A stretch of DNA of 64,000 nt from Haliotis asinina (lineage: Eukaryota; Mollusca; Gastropoda; Lepetellida; Haliotidae): NCBI RefSeq assembly GCF_037392515.1, contig NC_090281.1, positions 54,290,753 through 54,354,752 on the forward strand, written 5' to 3'. The notes below the pieces were generated by a model, which was not told the DNA's origin, did no database searches, and worked only from the letters and a program-made list of their open reading frames with translations. The position numbers and the translations under genes were made by a program. Below are positions 1-64,000 of this stretch, one piece after another; within the stretch, counting starts at the first letter, position 1, and the number at the start of each line of letters is the position of its first letter.

Positions 1-816
1 ATGATATGGATCAAATGAAAAGCTGTGAGTTTTTTTTTTCTCAGCAATGAATCAATCATGCTGATGTAAGTATTAGTCTTGTTGGTGACACATTATCAAA
101 TATAGATTGTGTATCACAGAAGCTTTCACAGAACTATGCAGATATTACCAATGCCCATTTCATGTAAGTGTGTTTATTTGACTTTGAACTTGTACAAAGC
201 AATTCCCACTCATTGAAGTGTCAAAAATGGTATTTTATCATTTTTTAAATATTTTCTTTGTGAGCGTTACATCATTTTTCTATCATGTTAATGTTGCACA
301 GGAATCTCAAATCAGTGTGTAGGAATCAAATCATGGGTCTGTCACTACTGAATAAATCAATATTCATTTTCATCTTGTATGTACTTAATATATTGAGGTT
401 TGCCTGGATATTAATTAGGGTTGTTATTATTCTGTGGCATGTTGTTTATGGAAGTGAAGTATATGTGTTGACTTGGACCAATTAAGATAGTCAACACTTA
501 TTACATATTTTCACTGGGTTTCATATGTCTGTGCAATAACATTAACATGATTAAGCATGATTTGTTATTGATTAGTGTGATTTCGTGTGATCAAGGCTTG
601 CTAATCAAGGCTTCTCTATTAACCAAATTGATTATTTGTCACTTTGGTGACAAATGACAGCAGCGCAACTACAGACATGAACTGTTTCCTGAGGGATTAA
701 CTGATCAATATCGTTTGGACCTGAGCTTGAAAGGATTAAACCGTGACATTAGTCATGAACTATTGCAATTTTTAAATAACAAAGATCTTTTTGAGTTCCG
801 AAATCTATTGCAGCAT
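1..816 (+). other. Possible small exons of an unidentified gene
   Basis: Several stretches look like exons. The window opens with sequence running into a GTGAGT donor at 25. A piece at 121-164 lies between a CAG acceptor and a GTAAGT donor. A 156-nt piece at 661-816 lies between a CAG acceptor and a GTATGT donor, is fully open in phase 0, and reads as a plausible globular segment (contains DLSLKGLNRDISHELLQFL). I could not find a single phase that joins all of them without a stop, so they may be alternative 5' exons of WDR17, the 3' end of another gene, or chance. No family was recognised. Confidence 0.3.
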
Positions 817-1438
817 GTATGTCCACATACACGTTACTGCAAGTAACTACGATAAGGTTTATATGTGATAAAACCAGTGTGGATATTACGATTTTGAGAA
901 ATCACTCTCTCACCCTTTATGAAATCAGATTGTTAGTAGTGTTTCTCCAGTGTTCGCTAAAACTGAATTTTTATGGTTTTTTTGGGTTTGTTTTTTTTCA
1001 AAAAAGGTGTTCCCTTTGAATTTGGGTGTAATTTATCAGAGCAAGATTCAATGACAACAGAATCTGTCCAAGTCGGGCATTATGTTCATGATGATAATCA
1101 ATAGTTTACATATTTTATTTGACAGTAATGTGGTCTGTAGTCATTTGCATGTTAAACCATTACTGTCAGCACGTTTGAAAGTTATTCTATTGTTTCAGTG
1201 AGTAGAATAAACTGCTAATTTGTTTGTGTATTCATTATCCAATTTTCATGTTCATTCCCAAATATTCATGTGTGTCATGTTATTCTGATGAGGGATTCGT
1301 TGCAGCACTCTACGTGAGGTAAAGTGGCAGTGTCATTTATGTGTTACTGTGTAGCAGTAGCAATAACCAAGTCTCTGAAAATACTAAACATCCATTGCAA
1401 ATGTGAACAATGCTTTCCACCTTTCGTTATGGTTTCAG

Positions 1439-1487
1439 CATGAGTGTGACAGGCAACAGGAGGTACACATAGCAGGAACGCAGGACG
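1439..1487 (+). promoter_or_regulatory. WDR17: WDR17 5' leader, start context
   Basis: The sequence upstream of the WDR17 start codon begins after an acceptor-like GGTTTCAG (ends 1438), which suggests that a noncoding exon lies further upstream. An in-frame TAG at 1470-1472 precedes the ATG with no other in-frame ATG between, so 1488 is the first usable start. The start context is GACGATGG, with A at -3 and G at +4, the preferred animal context. Confidence 0.55.
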
Positions 1488-4400
1488 ATGGTGAAGCAGG
1501 TGGGGCTGCTGTCAGCGGGCTGTCAGCCCTGGAACCATGATGTCTGTGACTCCAGTCATGACCGTTTTGCATACTGTGCTACTTTGGCGATATATGTCTA
1601 CCAGGTGTGTCTGCTCTGGGCCCCTCACTCTTACTTCAAATGTGTGTGTCCTTTTACATAACTGCTACTCCATGTGAGATTGTGACCAGTCCTTTGATAA
1701 TGTATAATTCAAAGATATTGCTGTAATATCATAAGGTTTCCCTCCTGCTTTCCCTAAGATTGAATCCGTGTGATAAATTTTGGCAGTCTCCTCTCTGTTT
1801 GCTGTGTCTGTCTTTTTTTTCCCTTAATCTCACCACTTCCTCACATCCCCTCCCCAGTTATCAATTACCAATTCCTGTCATCATAATCAGGTGATCAGTA
1901 GTGCTGATGGTCGCTCACATTATGCAGATTGGTAATCAGAGCTCAGTGATCGATCAATAATCAATTGTAATCGTTAATGCCATCCCAAGTCTCATGTGAG
2001 CAATAACAAGACACAACATAACATTGTACAAACGACACAGACACCCATTTATACCACAAGTAAGATGATCAAGGACAATTCCTGTTGAGACACACCCGAA
2101 TATATTATTTACATTGCAGTTTTTCAAGTCAGGATGTCCTACTTTAACATGAAATAAATCATACTTTACAAAGTGTGATATTATGTTTAATTTTATTTTT
2201 TTATTAGTATTTTTAAATTAGTCTCCTGAGCCCATTGATAATCGCTGATGCAAGAGAATTTGATTGATTGACCAATTATTTGATCTGTGGCTCCAACAGT
2301 TGTGCTCAGTGTGCTTAAATCAGGATATCACTAAGATAACATGTATGGTGCCAAAACTATCATTTCCCCATTACTATTGATATTGCTCAGTCTATATTAA
2401 TAAATCATTGTGTTAAAGATTCTGCAGGTAAGTCTGTATATAAGTTACAAGGTAGGTGAGTCAGACTGCACCAGTTTAGATAAAAAAAATTGATAATGCG
2501 GTTACTTGAATTATAAGGTTAGATAGCATGTTAAACAATGTGCAGCGTAGCAGTGAGCTTCTCATAAGTAATGTCTGCTTATGTCATTTGTATCTGGCTG
2601 AAATCAATTATCACAAGTAAAACATGAAACAGTCTGTTCTCATACCCATAAATCAGCTGTGTAGTTTGCACACAGTTTGATATCAGGGGTCAAATTGATA
2701 TATGTCAGTGCAGTCTGTGCACACAATCTTGTGGCGTTTTAAGCAAGGCCAAGGTTACTGTGATGGGTCATAGGTAATAGTGTACAAGTTGAATTTGCGA
2801 GACACCTTGTAATTTGGAAAGTAGCTGGCACCAATAGGCATTGTCTGCTCAGTAAGCACAAACACTGTTGATATGTTACCTTTGTAACAAACAATCTTGT
2901 AGTCCTTATGGTATGAGCATTAAGAAGAAGAGGCACACTTTGTGTTTTAGAATTACGTAGCTGGATTGGCTAAAGGGACAACCCTTATTACAAAAAAGAC
3001 AAATGCTTGATGTCCTGTTGTAATTGACAAATGTGTGACAAAAGTAGAAAGCTGACTTTTTAGAACTGGGTGCAAGCATTTAAGACCTTGGATAGAAAAA
3101 AGGTCCTGAATAGAGAATGCACTAAATGTCTGAATGCAGTGATATTTAACACTTGTAATGTACCAATGTGAATTCTCCACAATAACCATAGGGACAATCA
3201 CTCCTGATACTTTGAAACCATAATGTTTGTCTCCTGGTGCAAGATGTGAGTAGCCTTGTCCCGATTCCTTGAAATCCCAGTGGGTCACAGTTATGATCAT
3301 GAATGAGGCACTAATGAAGAACATAAAGGGCATGCTGGGCCAAGTGTCTAAGGTGCCAGGTGAGTGATCCAGTAAGCATGGTAAGCTTGAAGTGTCTGGG
3401 TCGAGCCCACATGTGCCCAAGTGTAAAAACATTGGAGTCAGTTTTATGTGCAGACTCTTTTGGTGTTGTCACTACCCCAAGTGGGCAGTACACAACCCTG
3501 TGCACTTAACAGAACCCACAAATACGTGACCAGATGGTGGCCACATGAATATGTGCAAACACCTATTTGTAGGTACAGCAACATGCAGTAATTTAGGACA
3601 AAGTATTGTGGGTATGTGTCTGTCACAGTCCATCCAGTTGTGAATGGGTACCTTGCAAGGATGGGAAAGCCTTTAATGACTCCGTGCATCTAGTGGAGAT
3701 GCATGATCCCCAGGGACTTGAGAATGATAATACGATGTGGTGTTGAGGTTTTATCTGATGATCAAGGGGGAAAAGATGCAAGCACAAGTTGCATGAATGT
3801 GTGCGCTATATAAATATCCTATGATATGATCATAAAGCACTTTCAGATTCCACTGAATATGAAGAAAATGTACTGAAAATAAAGTATAGCAACTCATCTT
3901 TGCGTGGAAGTTCACTTTCAATTAATTTGATATGTCAAAGAACAAAAAATGCATAACATGGTGCAGCCAATATTTTAGCTGTGTAGCGGATTTACTCATT
4001 TAGGCACAGGGTGACACCAAATATGGAATTACAACAAAATAAATCATAACATATGTTTTATGCTTGATATATTTTTAGTAATCATATACAAACATGATGG
4101 AGTCTGCAGTATTAGTAGTGTTCGCTCATCATGCAAAATAGCCTGCTTTCACCCCCACATCTGTACAATGGGTTCAGCCCATTTCTGGTGTTCACCCAAT
4201 ACGGTATTGCTGGAATATTTCAAAAAGAGGCATAAAAGTAAACTCATCCACTCTGTCCTTATTTTCTATATCTTGATTTTTCTAATTATCATTATTGTTT
4301 TGTTATTACTATAGTTATGATTTTTAGACACTAAATGACCACCAACCTTCATGGTGTTAATATTTCAGCTTGACAGACAATTCAACGAATTCAAGCTGGT

Positions 4401-7400
4401 GTCTATTATGTCAGAACACAAAAAGACCATCACAGCCTTCAGTTGGAACCCACGCAACCCAGACATCTTCGTCAGCTCAAGCGCTGACCACAAGCTCATC
4501 GTCTGGAACATTTCCGAACAGAAAGTGGTATCATTGTTGTCAAATACCAAAGAGGCCCCTTGCTCTGTAGGCTGGTGTCCGTATGATACAGATATCATTT
4601 CCTTCATTTCATCCCGAGGGCCCATGTACTCCTGGAACTACAAGTTGGACAATGGGGTGACAGTGGTCAAGGAGGCACAGAGTTTCAACAGTGATGTTTG
4701 TCAGCTGCGGTGGCACCCCAAGAGTCTTGGCAAAGTGGTGTTTGGTCATGTTGATGGGAGCATATCAGTTTGTAACATAGGTAGACTTTCATCCTAGTCC
4801 TTTGGGGTTTAAAGGTAGAACAATTTGATGGGTTTTTATAGCTTGTTTTGGATGCATGATCTGTTTTGAACGTATTTGATGAAATTGTCAAGTACTTACA
4901 AGCATATTCCTCAGGGAGTTGAGAATGCTAAACAACTAACCAGTGCATTATGTGAGCAATTCTGAGTGTACTTTAGGGTGTTGATTTGTCTTGTAATGAT
5001 TATACACATTGTTATTTTTTGTTGCTTCCGCTGCTGCTGTTGCTGCTGCAGCTGCTTTTATTATATGTGGCATCTGTTTTCAGGTTCCAAAAGTAGGAAG
5101 CATGTGTTCAGGCCTGATGACCTGGAGGATTCAGAGGAAGTGGATCCTGTCACGTCACTTGAGTGGGACCCGTTGTCTGCAGAGTACTTGCTGATGGCTA
5201 ACCTCCACTATGGGGTGCGGCTGGTGGACACACAATCCCTGGTGGTCATTATGATGTTCCAGCTCCCTAGTGCTGCAGCTCACATTCAGACTCTATCTTG
5301 GGTCAGTGGGGCACCTGGCATGTTCCTTACAGGGGGTGAGTTGCACTCTTGGATGTTCCTCCAGAGGGAGGTAGACATGTCACCTGGATGTCCCGGAAGT
5401 GGGAGAAGAACAAAGTATCTGGTATCTTACTACAAGGGAAAGTAAAACAGGATGCCTTTTGGTCCCAGAAAGGGCAAGTAGAACAGTGCACCCGCTTGTT
5501 CCTGAAGAAGGACGTATATGAGAGCACCTGCTTGTTCCTTAAGGAAAGCAGAACAAACCTTTAACATCATCCTTGTTTGGTGACAATAGAATGGGACACC
5601 TGCATGTTCCTAAACCTCAAAGAAATCTTTGCACAGACTTGTTTCTTAATGTTTAGATTGGCATGAGCACATGCAGTGTATAAGTAGAAGCTATAAGCTT
5701 CAAGGAAAACTAGCCTACAGTTGATGACATTACTGCTAGTTATGACTGCTGATGATGTTTCAATCACATGTCATGTAGATGAGTAAAAGCAACAGCACCA
5801 ACACTAACTTTGGCTTGATCATGTTCCCAGATTCCCACCATGGCACATTGCGGATATGGAATGTCTCAAAAAGCACACCAATTGAAAATGTCCGCTTGAA
5901 GAAAACAGGGTTCCATGCTCTACAGGTAGTCTACAACCCATCCACAGAAACAAAAGAGGAGAATTCATCATCACGAGAAAAGTTTATATCATCAACCAGT
6001 CAGGCTATGGCGCCATCCAAGACCACCCAGTCTAACTTTGCCCTGCCCCCGGCCAGGCTGGTGTGTACATTCAAGGATGGGGGTGTCGGCTTATATGACC
6101 TAGGCAGGCGGAGGTGGAACTTCTTAAGAGATCAGGTATGTCAGTGCCAGGCTTTAACATAAATAACTCGAAATTGTGTAGAAAAATGCTCATGATGTTG
6201 ATCGCAGGATTGTCTGATTCAGACTTATTTACAGATTGCCGCCAAACTAAAACCACTCACTCACTCACTCACTCACTCACTCACTCACTCACTCGCTTAA
6301 TTAAGAATAGAAAACTGTGAGAGTTCACCAAAATATTCAGAAAGAGTATCAAGTTACATCTGTAGTTGTAGTGAATGTATAATATAGTACTGTTAAGATA
6401 TAGAACCTTTGTAGAGATCCAGGTTAAAGCTGGTGTTCAACCATCCATACTTGATGTTTACATGGCAGCTAGCATCATCATGTGGTAAGGCTCATTTACC
6501 TGTTGTTGTGGGATGATGGGGTAGGCACTTTCTCATCGTGCCTAAGGTATGGGTTTGATCCCATCATGTATTGCCTGTACCTATTGTTCCCAACCACGAT
6601 ATTGCTGGAATATTGCCAAAAACAGAGTAAAACTTAACTCAGTCAATCACTTATTGGTGCACATCATTGTCTTCTAACTGTGTGGAATATGCAAGTACTA
6701 ATATATTTCAGGGACATATGGAGACGATATTTGACTGCAAGTTTAAACCAGATGATCCTGACATGTTGGCCACCGCAAGTTTTGACGGAACAATCAAAGT
6801 GTGGGACATTAATACAATGAAAGCAGTGAGTAAGCAGTTGACATGCAGAGTTATGAGTGCAGGCTATGTTCTTCACTTAGGATCATATTGTATCTTATTA
6901 CCAACTCTAGTTCTGTGTTAGAGAAAGAATGTTGTTTTATGACACAGTTATCAAAATCACAGCTCTGTCATCTCAGCCTAAGCATAAATCCACTGTTTTT
7001 GGTTATTATGAGACAAATCCATACTGTAACATACATCATCATTGATAGCATATATTTATAGGTATAAAGCTTATAACACCAACCTTTTTGGCATCTGGGA
7101 GAAAAGAGAGAGTAACACTAGCGGCAGAATCATTGTATGTGATGTCTTGAGTATGCGTGGCATTGTGACATCAACAACCAGTCATCTTTGAGAAAAGGAA
7201 TTCCTTTCATGAAAACTTCAGACATTCTGACAAAGGCACAGATGGCCCTGTTGTAAAAGTCAAAAGTCACACTTTCCTCTCTGCAGAGTTGTGTACCTTG
7301 TGGACACAAGACAACCACAAGGTATCAATCACAGTTTGCTCCGATTATGTTTCTACGTTTGTCAGCACTATACCACTTAATGCCGTGGGGTGGTAGCCTA

Positions 7401-10400
7401 GTGGTTAAAGTGTTTGCTCGTCACGCCGAAGACTAGAGTTCGTTTACCCACATGCTTGCAATTTGGAAAGCCCATTTCTGGTGTCAACTACCATGATATT
7501 TCTGGAATATTGTTAAAAGCAGTGTAAAACTAAAGTGATAAATTTCCACAAAGACCTACATTACTTATGACTTGTTTAAGCTAACATCTTGTGACTGGGA
7601 TACTGTTGAGTACGGCTTTAAAGCAAGCTCAACTCCTACTCCCTGCCGACAATAATGTCTCTAACATGTGCGCCATGTATGACTTAAGTGTGTTTGTCTG
7701 CTAGGTGTTCTCGTCCATTGGTAATGAGGGTGTGATATATCATATATCATGGGCCCCTGGAAACCTGGACTGTATAGCAGCGTGTACTTCCAAGAATGGG
7801 GTGTTCATATGGAACATCCGGAAAGGGAAGGTCATCAAGAGATTCAATGAGGTGATGAACTGTTTGTTTCTTTGTTTTAGAATGTAATTGTTGTTTACAT
7901 CTGCAGTCACCAATACTCCTACTGTGTAGCAGGATCCTGTGTTTGGACCGGACTGTCCAATGAGTGATACTATGAGGAATAATCAGCGAAAACTGACTGA
8001 TGCTCTTTCAGCCTATTCCTGTTTTGATTATTTGCAGTGAATGATACTTGATACTGACATGATGCGGATTAAATATAACCAATTACTTGCTCCCTTTATC
8101 CCCCAATCACCATTTTCTCAACCTGTTTGTGGTGATATCATGTGACCTCATGCTTTCATGTCAAAGTGAAGAATTACTGTACCTGTGTCTAGGTAGGTTA
8201 TTTTGTTTGCTTTCCATTAATCAAAGCAAATGATAAATCAAGTGTATGTTGTATGGCAGCATGGGAAGAACAGTGTGTACTCAGTCAGCTGGAGCCAGAA
8301 AGACTCCAAGAGGATAATGTCTTGTGGTGCTGATGGATATTGGTAAGATTTCACTTAAGAGAGACATGTCTCATAACATCAGAAAGCTGAGGAATGATAA
8401 TGGCCAGGTATACATTAGTGATCACAGGTTAGAAAATATTATTGTCCACTGACTGAGTCAAGTGAATTTTCATTTTAGGCAGTCAAAATTAGTTCTTTGA
8501 TTGGCTTTCTAGAAGTTGGAGGATGATAACAGAGATGGTATGCAGGATTATGTAAGCTGATTGGAAGATAATTGAAGATGTAACTGTACATTATCCCTTC
8601 TGTCCATCACCTCACTACTGGCTTTCCAATAGTGTCTTTATCACCTGTGTAAACACCTATGTACATCACTTCCTACTTGCTGCCCATCAACATCCTTAAT
8701 CTCTTCTGTATGAAACCATGCACATCTTCTACCGGCTTCCAATGAACCTAATTAATCCTGAATACTGTATGTGTTATATACTTTATATGTCGAAACGTCA
8801 CATACATGAAATAAAGAAGTTGTACATCCATAAATATCGTCCTTATCCTTAATCAGTAATCAGTATTGTCTGTCCCTATTTGTCTGTAAGCCAGTACATC
8901 ATTTGGAGGTCAACATCTTTGGAGGTCCATCTTATAGTGCAAATTCTTGTCCTGTTACAGAGCTGTCTGGTAACAAAGAGTGTTTAGTGTGTCTAACTAG
9001 GTTGCTGTGTTTATTCCACTGACTCTGTTTTTACTTTTAATACTGCTGCATTAATCCTGAGTGAAACTGATAGGATAAAAACAACAGTTTGAATTCTTTG
9101 TTTTGAATGTATTGGATACATATCACCTAGCTTCCTCATACATCACAGACATGTAAACAGTGGGCTACCATTACTGTATTGTTTGTTTAGATCGTTACTT
9201 GTAATCATCATGGTCGCTGTAAATCCCTTTGCATTACAGTAAAGCAGTGTGACTATCTTCATCTTGCATACCCATGTTGTGTCTGTGTTGCCAGCATCGT
9301 GCGGCAAGTGGATGGTCAGGTGGTACAGAAATACCGACATCCTGGGGCTGTGTTTGGTGGAGACTGGAGTCCTAACAACAAGTAGGTGTATACTCCTCAG
9401 TGAGCTGGGAATGAAGTAACTGTAAAGTAGGCACAAGCATGCTTTGTGAAGATGTGATGTCTTTTTTTAAGGTTTTGTTGTTGTTGTTGTTGTTGTTGTT
9501 GCTGTTGTTGTTGCTGTTGTTGTTCTAATTATATCTATGGATTCTCCAGTCATTATATCAGCTTGTTTTTATCAAGTGAGTGAGTGAGTTTAGTTTTATA
9601 CCACTTTTAGCAATATTCCAGCAATTTCATAGCGGATGATTCAGAAATGGGCTTCCCACATTGTACCCATGTGGAGAATTGAACCCATGTCTTCCACGTG
9701 ACGTGTGGACTCTTTAGCCACTAGGCTACCCCACTGGCCCAGTTTTTATCAATAATGACATGGTTGTTTACTAGTTGCATTGTGACTTTCTTCAAGTAAT
9801 ATGTGTGGTTACATCTAAACATTCTCCTGTAAATCATATTGTCTTGCTGTTGTCATATGTACATGCTTAGTGATAGGGTTGTGTGTTAGTCGTTGACTTT
9901 GTTAAAACAACACAAGCATGATCAGTGTATGTATCGGGACATTCTCCTTTAACTCTTGTCCACTTGTTCTTCATAAGAGTGAGTAAGTGAATATGGTTTT
10001 ATGCCGCTTTTAGTAATGTTCCAGAAATATCACGGCTGGAGGCTACCAGAAATGGACCTCACATGTTGTACCCATGTGTGTAATCAAACGTGTGCCTTTG
10101 GCATGATGTGTGAACACTCTAACCACTAGGCTACCCAGTTCTTTATAAGAAGCCATCTTTGTTGTATATGAATTTGATCTTTAGAGCTCTCAGATCTGTT
10201 AACGTTCCCCTTGGTTGTGCTGTTACAGAGATATACTGGCCACTGGTTGTGAAGACAAGTGTGTGAGAGTGTACTACCTGGCTACCAGCAGCGACCAGCC
10301 ACTTCGGGTCTTCACAGGTACACTCACAGTATTCACACTCTGATGCATTGTGAATAATCACATCTGTGGTGCTCAACACCACCCAGTAGGACTCACACAC

Positions 10401-13400
10401 ACACATGATCAAGAACGCATACTCACACAGAGCCTTTCACAACATCAGCTTCATATAACGTTTACATATGTCACTATTATGAGGTAACATGAGACGTGAC
10501 TTACCTGGATGCAAATATCTGCACCCGTGAAAATGCGGGTTATAATTGGTCTTCAGCAACCCATGCTTGTCATAATATCGAAAGAGGCAACTAACAGGAT
10601 CGGATGGTCTGGCTCACTGACATATCATCGCAAATGCAGTCGTCAACCCACCTGCTGTTGATCACTGAATTGTCTGCTCCAGAGCTAATTATTAAAGATT
10701 GCTGCCATATAACCATATTGTTGCTGAATGCAAATCGGTCAATGTGTCAGTCTTACATGTTGCTGACCTTGTTGTACATTTAGATGTATCTGCTGTTCCT
10801 TTCTTCAAGGACATACAGCGAAGGTGTTCCATGTGCGATGGTCGCCACTGAGAGAGGGGATTTTATGCAGTGGATCAGATGATGGGTAGGTTTATTACTC
10901 ACCATATCACCTGACATACAAGTATGATGGTCTTAATTTAGGATTTCTTACTTGGATCGTATAGTGATTCCTCTGGAATTTTCAACTACAATAATATTCA
11001 CAAACTTTCTGCAATATTAACCATATCTTGGATATTTACAGAAAAGTATGAGTTGTGTTCAATGAACATGCTAGATATTTTGAAGAACTATGTTTAATGT
11101 ATCCACAGAAACTTGGTTTGCACTTGATTTGCACCAAAACTTTAACATTATGATATGTTTGTGTCAGCACAATACGGGTGTGGGACTACACACAGGAGCA
11201 GTGTATCAGTGTCCTGTGTGGACACACTGACCCCATCCGAGGTCTGCTGTGGAACACAGAGGTACCATACATGCTGATCTCTGGCAGCTGGGACTATTCA
11301 ATACGGATCTGGGACACACGAGATGGAGCCTGTATAGACACAGTGTTGGACCATGGAGCTGATGTGTATGGTGAGTGAGTGAATGTGATCACCTATCTGA
11401 GCCTCCCCAGAAACACCAGTATGGGCTTAACATACATGTTCTAATGCATCCAGACTTATCAACTGAAATATAAATCCTTTTTGTTCCAGGTCTGACTTGT
11501 CATCCAGAGCGGCCTTTTTTGCTAGCTTCCTGTTCAAGGGATTCCACAGTGAGACTCTGGTCCTTGACCTCTCTCATTCAGCCAATAGAAATACACATAC
11601 TAGCAGGGAAGCCAATCAGTGATGTTGTTGGTGTTTCAGGTAAAGTAAACAGCATCATTGCAGAACTGACCTTAACAAAAACACATCAAGGGAGATAAAT
11701 CTTCTGTAACACATATTGTATCTCCCTTTATGTAGGTGTAGAAAATGGGAGTTTCTGTGGATATTTATAACTGGATGAAGTTGCACCCTGTTTCTTTACT
11801 TTGAATGACACAAGAAACAACAAGTAATTTACATGTACGGTGCTGATGATTGTTACAGACTCTGCCATGTCACTGGGAACGTCACCCATGTTGTCTGGGA
11901 GGGAATCAAAGGAACTGAGACAGCGCTTAGAAAACATGCCAGGGAACGCTATAGCCAATCAGATCAAGTTCTTCTCCAAGTTCTTTGCTGTAAGTGCAAA
12001 AAATACCCAGATACCTGTTGATATCATTTTTTTTCAGTTAAATTGCAGAAAAGAATTTTGAGAAACAGAATCTGCCTGAATAATCTGAACTCATTGTTCA
12101 TTCTAGATGCTTGAAAGTGTCCTCTGAGGGGAAATTTTAGCATCTGAAATGAAGGTAGAAATGTCTGTCCAAATTCATGCTAGACATTAGTGACACTGAA
12201 AACTGAAGTGCTTTGCTCGAAATACCAAATTACTAGTCACTGAATCACCATGTCATAGGACGTCAACAAATCTAAATTGTCTTGATCCTGAATGACATCC
12301 TAACATGCCATGTGTTCAGAGCCAGGAAAATACGATATATTCCATATATGCCAACAAAGACATGAAGTTGAACATTTGATGTGATCTCATGAAACAACAT
12401 TGAATAAGTCTGAATGAGGTCAGAATGATATTTCAGCAACCAACCGGTACCAACAACTTGTGGGAGTTAGTGTCTGTTGTGATGGGGGCCACCAACACTC
12501 TGCTGTCTCCAGAATACAAGACAGGGATCATGCACAGCAAACACCTCACCATGTACAAGGCGGTCAGTTAAACTTTATGAATTTGGTCTTAGATGTAGGG
12601 TGGATGTACATGCCCAGTATGATGTTATTTGAATTTAATTATGTAAGGACACGAGTGCAAAAGCAAGTTTCTTCCTTTGACCAGAGACAAATAATGTTGT
12701 ACTTAGACAATCGCTTTAGAACGATGTTCTGAAATACTTTGGATCAGTTCAACTTTGTTGGCAATTTGAAGCAATCAGTCAGAATCACAGCCTTCCCCTT
12801 TCTGCTGGCAACCCATGAAGGTCCAGGGTAGATTAGGTCTTCAGCAACCCATGCTTGCCACAAAAGACAACTATGCTTGTCAGTAATAGGCGACTACCAG
12901 GATTGGGTACTTGGCTGACACATCGTCAGTTCCCAAATGCGCTGATCAATGCTCATGCTATTGATCGCTGGATTGTTTGGACCAGTTTTGAATATTTACA
13001 GACCGCAGCCATGTAGCTGGAATATTGCCGAGTGTGTGTAAAACTAAACCCATTCAATCACTCACATATTGTGCTGGCAGTCTGATGCCCAGGAGCTGGA
13101 GATGGTGAAGATGTCTCGGCATGGTAGTGGTATCGGCGCCCCCAGCAAAGAGGAGTCTCTGAGGGAGGCAGCCGCTGTCCACATCAAGCTGGGCAACATC
13201 CAGCGCTACTGTGAGCTCATGGTGGAAGTGGGTGAGGTAAGTACAACATACAGAACTACATACAATAGGAAGTCAGTATCTATTTTGATGTGAAATGGAA
13301 CTCAAGGAGTTACGTCTGTCTTGTGTATAGATATACTGTCGAATCATGCAAGGTCAGAGCAAATATAGAATGATGATGCCGGTAAATTGTTACAAAGGAA

Positions 13401-16400
13401 ATTACTGTCTTTTTGTCTTGTTTTTGCATCTGTCATGAAGAACAAGTCTTTAAGAAGCACATAAAATGTATCTCCTGTAATGAGTGTCAAATATACAGCT
13501 CCAGTACATTTGTTGTTTCAGTGGCACAAGGCTCTCATTGCGGCTCCTGGTGTTTCCATGGCATACTGGAAATCTCTTGCTGGAAGGTGAGACATTGCAT
13601 GCTAGTGTGAGACATTCTGTGACTGAATATGTCCGCTGAGGGAAGAGGGATTCTGGGCTATAATTTGTCCCTTGGAACCTCAGATGAAGGCAAGCGTTGA
13701 CCATATAGAAAGGACTTTTCAGGATTGGTAACTTGCTCAGGTGCTGTTATAATCTGGCAACATGGATCACTGTGTATAGTATTATCCTGGCTCAGGCAGT
13801 ATCATTGTTCACAATATTGATCCTGTATTGTCTGTTCCAAGCTGGATCATTGCTCACAATATTGATCACTATATTGTCTGGCCCAGGTTTGGTTAATTAC
13901 AGTCTACCCATTAAATTATGGGAATATTGCTGAATATGTCAACAACAAACTAATTAAAAATTACAGTTCTATTTTAAGTTCTATCATTCTGCTTATCAAG
14001 ATATGCACAGTCTCTGATGTCTGAAGAGAAGGATGATGCTATCCCATTGCTGGTAGCAACCAGTAACAGTGAGGCACTTGTAGACTACTTGTCATCTCAA
14101 GGACAGATGATTGATGCATTACTGACCGCCCAGGCAGCCTGCGAAGGTTTCTACCCACAACATGTAGGGACGTCATCAGCACCTAGCTCTGCTGTCAATG
14201 GATGTGACTCACCCTCAGAAGATCAGCTCAGGTAGGAGAAGTTAGGATGCTCAGCTGACATTTTCTCATGATCAGTCAATTCTATATGCCGGCAGAATTA
14301 GGAGGTTCAGGAACTTCGACAGACTCAGGGCCTGTTTCTTCATGGAAGCGCCCCATGAAGGTCATGGGTTAGAATGGGCCTTCAGCAACCCATGCTTGCC
14401 ATAAAGAGCGACTAAAACTAAACTCACCCACTCACTTCATGGAAGCTTTTGACTACATCTTTAATGGACTAAGCAGAGTAACGAGCTATTAATTGGAAAG
14501 GACTCAGTAAAAAATCATTATGTTTAAAATTTTAATTTTAATTTTAATTTTAATTTTAATGCATGGATGAGTTAGGCCCAAGTAATTCCCCTACTAAACT
14601 GCATATTACATTAAAACTAAGAGTTGTATTATGCTCAGATAGATACGTAGCATGTTCTTCCTTAATTCATTTTAAAATTTTGACCTCTATGAAGAGCAAC
14701 TGATTGTCTGAGAGAAATACAGTATGATGTTGAATGTCTGAATTAACATTCCTGTTCCAGCCTGGTGCGCCATGCCACCACCCAGCTAGCCAAGTGGTAC
14801 TACAACAACGGTCTTCCAATCCTAGCGGCCTGCTGCCATATGGCTGTGGATGACTGCCAGGTACTGTTGCATCATAGAGTGATCCAACCAGATCTGGGTT
14901 AGAATTAGTCTTCAGGAATCCATGCTTGTCATAAGAGGTGACTAACGGGATCCAGTGATCAGACTCGCTGACTTTTTGGACAAATGTCATCCTATCTCAG
15001 TTGTGTAGATATATGCTCATGCTGTTGATCACTGGATTGTCTGGTTCAGACTCTGTTATTTACAGGTTGCTGCCATATAGCTGGAATATTGCGGAGTGCA
15101 GTGTAATACAAGAAACCAACCAGCCAATCATAGCTGATCATATAGTACTTGCTACTGCCATGCCTGGGACTATGCTTTCCTCTTGGCTTAAATTCAGTAC
15201 TGTGTTTGAGGGTATTGCTGATGTTAAAGTGGGTGAATATGATTTGTATAACTCAAGACTAGATCAAGCAGCCACACATATATCTGCACCACATGTACCC
15301 ACGCAGAGAATGCCAATAGTCCTTGACTCCATTTCTACTTACCACATATATTGCAAACTCTGGCAGTTGGTTTAGGAATTTGTGAAGTCATCCAACCTTT
15401 AAGTCCTCTTCCGGATCCCATGTTAGTAATGGTTGCTAGCAAACTAATTTCTATTCTTAATGCAACAGAGAAATCTCATTTATGTTTCATCCTGGTGTAC
15501 ATATGCTCCTATTTGTAAAAACTATAATTCTAAGTAAAAATCCACAGACAAGTAAATATTAGTCCACTAGAAAGTCTTGACAGTGTTATAGCTTGTACCA
15601 ACAGATGATCACTTCATCTCCTTGTTCTGTACGTAACATTTCTGTTATGACCCATTTCAGAGTGCCATGTCAAAACTTATCCAAGGCAACGAACTAGAAC
15701 TTGCAGTTGGGGTGGGCACAGTCCTCCATTCAACACCACAGCACCTCTCTGTAGCCACAGAGCTCCTCTCTCGACGATGTGAGGCACTGGGAAAATGGTA
15801 GGTGAAAGTTATGTGCACATATATTAGCTCTGTTAGCCTGTCAAGTGTCATGGAATCCCTTGTAATGTGTTTGTGTAATCACGGAAGGGTATCTGAAAGC
15901 TTACTTCAGCACAGCCCTGTCAGGATCCTTACTGCCATTGTCTTTTCATGGATTTATTAGGCGGGCAGTAGGGCTGCAACATGTCTCTGTTGAGGTGACT
16001 ATCACACATATCACAAATGTTGGGTAAGAGTGAGTGGTTTTTTTGTTGATTTTAGCAATATTCAAGCAATACAGCAGGGACATCAGAAATGGGCTTCACA
16101 CATTGTACCCATGTAATGATCAAACCCATTTTTCTGGCATGAGGAGCCAGTGGTTTAACCATTATGCAACCAGACCACAACTATTGGGTAAAAATTACAA
16201 CAACAAGTCAGCAGTATACCATGCCATTTAGAAAGTGGTCAAATGAGATTACCACTTGGCTGACTTCCATTTTGTGGATGCCTCAATAGCTGGCAATTTG
16301 CTACCTGACTCTGAGGGTCTGGGTTCAAATCCCAGACGGGACTCAACTCAACAATAGTACTAGAGTCTGTACTTTGCTGAGAAAGTGTAATCGCAAATAT

Positions 16401-19400
16401 CATGTGTTTAACAAGTTATTAGTTGATATATTATCTATAATATGTAGTGAAACAATACCAAAATATTTTCTTTGGCATGTTTTGATCATGTTGACAAAGT
16501 TAATATACCAGACTACTGTCTACTTGAATATGTAAGAGTGTTCACTATATTCCTGGCTTGGATATTTTTCTTTTGCATGTCTCACTATGATGAATATACC
16601 TAAAATTCAGTAGAAACAACTTTTTATAAAATCATGAATGTTTGATTCATTCAAGTAATCATAAATTAACAAACTGAATTTGTGAAGGGATACTGTTAGA
16701 TTCACCAAATTCACAAGTGAATTGTATCGGCTGTAGTTGGCAGTGTATCTGCTTTGTTTAGTATCGCAATGGGTATGGACAAGTAATTCATACGATAATG
16801 TTCACTGAAGTGATTTGAAAGGGGAGACATGTGGTATGTTGTACACATGCCAGGTATTGGTCAGAACTGAAAATTCCTTGTGGTATCTCCAGTGGTACCT
16901 GTTCATTTAAAACTGTCAAGATGAAGAGTGTATACACGTTATATTAGATCCCTTCTCATAAGCAACCATTCAGTTGTAGGAAGTATGTATTGGCATTAAG
17001 ACTGGACTTACCTTGCTAGGGATCTTGGTGTGGAGCTGTTGAAGACTCTTCCAGATAGTGACCTGCTGTTGGCGAAGCTGTGCGCTCGCTGTGCAGCCAG
17101 TATGGATGAGATCAACTTATTACACAAAGCTGTGAGTTAACAGTACAGAAACGTTGTTACATTTTCACAGGGAAATACTTGATTAAGACCAACACTTTAA
17201 GTTCATTATCTGCAGTGCTACAAATCGATTATATATATATTCTCTTTATTCTTAAAGTTTCCTCAGAATTTCAATCAAATAATGAACTTGGATGCCAAAG
17301 AAGCCTTTTTAAAGGGTTGTATTGCTGCATGACTAGGCAATTCTGGATTATGTATAATGAACCAACTATTTTGTGTGAACCACTTATTCATGGTTCACTG
17401 ACTGCCATAGATGCATAGGGTGCAAAGGGTGTATGAATGATCTGAATGAATGCTTTACCCCATGCAAAAATTTATACCCCACTTTGGCAACATACCACCA
17501 TGCATACATGGTAATGTTTTTAAAGGTGACATGACTCAATCAGACAAAAACCTTCTTACACTGAGCTAGGATAATATAGGTTTATATACACACCACATGC
17601 TCCTCTTCTGTAGGCTGGTTTCCCCACAATGGATGGCTGTCTGAGGGAGGCTGAGAAACTGAAAACCAAGATTGACTTTTTTAACTGTGTCAAGTACTAT
17701 CTTATGTCCACCACACCAGAAGCTGGATTAGATGTGGGTCTAGGACATATCAGAAGTGAGTACTGTGTGGTATAAGGTTAACAGAGATAGTCGATGTATG
17801 GCTAGTGTTTTACAGCAGATGTGCTCTGGGAGGAATCATAATGGATAATGGTGAATGCTATCTGTTGCAGGTTGTATGCGGAAAGCAGACTGGACAGCCA
17901 GTGACGTCTTTGACCTCCTGCAGTTGCTTGGGTGTATGAAGACTGAAAAACTGCAGCAACAGAAATGTGAAAAGTAGGTCCCATCTCACAGAGCAAAGCT
18001 GATGTCAGTCATGGGGTAGATGGAATGACGCTAAGCAATAAATGTGATAAAAGCTAGACCTGTAAAATTATGTGACCAAGTTATTGTCACCTTTGATGCT
18101 GCATTGTCAAAAAGAAAAAAATAGCTGATTCCTATTGATGATCTCCATTTTTGATTCATCAAGTAACATATGTTTCAGGAAGCGACTTGAGCTACTTGTC
18201 TACAGTGCTTACATTGGTGGGTTGGTTGCCATTAGGAGGAAGTACACCCCCATTGTTTCAGCTCTGTTCTCTCATGCTATGTGAGTAAACCTTTCACTGG
18301 GTGGTGGCCTGGATGTTTAGCACCACAGTCAGCAATGTTCCAGCTTTATGGTGGTGGTCTATAAATAACAGAGTCTGGACCAGACAATCCTGGCATCAGC
18401 AGCACGTGCCTCAATGCCATAGTTTGGATACAATGATGTGTCCACCCAGTCAGCGAGCCTGACCACCCAACCCCAGTAGTCACCTATTATATGACAAACA
18501 TGGGTTGCTGACGACCAGTTCTGACCCAGGTGTCCTTTCCTAGTGACAGAGGAATTGGGTGGCAGCCTGGTGGTAAGAGGCACTGCAGTCTGCTCAGGTG
18601 GTTCAGTCATCTATGTCAGGATCTGGTTCTGGGTTTGAATCCCTGGTTATGTAAATAGCAATCAGCAGCCTGTTAGCTGCTCTGGCTCTGCATCTTCTGA
18701 CATTACAGCCAAGACATAACTGTAATAATCTTGGTTTTAAGGATAAACTTCAAATTTGGGTCATATATTGGTTAGCAACATTCCGTGTTGGATTCAAGAT
18801 ACAGTCTCGTTTATCTGACATCATCTGTTGCACAGCAAATTGTTGGATTAACGAGGATGTTGGACCAATAATTGAGACTAAATTACCTTTATTCAGTTTG
18901 TTACCCTCAAAAGCGTTGGATAAAGCTGATTGTTGGATAAATGGAGGTCGTTTAAGTGACTTGATTGTATGTATTTATCCGACAGAGATCTGATGTCCAA
19001 GGAAAGGTTGGACCTCCCCTTTACAGAGGCTGACTTGACCTCGGCACTACAGACATGGAAAGATGCTCAGTGTGGTACTGGACAAACTGACCTCAGGTAG
19101 AGGGCCTGTGTAATTGCTAGCACTGTAATCCTGGCTCATCCTGATCATGTATTACCAAAATACATGAAAGTATATGTTCACAGAATTAGCTCACACTTGG
19201 TAGCTATCTTATCATTAATATGCATATACGTTACTTTACATTACAGTGTTGCTAGCAGTGATCATGACTTACATATTCATCACATTACAATTACGAATAC
19301 ATTAAGTCACATATACATTAAATTAGCTTTCTCAAAGTTTTAGATAAAGTTTTACACCATTTCTGAAGTCTTCAGTTGTCTAATAGACAGATCTCCAAAC

Positions 19401-21243
19401 GTTCATGAACTGAAGGTTCTTGCCTTTGAATTGGGATCTTTGGGAAATGGACTACAATTATCAGCAAGAAAAGCAAGATTTGTATGGGTGTCAACTTATT
19501 TATTGTGAATTACACGATGTGTATGCTTGCTCCTTGGTGTGCTTAAAGTAATGACAAATTCACAAGGGCACTCACGATGTACATCAGTGTTCCTGTTGAT
19601 ATCATTAGACTCGCTTTAGTTTCTATTTTATCATATTTGATATTGTCTATTTTGACAGAGACGTAAATGCTCAGGGTGCATATGAGTTGTTGATGAGACG
19701 TGTTGGCAGTGAAATGTATGTGATAGAATCTGGCCCTGACTGTGTTGCAAGCTCTCAGCTTCCATCTCACTCTGATGTGCACATCTCATGTCTCACCGGA
19801 CAAAGGGTACAGGTTAGTGCAGCTGTCACCATGTGCAATACAGCCATTGTCCATAATGGTTCTCCAGCATTTGATTCTTGTTCCATGGTTCCCCCAATAT
19901 CCACTGTGTGTTATTCTTTGAGCTGTTCACAGGTGTTCTTTAAGGTTATGACCCCAAGGAGAGGTAATACAGGCCCTTAAGACATTACACTGGTTGATAC
20001 CTTTCAGTTTACAGCATCAAGACTATTTGATTCTGTTTAAGGAGAAGCTGTGTGCCAGGCCATTTGCTTACAGTTTTATTTACCTCACACATAAATGTCC
20101 TTTTCTGATTGGCTGAGTGCTCTTTAAATATTTTCAGTGTACCCTACTTATAAGCAAGTAACATTTCAATGTACCCTGCTAGGAAGGCTGAATTCATTTG
20201 GTGCTTTGTGTTAGTAATTCTTTATCTCTAATAACATTGAACCATGTATGATGAATGGAAATTACCAATGTTTGCAGAATGCAAATCAGTGGAGGAGAGA
20301 CTACTCTAAATATGTGTTTCTTGTCTGCAAAATCTGGCAATGAATACAAAAAGTTTTTAATGGGTGCTTGAATTAATTCAGAAATAACATAGAGGTGTTC
20401 AGCATGATAAATGCGTTGTTCAATGGTCCCTGAGTGCCTGTGGGTTGATGTACCCTCCATGTTTGTTTATGTTCCATGAACCTGACGGGCCATTCTCCCT
20501 TCCATGATTGACATGCAACATAGGAAATTTCTGTACATCATATGCGAGTCAGTTATTTGAGATAAAGAATCATTAAAATGAAGTACCAAGTGAAGTCTTA
20601 CAGTTCAGCATTCATAATTTGTTGGGTAACGTAGAATATGTTGTTGTTTAACCCTAATTCAGCTTAGAATTGTTTGTGTGATGTTTTCTTCTCTCTCATA
20701 TTAATATTTTCCCTGTATCAGTGACTATAGTGCATTTGGCTCTAAAGCGGATGAATGAATTGCAATCCAACTTGAAAACTAATAAACATATAATACTCAG
20801 TGAAACACTGATTATTAGGGTTTGAGTTAGATTACAATATTCGTCATCCACTTTTGAGCCAAACAGACTGACTGCAGTGAACAATATTTACTAAGCATGT
20901 AGAAAATAAGATCTGCATGTGCAGTCATTGTCAATGTCTGTCAAATATTTTCCTCCGAACACATTGTAGTACAGGTACCTGTATCATTAAATATATATCT
21001 CAATACATTCTGTAGCCAATATGCAGCCTATTGTTTACTTTAACATGATTGTTTACCTAAACATGTAAAATGTCTCCAGACGATCTCATTTTGTTTTGTG
21101 AAACAGACTGTGTTGTTTTTCAGGGTCTAGCCTTCTTCTTGGAAGATGGGCAGTCAGCACTGTCGGTGAATGAAGCACTGATGTGGGCCAAAGTTAACCC
21201 CTTCTCACCTCTTGGATCAGGGATGAGGATTAACCCTTTCTGA
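1488..21243 (+). CDS. WDR17: WD repeat-containing protein 17, 26 coding exons
   Basis: Complete gene. Coding exons: 1488-1604, 4369-4780, 5084-5335, 5831-6135, 6712-6825, 7705-7851, 8260-8342, 9295-9381, 10229-10317, 10810-10885, 11168-11370, 11490-11639, 11859-11989, 12437-12562, 13081-13236, 13522-13586, 14001-14231, 14761-14860, 15661-15797, 17020-17131, 17614-17755, 17871-17973, 18179-18280, 18986-19096, 19659-19812, 21124-21243. The sum is 3,825 nt (1,274 residues plus stop), close to the about 1,300 of vertebrate WDR17. Every exon sits between AG and GT with matching phases. Hallmarks shared with the family are the start MVKQVGLLSAGCQPW, SEHKKTITAFSWNP, DDGTIRVWDY, SGSWDYSIRIWDT, and the C-terminus WAKVNPFSPLGSGMRINPF. 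The family's molecular role is poorly known; an intracellular scaffold is the usual inference from propeller plus helical repeats. Confidence 0.96.
3338..3845 (+). repeat. Family D SINE, copy 1
   Basis: About 500 bp alignable by eye with 55,185-55,680. Shared blocks include the run around GTACAGCAACATGCAGTAA, the GTGCACTTAA block and a region ending in GCGCTATATAAAT. The left end resembles a tRNA promoter (GTGAGTGATCC as A box, GTCGAGCCC as B box), so this is probably a long tRNA-derived SINE. It ends near ATATCCTATGATATG. Confidence 0.6.
4113..4256 (+). repeat. SINE-A copy (tRNA-type head)
   Basis: Degraded copy of the commonest short repeat here. Reading left to right: the tRNA-like head (GTGTTCGCTCATCATGC), the body GCCCATTTCTGGTGT, GGTATTGCTGGAATAT, then AAAAGTAAACTCATCCACTC. 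It lies in WDR17 intron 1, about 110 nt before exon 2. Confidence 0.65.
6165..6297 (+). repeat. SINE-B 3' part with (ACTC)n tail
   Basis: Matches the 3' half of SINE-B: ATGCTCATGATGTTGATC, GGATTGTCTGATTCAGAC, TTTACAGATTGCCGCC, then CTAAAACC and about ten ACTC units at 6,256-6,296. It starts some 30 nt after the exon 4 donor of WDR17. Confidence 0.75.
6510..6652 (+). repeat. SINE-A copy
   Basis: Head GGGGTAGGCACTTTCTCATC, B-box-like GGTTTGATCCC, body ATATTGCTGGAATATTGCC, tail GTAAAACTTAACTCAGTC. It ends 60 nt before WDR17 exon 5, so intron 4 is mostly SINE. Confidence 0.75.
7385..7535 (+). repeat. SINE-A copy with clear tRNA-like head
   Basis: Best head in the window for showing tRNA origin: GGTAGCCTAGTGGTTAAAG fits an A box and GAGTTCGTTTACCC a degraded B box. 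The body GCCCATTTCTGGTGTC and GATATTTCTGGAATATTG follow, then GTGTAAAACTAAAG. It lies in WDR17 intron 5. Confidence 0.78.
9475..9526 (+). repeat. (GTT)n microsatellite
   Basis: Impure GTT run with a few GCT units, in WDR17 intron 8. Confidence 0.85.
9576..9741 (-). repeat. SINE-A, full length, with 11-bp TSD
   Basis: Inverted copy running from the (CTCA) tail at the left to the tRNA-like head GGTAGCCTAGTGGC at the right. It is flanked by identical GTTTTTATCAA at 9565-9575 and 9742-9752, a target-site duplication. This confirms the element ends and retrotransposition. Confidence 0.88.
9979..10137 (-). repeat. SINE-A, full length, with 13-bp TSD
   Basis: Second inverted copy 240 bp after the first. 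It is flanked by GTTCTTCATAAGA (9966-9978) and GTTCTTTATAAGA (10138-10150), one mismatch, so it is probably older than its neighbour. Both targets begin with GTT followed by a T-rich run. Confidence 0.85.
10535..10735 (+). repeat. SINE-B copy, degraded
   Basis: Contains CTTCAGCAACCCATGCTTGT, GAGGCAACTAACAGGATC, GTTGATCACTGAATTGTCTG and GATTGCTGCCATATAACC. It lies in WDR17 intron 9. Confidence 0.75.
12803..13080 (+). repeat. SINE-B inserted at WDR17 exon 15 splice site
   Basis: Near-full SINE-B (about 12,811-13,071). It begins ACCCATGAAGGTCCAGGG and ends in AAACTAAACCCATTCAATCA plus CTCAC. TGCTGGCA occurs at 12,803-12,810, directly before the SINE, and again at 13,072-13,079, directly before the G that completes the exon 15 acceptor (exon starts 13,081). 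The left copy is preceded by a strong pyrimidine tract (CCTTCCCCTTTC), so the original 3' splice site was probably split by the insertion and its AG kept by the duplication. Confidence 0.8.
13770..13960 (+). repeat. SINE-B relic with partial duplication
   Basis: CACAATATTGATCACTATAT, TTGTCTGGCCCAG and GGGAATATTGCTGAATATGT match the SINE-B 3' half. A diverged second copy of its first part lies immediately left. It is in WDR17 intron 16. Confidence 0.6.
14342..14437 (+). repeat. Internally deleted SINE-B
   Basis: Has the SINE-B 5' end (CCCCATGAAGGTCATGGG, CCTTCAGCAACCCATGCTTG) joined after AAGAGCGACT directly to the tail AAAACTAAACTCACCCACTC, skipping about 150 nt of body. Confidence 0.75.
14527..14560 (+). 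repeat. (ATTTTA)n-like microsatellite
   Basis: About five ATTTTA units in WDR17 intron 17. Confidence 0.8.
14880..15105 (+). repeat. SINE-B copy, nearly full length
   Basis: GATCTGGGTTAGAATTAGTC, CATGCTTGTCATAAGAGGTG, CTGTTGATCACTGGATTGTC, TATAGCTGGAATATTGCGGA and a short tail. It lies in WDR17 intron 18; an open frame spans it by chance. Confidence 0.8.
16028..16193 (-). repeat. SINE-A with short TSD
   Basis: Inverted SINE-A (GAGTGAGTGG, AGCAATATTCAAGCAATAC, GGGCTTCACACATTGTACCC). TTGGGTAA flanks it at 16,020-16,027 and 16,194-16,201. It lies in WDR17 intron 19. Confidence 0.78.
16270..16400 (+). repeat. Family C tRNA-like SINE
   Basis: CTGGGTTCAAATCCCAGACG contains a perfect RNA polymerase III B box. 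It is followed by GGGACTCAACTC, GAGTCTGTACTTTGCTGA and GAAAGTGT. A second, older copy is at 21,850-21,965. No tRNA fold is intact, so it is a SINE head and not a tRNA gene. Confidence 0.6.
18307..18545 (-). repeat. SINE-B copy, inverted
   Basis: CAGTCAGCAATGTTCCAGCT, GAGTCTGGACCAGACAATCC, CAGTCAGCGAGCCTGACCAC, ACATGGGTTGCTGACGACC. It lies in WDR17 intron 23. Confidence 0.8.
18546..18740 (+). repeat. Possible further tRNA-headed SINE
   Basis: GGGTGGCAGCCTGGTGGTAA fits an A-box region and CTGGGTTTGAATCCC a B box, separated by more than in a tRNA. The downstream body CAGCAGCCTGTTAGCTGCTC is not shared with other copies here. Single copy in this window, so the family is uncertain. Confidence 0.4.
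18803..18960. mobile_element. pogo/Tigger-like MITE remnant
   Basis: The left end CAGTCTCGTTTATCTGAC and the right end, read in reverse (CGACCTCCATTTATCCAAC), resemble the terminal repeats of pogo/Tigger elements (CAGT...CTCGTTTATCC). There is no coding capacity in about 160 bp. It lies in WDR17 intron 23. Confidence 0.5.
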
Positions 21244-22310
21244 GAACATCACCAAGTCAGCATACAGTGTGTTGATAGCTTCATGTGGAACAAATGTTCA
21301 GGGCCTAGATTATCAAAGCTCTCTAGCGCTAGCGTAAGTTAATGTTAATGTGTGCCTCTTACCACTATCTTAGTGCTATGAGAGCTTCGAAATCTGGGCC
21401 CTGAACAATAGTATGAAATTTTTTCTTACTTTGCATGTACTTATTTGAGTTCTACACATATATGCCAAATCATGCATAATGTTTTTCTGTACAGTTGTTT
21501 CTGTTAATGCAGGTGTTACGTTGCTTTTGTACTTTAACTGCCGACATAGAATATCATACAAAAGTTTTGAAAATGAAATTAAATGGAGCCTCTGCTATGT
21601 ACTCAGGAGATAGACCTGATGTTTGATTGAGCTTGTGTTGGGGAACTAAAGTGGCTCGTCAGGAACGCTATGATGCCAGATTATGATTATCCTTTGTGAT
21701 AGCTGGAACTTCCAAGATAAGAGAATGTGATAAAAAACTAAATCAAAGTTGTTCAGATTTGATCTTTTCTTGTGTGGTGTCCAGTTAACCAAGTCAAAGT
21801 GTGTGAGGGTATTTTAGGTGAGGTTCCTTTTAAAGTGCCATGTTGTTCAAACTGGTGATTTGGTATCTCATTCTGATTGTTAAGGCTTGAATCCTGGATA
21901 GGACTCAAACCCAAATACAAGAATCTGTACTCTACTGATAAAGTGTCACCCGAAGTATAAGAAATGTTGAATGATTTTGTTCATGCATACATTGTTGTTC
22001 TGTGATTTACATGTCCGTCCAAACTTTTTGCTTGAAAAAATTACTATGAAGTTGTTACATGTTATACATTGAGAAAAGATCTGACTGTTTGTGTTGATAA
22101 CTACAAATGTGTAACATAACTGTCTCCATTGTGTTTCATTTGAACATTGAAAGGGTCACTGATGATTCTATACACCTATTAAAGCTCATCTGTCTGAAGT
22201 CTGAGACTGTGTTATCCATGACGTTTGTATTCTTCAGTAGCCCTGAACAATTAAAGGTGTATGATTTGGGCAAGGTGAATAAACATGCTGACAGACAGCA
22301 TGCTCCATTT
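21244..22310 (+). other. WDR17: WDR17 3' UTR and flank
   Basis: Noncoding sequence after the WDR17 stop codon. It holds a relic of SINE family C (21,850-21,965). The clearest AATAAA is at 22,279-22,284, only about 30 nt before the DIRS element, so the transcript end and the insertion point are close. I see no other gene here. Confidence 0.55.
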
Positions 22311-22320
22311 ATTAAATTTT

Positions 22321-22498
22321 TAACTTACCTTACCATAGGTCTTATGCATATTACCTCAAGCTTCGCTAGAAGAGATCAGACAGTCGTTGATTCGCCATTC
22401 CCTAGATGGCTACCTCATGTAATCTACGAATGTAGTCACGGAAGTGACGTGATCTCCCCACTCGCGCAAGCGCGAACAATCCAAAAATCACTTTTACT
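22321..22498 (+). repeat. DIRS left inverted terminal repeat
   Basis: Starts TAACTTACCTTACCATAGG and runs to CACTTTTACT. It is the reverse complement of 28,429-28,607, with no difference that I could see over the compared length apart from the outermost bases. Confidence 0.88.
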
Positions 22499-23379
22499 TC
22501 TAGCGTTCGTCTGTTCGGACGTTTTTGGTTCGCTTAGTTTACCTACTTTGTGGTTCAATAAAGTTGTTTCCTCAGGGGTAGGTATGGTTTGTATCCCTTA
22601 GGTGTGCGTGTTAAGGTAAGTTATCTTTTAACTGCACTTACTTTGCTACCTCGTGTTACTTTTTTCTCTCACTTCGGGGTGGGTTCGCCCGCGTCGTGTG
22701 TGAGTGCGGCATGGCGTCCGTGGGGGTATTATATCTTGCTGGTTTTCTCCCTCCATGTGGTTTTCCATGTCGATTAGTATTTTTGCCAGGTTTCACTGCA
22801 TTTATATGTTTTTTCGTGCCACGTTGCGATGTACGCAGGCAACCGTTTTGGTTGTTTGCCCTTCGCTGTCACGAGCTTACGGGCGTGCCTACTTTATAGT
22901 GGGGGTGCGTTGGTGCTGCATTTCTGGTATAGGGGTGTTTTTTTCTACCTCCTAGCGTTGGTTTCAAGGCATTGTTATGTTTGTTTGTTGCACTTAACTG
23001 TGTATATCTCCCCAGTTTTGCACTATCTGCTTGGGGCAGGAATCGGCGAATATCCCCACCCTTGGTGCCCGGATTGTGCGTCTCTAGCCTGCTCTTTTGA
23101 CGGACACTGCCAGTACTGCGAGGTGTTATTGGTGGCGGATTTCGAGAGTCGTCGTTGGGATCTCTGCCGGACGACCCTGACTTACAACCGCCTTCAACGC
23201 CTGTGCCGACGCCTGGGATGGGGCGTTCGTCTGTGACGCCTGTACGCTTGTCCCCGGAACCACCTCGCTCGGATTCCATCGTGGATCTGTTTTCATCCAG
23301 ATGCCTTGTCTCATCCGGAAGTCCAGAGGTTCCTGCGCTCTCTCCTGACGCCCGGTGCTGCTGCGATGCCAGCGTCTCG

Positions 23380-23760
23380 ACATCTCGACACCAGCGCCTA
23401 TGCCAACACCAGCGCCTTTGCTTACGCCAGCGTCTATGCCAGCGCCTGTGTTTGTGCCTATACCTATGTCTACGCCAGGGCCTATGTCTACACCAGTGCC
23501 TATGCCTACGCCAGCACCTATGTCTACGCCAGCGCCAGAGGCTGTGCTTGCGCTAGTGACTACGCCAGCGCCTATGCCTACGTCAGCGCCTATGTCTACG
23601 CCAGCGCCAGCGCCTGTGCTTGCGCCAGTGCCTATGCCTATGCCTACGCCAGCGTCTGTCTACACCAGCGCCAGAGGCTGTGCTTGCGCTAGTGCCTATA
23701 CCTACGCCAGCGCCTATGCCGACGCCGGACCCTATGCCAGCGCCAGCGCCTGCGCCTTAC
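23380..23760 (+). repeat. 18-bp-type tandem repeat, proline-rich coding
   Basis: About twenty imperfect units of the form CCTATGCCTACGCCAGCG. In one frame this gives alternating Pro, Ala/Thr and Met/Val (PAPMSTPAPMP style). It belongs to the gag-like part of the DIRS element and not to a host gene. Confidence 0.85.
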
Positions 23761-26700
23761 CGTATACCCAGGGTGTTGCATACGTTGTCCAGGGAAGAGG
23801 TTTTACAACGACAGTTGGATGAAGGGCGCGCTCGGCGCTTGGAGGCAGAGCGCTCTCGGCGCAGATCGCGCTCCAGGTTCCCTGGGAGTCGGTGATCCTG
23901 TACCCTCCACAGTAGTCTTTGTCGGCGCTCTCGGTCCCCGCTACGCCCTTTGAATGAGGACTCTCGCTTTACTACCAGGTGAAGACGGTGCTTGCGCTCC
24001 CAGTCCATATCACCTCGACGCTCCTCTAGAACTCGGCGTTTGCGGTCGCCGGAACCACCTTGGATCTCGTCCAAGGAATCTGCTGCTCATGCATCGACTT
24101 GGTCTCCTACGTCGCGGCGTGATTCGAATTCCGTTTCCTATGAGGACCTGGAAGAACAGGTTTTTGGCCCGGACTTCGACGAGGAGGCAGGAGGCGACGG
24201 CGATGGTGATGGCACTTAACTACCCTTATCAGTCGTCTTCGAGTGGATTGCTGACAGGTTACCGTACTGCCCTTCACCTTCGGCTAATTCCAACAACCCT
24301 GCAGCACTTCATTTATCGCCGGAGTTACTCATAGCGCCTGATCCTATGGTGGCGGACGCCGTGGCTGTATTAGATGCGGTCTTTGAAAAATTGTCATCTA
24401 ATCCGAATTTCTAAGTGTGTAAATCCAAGAAGTCAGATTACAAGATACACAGCCTGGTTTTCGCGGACAGCGTGGCGGTCTTGGTTGAATCTATGTAGCG
24501 GTTATTGGGCTCCTCGCAGCTCTCTTACAGAGTGCAGGATTCTAAGCGGGTGACCATTGAGACTGAACTCAAGCGGATGCTTAAACCGTTGTCTGCTCTG
24601 GTGTCAGCTACCTCGGCGACGGCGATGGACTTGTCTGAAGACAACGCCTCGAGGATTGATCACCGTACCAGATATTCCTCTGCTGGTAGGCGTGAGACTG
24701 GGTGTCCTTTGGAGGGACTGGCTGCATCCTCGAAGATCCTTACTTTACAATTTGTCTACATATACTTCAAGCGGAGAAAGTTTTCTTTCACGTGCTTTAC
24801 GCATTGTGTCACGAAGATTTTTCGAGACAACTACAAAGTGCCACGCCTAACTACACCTCTTATTATAGAGAGGGCAGCATTTATCTTCGGGGAAAATTCC
24901 AACACATGTACTTGGAAAGCAATTTGTCTACGTCCGTTTCAAGCGGCGGAAGGGTTTTCGCGCGCTTTACTCCTTTAGACACGTGCTCGCCATACAGCAT
25001 GGTTACTGTTAAGCCTACAGGCTAGCAGGGTATCACCGTTTACAAGATTTATGGTGATTAGTTACCTGCTACACCGGTGACGTCACGTCTACATTTTGAT
25101 TGGTCCCCGAGAGACAACGCCCTGCAAAGGATCCCAGGACGTTACATCTACGATCTGATTGGTCATCGAGGGACAACGCCCTGCGCAGAATGTGTTGTTA
25201 TTATTCTAGTGTAAGGAAGTTGTCTGCAGTGACTTAGTCATTTACGATGGAAAGATGTCGTTACACTCTAGACTAGCAGTCTACAGCGGCATTGGATTTC
25301 TCTACTCGGCATAGAGATCCTCTAACAGTAGTCTCAACGCTGCCTATCAGGAAGGCGTGCAGCGATGTATGGCAGTTTCTGATCGGACAGACAGCCAGCT
25401 ATAAATAGACTTCCTTGAAATGTCAACACATTCATAATGAACAGCGTGGTTATTCTGAAGTCGAAGAATGACGCATCTTTACGGCATACAAGATTATCTT
25501 GAGAGGGGTGGACTTCATTATCAGGCTATTAAGTCAGCTTGGATGACTAACTAACTCCGCGGGAGTTGATTCATCACATCGCCGTCCCAGGTTCGGGGGT
25601 CGAAGTTCAAGGCGATGTTAAAAGCAAGCTGTACTCTGTCCGTTATCACTATGTCCGTGATAATGTCTACTCGATTTGCTCACGTCACCTTAGGATATGA
25701 TCAGACGTAGACGTCTACTATTACGTCTATGACAGCGTTTTCTTGATCATGATTTCAAGACAGGTTTACGACTTTGGACGTCTTGACTCCACACCAGTGG
25801 TAGACTCGCCGGTCAATGTTGGAACTTGCATATTAGAGCCGTCATTCAACAACCATCTTTAGGTTGACACGTCTCTACCAGGATTGAGTGCCTATCTAGT
25901 CAAGGAGGTTGCAGCAAGATTCTGGGGGAGTGGAGCTCTATCTCTTCACATCACCCAGTTGAAGATAAGCGGTGATGCATGTCTATTATTGGCTGACAGC
26001 ACCGAGAGACAAGCTACTGATGATCCATTCGGTCAACTCAATAGTAGCTCTCTAGGTAAACAAGGGTCAAGGAGACCACGACCTCTACTACACTTGTCGT
26101 TTCTACCCTTCGACGTGGTCGAGTCTGATCCTCCATATAAAAGCATCTCACACACCAGGAGCCTGCATCTTCATGGCAGACGCCTTATCTCGCCCCCTAT
26201 GTCTATCTCCAACAGAGAATATGTTGTGTCGAGAGACGTTTCAAATATCGGCTTCCAGAGTGGGACCAATTGTTGTACCATCCTCACAATTGGACACTGC
26301 ACCTGGATCCGTCACGGTTTCATCTTTGCGCCTGGACCATCTGTGATAGTCTTGAGGGCCAAGGGGTACTCATCTCAAGTGGCGAAATTAATCACCCTGG
26401 AGCACAGGGTTTCCACTCAGTCACTTTATGGACCTGCAGGCGTGGGCGATCGACACGATCCTGCGACTGCTTTTGGTCGCACCTTGGTGGCCAGCCAGGC
26501 CATGGTTCCCCGACCTGCGTCATCTCGCCAGCGGAGAGTCGTACCAGCTCCCAGATTAGTTACGTCTGCTTCGACATCCGCACAGTTGGCAGCTGCATCC
26601 GGACCCACTGAGATTTCATCTTCACAGTTGGGTCATCTGCAGAAGGCAATAAGAGTTAAGGGCTACTCCTCGTGCGCGGCAAGCGTCCTAGCTTGTACGC

Positions 26701-28267
26701 ATCGAATGTCCACTAGGTCCTTATATGACGACAAGTGGCGCTCATTTGAGAGTTTTTGCGCTCAAAGATCGCAAGACCCTATGACAGCTTCTCCACAGTA
26801 TTTAACGAACTTCCTCCTGTTCCTGCATAACTGCAAGCATCTTAGAGGCAGTACCTTGGGGACTTATCTGTCGGCTTTGAACTCTATTCGATTAAAGCAG
26901 ATAAACAGATTTCCAAGGTACCAGATTTTATTGCGCTACTCAAGGCCTGCAAATTGGAGGACCGGAAAGTTAAGCTTCGTCCTCTAGTTTGGGACCTCAA
27001 CATCGTCCTACAACATCTTAGAGGACCTCCGTATAAGCCTTTAGAGGAAGCCTCCTTCGTGTATTTGTCTCAAAAAAAAAGGACGGTCTTCATTCTAGTG
27101 TTAGCGCTACTGCTGATAGAGCTAGTGGAATTCATGCCCTGGACGTCACGCAGGTTCGCTTGGATCAGTCGAGGCATGGACCAGCCCACTTGGGTCTCCT
27201 GTGAGATTTTGTGGCCAAGAATCAGCTCCCTGGACAGCCAGACAGACTGTTCTCCATTCCTCTGTCATCTGCAGTCTTGGGACAACATGACTTGGAAGAG
27301 GAGCTGCTGTGTCTCGTTAGAGCCCTCAGATGTTACATCCGGAAGTTGGCTTCTAAGAGACGTTCCCCTAAAAGACTGTTCATCCCGCTTTCGACTACCT
27401 GCAAAGGGGAGGTGAACAGGAACACAGTCGCCTGATGGCTTCGATCTACGATCCTAGCGGCTTTTGATGCCAAGCGTCTACCTCATCCAGTGGCAAACAT
27501 CCCACACGAGATCAGAGTGTTGGCATCTACCATGGCCCTCCATAGAAATTGCACAGTGCCACAAACTATGGAAGGCTGCTTTTGGGAGTCGTCGTCTACT
27601 GCCTTCGCTTCCAACTACCTGAGGGACTTGGCAGTTGAGGACATGGAGGGGGAGCTGCTGTGTCTCGTTTGAGCCCTCAGATGTTACATCCGGAAGTTGG
27701 CTTCTAAGAGACGTTCCCCTAAAAGACTGTTCATCCCGCTTTCGACTATCTGCAAGGGGAGGTGAACAGGAACACAGTCGCCTGATGGCTTCGATCTACG
27801 ATCCTGGCGGCTTTTGATGCCAAGCGTCTACCTCATCCGGTGGCAGACAGCCCACACGAGATTAGAGCGTTGGCATCTACCATGGCCCTCCATAGAAATT
27901 GCACAATGCCACAAACTATGGAAGGCTGCTTTTGGAAGTTGTCGTCTACTGCCTTCGCTTCCCACTACCTGAGGGACTTGGCAGTTGAGGACATGGAGGG
28001 ACTACAGTCTTTCAGTCCGTTGGTGGTTGCCCAGCAACTTACCCGGACGTCCGCCCATTAGGTAATAACACTGTTACTTACCGTTGGTCTTAAGATTAAC
28101 CTCACCCTCAGGGTGCGTCGGTTTTTCTTTGGAGTTCCCTTGGGTTACTCTTTGTCCTGCTTCCAGGTTTGTCCTGTGACTGTTGGCATTGGTCTCCCAG
28201 GTTCTCCTAATGCATGTGCACTGGTTGCTGAGGGATGGTCCTCCGGAGTCCACACCACCATCCATCT

Positions 28268-28362
28268 GTCGAAGCCATATGCATAAGACCTATGGTAAGG
28301 TAAGTTAAAAATTTATTAAAATCTAAATATTTTAGATATTTAAATACTTACCTTACCATAGG
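28268..28362. repeat. DIRS internal complementary region
   Basis: The left half (ATGCATAAGACCTATGGTAA and on) is complementary to the element's left end at 22,311-22,352. The right half (AAATACTTACCTTACCATAG) is complementary to its right end at 28,590-28,637. Read on the minus strand it equals right end joined to left end, as DIRS replication through a circle requires. Confidence 0.85.
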
Positions 28363-28428
28363 GCGGTGACTCCCTCCCAACGCTGGATGCTCCTCCCCAC
28401 TCTGGACTCTTCGGACCTTCCTGTTGCC

Positions 28429-28639
28429 AGTAAAAGTGATTTTTGGATTGTTCGCGCTTGCGCGAGTGGGGAGATCACGTCACTTCCGTGACTACATTCG
28501 TAGATTACATGAGGTAGCCATCTAGGGAATGGCGAATCAACGACTGTCTGATCTCTTCTAGCGAAGCTTGAGGTAATATGCATAAGACCTATGGTAAGGT
28601 AAGTATTTAAATATCTAAAATATTTAGATTTTAATAAAA
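28429..28639 (-). repeat. DIRS right inverted terminal repeat and outer end
   Basis: Reverse complement of the left repeat up to about 28,607. The unique outer segment TATTTAAATATCTAAAATAT follows to about 28,639 and is matched by the internal complementary region. Confidence 0.85.
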
Positions 28640-28904
28640 CATGGTTGGAGTTTTGAAATAATATAGCATTTGTGTGTTTTACCAGAAAATATAGAGTTTG
28701 CAACTTTTGTCCAGTAATAAAATTTTATTTGGTCAGCTATGATCAGAGATTAATTGCTGTGACATAAAAATGTCCAGAACATTCTGTAAAACTGCCAAAT
28801 TTGGATTAGAAGTTTAGCACAGACCATGCTTAGCATCAGTCCCCTTTACTTATATATCCACTTCAAACTCCAGATGCATATACTGAGGGAAAAGAAAAAG
28901 GGAT

Positions 28905-29020
28905 CACATGAATGCAGAAGTGTTCCTTTATATTTTTTTTCCAGGCTTTTTCACAAGGTTTGTATGCGATACAAAGTTTGTGAAGAGACCTTGGAAAAAA
29001 AATACAGGACCCTATCATAG
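28905..29020. mobile_element. Palindromic MITE-like sequence
   Basis: CAGGCTTTTTCACAAGG and TTTGTATGCGATACAAAG form the centre of an imperfect palindrome with CTTTGTGAAG-type arms. Parts (GTTCCTTTAT, TTGTGAAAGAACCTGG-like) resemble the element at 56,804-56,938. A non-autonomous foldback element is likely. Confidence 0.5.
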
Positions 29021-29275
29021 ATATTGCAATATTAAAAAGAAACAAAAATCTTCTTTTTGTTTTTGTTTTTGTGATATAGTTTATTTTGTTAGTTATCCTG
29101 GAAAATATGCTTGAAGATTGTTTTCTATAGTTATCATCATGGAAATATACCCAGCATGTTTTGAATACTTGTGTCACCAATCATCAAATTTCAAGTCTTC
29201 TTCACAATTTGATTAGACCAGATTATGAAACTTGTCTATCAGTGTTTTTCATTGTGATTCATGGTGTGTTTTACT

Positions 29276-29323
29276 TTGTTTGTTTGTTTGTTTGTTTGTT
29301 TGTTTGTTTGTTTGTTTGTTTGT
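29276..29323 (+). repeat. (TTTG)n microsatellite
   Basis: About eleven TTTG units. Confidence 0.92.
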
Positions 29324-29608
29324 AATGACCAGATCAGAAATGACTTCAACTGATTGTGTCACAGGGTAGTAAATGTTATACCAATATGTACATGAATATT
29401 GTTATGTATCAGAAATAAGTTGTTGTTTCTATATTTTGAACAGATGTATTCATATATAATGATTGTCGAGTGATAACAGCAGAAGCCATATTTTCAGTGG
29501 TTAAGGTTCAGATGAAGAGCTACATGTGAAAAAAGATTGCTCACTCTGTGTGGCTCTGATTGGGAAAAGAAGTCACTCACAGCATGGTTGTATTGACATA
29601 AAATAGAA

Positions 29609-29655
29609 AAATGTGATTTTATCTCCTTTTCCAAATATGTGATAAAATCACATTT
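29609..29655. repeat. Perfect 15-bp stem, 17-nt loop
   Basis: AAATGTGATTTTATC at 29,609-29,623 and GATAAAATCACATTT at 29,641-29,655 are exact reverse complements. The stem abuts the foldback element that starts at 29,657. Confidence 0.8.
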
Positions 29656-29656
29656 A

Positions 29657-29894
29657 ATAAAACAGTTGTTTAACTAACTATCATTAAAGTATTGACACAG
29701 TTCACTGTTTATTGCTGAGGGAGGAGTGCAGAGAAAGGCACAGCCAGGTGTTCACAAATGCTCAGAAAGTTATTCATTCATTAAACTGTGCTCTCTCCAT
29801 GCTTTCTTGCACACCTGGCTGTCCCGTTCTCCCTCATAACAAATAGTGAACTGTGTCAATATTTTAATGATGGTTTGCTAAAGAACTTTTTATT
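29657..29894. mobile_element. Foldback MITE with arms of 80-100 bp
   Basis: The left arm 29,657-29,754 (including ATTGACACAGTTCACT and CACAGCCAGGTGT) is the imperfect reverse complement of 29,812-29,894 (ACACCTGGCTGT, AGTGAACTGTGTCAAT). The loop is about 55 nt and there is no coding capacity. The family was not identified, and no target duplication is clear. Confidence 0.75.
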
Positions 29895-29994
29895 TTAAGG
29901 AAAAATATTCTTTGAAAACCTCACGGAGTGGGTATGTTGTTCTGATTGTGATCATCGTTTCATTGAGTATGTTATGTTTGTTAGTTTTCCAGTA

Positions 29995-30553
29995 GAAGGT
30001 CGCATCAGGTAACCTTTGAGCTACTTATAACCGTCCAATCAAACGCGAGACGGTTAAATAGATTGAACCAATCAAACAACGACTACTATTTAGGGATCGG
30101 AGGGACTTTCAAAATATTCAGGGTACCGACACAGATCTCTCCACATACAAAAATCTGTTTATAACACAGTTATTTGACCAGCTGTATATAGGCTTTGGGG
30201 GTTCTGTTGACATGGTTACCATTAGCAAATATTTCCGCAAGATGACATCCTTGAATATTGCCAAAAACACTATTTTCAGGGACTGTTTACTCACCGTTGT
30301 CATGGTTGTAACGTGCGCCATGTGCATCACCCGGAAGGGATTGTACACTATATAGCATTCAGAATCGTTCAGGTACAAACCCTTTCGAGATAAAAAGTTC
30401 AAAAGGTATGTGCGAATGTCCACTTTCGCGATTTGGTAAGCTGTGTTCTGATTGGTCAATCTCAAAGGTTACCTGACACGACCTCCCATAAGGTTTTGTT
30501 AGACTCAGTGGTGGAGTGTAACGAAAAGTACTGAGGATAAGTTTACTTAGACT
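29995..30553. mobile_element. Non-autonomous TIR element, family T copy 1
   Basis: Left block AGGTCGCATCAGGTAACC followed by TTTGAG; right block CTCAAAGGTTACCTGACACG, then GACTCAGT and TTTACTTAGACTG. The right end matches both ends of the copy at 52,530-53,101. The left outermost 70 nt are too diverged to place. The interior has no recognisable product. Confidence 0.65.
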
Positions 30554-33500
30554 GATTAGTTTTCGAGCTAGACTGCAATTCATCGGTCCACTTTTCAGCC
30601 AGATGGGCTATATGTTAGGCCATGATTTTGGTGATGATCTGTGTCACAAAAAGTTTTGGTGGTACGTTGTGATTTTGTAATGCAGAATGGAGTTTTTGTT
30701 TTTGACATTTAGTACTTTTGATTCTGTGACTGGAAAATGTTCTAGATAGATCAGGCTGTGATATGGCTTCTGCAATGGATGAGTTCTTGCATGTTAGACT
30801 TTTGAAAACATTTGTCCTCTCACAAGAGTTTGGGGGACAGTTTAATGTACCATGTAATACTGAACATAAGTACAGCCATCCATGAATGTGTGTTTGTTGT
30901 TTGTGTGCACATAGAATCTCTTCTATGCAGACCAAAGCTTTAAGACAACTCCCTTCAAAGGGTGTAGCAGTTATGGGAGATGTAATACTAAGCCCTTCTC
31001 ACACAGAGATCTTCTGGATTAACGTTAAACATACACATGTAAACATTAACTCTAGTTTCAAATCGTAGGATATCACATTGGTTCCTGTTGTTTCTAGCAC
31101 AGAGCTTAAGTAGAGAGATTAAATTACCTATTGTTAAACCTTCTGAATAAAACTCATATAAGATCACTAAAATCTTGTGTTGTACATTTGATCTGCTTTT
31201 CAAGAGTGGAAGCAAACATAGCATATTTACTGCAATAGTTTTCTGTGCATGTCACAGATTTTATTCACAGAAAATAAAATGGACTTATAATGACCTAGTG
31301 TTATCACTTTGTGAACAGGGTCTTTTGGCAAATGCAGAATTTCTTGAAATGAGTTCAACCTACTAGGTTTGGGTTTATTTAAAGTGGTCCAATTTTCTAA
31401 CCAAAGCACCCAATTTGCTTACTTTCACTCTCAGGATTTAGAGTGAATACACAGGAGAGGTATTTCTTTACAAGGTTGGAATTACCTTGTCACATACAGT
31501 GATGCTATTCACCATTACCTACATAGTAGAACTGTGATGTTTGTAATTTCATAGATCACCAACAAGATGGGTATTGCAACTCTTTTGACATGATATTTTA
31601 ACAATACAGGGTAGAAAATATTTATGATAATGAATGAATTACTGGTCAATGTCGATATCTGGCCCGGAGAAATTTTATGTTAAGATAAGTAATGCCAGTA
31701 CCACCTTAGTTATGCCAACTTTGCTATACTTTAAAAAGACTTTCTTTTCCTTTATAGGTTTGTCTGCTTCTTTGCAATATGTATCGGACAATAGCTCATG
31801 AAGATAAGGAAACAAAGGTTTCATTTACACATGTATACCTGTAATATTTTATTAGATAGGAAAGTAGGAGACATTAAGATAAATGTCAAACTCACTCATT
31901 CACTGATGAGTTGGGGTGTTTTTTAATTTATTTTGGATTGTTGAATTAACAAAACTCTTTATTTTTCACATAGTTTTTTGTTGTTGGAAATAGTAAGAGG
32001 AAAGCCATGAAACAGAAAATCAGAGGTAGAACTATAAACTACCAATCTACAAGAATGTAAAGATTTAATAGATAAGACCCAGGACTTGTCCAATTTTTTG
32101 TTACCATTACTTTCCAGAAGAATGTAGGATTGTCAGCAGAGTTTGTGGTCAAGAAAGTTATAGCAAGATATCTGTATCTACCCAAACATTGATTTTTTTT
32201 AATTGTTTACACTTTGAATGAACTCCTTGGGGTCACATGATGCAACATGTGTTGATGCTCATGTCCTTTCTGTTGTCTTCAGTTCACCTCTGAACCTTCT
32301 CAGAGCTGGTAATTAATTTTGGAAGTGTGACTTCTAAAATCTGTTGTGGTGTTACATTTTTTAGTTCATCATTTAAACTTCTGATGGTTTATGTATGCCC
32401 TGATTATGCATGACAAAATCATGTGACTTTTGAATCTAGTCAATGTATGATTTCACTCTTTTTCACTACCTATCCCATCTGCAACCAAGTGAATCAATCA
32501 GGTTGCCCTAGGAAAATATAGCTGTTGTTCTTATGGACAACTTCATGTTAACTGTCACTTTTATTCTTATGTGTATTTTGTTTTCTGCTTGGCAACATCA
32601 CGTGTATGTATTGCACAATTAAGTCCATCCTTCCATGAATTGTCACAAGACTGTTTACAGTATGTAGTCTATGTGACTGATTAATGAACATGAAAACAGA
32701 CTTGTTTACATCTTTTGGGTTCTGGTAATGTATTCACCTGATAACACGATATGACAAACAATGATATATGTAAACAGACACAAACATTTTTAACATATAT
32801 TTGACTCCTGGGACTAGGAATACTTCAGAGATATTCAAATGACATATTGTTACTAAGATACATTATGCATATTTGCTGTTCATCATCCTCAAAAAATGGG
32901 CACAACTTGTAGATAGAAATAACGTTTTTGTATGTGACAGGACTGAAAAATTGCACTAAACAGCATATTAATTATTTAATGATTCCAAAATGGACTGCCA
33001 AACAGACAAGAAAGCTGAATTCATGCTGAATTTGCAGAATGAGTTGTGAATTTACAGAGGCTTAACTGTAGTCACCCACCTAACGATTTGATGTAGAAAT
33101 CTATTGTAGTATGTGTCATCTGGGCTACAGGGAAAGTACAATTTATTGGTGTTTAGATATCGTTAGTTCTGATCCAACGCCGTCCATATTTTATGTCTAA
33201 AAAATTATGTAATTAGAAACTATTTTATGTAAATAGAACACTTCATCACATTCCAAACTGCAGAACCTCTGAAGATGCCGTTAACTATTTGTATAGATTG
33301 ATGTAATAAAATTCTACGTCAGTAATTGTTTTGTCTTCATTTATGATCACACCATTTCATTAACTGCTCTTCTCAAGTGTTTTGGACAATGGGGTCTTCG
33401 TCACCCGCATCACCTATGACTGCCTGTGATGTATGCAGTAGCCGACCTGATTATTTACAGACTGCCACCATGTGATTAGAGAATACCACTTACAAATACT

Positions 33501-33658
33501 AGTATATACAAACAGGTCTCTTTCTGCTATACTCGAGCCCTTTTCATTGTAATAAAAGGTTGACTCATATGCATTGAGTTTAATATTTTGAATTCTCATT
33601 TACCAAAAGCATAGTTACATTGAAAACAATTTAAACATTTGTGTTGTATTTTTACACA

Positions 33659-33664
33659 TTTATT
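33659..33664 (-). terminator. SPATA4: Candidate SPATA4 poly(A) signal
   Basis: TTTATT on the plus strand, i.e. AATAAA on the SPATA4 strand, about 380 nt after its stop codon. Chosen by position only. Confidence 0.4.
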
Positions 33665-34039
33665 CAGAATCATGCAATGTACAGTGTGCAACATCAATGA
33701 TTGTTATTTACAATGTCTGTCTGTCTACAATTTTATATACAGGTTTACAATATCCACATGTAGGCTTCTCCATAAGTACTACGGCCATTTATACATTTTT
33801 ACAAATAGATTGCAAGAAACAGAATATTTTTCTAAAAATAATGAACAAAAATCACAGAAACAGCGAAAAAGTTAGTGATTTTAGAATTGATAACGAATAC
33901 AACTTTTTCTTGCAGCTGTTTGTCAGTAGTAAGTTTTATGAGCCAAATAGCGAAAGTTGCTTGTTAAATGGTAATATCCCAAAGTTTGACATCCGGTTTC
34001 TGACAAAAGCTGACAGTTTCTCTCCATCACAAAGACTGA

Positions 34040-37000
34040 CTAGTAGCCCTGGATGGGCATATTGTAGAATGCCGATTTGTCCACTTGATTCACTTGGATT
34101 TCCTTGAAGTGGACACTTGGCTCTCGTGCCATTGACTGGACATTTGAAGTATCAGCTGAAACATCATCAAAATTAGCAACTGCAACAACATTCATATCAT
34201 TATAACAAGATTGTTTTGCTTTAGAATGAGTGAATACTGTTTTGCAGCACTTTTACTGATATTCCAGCCATATCACAACAGGGGACACCAGAAATGTGCT
34301 TCACAACTTTAACCCATGTCACAAATCGAACCACAATTTAACCACCCTTTTGTGGTTTTAAGTGTGTTTTCATATGAAACACTTGGACAAGAGCCAAGAA
34401 AAGACTCTGACTATGTCACAATATTCTGCAGAATACAGTAATGCAATTTCAGCATTAACGCAATATTTTCTAGGCAAAAGATATATCTCCTGCAACAGCC
34501 AGTTGAGGACAAGAACTTCATAGATCGACTTACCATCACATCAGCATGGTATGATTAAGATCTACTTGGTTCAACTTACTGTGTTCCCGCACAGGCATAT
34601 GTTCATTGTCTTCCAAAGCTTGACTTGCATCAGACTTCTCCTTCAGTGGAGGTGGTGGTCTGCGTAGACTTTTTTCACCAATAGTTGGTTTGACATTAAA
34701 TCTTTGTGGATCTTCATATCTTTCCACCCGTCGGTGATCGATGTGATCATTAATTATTTTCTGTGCCTGGAAAGACATTAGGTTCGCACCACATTAAAAA
34801 TATAAATTCCATTATGGAACAAATAGTACTGTAAATAACTAGAAAAAGCCGATCTTTCAAATGTGAAGACTTACTTAAAACACTCACAATATGATATGCA
34901 TATATATATATGGTTACACTGAAAATGAATTTCTCTACTAACTTGGGAAAACAAACTGCATGGGGACCATGCATCGAATTGGTAAAGAGCATCTGCAAAT
35001 ATTGTGCATGTGAAAAGCTATGTTTTGGTTTAAAGTTTTGTTAAGAATTTGATTTTCTACAGATTTTCGCCATTTTCTGAACTCATGACAATAATCTTTT
35101 TAACTTTACAAATTTGTTTTACCATAGATCAGTTCATGTGTAAACAGTGCCTTTAAACAGAATGAAATACTTTGCAAAATCTAGTTGAGAACTCTTGACT
35201 GAAAGAAATAGTCATATTTACACTACTGAGTCTAATCTTTTGATGGATAATATAGATAAGCCATGGTCCTAACTTTACCCTTAAAATCAGTACCAAAATA
35301 ATATGTTCCATACACAACAGAACCACCAACCATCATTTATATTCTCGTTGTAATAAGTCTTTGGAAATAGAGTGTTGACAAATCCATATTAAATTTTACA
35401 AGTAAATCCTGTTGATACACCATCTAATAACAAAACATGTTCTTTGCATACCTAGATTTATGTTCATCATCAGATAAACATTATTAATTTTAATCAAAAT
35501 GTCATTAGTAATGTTTATATCAAAGACATGGGCCCGTGAAGATCCAGTTTAGAATTATCTTCATTTACCCATGCTTGTCGTAAGAAGCACCTAACAGGAT
35601 TGGCTGGTCAAGGTCGCAGTGTTTTGCTTGACACATGTCATTGTATCCCAATTACATAGATCAATGCTCATGCTACTGATCACTGGATTCTCTCGTCCAG
35701 ACTTGATTATTTACAGATCACCACCATAGAGCTGGAAAACTGATGAGTGAGGCGCTAAACATTAAACAACCAACCATCCAACCAACCATGAAAAGACATG
35801 GAGGGGAAATTCTATGATGATCCAAAATCATTCTTCAGTGTTTTTTCAGTTTGTAAACATTTATAACTAATGTCTCGATCAACCAGCTTCAGTTGCAGAA
35901 AACTGTGTTGCAATTTGATTTTGACATCATCTCATTACAATGGTCATAATTAGCATTGCGTTGGAATGTTACTATTTTCTAGAAGATGCTGCTGAAGCTC
36001 CCCCATGTTATATTTCCTATGGAAGCTAGTTTGATGCAATGTGCTCATCTGAAAAAAATGATTTGCTCAATGATCCCTCATGCGAGAATACAAAGAGCAA
36101 CAAACCTTTTGTGCACTGAGTATGAGGTCCTGATCGGCCATGATTTCTGTGATACGTAGATTATTTTTGATGGACTTAGAGGCTGTGGATCTGGCATGCA
36201 TAGGCAGCTTGCTCTGGTAGGCCTTGTCAGTGAAGTCAACTTCCACTTCTGATGGGACTTTTTTCACTCTGAAAAAATATGACAGATTCATTTCAGCATC
36301 TAGATTAAGTCAAATAAACAATGAAAGTGGCCCTGTGATCAGGTAGGACTGATACATGCGATTGCTGAATTGACCAAAGAAATTGATCAGGGTCCAGTAT
36401 GCACTAGTTAGGTTGGTTGGTTGTTCAATGCTGTACAAGCAATATTCCAGCTATAAGGCGGCAGTCTGTAAGGTCTCTGTGCTAAACCCCCAACTGACCA
36501 GATTAATTACTTGACCACAAGGGTTGTCAATGACCTTCATATGTTTTGTTTGTTTGATCGCTGTTTAACGTCACACTCTACAACACTCCAGATGTATGGT
36601 TGCAGCCTGTACATAAGCAGGTCTGGACCAGAAGATCTACTGATCAATAGCATGAGCATCGGTTGACACAATTGGAATATGATTGTGTCAACCATGTTAG
36701 CAAGCATGGCCACCCGATCAATTTTGTCACCTCTTATAATGACAAGCATGGTTTGCTCAAGGCCAATTCCAACCTGGAGTGAGTGAGTGAGTTTAGTTTT
36801 ATTCCGCACACAGTAATATTCCAGCTATACAGCAGCGGTCTGTAAATAATCCAGTCTGGACCATACAATCCAGTGATCAACAGCATGAGCATCAGTCTGC
36901 ACAATTGGGAACCAATGACATGTGTCAACTAAGTCAGCGAGCCTGACCACCCGATCCCATTTAGTCGCCTCTTACGACAAGCATAGTCACCTTTTATGAC

Positions 37001-38844
37001 AAGCATGTGCTGCTGAAGGCCTGGTCTACCCAAGACCTTCATGGTTCATTCCAACCTGGATCTTCACAGGAACAGTAGTGAATGACAACAGAGAGAGAGA
37101 GAGACATGTCCCTATTGATTCCAGTCATTTCATGATTTGAATTGAAATCCAAGAGTGAAGCAGATCATAGATGTTTAGCATTTTGGTTAAATAAAATAGC
37201 ACCAGTATGGTACTAAAAAACCTAGAAATATAATCAGTTTTTGCAACTTGGAACAGCATTTCAGTTACATTACGGAAACCACATGTGACAGGTTATGAAT
37301 GTTTTGTCACTTGTGTGATACCAATGACCTAAATCATGACATAACTAGAACTCCAGTATTCCAGAATGGGCAGCTCCTTGTATGACACTATGCTGTTGCA
37401 TTTGAAAGTAACCATGGTATCTGCAAGGAAGAGCAGATGCCAGGATGCCACTTACTTTCTGTTTGTAAGGATCTCATACATCCTCTCTGTGAGAAGATTG
37501 GCCGCTCCCTCCTTGCAGTGAATTGTGCCTTCTATGTAATCCTCAGGGATATCAAGGTGCTGGCGTTTGATGAACTGTAAGATTTACACAACACTTTGAC
37601 TTTTCCTCCTAGGACATGTTCAATCTAAGTATCACATCAAACACATGACGCCGTGATTGCTGCATTGCAAAATTGAATCACTGCAGCAAGTCAAAATGGT
37701 AATCAGAAAATATAGCAGTAAGATCTATAAGTTTGCATGTAACATTTCCATACAACAGAGGCATGCACATAGTCATAGTGTAACACTATCATCATCTCAT
37801 ATAATGGATCAGGATTTCGTTCTCAGCCCCATGGGAATACATAAATGAAGTTGCCAGTGTGACACTACAGTGGTAACAGTAACATTATCATCTCCCATCA
37901 GTTGCCCAAGTTGGACCCATTATGTGCTACATGTGGCAGTGTGAACAGCAATGAGGCCCTAGATATACTTGGGGATCGCACTAACCAATACATACAAGTC
38001 TGCATTGCGACCAACAAAACAGGACCTCATTATGTAACCACATCCACCACACCAATATGACAATGTGCTAGAAAATGACAGAAAAAATACTCACATTTTT
38101 CAACAGAGACCAGTTTTTCTGTTTTGGATCTAGTGATGTTCCATTGTAATATGAATGCATCTGTATTTCTTGTGGAAAGTACCATGAAAATATCTCAGCT
38201 ACGAGGTAACCATTCGTCAAATCCCTAAAACAAATCACCATATATTATCAGTAACTGACATGTAGTAGAACAACAACAATAGAAGAACTAGTCAGTGTGT
38301 TTAGGGCTCATTGCAGCTGATAAAATAAATACTGTACCCTTAAACTTTAGTTACAGTGCACTTTACAAATAAATACTATTGGTGGACAGACACCTGTGTT
38401 AATAAATGTAAAGATTCTGACTGTAATGTATACCAGGCTTTTCATTATCATAACAAATATTTGTGTTGGTTATAGAGCTTTCAATAAATAGAAAATAACA
38501 TGTCTGTCATCTGTGAAAACATTAAGCATTTATTGGGTGACAAACATAGTTCGGGATTAAAACAAAAGACACAAAAGATTCGCAAAGACAATGTTCCTCC
38601 CTCTGATAGATTATGATTTGCTCGAATTTGGAACCCCAACACACTTGTATTTTGCCTTAAATTGTGATGCTAAATTAATAATTCATTTGCATCTTTGTAG
38701 TTTTGAAGACTCGGACCTCAAGTTGAACACAGTAATCGTAAATTAAACCGTAAGCTGATTGACATACCACTTTGGTGTTTTCAATTGCCATGTCAAGTCT
38801 AAACTTTGTATCCACCTCAACACTTCTCTTGACAACCCGGACAT
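34040..38844 (-). CDS. SPATA4: Spermatogenesis-associated protein 4, 6 exons
   Basis: Minus-strand coding exons in transcript order: 38844-38768, 38224-38095, 37574-37456, 36268-36106, 34766-34580, 34155-34040. They total 792 nt (263 residues plus stop), and all junction phases agree. The N-terminus MSGLSREVLRWIQSLDLTW and the block LTNGYLVAEIFSWYFPQE match the calponin-homology-like domain shared with SPEF1/CLAMP proteins. FIKRQHLDIPEDYIEGTIHC, DFTDKAYQSKLPMHARSTAS and RFNVKPTIGEKSLRRP follow the SPATA4 order, and the C-terminus is VHFKEIQVNQV...MPIQGY. Human SPATA4 is somewhat longer (about 305). The family is testis- and cilium-associated and probably binds microtubules. An in-frame TAG lies upstream of the ATG. 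An alternative reading through the exon 5 donor would stop soon after, so the spliced end is preferred because it restores the conserved C-terminus. Confidence 0.94.
34228..34350 (-). repeat. SINE-A copy, degraded
   Basis: GCACTTTTACTGATATTCC, CACAACAGGGGACACCAGAA and GTGCTTCACAACTTTAACCC. It lies just inside the last intron of SPATA4. Confidence 0.6.
35529..35775 (+). repeat. SINE-B copy
   Basis: GGGCCCGTGAAGATCCAG, ACCCATGCTTGTCGTAAGA, ATGCTCATGCTACTGATCAC, TGATTATTTACAGATCACC. Instead of (ACTC)n the tail ends in AACCAACCATCC units. It lies in a SPATA4 intron. Confidence 0.78.
36410..37075 (-). repeat. Cluster of three inverted SINE-B copies
   Basis: Three head-to-tail copies on the minus strand: a fragment at 36,410-36,500, a copy at 36,545-36,780 whose tail reads TTTGTTTGATCGCTG, and a nearly full copy at 36,781-37,075 with a GAGTGAGTGAG tail. 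The last has two versions of the CTTGTCATAAGAGGCGACT block in tandem. All lie in the SPATA4 intron between exons 3 and 4. Confidence 0.78.
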
Positions 38845-39281
38845 AGTTAAAGCCTCCAAGAACGAGATGCTATGAGTGTGCACCGTCTATCTCTGACAGA
38901 CTTCTCCCTAAACTTCCGCCGTTGCCAGTGACAACATCATGCTCCGATGTGAATATCATCTTATCACTACCTTAATAACCTTCAATTTATACCAAACATG
39001 TCCATTCACGTCATAAGATTGGGTTACAGTTTCACAAATACTTATATATATATATAAAACTTTCTTCTAATATTCTTCAATTTCACTTTACCTCGGCACT
39101 TGCGGCAGCAGTTGTGACTTCCGGTGTAAAGAACAGACGATCGAGTGCAAGCGAACTGATAGCATCTTCTTAACAGTCTTTAGAAAATAGCTGTCTTTCA
39201 GACAAAACTTAGAAATCGCTCCCATTGTTTTCGTTTTACCTTTAACTGTTTTAACAGTGCATGTCTTTATGACTTCAAAGA
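38845..39281. promoter_or_regulatory. Shared promoter region, SPATA4 and MITD1
   Basis: 437 bp separate the two divergent start codons and must hold both transcription starts unless noncoding exons lie elsewhere. On the MITD1 strand, TATATAAAA at 39,051-39,059, at the end of a short TA run, is a possible TATA element about 225 nt before the ATG. No CpG-rich block is obvious. Confidence 0.6.
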
Positions 39282-39289
39282 ATGAGTGA
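39261..39289 (+). promoter_or_regulatory. MITD1: Two upstream ATGs before MITD1
   Basis: ATGTCTTTATGA at 39,261-39,272 is a three-codon upstream frame. A second ATG at 39,269 opens a six-codon frame that ends at 39,289, overlapping the main start codon at 39,282. They matter only if transcription starts upstream of them. Confidence 0.5.
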
Positions 39290-42200
39290 TGCGGCGAGGT
39301 TGGCAGGAGTGGAGACTTCTGCGATTAGTCTTTTGAAAAGGGCTGTGGAGCTTGATTCGTCCCGAAGGTTTGATGAGGCAGTCACCTGCTACCAGGAAGG
39401 ATTACAGCTGTTATTGGAAGTACTGAAAGGTAAGTTACCTGGTCCTTTCATGTTCATGCTGAGAAAATTTTAATTGGTCTTCCGCAGCACTAGTCTAGTA
39501 GTCAGTAGTCTTTACTACTAAAGCAACCCATGCTTGTCTTAAAAGGTGATGAACAAAATCGCGTGGTCAAGCTTGCTGACTTGGTTGACGTATCATCATA
39601 TCCAATTAGAGAATCAGTCACCGGATTGTCGGATCCCGACTTAATCATGTTACTCCGAAGACAGCCATCATGTAGCAACAGTATTGCAGAATGAAGCGAT
39701 AAACAGCAAACATTCTCACTGTTCAGTTCAGCTCAATCTGGGGGGCTAGGATAAGTCCCAAAACGCCATGAAAATAAACCCAAGAAGTTGCTATCCATAA
39801 AATTTGTCCTGTACTATCACAGTACACTAAATCTTGCCCCTTCAGCAGCAAAACCATAATAGCTAATTACTGTACTATTACTACTATAGTAGTCTGTCGC
39901 GATGAGATTGGTAGTCAACAGATCAACCCAAAATCATGTTCTGGCTGAGTCTAATCTTGTTCGTAGCATTGGAAATCTTGGGATTTGTGTCACACATTGA
40001 CATTCATGCTAAATTAATGAGTCCCAAGACTTCAGCCACAAATCAATAAATCATTTTGAATGATTTCACTCTCACTCTCAGCTGGTTCATTTTGCGATCA
40101 TTTGACAACTTCCTTGTGGTCCTTGTTCATGTTTTCAGGTACACAGGATGATGCAAAGAAGAAAAAGTACCGTGAGAAGATATCAGAGTACATGGCTCGG
40201 GCAGAGGAACTGAAACAGCATGTCAAAGAAGAAAAAGAAGGTACAACTGTCATACCTATCACACAGTTTTGCCACAGGTTTTCTTCAGTCTAACCTTGAC
40301 GGTTGTCGATAATGATTCTTTTCATAATCATGATCATGTAAATTGTAATATTCAATTCCAGTATGTAGTCAGCTGGCAATTTTTGCAAATATTGTTCAGG
40401 ACTGTTTATGTGTTCGTAATCAAACATTACCATTTTACATTCTCGACTGTTTGGATTTGTAATGATGGCAATTTTTCATTCCTTTTTACTCTGAAAACAA
40501 TCAGTGTATGCTGGATTCTACTTTGCTCTTTTCCCATTATTATAAGTCCTAAAAAGAATTTTTTTCATGCTTGATCACTGTCGATGAGACCATATTTGAT
40601 ATTTTCAAAGAACTTTCTAATTTCAGATTTAGAAATTCATTATTTTCAAAACTAGTCCATGGTTTTTACTTTATTATCTCTGCTTGAACAAAGCAGAAAT
40701 GTTCATTATGTTTTCAATGGTTTAGACACATACTGAAGATTTGGGTTAGAACAGCTAATCAACAACCCATGCTTGTCATAAAAGGCAACTGATGGGATGA
40801 AGTGGTCAGGCTTCTGTATCGAAATGTTGTTAATGAATACTCATGATGTCAGTCACTGGTCTTGTCTGGTCCAGTCTTGATTATTTGTAAAGTTTACAGT
40901 AAACTGCTGTATCATGTGTATAGATAGAATGTTTCTGAATATGGCATTGGACAATAGAAACACTATCTTTATGACTTTATACATTCTGTTTATTCAGTTC
41001 CAGTTTGTGACAAAATTGAAGTATAGAGACTTTGTTCACTACCATTATGGTCATTGCCCTGTAAAGGTACTTGTTAGTGAAAACTACCTTCTTTGAATTC
41101 TTATTTGTTTCCTTCTCGATTTGTTATTTTTATACCAGTAAACAATGTGATTTCTAAAGGCTTTATTCTATTACAGCTGCTTTGAAAACTACAAATACAG
41201 TGTATTAAGATTGACTATCAAAATGGGTAATTAAAATTCATTGCATGAATACTACTTTTCAGTTTTCCATGGTGGAGATGGTCAGACGCAATAATTACCA
41301 CAGTTTACTTTGAAACTAATACAGGACTTAAAAATGTCTGATTGTTTTCACAGGCTATATGAACCTGAATTTGTTCTGTGTTAATATTCTGCTTGTACAG
41401 TGTCTGTAAACAGAGTTCACAAAGGTGTTTCAAAGAAACAGGACATTGGGTCCTGTAAGTTTCAGATTTCTGTCTGACCTACTGAAAATTCACAGGACCC
41501 ATAGAATAAAGTTGAACAAAACTTTCAGATTTAACATTTCTTGTAATTGACATTCAAATTATTAACATTATATGATAACAAACATAAGATTTATAAACAG
41601 CAAACAAGTGTTGCATGCCGCAAATAACAACTTCACACAAAGACATTGTGAAATATTCAGTCAGACACTGGGGCTGGTGGGTTGGTGACTTCCATCTGAC
41701 CACTGGTGAACCTGCCAGATTTGTCAGAGGGTCAGATGCTATTCGTGAACACTGTGTAAAGTGTATAATTTGTACCCCAATGATGTTTTCTTTCAGCATG
41801 CTCATATATCGAACAAATGGATGACGGTAAGGTTTTGTGGGACCACCTATGGGTCACCTGAGTTGTCACAACTTTTACCATGGTTAAAAACATATGACCA
41901 CTACTAAGGGGAAGTGTAGGTACAACATGGCTCTTCAGTTGCCTATGGGATTACTTCTTCAATCTGGCACAGTGGCATTGAAGTCAGATGGAATACCTCC
42001 TTGCATGAATATGGTAGATCTGACAAACTTCCATTGGAATCTTGTAATCAACATTAATAGTTATTTTTCTGATATTCCATACTTTAGCCAGAATCTTGGT
42101 TGATAGAAATCCCGCAATCACATTCCGGTTACCATAGTTACAGAAAATTCTGTCTTCTTTATTTTGTTTTAATACTTATATACCAAATATAGAGTTCAGT

Positions 42201-45200
42201 TGGTCTTTTCAAGCTGAAAACACCTCAGGTTACAATGTAGACTCACCCAAATACAAATACAGTGGAAGCCCTCAAAACCGGCATCCCTGAAATCCAGCAT
42301 GCCCTCAATATCAGCTCTAGAATTTGGTCCTGACAGAAGCTAGTTAATTTATTATCATATACACGCACTCCGCATACTCCGTACTTCGGCACAATAAAGA
42401 CCGCCCAACTGGCTTTTTGTACAATAGTTAACACTCACAAAACTGCCATCTGCTACCTTGGCTCTCCTGTGATTGGTTGAACATGTATTAACAGATTACA
42501 GATTGGCAGATTACAGTTTACTCCAGTGGTTAAGCATAAGCAGGTGAGGTAAATATGGTGATCAGCACTTGTCACTTGGCGAATTATACTCATTGGCATC
42601 TCCCAATTTGTCAGTCACTCACAGTGTCAAGATGGCTTTGAAGATTAGTGGAATGTGTATGCAGTAATTCACAACATAGTGGACTACAGAATATCATTCT
42701 CAGGTTGAAAAGGGAAAAGTTCGCTAAACCGAGACACTAGCTATACTGGCATGTTTTGCTGGTCCCAACTCATGCTGGTTTAGAGTGGGCTTCCACTGCA
42801 GTTGTTACTGATACATTTAATTTGCAAAATTTCTTGAAAAACAACATGCACCAGTGACCTTGGTGCTGGCAAGATAAATATAGAAAATGATGAAATCCAG
42901 AATACAATGTCCTATGATATGTAGGATACACTATTATACTGACAGCTGAAAATGGTCGGTATAGACTACAATGGTGCTAGTCATGCTGGATGTTTTGTTT
43001 ATTTGAAGAATTGGGTTTTTTTGTCATTTGCCATAGTGCTTCCAGACAAAAGAGCATGTGAGCATGGTTATTTTCATGATTTGTTGCAAAAACTCTGAAT
43101 TCAACTGATGAACTAACACAGATGGTCTCACCCTTGTGGAAAGATGTGCTTACTTCACATCACCATTTTCATGACTTGCCTTTTAGTGTTACCATGACTA
43201 CTAGTAAAGATTAGTGTCATGTGTGTTGATATAGTTTCACATGCTCTTTTGTTGGACCTATACATCTTGGATTTGGTGATCATGATTCCGAAGTTGGCAT
43301 GTTGAATGGATACTGATATTACTATTTGGGAGCAGTTGCCTCTGTCTTCATCACATGGAGTTTCCTTATTTGGATCAACATTAACATGATAATTAACCCA
43401 GATAAGGACACAATTTCTTTCACATTCAGACATAAGTACTAGGGTGGCTGCCAGGCTCCAAATAAGCTAAATGTTAGTTTAAATTCATTTTTAATTTCGG
43501 ACAAGTATCCATGTCTTTTTGAAAAACCGATTGTATAAACATGTAAGCAACTCTGAATGATTATCAAATGTATCTTTTCAACTTATATTCCTGCATATCT
43601 TTACAGACTAAATTTACTTATTTGAATGCAGACACCAGAGATACAGAGTTCTGTTGCAATGATTGATGTTAAAAGATGTGCTACATTACTTTTATCCTTA
43701 ATTTGACATGAATCACTTGTTTGTGCTTATGTGGCAGGTCACACATTTGAGGCTGAGCGTGAACTGAAGACATTTACAATTTACCTGAAACAGCATTTTA
43801 AGCAGACTTATTTTATTATGTTTTAGCTTTGGTGTAATGTGTAAAATACCAATTACGTTAGAGCAAACATGCTTAAAGGAATAAGAAATATATTGAATAC
43901 CCAAAGGAGTTATCAATATGGAATAATGATAATAATAAGATTACTTATATGGTGCCTCATCCGGATCACTACTATGCTTGTCGTAAGAGGCGACTAACAG
44001 GATCGGGTGGTCAGGCTCGCTGACTTGGTTGACACATGTCATCAGTTCCCAGTTACGCAGATCGATGCTCATGTTGGTGGTCACTGGATTGTCTGGTCCA
44101 GACTCGATTATTTACAGACTGCCGCCATATAGCTGGAATATTGCTGAGTGCGACATAAAACGAAACTCACTCACTCACTCATCCGGATCACTAAGGGACA
44201 TGCTCTAAGCGCATAACATACTGATCATTATTATTACCCTGGATAACCTAAGCTGCCTGTCAGGCACTGGATGGTTATAGTCACATGACTTATCCCACCG
44301 GGTACCCATTTTCTGCTGGGTGAACAGAGACATTTTTGAACAAGCTCACATGCCTAAGGTGAGACCACATGTGTCACATGTGCTTTGTTGTGGGGCAGGC
44401 CCGATGTCCAAGAAACTCTCATGAGTCAAACTGCCAGACACAGCAACCCATCCAATGTTGATGATGGAATGTGAATAAATACTCAAAAGATATTTAAGAA
44501 AGATCCAGCTTAACTATAGGACTGTAGATTATCTGTCATGCAGGAGGATATTGCAGTTCATAGCCATCTTCTTCATGACATTCTTTAACTTTTGTAATAG
44601 TATTGTTTATTATTTAGGATTGTCAAAATTATTTATTCTTTGACATTTTCTGTTTATAAATTTCAGCTGGAAAATACCATGAACAAATCCACATTGAGGC
44701 TAATTCTACAGGTCATACATATGAGAAGTTGTTCACTCGCTTCATTGACAAGTCTGTGTCGGAAATAGAAGTGGAGGATCCCTACATTCGGTCTACTCAC
44801 CAGGTAAGAGCAGCATGTCAGCCTTCCATGGAAAGACATTAAGACAGCCATCTGTCAGTTGTAACTGTATTGTAATCACCTGATCATATTCATGTGATAT
44901 TCACTATGAGGAAGATGATTTAATTGACAAAGGTCATTTATGATCAGACCCGTGAAGGTCACATGGTAGAATAGGCCTTCAGCAACTATGCTTGTTGTAA
45001 GAGGCGACTCATGTTGTTGTTGATCACTGGATTGTCAATTATTTACAGACCGCCACCATATAGCTGGAATATTTCTGAGTGCATCGTAAAACTAAACTCA
45101 CTCACTCACTCGTTTATGATCGTCAGTCTTCCATCTATTTCATCACTTAAAATGATCCCTTTTAGTGATAATGATTATGAGAGTTTTTTTATGTTAAACA

Positions 45201-45459
45201 CTGCCCAGTACTATGTTCCAGCTTTATCGTGACAGTCTGTATTATGAATGGTGTAAACCTGATAATTCAGTGATTCAAGTCATAATTTAACATCGATTCA
45301 CATAGTTCACACTCCATATCCATCAGAAATCTCAACCAAACCATTCAATGTGTAGTCCAGTTTGACTATGTTGATGTTTTTGAATCACAGTTAAAGAGTG
45401 AAGATCACTTTTACCTCTCATGTGTCAAAACAAAATTATCTTTACATGTCTCAGTCAGC

Positions 45460-45508
<49 letters not shown>

Positions 45509-47452
45509 TCATGTGTATGATAACATGTTAACACTAATCCGATTGTCTGAGTTTGACTGTGTTTTGTCTGTGCAGGTTTACAACTTCCTGCGGTTCTGCG
45601 AGCTGGTTGTGAAGCGTGGCCCCAATGTGAAGAAAATGAAGCTAATCACAGGAACAGATAATGTGAGTAAACCTAAGAGGCAACAAAACCCCAGTGACTA
45701 ATTAAGTCAGAATTTAACGTCAGGCTGGCAGTTTGTGGTAAGTTAGACATGCAAACATCTGAGAACTACATTACTTCAGCCTTTCATGTCAGGCTGACAC
45801 ACTACCATGTAATTTGAATACAGTTTATGACAGACTTAGTTTATGACATGACCTAGCTCAGTCATGCACTCGCTACAAGGACCTACTTTAGCAGAATATT
45901 TGTGCAGTGTATAGTATTTTCCATGACACGGAAAACTTGAATATTTGACGCATAAATTCTCTCATATATGTAGTGAATTTAGAAGCTTGCGTCATTGCTG
46001 GCAATGCTACTGGGCCTTTACTTCAGATAATCTTAACTATAGTTTCTGTGTGATGACTGTGATGACTGGGTTTTTTTGACTGCTCAGTGCTGATTAAGGA
46101 CTTGACCTGCCTTACCTTGTTTTTGCCATTATTAAACAACCTTAGTTGATGCCGAGAAGAAACCTCAATACTGAAGTTGACTCCCCAAAACATGTCCATG
46201 ACTACCTCTTGTGATACCAGGGAGTCATGATTACTCCTAAAACTTTTATGCCAAGGGCAAACACTGAGTGTTCTGAACAATACACTCAGAGATAGTCACA
46301 TGGTCTGAACAGCTACCATTTGCTTGTGCAGTCTTCTTGGTCATGTGGTCACCTGTGTAAAGTGGATGGACAAACTACAATCATCTAACCAGCCACAATC
46401 ATCTAAACATGGACTTGAATCCCAGATTTGCCCAGAAACTGATCCTTTGAGTGGAATTCGTCAGTGAACTGTATTTCCTCAGGTATCAGTATTCCTTCTA
46501 TATGACAGTGGACTGTTGGACCAGTAGTTGAGAAACCAAACCCATGCAATCCACCATAGATGCTTAGTGGCAGTCACTGGGTACCTGGAAGGTTGGCCAT
46601 GGAATCCACAAGAGCCACTCTGTGTTACATTTCATTCCTCTGAATGTACTAGTGAGACAACTGAAATAATGTTTTCACTACTATTGTAGGTCAGATCTTT
46701 CTCATTTCTCATTATGATTAGTGTAAGTAATGCGTCACCCTTTGCTATGTGTATCTTGAGAGAAAGTGTCATAAAGTTGTGTTGTGAAACTGAAAGAAAA
46801 TGTTGGTTTGACGATTGTTTTGTTTATTTTCTTTTTATCTGACAGCAAGCAATATTATTTTGATATAATTTGAAGAGTTGGTTTTCTGTTGCAGGATGGA
46901 CAGGGCCAACAGAACCGACTCTACCAGGTTGGACAGAGTCTACACCAACATGGCATACATCTGGAGGTAGATTTCTCCTCAACACTGCATGACAGGGAGA
47001 TCAGGTATGGCCGTGACCCACACTGTATATTTGACCTTGATTGATATTTCAAACGTTTACTCTGGATTATCTGGAAAATTCATGGATAATATGTCATGTA
47101 TGACCTTTACAGTTTAATTACTGTAACATGTTGACTGGGAGATAATGTGGAATTTTCATGAACATTTTCTTGCTTGACTCTCCCTCAGCAAAATTATTCT
47201 GTTCTTTTATCATAGTTAAACTGCCATATACCAAAGGTCTGTGGGACATCATCGTGACTGGCAACAACTTCTTCTGCTTTCAGATTCAACAATGGCTGGG
47301 TGATCAAGATTGGACGCGGACTAGACATATACAAGGCTACAGAGAACAAGTTTTCCATAGGATTTTGTGACTTTGAACTGAGACATTGCCATGAAACAAC
47401 TGTTGATATTTTCCATAGGAAGCATGTCAAATCTGAGCCTGTTGAAAGCTGA
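39282..47452 (+). CDS. MITD1: MIT domain-containing protein 1, 6 exons
   Basis: Coding exons 39282-39429, 40139-40240, 44667-44803, 45576-45662, 46895-47004 and 47284-47452. They total 753 nt, 250 residues plus stop, against 249 in human, and all phases agree. Residues about 8-84 form the MIT domain ([35 protein letters not shown]), the three-helix module that binds ESCRT-III tails. The rest is the phospholipase-D-like, membrane-binding domain of the family ([56 protein letters not shown]). In other animals MITD1 is recruited by ESCRT-III to the midbody and helps stabilise it before abscission. Intron 2 is long (4.4 kb) and repeat-rich. Confidence 0.95.
39505..39705 (+). repeat. SINE-B copy, old
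   Basis: AACCCATGCTTGTCTTAAA, GTGGTCAAGCTTGCTGACTT, CACCGGATTGTCGGATCC. It lies in MITD1 intron 1. Confidence 0.7.
40735..40900 (+). repeat. SINE-B copy, old
   Basis: CAACCCATGCTTGTCATAAA, ATACTCATGATGTCAGTCAC, TCTGGTCCAGTCTTGATTAT; the tail is lost. It lies in MITD1 intron 2. Confidence 0.7.
42260..42798. mobile_element. pogo/Tigger-like non-autonomous element
   Basis: Left end CAGTGGAAGCCCTCAAAACC; the right end reversed reads CAGTGGAAGCCCACTCTAAA. The terminal repeats are about 20 bp and preceded at the left by TA. The right flank is CA, so the expected TA duplication is incomplete. 539 bp with no transposase. It lies in MITD1 intron 2. Confidence 0.65.
43923..44470. repeat. Older repeat interrupted by a SINE-B
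   Basis: The left part AATAATAAGATTACTTATAT and the right part (AAGGGACATGCTCTAAGCGC onwards, with GATCATTATTATTACCCTGG) look like one repeat split by the SINE-B at 43,972-44,180. The family was not identified. Confidence 0.45.
43956..44193 (+). repeat. SINE-B (5'-truncated) with 16-bp TSD
   Basis: The body from about 43,972 (CTATGCTTGTCGTAAGAGGC) to the (ACTC)n tail is flanked by identical CTCATCCGGATCACTA at 43,956-43,971 and 44,178-44,193. Part of the right copy overlaps the tail. The body is close to the consensus, so this is one of the youngest copies. Confidence 0.88.
44937..45121 (+). repeat. SINE-B, internally shortened, with 9-bp TSD
   Basis: Runs from ACCCGTGAAGGTCACATGG to (ACTC)n and is flanked by TTTATGATC at 44,937-44,945 and 45,113-45,121. 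About 70 nt of the body between GGCGACT and GTTGATCACTGG are missing. It lies in MITD1 intron 3. Confidence 0.82.
45461..45509 (+). repeat. (AGT)n microsatellite
   Basis: About sixteen AGT units in MITD1 intron 3. Confidence 0.93.
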
Positions 47453-47822
47453 CATATATGAAACACCTTACTGATTGCCAAGATCATCTCAACTGTGATA
47501 GACAAGAGAGTTTTCTGCATGTTTGTACACAGGATCCCGCTACTTGTGTTGATTGGCATGAAACATTGCATACTTTAAACAATTTCATTTGCAAAGTTTT
47601 CATATGGTGTTCTAAAAGAACTTTCTAATTTCAAGCTTACACTGACCGATTTTTACATCTATGTTTACATCATTCAGCCTTCACTATTTTCTTGTGATGG
47701 AAACCCAGACTCAGCTCAATGCTAGTTAATCAGTATACTAGCCATCATCATAATTATACCTGTGCACATGGTTTCATCTCATTTTCATTCTGTGATATAA
47801 TGAAATATATATTGTGTTTTCA

Positions 47823-47828
47823 AATAAA
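47823..47828 (+). terminator. MITD1: Candidate MITD1 poly(A) signal
   Basis: AATAAA about 370 nt after the stop codon; another lies at 48,089-48,094. The choice between them is open. Confidence 0.5.
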
Positions 47829-48309
47829 CAATTTTTACCTTTTTTATGGACTGATCATTAAGAATTCTCAGAAGAAAGTAACCAGAAAAGCACAGTGATC
47901 TCAAACAGCTGATTTCTTGTTTGTGTCATTTTTTCAAATCCACAGTTAACTGTAATGCTGTTATTTTGTTAAGTATGTAAAAAGTATATATGTTATGTGT
48001 CTGTAATAATAATGGTACTTGTGTATTACATATTGTTCAAAAGGACGTCTGTCAGAGTGCAAAGAAGTTTGAGTATAGTGTTTTACCCAAATAAATCAAT
48101 TATATATTTTATGACATATTAGTTTGTCTTCCCTCATCAATGTTGTTTTCAACAAACTGAATGTAGCATATTATCACCCAACAGATCCTTACTTCATCAC
48201 CTTTCTGATTAAGCTGAGCAATTTCGTGTAGTGGACAAGGAATCTGATGTCACATTAAAAAGTCTGCAGTTCAAAACCAATTAGATGACACACACTTTAT
48301 GTTTGCAAC

Positions 48310-48425
48310 ACAAAGTGAGTACTTTCAGCAATATTACAGCAATATCCTGGTGGTGGGACGCATATTGTACCCATGTTAGGAATCAAACTCGAAGTAACAC
48401 CTTAACCTTTGGACTACTCCCATGG
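48310..48425 (-). repeat. SINE-A copy, degraded
   Basis: CAGCAATATTACAGCAATAT, GCATATTGTACCCATGTTAG and CCTTTGGACTACTCCCATGG. It lies between MITD1 and the LINE. Confidence 0.65.
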
Positions 48426-48910
48426 CCTTACACTAACGAAGACCATACTGACTCCCAACTCTTTTTCATCTCCATTATGCTGGGCACACGGCAGGGTATC
48501 AACAAGCACCATCTTTTAGTGTATCAAACCTTCTCTCCATTTATGTGTTCGAGCCTTGGTTCTACAGCAAAGCTCATCTTGAGTTATCACAACACACAGA
48601 TATTAACCATGAGGAACAAAGGTTTATTAGAAAATGTAACTTTGTATTAAACTATTAACATTAAAACCAGTATAGTATATACTGTATACTTGTATAGAAA
48701 TATCACATGTCATTCATCATATAGAGAGCCATTGTCATCAGCTCTCCAAATGAGTTAGTATAAGACCTGTTAAAACACCTATCAACTAAATGCTGCTTTA
48801 AAGGATATAAACCAAATCTTGTTAACATTTGAGAGTTCCATTTGGTGAGAACAATATTTCCCTTATATCAAGGCATGATAACGGTGTGTAAGAAAGACTT
48901 GAACCTTGCC

Positions 48911-48911
48911 C

Positions 48912-48952
<41 letters not shown>

Positions 48953-48959
48953 TAATAAT
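48911..48959 (+). repeat. (TAA)n microsatellite, left of the LINE
   Basis: About sixteen TAA/AAT units with one AAA interruption. In the LINE reading frame it encodes an artificial run of Asn, so it is not the true protein N-terminus. Confidence 0.92.
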
Positions 48960-51900
48960 TGTTGTATCTATGCTGCCGCTCGAACCTTGGAGGAACTTCA
49001 AACAGTTTCCAAAGAAAAGTCTTCTAATACTGCTAACAATAAACCAAGAAAAAACCGGTTTCAAGTGAAATTAACAGAAACTAGAAAATATATTTCCTGG
49101 ATAGAGCTGTGCCTGAAATTAAGATCATCAGGGAATCCCATGTCTAAACGACAAAAGGCAATTTGGAGAAAATTAAAATTACAGTACAAAACAACAAAAG
49201 AAAAGGTACTTCTCCAAATTGTTGATTCCCTTAAGGCAAAAATAAAAATTTGGACTGAAAGAAAGAAAAAATGGGAAAAGATAAACAAATTTATCAAACA
49301 AAATAAACTTTTCAAAAATAACGAAAAGCAATTTTATAGGCAACTTAAAACAAGTGGTGATGGTGAGCATGATAAACGGCCTCCCATGACTGCCAATGAA
49401 AGGTTCTGGAAACAGTTGTGGTCTGTACCCGGCAACTGTAACCTGGAGGCACCATGGGTCAGTGATTATGACCATGCAATGCATGAGAAAGTAACTAGGT
49501 CGTTTGTGTGTTACATCTCACCAGATTGCCTGAAAAGTGTCATTAAAAAGTCCAAATCTAATACAGCTCCAGGGCCTGATGGCATTCGAAACCGGTATTG
49601 GAAACTGTTTCCCTGTGTCCAAGCACCACTCCTTCACTGTTTCAATTCTCTTGTGGATACAGGTGATGTTCCTCCATGGTTCTGCAAAGGTCGCACAATA
49701 CTCCTTCCCAAAAAAGGAGACTTGACAGATCCCAAAAACTTCCGCCCTATCACATGTCTAAATACTCAATATAAATTATTCACAGGGTGTTTGTCAAACC
49801 TCGTGTCATGTTACTGCTCTTCCAATGAGATAATTTACAGAGAGCAGAAGGGGGCGAGAAAAGGATGTTGGGGGTGCAAGGATCAACTTCTTGTACAGAA
49901 AATGATTTTGGAAGAGGCTAAAACATACCACCGCAACCTCTCCATGTGCTGGATAGACTACAAAAAGGCATACGACTCTGTCCCTCACGAATGGATTCTG
50001 AAGTCTCTTCAGTGTATTGACCTCCCTGAGCGACTACTTGATTTACTCAAGTCTTTAATGAGTTGCTGGTCGACTCAACTTGAGATGTACTCGCAAGGAG
50101 AGGTGCAGACATCGGAATCTATTCCAATCAGAAGGGGAATATTTCAGGGGGACTCCTTCAGTCCATTGCTCTTTTGTCTGTCTCTAAATCCTTTGAGTTT
50201 CCTGCTCAACGGGGAGAAAGGGTACCATCCCGGACCTCCTCAGCACAGATCCCCAACACCTCTTACTCATCTCCTCTATATGGATGACATCGAGCTCCTT
50301 GCCAAAAGAGAGACCAATTTGAAAGAACAGGTTCTCCTTGTCGAGTCCTTCTCTAATGATATTGGCATGACATTTGGACTCGACAAATGTAATACTCTTC
50401 ACCTGAAACGTGGCAAGGTAACTAGTGATGGATCGGTCAAGTTACAAGGGGGAGGAGTTATTGAGCATCTTGTGGAAGATCAGGCCTACACCTATCTTGG
50501 AATGCAAGTTCGAGACAAGCTCCAGAATGCCCTGATTCAAGATAAACTTCGGGCCGAGTATAAATCTCGTTTAAAGAAAATCTGGAGTTCAGAGCTAAAT
50601 GCTCGAAACAAAGTCAAAGCCACCAATACTTTTGCTGTGCCAGTCCTCTCCTACTCCTTTGGAGTAGTTGATTGGACAAAACAAGACATCCAGAGTCTTG
50701 ACCGCCTGACCAGAAGGATCATGTCTGATAACAGAGCACACCACCCTCGCTCCTCTCTTAATCGTTTATATATGCCAATCAATTCGGGAGGTCGGGGTTT
50801 GATTAATGTGGAAGCTCTTCATGACAGAATTTTATTGTGTACTTTCGCACATATTTATTTGTCAGATGATCCTCTGGTGATGCACGTCAAGATTCATGAT
50901 GAAAGCAAGGAATTCCACAGCTACTTTAAGCGTGCCAAGGTTGTTGGACACAATTTGAAATTTGAAGTTGATTTTGTTGATGGCGATGTACTGCTGGACG
51001 GTACAGTGATGGGAGTAAACCAGGTGAAGTCTTTCACCAAGTCTGCCCAGAGTCGGTCCTTTGTGGAGAAGCTGTCTGAGAAGCCATTGCATCGTGTGTA
51101 TATGCAGTGTGTGGAACAGAACAGCAATCCAAGCGACTCCTTCGCCTGGATGAAGTCGGCTGGTCTCAAATGTGAAACTGAGGGCTTCCTTTTTGCTGCT
51201 CAGGACCAGTCACTTCCCACTCGCAATCGCCAGAATGTGATTCTTAAAGAAAATATCAATATGAAATGTCGTCTTTGCAATCAATTTACAGAGACTGTCC
51301 AACACCTTGTTAGTGGATGCCCTTCCTTGGCACAAACAGCATATCTTAAAAGACATGATGGCATGGCTCGCTGCTTTTATTATCGTCTCCGCCATGCCTG
51401 TGGCTTTGACTCCGAGGTCCATCCATGGTACGACCCTGAGCATGTCCAGGGCGTCCTGGAAAATGACAGCTACAAACTTCTCTGGAATAGGCCAATATAC
51501 AGCCTGAGACGAATTCCAGCCAACAAACCTGATCTTGTCCTTTTTGATAAAGCCAATGAAATTATTTATATCATTGAATTTTCTGTCCCTTTTGACAGCA
51601 ATGTGATAGGCAAGATTCAGGAAAAGCATGATAAATATGCGGACCTCGCCTTTGAAATGTCTCGCTTGCATCCCAAGTACACTGTCGTCAGGCTCCCCAT
51701 TGTTCTCGGTGCCCTTGGTTTGGTACCTCCTGATCTCTTGGCGCAGATGAGGAGAGTGCCCGGGTTCTCCACCGGGAGCACAGCCCTTCTGACAATCTGG
51801 GTAATGCAGAAGGCTGCAGTGTTGGGGAGCCTTCATATTCTCCGAAAAGTTCTTGATGGGTTCGACTAGGCAGTGTTTCCTGGGAGAAGTCCCATTCGCT

Positions 51901-52013
51901 GTCTGGGCTGCGTGTAGAGGGGGCGAGGGCCCTGAGCTGATGATGAGCTTGACCAGCCTGACTGTGCCAGGATCACCCGAACCCTCTCTGCTGCATTTCA
52001 ATTTTTAATCTGC
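48960..52013 (+). mobile_element. R4/Dong-like LINE in a (TAA)n target
   Basis: Non-LTR retrotransposon of about 3.05 kb bounded on both sides by TAA repeats (left 48,911-48,959; right 52,016-52,038), the target known for Dong elements of the R4 clade. It carries one long open frame followed by a 145-nt 3' UTR. It is probably truncated at the 5' end, because no start codon or 5' UTR precedes the frame and family members encode longer proteins. The 3' end reads into AAAAAATAATAA without a separate poly(A) tail. Confidence 0.85.
49140..51869 (+). CDS. LINE reverse transcriptase with restriction-like endonuclease
   Basis: The first in-frame ATG is at 49,140, giving 909 residues; the frame is open back to 48,906 but begins in microsatellite. 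Domains in order: a Lys-rich N-terminal segment; RT fingers and palm with TAPGPDGIRNRYWKLF, RTILLPKKGDLTDPKNFRPI, motif A WIDYKKAYDSVPHEWI, motif B RRGIFQGDSFSPLLFCLSLN and the catalytic YMDD at 50,277-50,288; thumb with NSGGRGLINVEALHDR; a zinc knuckle CRLCNQFTETVQHLVSGC (Cys-Cys-His-Cys); and a C-terminal restriction-like endonuclease with KPDLVLFD and IEFSVPF. This order (RT, CCHC, RLE) defines the R2/R4-type LINEs and not the AP-endonuclease type. No internal stop is present and the catalytic residues that I can see are intact, so the protein could still be active. Confidence 0.88.
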   Translation: MSKRQKAIWRKLKLQYKTTKEKVLLQIVDSLKAKIKIWTERKKKWEKINKFIKQNKLFKNNEKQFYRQLKTSGDGEHDKRPPMTANERFWKQLWSVPGNCNLEAPWVSDYDHAMHEKVTRSFVCYISPDCLKSVIKKSKSNTAPGPDGIRNRYWKLFPCVQAPLLHCFNSLVDTGDVPPWFCKGRTILLPKKGDLTDPKNFRPITCLNTQYKLFTGCLSNLVSCYCSSNEIIYREQKGARKGCWGCKDQLLVQKMILEEAKTYHRNLSMCWIDYKKAYDSVPHEWILKSLQCIDLPERLLDLLKSLMSCWSTQLEMYSQGEVQTSESIPIRRGIFQGDSFSPLLFCLSLNPLSFLLNGEKGYHPGPPQHRSPTPLTHLLYMDDIELLAKRETNLKEQVLLVESFSNDIGMTFGLDKCNTLHLKRGKVTSDGSVKLQGGGVIEHLVEDQAYTYLGMQVRDKLQNALIQDKLRAEYKSRLKKIWSSELNARNKVKATNTFAVPVLSYSFGVVDWTKQDIQSLDRLTRRIMSDNRAHHPRSSLNRLYMPINSGGRGLINVEALHDRILLCTFAHIYLSDDPLVMHVKIHDESKEFHSYFKRAKVVGHNLKFEVDFVDGDVLLDGTVMGVNQVKSFTKSAQSRSFVEKLSEKPLHRVYMQCVEQNSNPSDSFAWMKSAGLKCETEGFLFAAQDQSLPTRNRQNVILKENINMKCRLCNQFTETVQHLVSGCPSLAQTAYLKRHDGMARCFYYRLRHACGFDSEVHPWYDPEHVQGVLENDSYKLLWNRPIYSLRRIPANKPDLVLFDKANEIIYIIEFSVPFDSNVIGKIQEKHDKYADLAFEMSRLHPKYTVVRLPIVLGALGLVPPDLLAQMRRVPGFSTGSTALLTIWVMQKAAVLGSLHILRKVLDGFD

Positions 52014-52015
52014 AA

Positions 52016-52038
52016 AAAATAATAATAATAATAATAAA
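52016..52038 (+). repeat. (TAA)n microsatellite, right of the LINE
   Basis: Seven to eight TAA units directly after the LINE 3' end, in the same strand sense as the left block. Confidence 0.9.
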
Positions 52039-52483
52039 GGCATTTTGCAACACACCATATCCAGGAACACAGAATATCCAACAAATAATACTCTTATCAC
52101 TGCATAAAAATAATTAATAGTTTTTAAGAAGGAAACAAATATTAGTGAAGCAACTGAAATAAAAGAATATATTACCACCATTATTGAACATGTATTAAAC
52201 AGACAACAACATAATGGCATAATCAACATATGCCATGATCACTTGTTGAGAATCTCATCCAACTGGCTTCTTACATCAAATATAACTGATGCCACTTGAC
52301 TGTAAGTGATGTCATGGCATTTTGCTGCAAATTCACAAACAAAAGTCTCCTGGGAACTGACCATACCACATTGTCATGTAAAAGTCATAAGATATCAGAA
52401 TACTCTTTTTTTGGCTTGGATTCACTTCAAGTTACATCATCGTACATCAAAAGTTACATTGTGCAAAATCCATTAGTAGTGAG

Positions 52484-53190
52484 TGAGTATGGTTTTATGG
52501 AGCTTTGTAGCAATATTGTTGTAATGCCTGTCTAAGTAAATTTTTCTCAGCATTATTCGTTACCTCTACTGAGTCTGACAACACTACTGGGAGGTCATGT
52601 CAAGTAACCTTTGAGACTGACCAATGAGAACACAACTTACCAAATTGTGAAACTGAACACTCGCACCCATCTTTTGAACTTTTACCTCAAAAAGGTTAGT
52701 ACCCAAACGATTCCAAACGCTATTTTCCATACGATCCCTTCCATGTGATGCACATGGAGCAAGCCACAATAGTGAGTACACATCGCTGAAAATATTGGCC
52801 TGTGGTAACCATGTCATCAGAAAGCCCTAAACATGCAGGTAAAATATCTGTTTTATGTGGATTTTCATTTGTTGAGAGATCAGTGTCAGTGACTGGGGAA
52901 TTTTGTACATCCTGCTAAACTATATACAGTAACCGTTGTCCGATTGGCTAAATCTGTGCTGCTGTCTTGCATTTGACTGCATTTGACTGCATTTGACTCA
53001 TTGGTCGCTCAAAGGTTACCTGACATGACCTCCTACTATGGTTTGTTAGACTCAGTAGGGGAGAGTAACGAATAATACTGAGAGTAAATTTACTTAGACT
53101 GCCAGCAATGTTGCAGCAGGAGTACAGGAAGTGAGCTTCACACCATGTACTTATGTGAGTTTTGGCGTAACAAGCGAAGGCACCATAGCT
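52484..53190 (-). repeat. SINE-A split by a TIR element
   Basis: The left piece (GTGAGTGAGTATGGTTTTAT to about 52,530) and the right piece (53,102-53,190: CCAGCAATGTTGCAGC, GTGAGCTTCACACCATGTAC) are consecutive parts of one inverted SINE-A. The family T element sits between them. Confidence 0.7.
52530..53101. mobile_element. Non-autonomous TIR element, family T copy 2
   Basis: About 570 bp with long terminal inverted repeats of about 110 bp. The left begins GTCTAAGTAAATTT, passes ACTGAGTCTGACAACAC and reaches AGGTCATGTCAAGTAACC; the right mirrors it (GGTTACCTGACATGACCT, GTTTGTTAGACTCAGT, AATTTACTTAGAC). A TTTGACTGCA triplet repeat lies inside the right arm (about 52,970-52,998). There is no open frame of note. 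It inserted into a SINE-A, so it is younger than that SINE. Confidence 0.8.
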
Positions 53191-55184
53191 CACGGAAACT
53201 ATGCTGCCATACAACACATGACCATATAACCAACATGACTGCAATATATTCTCCATCAGTATACTTATGAAGTATGTTGATTGTGTATGTTACCTCAGGT
53301 ATATATACTGAACATAAAACACACACATGATCCATAGGAGACAGAGATTAAAATCATTTCCATAAAAGGAAATTAGAAAAAACAAACAAGGTGTTAATGA
53401 AACCTAAACAAACATAACCATTACATTACAGAAAATCAATACATGTAATGAGAAACTAGCCATGAATATTTCACATCTTGAATCAGTACAACTCTCACTA
53501 TACATTGTATAGTAGCTGTACATTAAACATTGGCCTTCAGTCAAAGATATTTCTTGCAAGAAATCTTTGTGGAACTCGCACAAAGAAATTAACACACTTA
53601 TAATGGGAATGAATATTATTAAAGCCATGGGAATAATAATGAATTATAACATGATCAGTCCACACTTATCTTACAAAATTAAACCCAGGGCTTAAACATG
53701 GAAGCATATAGCCACCAAAACAAGATCAACATTCAAGATAATCTCAATGCATATATTTTGGACATCCATAAAATTATCAGTCTACTTTTGGAAAGTGTAA
53801 GTGTATAAGTGATGCACATACCCTTGTAAACAAAATAGGTTTATTGGTCAATACACCTCACTTTAAACGGAAATCATGGTAACCATGCCTGATTGCAAGT
53901 GGTTCAATCAGACTGTTTCAAAATCTAATATTGCACCCAACAGACTAATGTTAAAAATATAACAATACTACTCCTTACAGTGATAACGTGTTACCTGTGA
54001 TCTTATCTTGGAAGGTAAGGAAGGGGTCACTCAGTGCTAATGAGTTTGTCCTGTACCCTATGTTCATTGACATTGCCACATTGTTATCATGTGACCTCTG
54101 CCTAAATTATGAAAACAGAAAAAAATCACCGCTAATTGCAAACGCTGATATTATTGCACTAGTAAAACCAGATCATGTTCATCAGTTATGTCAAAGATGA
54201 CAGATCAGTTGGCATAGGAATTATGCAAAACAGATCCATGTAATGTGTAACTTTGGCTTTCCTTCAGCCATGATACAAGGGTGGTAACCAAACATTTCAG
54301 GTGTACAGTTTCCCCTAAATTCACATGCTATTACACGTAAAGCTCAGATCTGTATCTTTTGCTACTGATAACTGAAAATGCTTCAAAGAGCATGAAAAAA
54401 ATATACTTCTCAAAAAAGAGACCTAACTATTTCATAAAATGCAAAGTCCTGGTAAAGCGTTATGTGGCAGATTATTAAAGTAATATGAAACACTGAAAAT
54501 GTTCTTCATCCTTTTTTTGGTAGTTCTCAACACTTTCAAATGATTATCAACAGTAACAAATGTTGTCAACATTGAAGGGTACCCTGTAGACACAATGCAA
54601 AAGTTACATTGCGAATATATAACAAAAACCTTATGTGAATATCTAAATATGGACTTCATTACCAGCAGTAAGATATTTCATTTTTTATTTTATTTTTTTT
54701 TAGTTTCAGAATCTTTACTGACATACTTACATAACTATCAACCTCAAAGCAGACCTACATAAATTCCCAGAGATCACTGAACAGCATGTGATTTGTCTTG
54801 TGCATAAATCAGATGTAATCAAAACCAGGAGATAAAATATTTAGATTCTGCTGACATCTGCTTTGTCTCCATGTATCTAACAACACAGTAACACAAATCA
54901 CTCACACATTATACACAAGCATTCTTCAACAACTTGCCCATGGTAAGACACTGGTGGTGCCATGGAAACAATCATGTGGGATGTACATGACATCAAACAA
55001 AACATTCATCATGATAATCTCGGAGCAATCATTGTGAACAACTGCTAAAGGCAAAAACTACAACTCTCATGCAGTCATGGTTCCATAAAGTGACTTTAGG
55101 GTTACAGCATCTCTATGTAAGATATTTCATTATGTACTTAGGATTATTTCCCAAATTAATGGGTGTGCAGTGAGCAAACTCTCT

Positions 55185-55680
55185 TAGGCGCTAGACTAGT
55201 GATCCAGCATGCTTGGAGGTGCCAAGATTGAGCCCACATGTGACCAGGCGTAAAAACCTTTTTAAACCTTGGAGTCAACTTTGTGTGCAGCCTCTTTCAG
55301 TGCTATCACAACCCCTAGTGTTCAGTACACAACTCTGTGCACTTAAAGAGCCCACGAATCTGTTGATAGATGAAACGGATGGTGGTCGCGTGAATACATG
55401 CAAACACCTAGGTGCAGGTACAGCAGCATGCAGTAAACATGGACAATGTATGGTGACTGTGAGTTCCAGTTCACACTGCTGTGAATGGGTGCCTCATAAA
55501 GATGGAAAGCCACATAAACTCAGTGTGCCTAGTAGGCTGCAAGAGTTGTATGATTCCCAGGGAGTTCAGACCGAAAATATGGTGTGCCGTTGTGATGGAA
55601 ATCCATTGATCAAGGGAAAATCAAAGTGCCTTTGAGCAGTTGAACTGGATATCAATGCTATACAAATGTTAGTATAATAA
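55185..55680 (+). repeat. Family D SINE, copy 2
   Basis: Second copy of the long repeat at 3,338-3,845. The tRNA-like head is CTAGACTAGTGATCCAGC with AAGATTGAGCCC, and the 3' end is ATGCTATACAAATGTTAGTA followed by a TAATAA-rich tail. A 140-codon open frame runs through it by chance. Confidence 0.65.
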
Positions 55681-56377
55681 CTAAATATAATAATAAAAAA
55701 CAAAATAAAATCAACCCATAGCCTGTAAAATTATCATAATAAAAAAATTAACCACACATCCAGAAAGCTATTCACTGATCTGCTCATTGTTATATTAGAA
55801 GTCTTGTTAAACATATAAAATGCAATATGAAAACCTTATAAAACATAGGTCTGCCAGGTTTTTTATCTACTGCCTCATTTGTAGTACATGTATTACCACG
55901 TTCAGCATAATAAGCACCCTGTACCATAAATGCCAGCTTCAAGACAATCTGTAAATAATATTTATAAACACTTCAAATAAGACCAAACTTTTGGTTTGAA
56001 CGACACTTAAATTCTGTTTCTGTCACACCACTGGATCTCTAGAATATAATTTATCTTATTGTATAATGATTGAATGTATTCTTGCTTTGCCAATTTTCTA
56101 AATATCATTGGCACTTTTTACAGCAAATATGGTAAGCTTGTTTACTGTGTGAAGATACTGGACACTGTGTAAAAAATGATCATTCCTTAAATCATAACAA
56201 TATGAAACATTGAAAACAAGAAGAAATGCTGATGGCAAGAAAAACAAAACAATCTTCAATTCAAAATAAATTTCATCTAAAACAATTGACTCTGTTGTTC
56301 TTGTAGACTAGTTTCAATGACTTTCCATGAACACATTAGTATATATGTAACTGAACATAAAACATATTTTAATATTA

Positions 56378-56663
56378 GGCCAGACCAATTTTATTTCTTA
56401 TTTTATGGATCTGCCTGCCTTATTTTTTTTAAAGAATAAGGAAAAACCATAAAAATAAATTTTCACCGCCCAAAAAATAAAATCCTTATGTTTTTATTGG
56501 CTAAAAATGTAAACTCACAAGAACATACTTTTAGGTTGATTTGACCCATATTCACTTCATAAACTGCAAAGAGTAAAAATCTTTGTATTACTTTGATTGG
56601 AAATTTTATTTTATTTTTTTCCCACCTGCCTTCCATAAAACAAGAAATAAAATTGGTCCGGCC
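56378..56663. mobile_element. MITE with GGCC ends and TTA duplication
   Basis: Left end GGCCAGACCAATTTTATTTC; the right end reversed reads GGCCGGACCAATTTTATTTC, and the match continues to about 40 bp (TTATTTTATGGA). It is flanked by TTA on both sides (56,375-56,377 and 56,664-56,666). 286 bp, no coding. Confidence 0.8.
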
Positions 56664-56803
56664 TTATCATTTGATTACTTCCAAATGCAAAATGCCTACA
56701 GCAGATACGTATTCGGTATCTTTATCGACACCATGCACCTAAGTTACATCTAAAACACACAGCTTGCATAGTGATAGGTTAACGCTTATCTTGTGAATAT
56801 ATA

Positions 56804-56938
56804 CTCATGGAAACAAATAAGTGAACATGTGAAAGAAAAAAAGTTCCTTTATTTATTTCCAGATTTTCACCCAGAGTGGAATATACACCTTGTGAAAGAA
56901 CCTGGACTTTCAAATGTTCCCTTTTTTGTTTCCATGAG
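56804..56938. mobile_element. mariner-like MITE, 135 bp
   Basis: Left end CTCATGGAAACAAA, right end TTTGTTTCCATGAG, each flanked by TA (56,802-56,803 and 56,939-56,940). GTGAACATGTGAAAG and CTTTCAAATGTTCCC continue the inverted repeat. The TA target suggests a Tc1/mariner-type transposase in trans. Confidence 0.78.
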
Positions 56939-57345
56939 TACATATGATTTGGACAAATACAAATAACTCCATTTAAATAAAAAAAAATGAGCAGAAGAGG
57001 GATGAGAGAATAGAGACTAATAACATCTGCATTGGGGCTACATGACTTGTGGAAAAATTCTAGACTTATTTGATTTCAGGTTTTCACGTTGTTGGAGGGT
57101 TGTATGGAAGGAAAACTACATGCAATGTGGTTCTGGGATTGTGACACACACAGTCAGTGGTATTTGAAATGTATGATGGTATTGCACATGGAAGAACCAA
57201 ACCACAATGTGTGCTGGGGTAGTTTTTTCCATCACCCAAAGTTCCATCCCGAAGATTTCACTACAAAATAGACTTACAAATAAATTAAAAACTCAAACAC
57301 ATGTACGTTTTAACTTGGCAAGACATTCAGTAGCATTTTCAGCAT

Positions 57346-58679
57346 GTAGTCTCTAGGGGTGAAACAGTGCACTTTGTGGTACAAGGCCTTCGGGCCAGTC
57401 CATTTCAGTTCGCTTCAGTATACGAGATATTATCACAATGCAGAAAATTGACAGCAAGAGCCAAACTGAACCTCACATTGTTTAATAACATGGAAAACTT
57501 AACCATAATCTTTGTTATTTTGAAAAAACAAAACTCTCATTAAATAAATTATATTAAACAAATTAAATAAATTAACACAACACATAAAGACGGGATAGCA
57601 AATGGCAAGTGATCCTTCACGCAATCATCGGTGTTGATCATAATAGCATGCATTTCAGATCTCACGCAAGATCACTCAGGTTGAGAACAGTTTTGCTGAA
57701 TGATCACATGTCTATAAATAACATCTAATTTCAGGTCAAGTCATCACATTCATAGCTGACCAGTTGTTTAAACATATCGAGGTGTAATATGATGTGTTTA
57801 AAGAAGATCATTTTGTTACTTTAGTATGAAAGAATTGTTGTCACTGGTAATGTTTTTATAATTGATTGGATTAAAAAATGACTCTGATACGAGCTGCAAA
57901 ACTAAACACTGATTACTCAGTATATTGAATATATAACATCTGCATAATCCTTAGAACTCTTTCGATCTTAATTCCAGTGAACTTATGTGTTGAAAATTAA
58001 TTCAATAAAAAGCATTGCAGATATGTATAAATTCGGAATAGCTGCCATACTAATTTAGAGATTCTAAGATAGATTTACTGAGAACATAAGGGAGATAAGT
58101 TTTGCCACGTCACATGACAAGATTTACCTCAATATAATATGTTCTCAGAAAATCCAATGTTCATGTTCTACTTGATATTTATTCATAAAACATGTGGTTG
58201 TAGGAAAAATTAGGAAATCAGTATTCCTTTAATGTATCAGATCAAAGTCTAACATATTCTACCAGTCATATTTGGATAAACCCTGTGGGAATTATACCTA
58301 TAACATGTAACAATCGTCATTAATGCAAATGATATGTTTACATGATGTGTGCAGTTACAGAAGGTATAAAATGATTTGACTAAGAGTTTTATTTGAAATA
58401 ACCGGGAAAGGAAGCCAGTACTGATGTCTTCCAGACTGGTAGATCTAAGTAGGTGACATTCATGGGAATGCCGAACTTACTTCAGCAGAATGGTGGACGT
58501 ATAGGAGTGTATAGACCCAGACAAAGACATTTTTGAAAAGGTATAAAAAGATTTTTAAAATGATGGAATGAAAACAGAATATACTGAATTTTTGGATTCC
58601 ATTACGGTATACGGAAGTGAAGGCCAAATACCACTGTTCTACAAATACCGCAGTATACCATTTCACCCCTAGTAGTCTC
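57346..58679. mobile_element. Non-autonomous hAT-type element with 8-bp TSD
   Basis: The element at 57,354-58,671 (1,318 bp) starts TAGGGGTGAAACAGTG and ends, reversed, TAGGGGTGAAATGGTA. GTAGTCTC flanks it exactly at 57,346-57,353 and 58,672-58,679. An 8-bp duplication with short TAGGG-type ends is typical of hAT transposons. No transposase frame remains. Confidence 0.85.
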
Positions 58680-59002
58680 AACATTATATACAGAGAGAAA
58701 TAAATAAAGGAACACAGGAAAATTCAGGTGTTCCTTTGAAATTAAAGAAAAGATTAAAAATACGTAACGGAACACTGCTAAAAAGTGGTGTTCCCTTATA
58801 TGAGTCCCCACGTATATATACATCTGAAGCAATGAACGAGAGCATCATCCGATGATGCTTGTCAAGACTTTTCCATTTGTCAGATCTGCAAGTAGTTTAC
58901 ACAAGTAAGTAAAGTAGGGCTGGGACGGGTACCCCGAAGACCCAGGATGGGTAGGTAATGGGTTGGAACTAGGTACCCGTCTCAGTACCCAGACCTATTA
59001 TA

Positions 59003-59197
59003 ATCATGAGACTAATAGATTAACATTGTAATGTTATTCTTTCATGATTAGAAGACTGTATTGTCTTTAAAGATTTAGACATAATTTACAGTCAGTATGT
59101 GATCATGTGACTCATAGATTAAACAATGTAATATGTTATTCCTTCATAATTAAAAGACTGTATTGTCTTTGATGATTGAGAAATAATTTACAGTCAC
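59003..59197 (+). repeat. Two-copy tandem duplication, period about 99 bp
   Basis: 59,003-59,101 and 59,102-59,197 share AGACTGTATTGTCTTT and AATAATTTACAGTCA-type blocks with about 15% differences. No function is assigned. Confidence 0.8.
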
Positions 59198-59725
59198 CTG
59201 TTTTGAATATAAATACATGGTTCAGATACTAAAAACCTTGGAATTGTAGCCTCTGAGCTGAAGAACTTAATGCTATTTCTTACAATTTGATGTGAGGAAT
59301 CAACATAACAAGTGTCCTCATAAGGTAGGGTAATAGGGGCAGGTACCTCTGTAGAAAATTTGGACCCATGCAGGCCGTAGTATAAAGGGTAGTGTACAAG
59401 CCTGCTGAACACTTGTCATATCACATTTATATTCTACATTCAGACAGCACTTACTTGAAAACCTGTGACAGATCTGAATCATTGTTGAAATGATTGTCTA
59501 AACTCAGATTTGTTTACCATTGGCTTAGTGGTGAACCAGTTAACAAACATTTCATTGCTTTAACTGCGCGCAGAAGTGGCAAAGCTGGTAAACATTGCAA
59601 AAACAATTACTTAAATTATTCAAATGATATTTTGAAAATCAAACAACCTTAAAAGTCAGTTATATTTTTTTCCTTGGATTTCAACAAGACTTCAGTGAAC
59701 TAAGACATTTAAGAGAGTGTCTGAT

Positions 59726-61147
59726 TTATACAGCTGTCCACTTATACCCCATAACACCTGAAACTACAGAACACATTTGCTCGATTGTCTCCTCCCTGTT
59801 GTCATCATGGCGATGGAATCTATGTAGACCTACCAGTATATATTCCCCAGCTTCATTCTTTCTGATTGCTTCATCCCTATCCTCATCATCACCCTCTTCT
59901 TCATCAAATGTGTCAAGTTTCTTTTCCACAAACTCCAGTTTTTTCCATTGTCCTGATTTCTGCATTGCCATAGCAACAACAGTGGAACACTTGATGTTCC
60001 CATGGAACACCAGGGTTCTCAGATGGGAACACTTGGACACAAGGTACCTTAGATCAACATCTACATCAGAGGTGTCAGCGTAACAGATGAAATGTTTGAG
60101 AGATGACGCAAATTTGTCGGTGATGGAGCCAATGATCTGCCCATTACATCTTGAGTATGGAAGAAAGGAGACAGACGTCAGTGGCATGTCTGGACATAGG
60201 AGGAGAGACAGTTCTGTGTTCGGAACTTGTGACATTACAGAACACTCCACCTCAAGTTCTGGACTTGCCAATGCCAATGCCTTCCAGATGTCTGATGATA
60301 TGTCTGGAATCTGAAAAGCATGGTTGAAGGCTGAATACGTAACATATACCTGAAGCAGTTTGAGTTTGCATCTATCAGGAGAGGACAGCATGGTCAGAAT
60401 TTCCTCGCTCAACATGGGTGATCTCAGAGCAAGATGGGTCAGCTTCTTCAGATCTGGTAAAAACGTCATCAGAAATAAAGGGGATGGTAAAAGAGGCTCT
60501 CTCTCAGACCATGCACTGTCGTCTCTCCAAAACAGGCTCAAAGATTCCAGCTCTCTGAGTTTTTCATTCTTGACAATGGCATTGAAAATATTGAGATTAT
60601 TCTGAGTGAACAACTCTGGATACATCGGCCAAGATATAATATTCAACTGTTTCAATCTAAAAGCATTATTGATAAAATTTATGAAAATTTGAATATCAGA
60701 CTTAAATGGCGGGAATCCACCTATATCAAACTGAGTGATTAACTTCCCTGCTTCTAGCGTCAGACTCTCCAGGCGACAGACTTCGCTTAGCTTCGTCAAA
60801 ATTAGACGACTGTCATCATCAAAAGTGCTCACATGACCAAATATTTTTATGGTGAGTTTCTGAAAGAGATGGCCAAACTTGTCAATCATCTGGACCAGAC
60901 TGTTTGGGATATAAGTGTTACTGAGAGAGAAGTTGGTGGCCCCGCCCTTCAAATTGACATTGACTGTGCTCCACAATGACGGGTGATAGAAGTGTTGATA
61001 CAATGACTGACAGGTCATTGACAAGTTGTATCTGTCCTTCAGTTGTAGGTACTGCATAACTTGAACCCATGCCACCTCTGGAAGCAGACCAAAGTTGTAA
61101 TTATCTCGTCCTGAGTCCACTGGAATCTCACTTCCTGCAAGCTCCAT
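59726..61147 (-). CDS. F-box and leucine-rich protein, single coding exon
   Basis: 473 residues uninterrupted. The N-terminal F-box is at about residues 20-60 (LLPEVAWVQVMQYLQLKDRY followed by NLSMTCQSLYQHFYHPSLW). It would bind SKP1 and place the protein in an SCF ubiquitin ligase. Residues about 90-405 contain irregular leucine-rich repeats (LESLTLEAGKL, LKQLNIISWP, LTHLALRSPML, LRTLVFHGNI), the likely substrate-binding part. An acidic stretch DEEEGDDEDRDE precedes a short basic tail, HRFHRHDDNREE. The overall plan resembles FBXO39/FBXO33-like proteins, but I cannot assign the orthologue. The start ATG has A at -3 and G at +4. An acceptor-like CCGTTGCAG lies just upstream, ending at 61,176, so a 5' noncoding exon is probably spliced on. 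Confidence 0.88.
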   Translation of the reverse strand: MELAGSEIPVDSGRDNYNFGLLPEVAWVQVMQYLQLKDRYNLSMTCQSLYQHFYHPSLWSTVNVNLKGGATNFSLSNTYIPNSLVQMIDKFGHLFQKLTIKIFGHVSTFDDDSRLILTKLSEVCRLESLTLEAGKLITQFDIGGFPPFKSDIQIFINFINNAFRLKQLNIISWPMYPELFTQNNLNIFNAIVKNEKLRELESLSLFWRDDSAWSEREPLLPSPLFLMTFLPDLKKLTHLALRSPMLSEEILTMLSSPDRCKLKLLQVYVTYSAFNHAFQIPDISSDIWKALALASPELEVECSVMSQVPNTELSLLLCPDMPLTSVSFLPYSRCNGQIIGSITDKFASSLKHFICYADTSDVDVDLRYLVSKCSHLRTLVFHGNIKCSTVVAMAMQKSGQWKKLEFVEKKLDTFDEEEGDDEDRDEAIRKNEAGEYILVGLHRFHRHDDNREETIEQMCSVVSGVMGYKWTAV

Positions 61148-61179
61148 GTTATTTTTATTGTCTTGCTTATCACACCTGC

Positions 61180-63440
61180 AACGGAAAAATATATAATATT
61201 CAAAAATTCAATGGGACAAAACCCAAATCCATTTTCAAATAAAGTAAGTTGTCTCATGTAGAACGCAACGCCAGAGAAGGAACATGACATCATTGGTTTG
61301 TTCATGACGTCACACTACCATGACAAAGTGATATTTTGCGTGTTCCACTAAAATATACAGGAAGCAGCAATGAACTTAATGTCAGTTCATTAATTCTGCC
61401 AGTTTGGGATACCTGTATATGGGTTCATAACAAACATAATAGGTTCCTGCACTCTATCTTTATAATTATATCAAATGTTCTTTGTAATTTTGTCACTGGT
61501 GCCAGCACTGAACACAGGAAAGACCATTCTAAGGATTACAGTTAATATAATCCACAAGGTCTTGTCACTGATGGGGTCATAGCACTATCAGAGGAATGCT
61601 AGCTTTTCTTTTTGCCAAAATATGTGCTACACAGTTTCTAAATCCTAGGCAGACTTAAAGCTCATTATCTTCTTTAGGGGGCAATTGTTCGATTAGTATT
61701 ATTATCTGATAATTATTACTTGATAAATATAGCAAAAGAGTTAGATTAAATAAATCATCCTCAATATCACCATAAACATTCCATACGTAACATAACAAAA
61801 CAAAACAACTCACATTATGATATTCCAAACGACGATTATGAATTTGTTTTCAGATGTCGTAAATATTGATCATTTTACGACATTACATAGACGAGACTGG
61901 ACAACAGTTTGCCGACTAAATTACTTGGTCACTATATCTATAAAGTACATTATTCATGAAACCTCATCATGGTCAAGATTCATAGTACACATACGAAGAT
62001 AAGTGTTTTGAAACTCTACTTCCGGGTTATTGTGTTAAAAGAACATGATAAAAATCATACCATGTTGGTTTTAATCACATCTAATGAACATACCTTAAAA
62101 CAGTGTCACGTGAAGTTGATACGACGCTTCATATTCCGTGTCCATGTCGGCCTGTCCCAGCAGTCAAAGTTGGAATCTCCCCATGTCATAACTAAAAATA
62201 GACCTTGTTGTTGCGTTCGCTCGATTCCTCGTGTCCTAGAAACTCAGATCGAGCATCAGAGCAACCACATGAGAACCTATTGCAATGCTTATTGCAAACT
62301 GGAAGATAATCTCAGAGGCAATATTAATGTAAAATGTCGGATACAAAATCGCCTATTCCTTACAGCAACTGGACAAAATATTGAATAGACTCCTACCGAA
62401 GTTTGCGTGGGAAAGAAAAAATACGATTACTCAAAAAGCGTAGATATCGTCATGCTCAACTGATCATGCATGTATTTCCAGACATTCCTAGTGCGTTTGT
62501 CATGGTGACGTGTAGGTAAAGTGTATTATTACCTCTTGGTCATGAGACACACCCTATGTGAAAGAAATATACACTAACCTATACCTTCTAACTTTTGCGT
62601 GTTTGCTGCCCTCAGAAGTTATCCCAGACATAAGACAACGGTCTGTTAACAATCTAGTCAGCACCAGACAATCCAGTGATCAACGGAAGTATGCAGTGGA
62701 TACGATGACATGTGTCACTGAAATTAGCGAGCCTGTACTCACTCACTCACTCACTCAGTTTAGGGACCCATGAATACCCAGGTCAGAATATGCATGGTCT
62801 TCATCAACCCCTGCCGGTCATTTAAGAGGCAACCATGCAGTGGGATCGTGACATCACAGCACCATGCAATGACATCACGCAATTAGTTTGGACCCATCAG
62901 CCGCTATTGATTCCGAGACAATGGAGTGTATCATTTCAACCCGACTTTCGGCAGCATGGCAGATAACTATACAGTGAAGAAAGCATGACATGAAGAGTCA
63001 CCATGACATTGTCTTGACCAAAACAAATGGAATGTGAACTTACCGTTCGGCACAGTATCCCAGTGTATCTTAATTGCCAACAGATCTTATGATACTATCC
63101 CAATGTAACCATTGGGGTGGGGGGAGGGGGGGGGGTGGATTCGAGGGTGATATTGAAATGTTGTACTCAAATCCCATATGTGTGTGTTGTATGGATACCA
63201 ACTACCGAAATACATGAGACTACTATAGACATCTCTGTTGTCACGCACAAAGCTTTCTCACAGTACAATACAGTTCAGAGGAATGAGTGCCAAAGATAAG
63301 GGTAGATTTGCATAAGTCTTTAGGTCAATCATGACTATACTTGAAATGGCAATTTCAATGACAAATAGAAATATTCTTCTGATGGACTGGGGTAGACTGC
63401 CTGCGCTTATCCAGCTACGCAGACTGGTTTAGCTTGAAGC
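61180..63440. other. Upstream flank of the F-box gene, mostly unassigned
   Basis: Should include the F-box gene's 5' exon and promoter, which I could not place. Contains a SINE-B relic (about 62,640-62,880: CCAGACAATCCAGTGATCAA, GACATGTGTCACTG, CACTCACTCACTC). A 139-codon plus-strand frame at 61,969-62,388 has no recognisable domain and is not called. Confidence 0.45.
63114..63138 (+). repeat. G-rich run
   Basis: Twenty-five bases nearly all G (GGGGTGGGGGGAGGGG and more), enough G-tracts for a G-quadruplex. Confidence 0.8.
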
Positions 63441-63453
63441 ACAGCTAGCTAGA

Positions 63454-63743
63454 CTACGATATTTTAGTGTTATTATAAATAGCGGTATAATCCATCCCAC
63501 ATGCATGTTCAAATGATCCCTCAGAGAAGTTGTCTTTCTCCCACTTCCTTTTAACTTGGGTCCCAGGTGGAGCCACCGAAGCCTTTCTGTGACACCATAT
63601 GCTTCTGTGTTTTCGCAAATCAGAAGGATCTTGAAACAAGAGGAAACAGTCATCACAAGATGGCATGGTTGAGAGACATTCTTCACACCTCTGCTCACTC
63701 TGAATATTTAAGTCAGACTGAATGGTCTTTGCATGGAGATCCC
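63454..63743 (-). pseudogene. Zinc-finger-like exon or relic
   Basis: Minus-strand frame open from a possible acceptor (TTTGCAG, exon from 63,743) to a stop at 63,454, about 96 codons. It contains CEECLSTMPSCDDCFLLF followed by QDPSDLRKHRSIWCH, a C2H2-like pattern (Cys-x2-Cys-x12-His-x4-Cys-His) with another CxxC pair just before it. I recognise the finger style but no named protein. It may be the last exon of a gene continuing past the window edge, or a decayed copy. Confidence 0.4.
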
Positions 63744-64000
63744 CTGCAAACTGAATGCACTAGGATGCAAAGTCGCCGAAGGGGAGGTGTTTGTTTAGAT
63801 CAACCAACATGTAACCATAAGGGTTCTCCTTTCAAACTGGTCCATGAAATGGTCTGAGTTACCTGGATGCATCTGTCTCGCCTATGTCACGATGGGTTGT
63901 TGATGGATAGGGTTATTGAGCAGAAGCAGATAATGGCGTATCACAAGGATATTCTATCTTGTAAGCTCGGGGTCCTCGCCAGGGAAGGGTATTTAATAAA

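What the first reader, a model, noticed from the sequence alone, without database searches (positions are those of the whole stretch)
12803..13080. SINE inserted exactly at a 3' splice site, which its target duplication preserved
TGCTGGCA stands before the SINE (12,803-12,810), preceded by a fine polypyrimidine tract. It stands again after the SINE (13,072-13,079), directly before the final G of the exon 15 acceptor. Removing the SINE and one repeat recreates a normal acceptor, CCTTCCCCTTTCTGCTGGCAG. The tract now lies about 260 nt upstream of the exon, and the SINE's own tail (ACTAAAC and CACTCAC) must provide branch point and pyrimidines. This is a natural case of a SINE replacing core splice signals of a conserved gene without, apparently, destroying it.
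Basis: partly seen in the sequence, partly recalled or inferred. Interest (0 to 1): 0.72.

Follow-up and report, generated by a model that had tools for sequence, protein, structure and literature searches.

The report
Old SINE wedged into splice acceptor
A short mobile element jumped into the very end of an intron in a mollusc-like gene, and because the jump copied a few letters of the target and the element's tail resembles splice signals, the next exon still seems to have a usable start, much as in a known dog coat-colour mutation but here apparently old and tolerated.

Summary
TGCTGGCA stands at 12803-12810, directly before a SINE starting at its family's 5' end (12811), and at 13072-13079, one base before an in-frame exon (13081-13236) of a WD40 gene (WDR17 by recall). 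The repeat extends to 11 nt with 10 matches; 21 of 26 other copies show target duplications in the same test. Removing SINE plus one repeat gives CCTTCCCCTTTCTGCTGGCAG; 2 of 508 decoy AGs in this gene's introns score as high on a generic matrix. The present acceptor has the gene's median pyrimidine count (10/16) but a low matrix score (2 of 20 others clearly lower); branch-like ACTAAAC and CACTCAC lie in the SINE tail. The SINE is 15% from consensus, so old. The only other copy of the exon found in the genome, in a near-identical block that is probably the second haplotype, also holds the SINE: no empty site, and no RNA. Closest precedent: the dog merle SINE, whose 15-bp duplication contains the acceptor. 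This is an apparently tolerated, old member of a known kind; splicing through SINE-supplied signals is inferred, not shown.

The parts
   Evidence: in-frame chain of 21 exons
12563..13080 (+). intron carrying the insertion, 518 nt (249 nt before the insertion, by inference)
12791..12802 (+). old polypyrimidine tract CCTTCCCCTTTC, now separated from the exon by 278 nt
   Evidence: fused acceptor scored
12800..12810 (+). 5' target-site duplication; perfect core TGCTGGCA 12803-12810
   Evidence: 11 nt, 10 matches; 0 of 200 shuffles
12811..13065 (+). SINE, sense orientation; starts at the family's 5' end, ends in a degenerate (ACTC)n-type tail; 85.0% identical to consensus
13043..13049 (+). ACTAAAC, branch-point-like; candidate branch A at 13047, 34 nt from the exon
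   Evidence: unchanged from the SINE consensus
13059..13065 (+). CACTCAC, contains YTNAY; candidate branch A at 13064, 17 nt from the exon
13066..13068 (+). ATA between tail and repeat; unexplained filler, or decayed tail or repeat
13069..13079 (+). 3' target-site duplication; perfect core TGCTGGCA 13072-13079, now the acceptor's -9 to -2
13080..13080 (+). final G of the acceptor AG; left outside the duplication, so the 5' copy reads GCAA and has no AG
   Evidence: identical in the second copy

Best explanation
A sense-oriented SINE inserted, by the target-primed reverse transcription usual for SINEs, into the 3' splice site of a WDR17-like gene, one base short of the end of the intron. The target duplication (8 perfect bases; 11 with one mismatch) re-created the acceptor's -9 to -2 next to the remaining G, so the exon boundary and frame were kept. 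Because the G lay outside the duplication, the upstream copy lost its AG, leaving no second strong acceptor there. The old tract and branch point were moved 269 nt away. The SINE tail, ACTAAAC plus (ACTC)n, is AG-free, 75% pyrimidine in the repeat and branch-like, and took over as branch point and tract. Shown: insertion, duplication, fused acceptor, open exon. Inferred: use of the tail as branch point and tract, and inclusion of the exon.
For: Family 5' end and tail in 26 other copies; 21 of 26 have a significant target duplication, of which 19 start no more than 2 nt after the tail. Fused acceptor: 14/16 pyrimidines and generic score 5.0; 2 of 508 decoy AGs reach that score and 2 of 508 reach 14 pyrimidines. 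Present acceptor: 10/16 pyrimidines against a median of 10 in the 20 other acceptors, 46 nt free of AG before it, ACTAAAC and CACTCAC with candidate branch A 34 and 17 nt from the exon. Exon open, phase 0-0, identical in both genomic copies. Over 3198 exon sites the two copies differ by 15 synonymous and 5 amino-acid substitutions plus one in-frame 3-nt indel, and the second copy keeps AG and GT at all 21 exons. The SINE is 85.0% identical to consensus (23 of 229 non-CpG sites differ), so the arrangement is old.
Against: No RNA evidence and no empty-site allele or species. On the generic matrix the present acceptor scores -0.2: 16.5% of decoys score as high, the 20 other acceptors have a median of 1.86, and only two of them are clearly lower (-0.8 and -3.5; one ties). 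A matrix from the gene's own 20 acceptors reverses the ranking (present 2.2, fused -2.5; 4.5% and 29% of decoys as high), though it also gives 6 of the 20 real acceptors negative leave-one-out scores. The tail is no better conserved than the body (6 of 47 against 27 of 207 sites differ), so there is no sign of selection on it. The exon is a multiple of three, so skipping would keep the frame. That the exon is conserved across animals rests on recall, not on a search hit (one search gave WD40-type domains, no close homologue).
Confidence: 0.75

Rival explanations
1. The insertion is as described (so this overlaps with the best explanation), but the new acceptor is leaky: the exon is skipped in part of the transcripts, giving an in-frame protein shorter by 52 residues, or a cryptic AG in the SINE is used and yields transcripts with stop codons.
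For: The exon is 156 nt, phase 0-0; skipping keeps frame. Six of the 15 AGs between the old tract and 13080 were tested as cryptic acceptors and all six lead to in-frame stops. The old tract still stands and the first AG after it (12820) is 10 nt past the old junction. The generic score of the present acceptor is near the bottom of the gene's acceptors. Dog FAM161A and merle SINEs near acceptors cause skipping or cryptic use.
Against: The present acceptor has ordinary pyrimidine content and 46 AG-free nt. AGs 12820 and 12826 score poorly (-3.0, -2.2).
Confidence: 0.35
2. The distant old branch point and tract (before 12803) are still used, with the spliceosome passing over the SINE to the AG at 13080.
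For: The old tract is intact; distant branch points exist in other genes (recalled).
Against: 15 AGs lie between the old tract and 13080 (12820 to 13032, list), so a first-AG rule would select one of them; the tail offers nearer branch-like sites.
Confidence: 0.06
3. The repeat is a chance match and the SINE inserted without duplicating the acceptor; the acceptor was never interrupted in this way.
For: Six bases lie between tail and the 8-bp repeat (three before the 11-nt repeat), whereas 19 of the 21 other copies with a significant repeat have it within 2 nt of the tail; 5 of 26 copies show no significant repeat at all.
Against: 0 of 200 shuffles reach the score of the 11-nt repeat; the 5' copy abuts the family's 5' end; the fused site ranks high as an acceptor on the generic matrix.
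Confidence: 0.04

Closest known systems
Dog merle SINE insertion at the intron 10/exon 11 boundary of PMEL (PMC7349775, passages seen)
   Same: SINE inserted into a 3' splice site; 15-bp target duplication carries the original acceptor; original branch point pushed away; original exon boundary still present.
   Different: Merle SINE is in reverse orientation with a poly(T) stretch, polymorphic, and shifts splicing to a cryptic acceptor with a visible phenotype. Here the SINE is sense, with an (ACTC)n tail, old, present in both copies found; effect on splicing unknown.
Dog FAM161A SINE 15-16 bp upstream of exon 5; the same paper cites the HCRTR2 narcolepsy SINE 35 bp upstream of an acceptor (PMC3976383, passages seen)
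   Same: SINE insertion within tens of bases of an acceptor, displacing the putative branch point.
   Different: The FAM161A exon is skipped and this is associated with retinal disease.
Introners (PMC9860276, passages seen)
   Same: Mobile element whose target duplication supplies or shares splice-site bases.
   Different: Introners create new introns; here a pre-existing intron seems to have been enlarged and its 3' end rebuilt.
BLOC1S2 MIR plus AluSp (PMC6822395, passages seen, some from the abstract)
   Same: SINE-derived branch point and 3' splice site.
   Different: There the SINEs make a new lineage-specific exon; here they would serve a coding exon of the gene's main frame.

Membership tests
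SINE (non-autonomous, LINE-mobilised element) | short repeated element with a fixed 5' end | tested here: met
   26 other copies start at ACCCGTGAAGG or point variants of it, about 260-280 nt; they were picked from the best hits to the query, so not a random sample
SINE (non-autonomous, LINE-mobilised element) | target-site duplications of variable sequence | tested here: met
   21 of 26 other copies at 10 of 200 shuffles or fewer; in two of the 21 (L031, L040) the repeat lies 9 and 14 nt past the tail and is doubtful
SINE (non-autonomous, LINE-mobilised element) | simple-repeat 3' tail | tested here: met
   (ACTC)n-type tail in 26 of 26, often short or impure (read by eye)
SINE (non-autonomous, LINE-mobilised element) | pol III promoter / small-RNA-derived head | tested here: inconclusive
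   Rfam gave no tRNA, 5S or 7SL match in two copies at E up to 5; pol III boxes were not scored
merle-type SINE at an acceptor | target duplication includes acceptor bases, branch point displaced | tested here: met
   duplication includes -9 to -2; everything upstream of it, so any old branch point, is displaced by 269 nt
merle-type SINE at an acceptor | altered splicing (cryptic acceptor use or skipping) | not testable with these tools
   no RNA data
introner | insertion creates a new intron | tested here: inconclusive
   old polypyrimidine tract upstream of the SINE and a donor 248 nt before it argue that the intron predates the SINE; no empty-site genome to prove it

The most novel reading that the evidence does not exclude
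The family's tail, ACTAAAC followed by (ACTC)n, is a portable 3' splice-site module: sense insertions that bring an AG in the target duplication make usable acceptors, so this genome tolerates, and may regularly recruit, SINE-built acceptors, this WD40-gene exon being one that is now constitutive or alternatively spliced. In 26 other copies the first AG after the tail has pyrimidine content like real acceptors (median 10 against 10; decoys 8) and a longer AG-free stretch (43 against 31 and 10); their matrix scores lie between (median -2.1 against 1.86 real and -4.1 decoys), significantly below real acceptors.
Probability: 0.2. Interest if true: 0.62.

Novelty: new member of a known kind. Interest (0 to 1): 0.4.

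Why it matters
The SINE insertions at acceptors that I saw described in dogs were found because they disturb genes. This one looks old and sits in a gene with an open frame in both copies, so it suggests what lets such a hit be tolerated: the AG split by the duplication boundary, and a tail rich in branch-like and pyrimidine sequence. It makes a testable prediction: other sense copies of this abundant SINE should sit at acceptors more often than antisense ones.

Tried and rejected
Plasmid collection search of the region: no match. Rfam on the window: nothing at gathering score; on two SINE copies only a poor SCARNA7 hit on the opposite strand, taken as chance. A seeded gene finder without peptide guidance gave a poor gene model and was replaced by a guided chain. 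A splice matrix from the gene's own 20 acceptors was judged overfitted but is reported. Polymorphic SINEs between the two copies of the locus, as a direct empty/filled comparison, were looked for in the aligned part: none clean (the 402-nt difference at -2507 takes in only part of a SINE). The probe has about 170 nt of repeat that its partner lacks; not followed up. A search for stronger conservation of the tail than the body found none. PDB search of the C-terminal part gave one hit at E 0.74, taken as chance.

Full report
What is there. The window is G000:C2:54290753-54354752 of a 1.143-Gb genome; abalone (Haliotis) is my guess from the recalled tail motif.

The gene. A guided chain of 21 exons from 4377 to 18280 reads 1066 codons without a stop. 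Pfam finds WD40 repeats (PF00400, E 7.2e-37, among 43 families). The name WDR17 is recalled and comes from no database hit. The exon after the SINE is 13081-13236, 156 nt, phase 0-0. The chain starts inside the gene and probably lacks a WD40 exon between 6135 and 7705 (recall), so 'exon 15' is plausible but not verified.

The SINE. A genome search scored 40 of 5620 candidates and gave 42 matches. Besides the window copy and its duplicate, 38 of these are long; I fetched and aligned 26 of the 38. They begin at ACCCGTGAAGG or point variants and end in an (ACTC)n-type tail. The window copy and its duplicate are 85.0% identical to the consensus of the 26; the 26 are 88.4-96.0%, a sample biased to good matches. 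Outside CpG the window copy differs at 23 of 229 sites. The insertion is therefore old relative to those copies; I give no date.

The duplication. Testing each copy's 5' flank against the sequence after its tail, 21 of 26 other copies pass at 10 or fewer of 200 shuffles and 5 do not; the window copy passes with 0 of 200. Its best repeat is 11 nt with 10 matches. Of the 21, 20 have repeats of 10-17 nt and 19 have it start no more than 2 nt after the tail; L031 and L040 lie 9 and 14 nt past it and are doubtful. In the window copy ATA remains between; a longer duplication that has since decayed, or filler, would both explain it.

The acceptor before and after. With generic (recalled) metazoan frequencies the fused acceptor scores 5.0 and the present one -0.2; of 508 AGs inside this gene's introns 0.39% (2) and 16.5% score as high. 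The 20 other acceptors have a median of 1.86; two are clearly lower than the present one (-0.8, -3.5) and one ties. Pyrimidines at -20 to -5: fused 14/16, present 10/16, other acceptors median 10, decoys median 8. A matrix from the gene's own 20 acceptors disagrees: present 2.2 (4.5% of decoys as high), fused -2.5 (29%), but it also scores 6 of 20 real acceptors below zero when each is left out, so I weigh it little. Branch-like sites: AACTAAA with A at 13047, 34 nt from the exon; CACTCAC with A at 13064, 17 nt. There are 46 AG-free nt before the acceptor AG.

Why the exon could survive. The duplication ended one base before the G. The upstream copy therefore reads GCAA and has no AG. Had it kept an AG, the tract there could have pulled SINE sequence into the message; six of the 15 AGs between the old tract and 13080 were tested, and all six give in-frame stops. 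This is inference from sequence. Skipping the exon would keep the frame and remove 52 residues.

The second copy. A block at C2:50.93-51.03 Mb matches the window and its flanks at 98.0-99.85% in the main pieces. A probe at 54.1 Mb finds its partner at 50.77 Mb (97-99%); one at 54.9 Mb has no near-identical second match among those listed. A pair of repeat hits at 49.317 and 52.641 Mb has nearly the same offset, which hints at a block of 1.7 Mb or more. This looks like an uncollapsed second haplotype, but a true duplication is not excluded. The exon was found at exactly these two places, identical, both behind the SINE. The block copy has 14 nt more inside the SINE. Over 3198 exon sites the two differ at 20 (15 synonymous, 5 amino-acid changes, counted by me from the list) and by one in-frame 3-nt indel; introns differ at 89 of 10678 sites; AG and GT are kept at all 21 exons.

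How surprising. In 114 kb around the window, 9 matches cover at least 240 of 274 consensus bases. The coincidence needs no targeting; survival is the informative part.

Known relatives. The dog merle SINE in PMEL is flanked by a 15-bp duplication that contains the original acceptor (PMC7349775, passages). FAM161A and HCRTR2 SINEs lie 15 and 35 bp from acceptors and are reported with aberrant splicing (PMC3976383, passages). Introners show target duplications that share splice sites (PMC9860276, passages). The search for WDR17 together with Haliotis returned no paper; among the titles listed (several of them capped lists) I saw no report of this locus. That is limited to the open-licence library.

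Verdict. It is a tidy, apparently tolerated and old example of a known kind. The claim that the SINE now supplies branch point and tract is the simplest reading and untested.

Noticed in passing
G000:C2:50.93-51.03 Mb against 54.27-54.38 Mb (L010-L025): The window has a second copy about 3.3 Mb away on the same contig, 98.0-99.85% identical in the main pieces, probably an uncollapsed haplotype in the assembly.
   Followed up: partly
22317-28629: About 6.3 kb with perfect 176-nt inverted repeats near its ends (22323-22498 / 28429-28604) is present in the window and absent from the second copy: a DNA-transposon-like insertion; its target duplication was not resolved.
   Followed up: partly
9575-9731 and 9978-10136 (minus strand), also 4205-4260 and 6600-6655: Other repeats share about 50 nt of 3' tail (CTGGAATATT...TAAAACTAAACTCACTC) with this SINE but seem to have a different body, as expected if two families borrow one LINE's 3' end.
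   Followed up: no
6172-6270, 10523-10731, 13845-13933, 14922-15109, 18315-18501: Other SINE pieces of the family lie 35-79 nt from exon ends of the same gene; the SINE studied is the closest, 16 nt.
   Followed up: no
12560-12568: The donor of the intron carrying the SINE is GCG|GTCAGT, with C at +3; generic score 2.2, with 5 of the 20 other donors lower.
   Followed up: no
13091-13092: A further AG (GATGCCCAG) lies 12 nt inside the exon, in frame, generic score 1.5; it could act as a minor acceptor dropping four residues.
   Followed up: no
23383-23755: An array with copies mostly 18 nt apart (13 overlapping 99-nt matches); coding status not tested.
   Followed up: no
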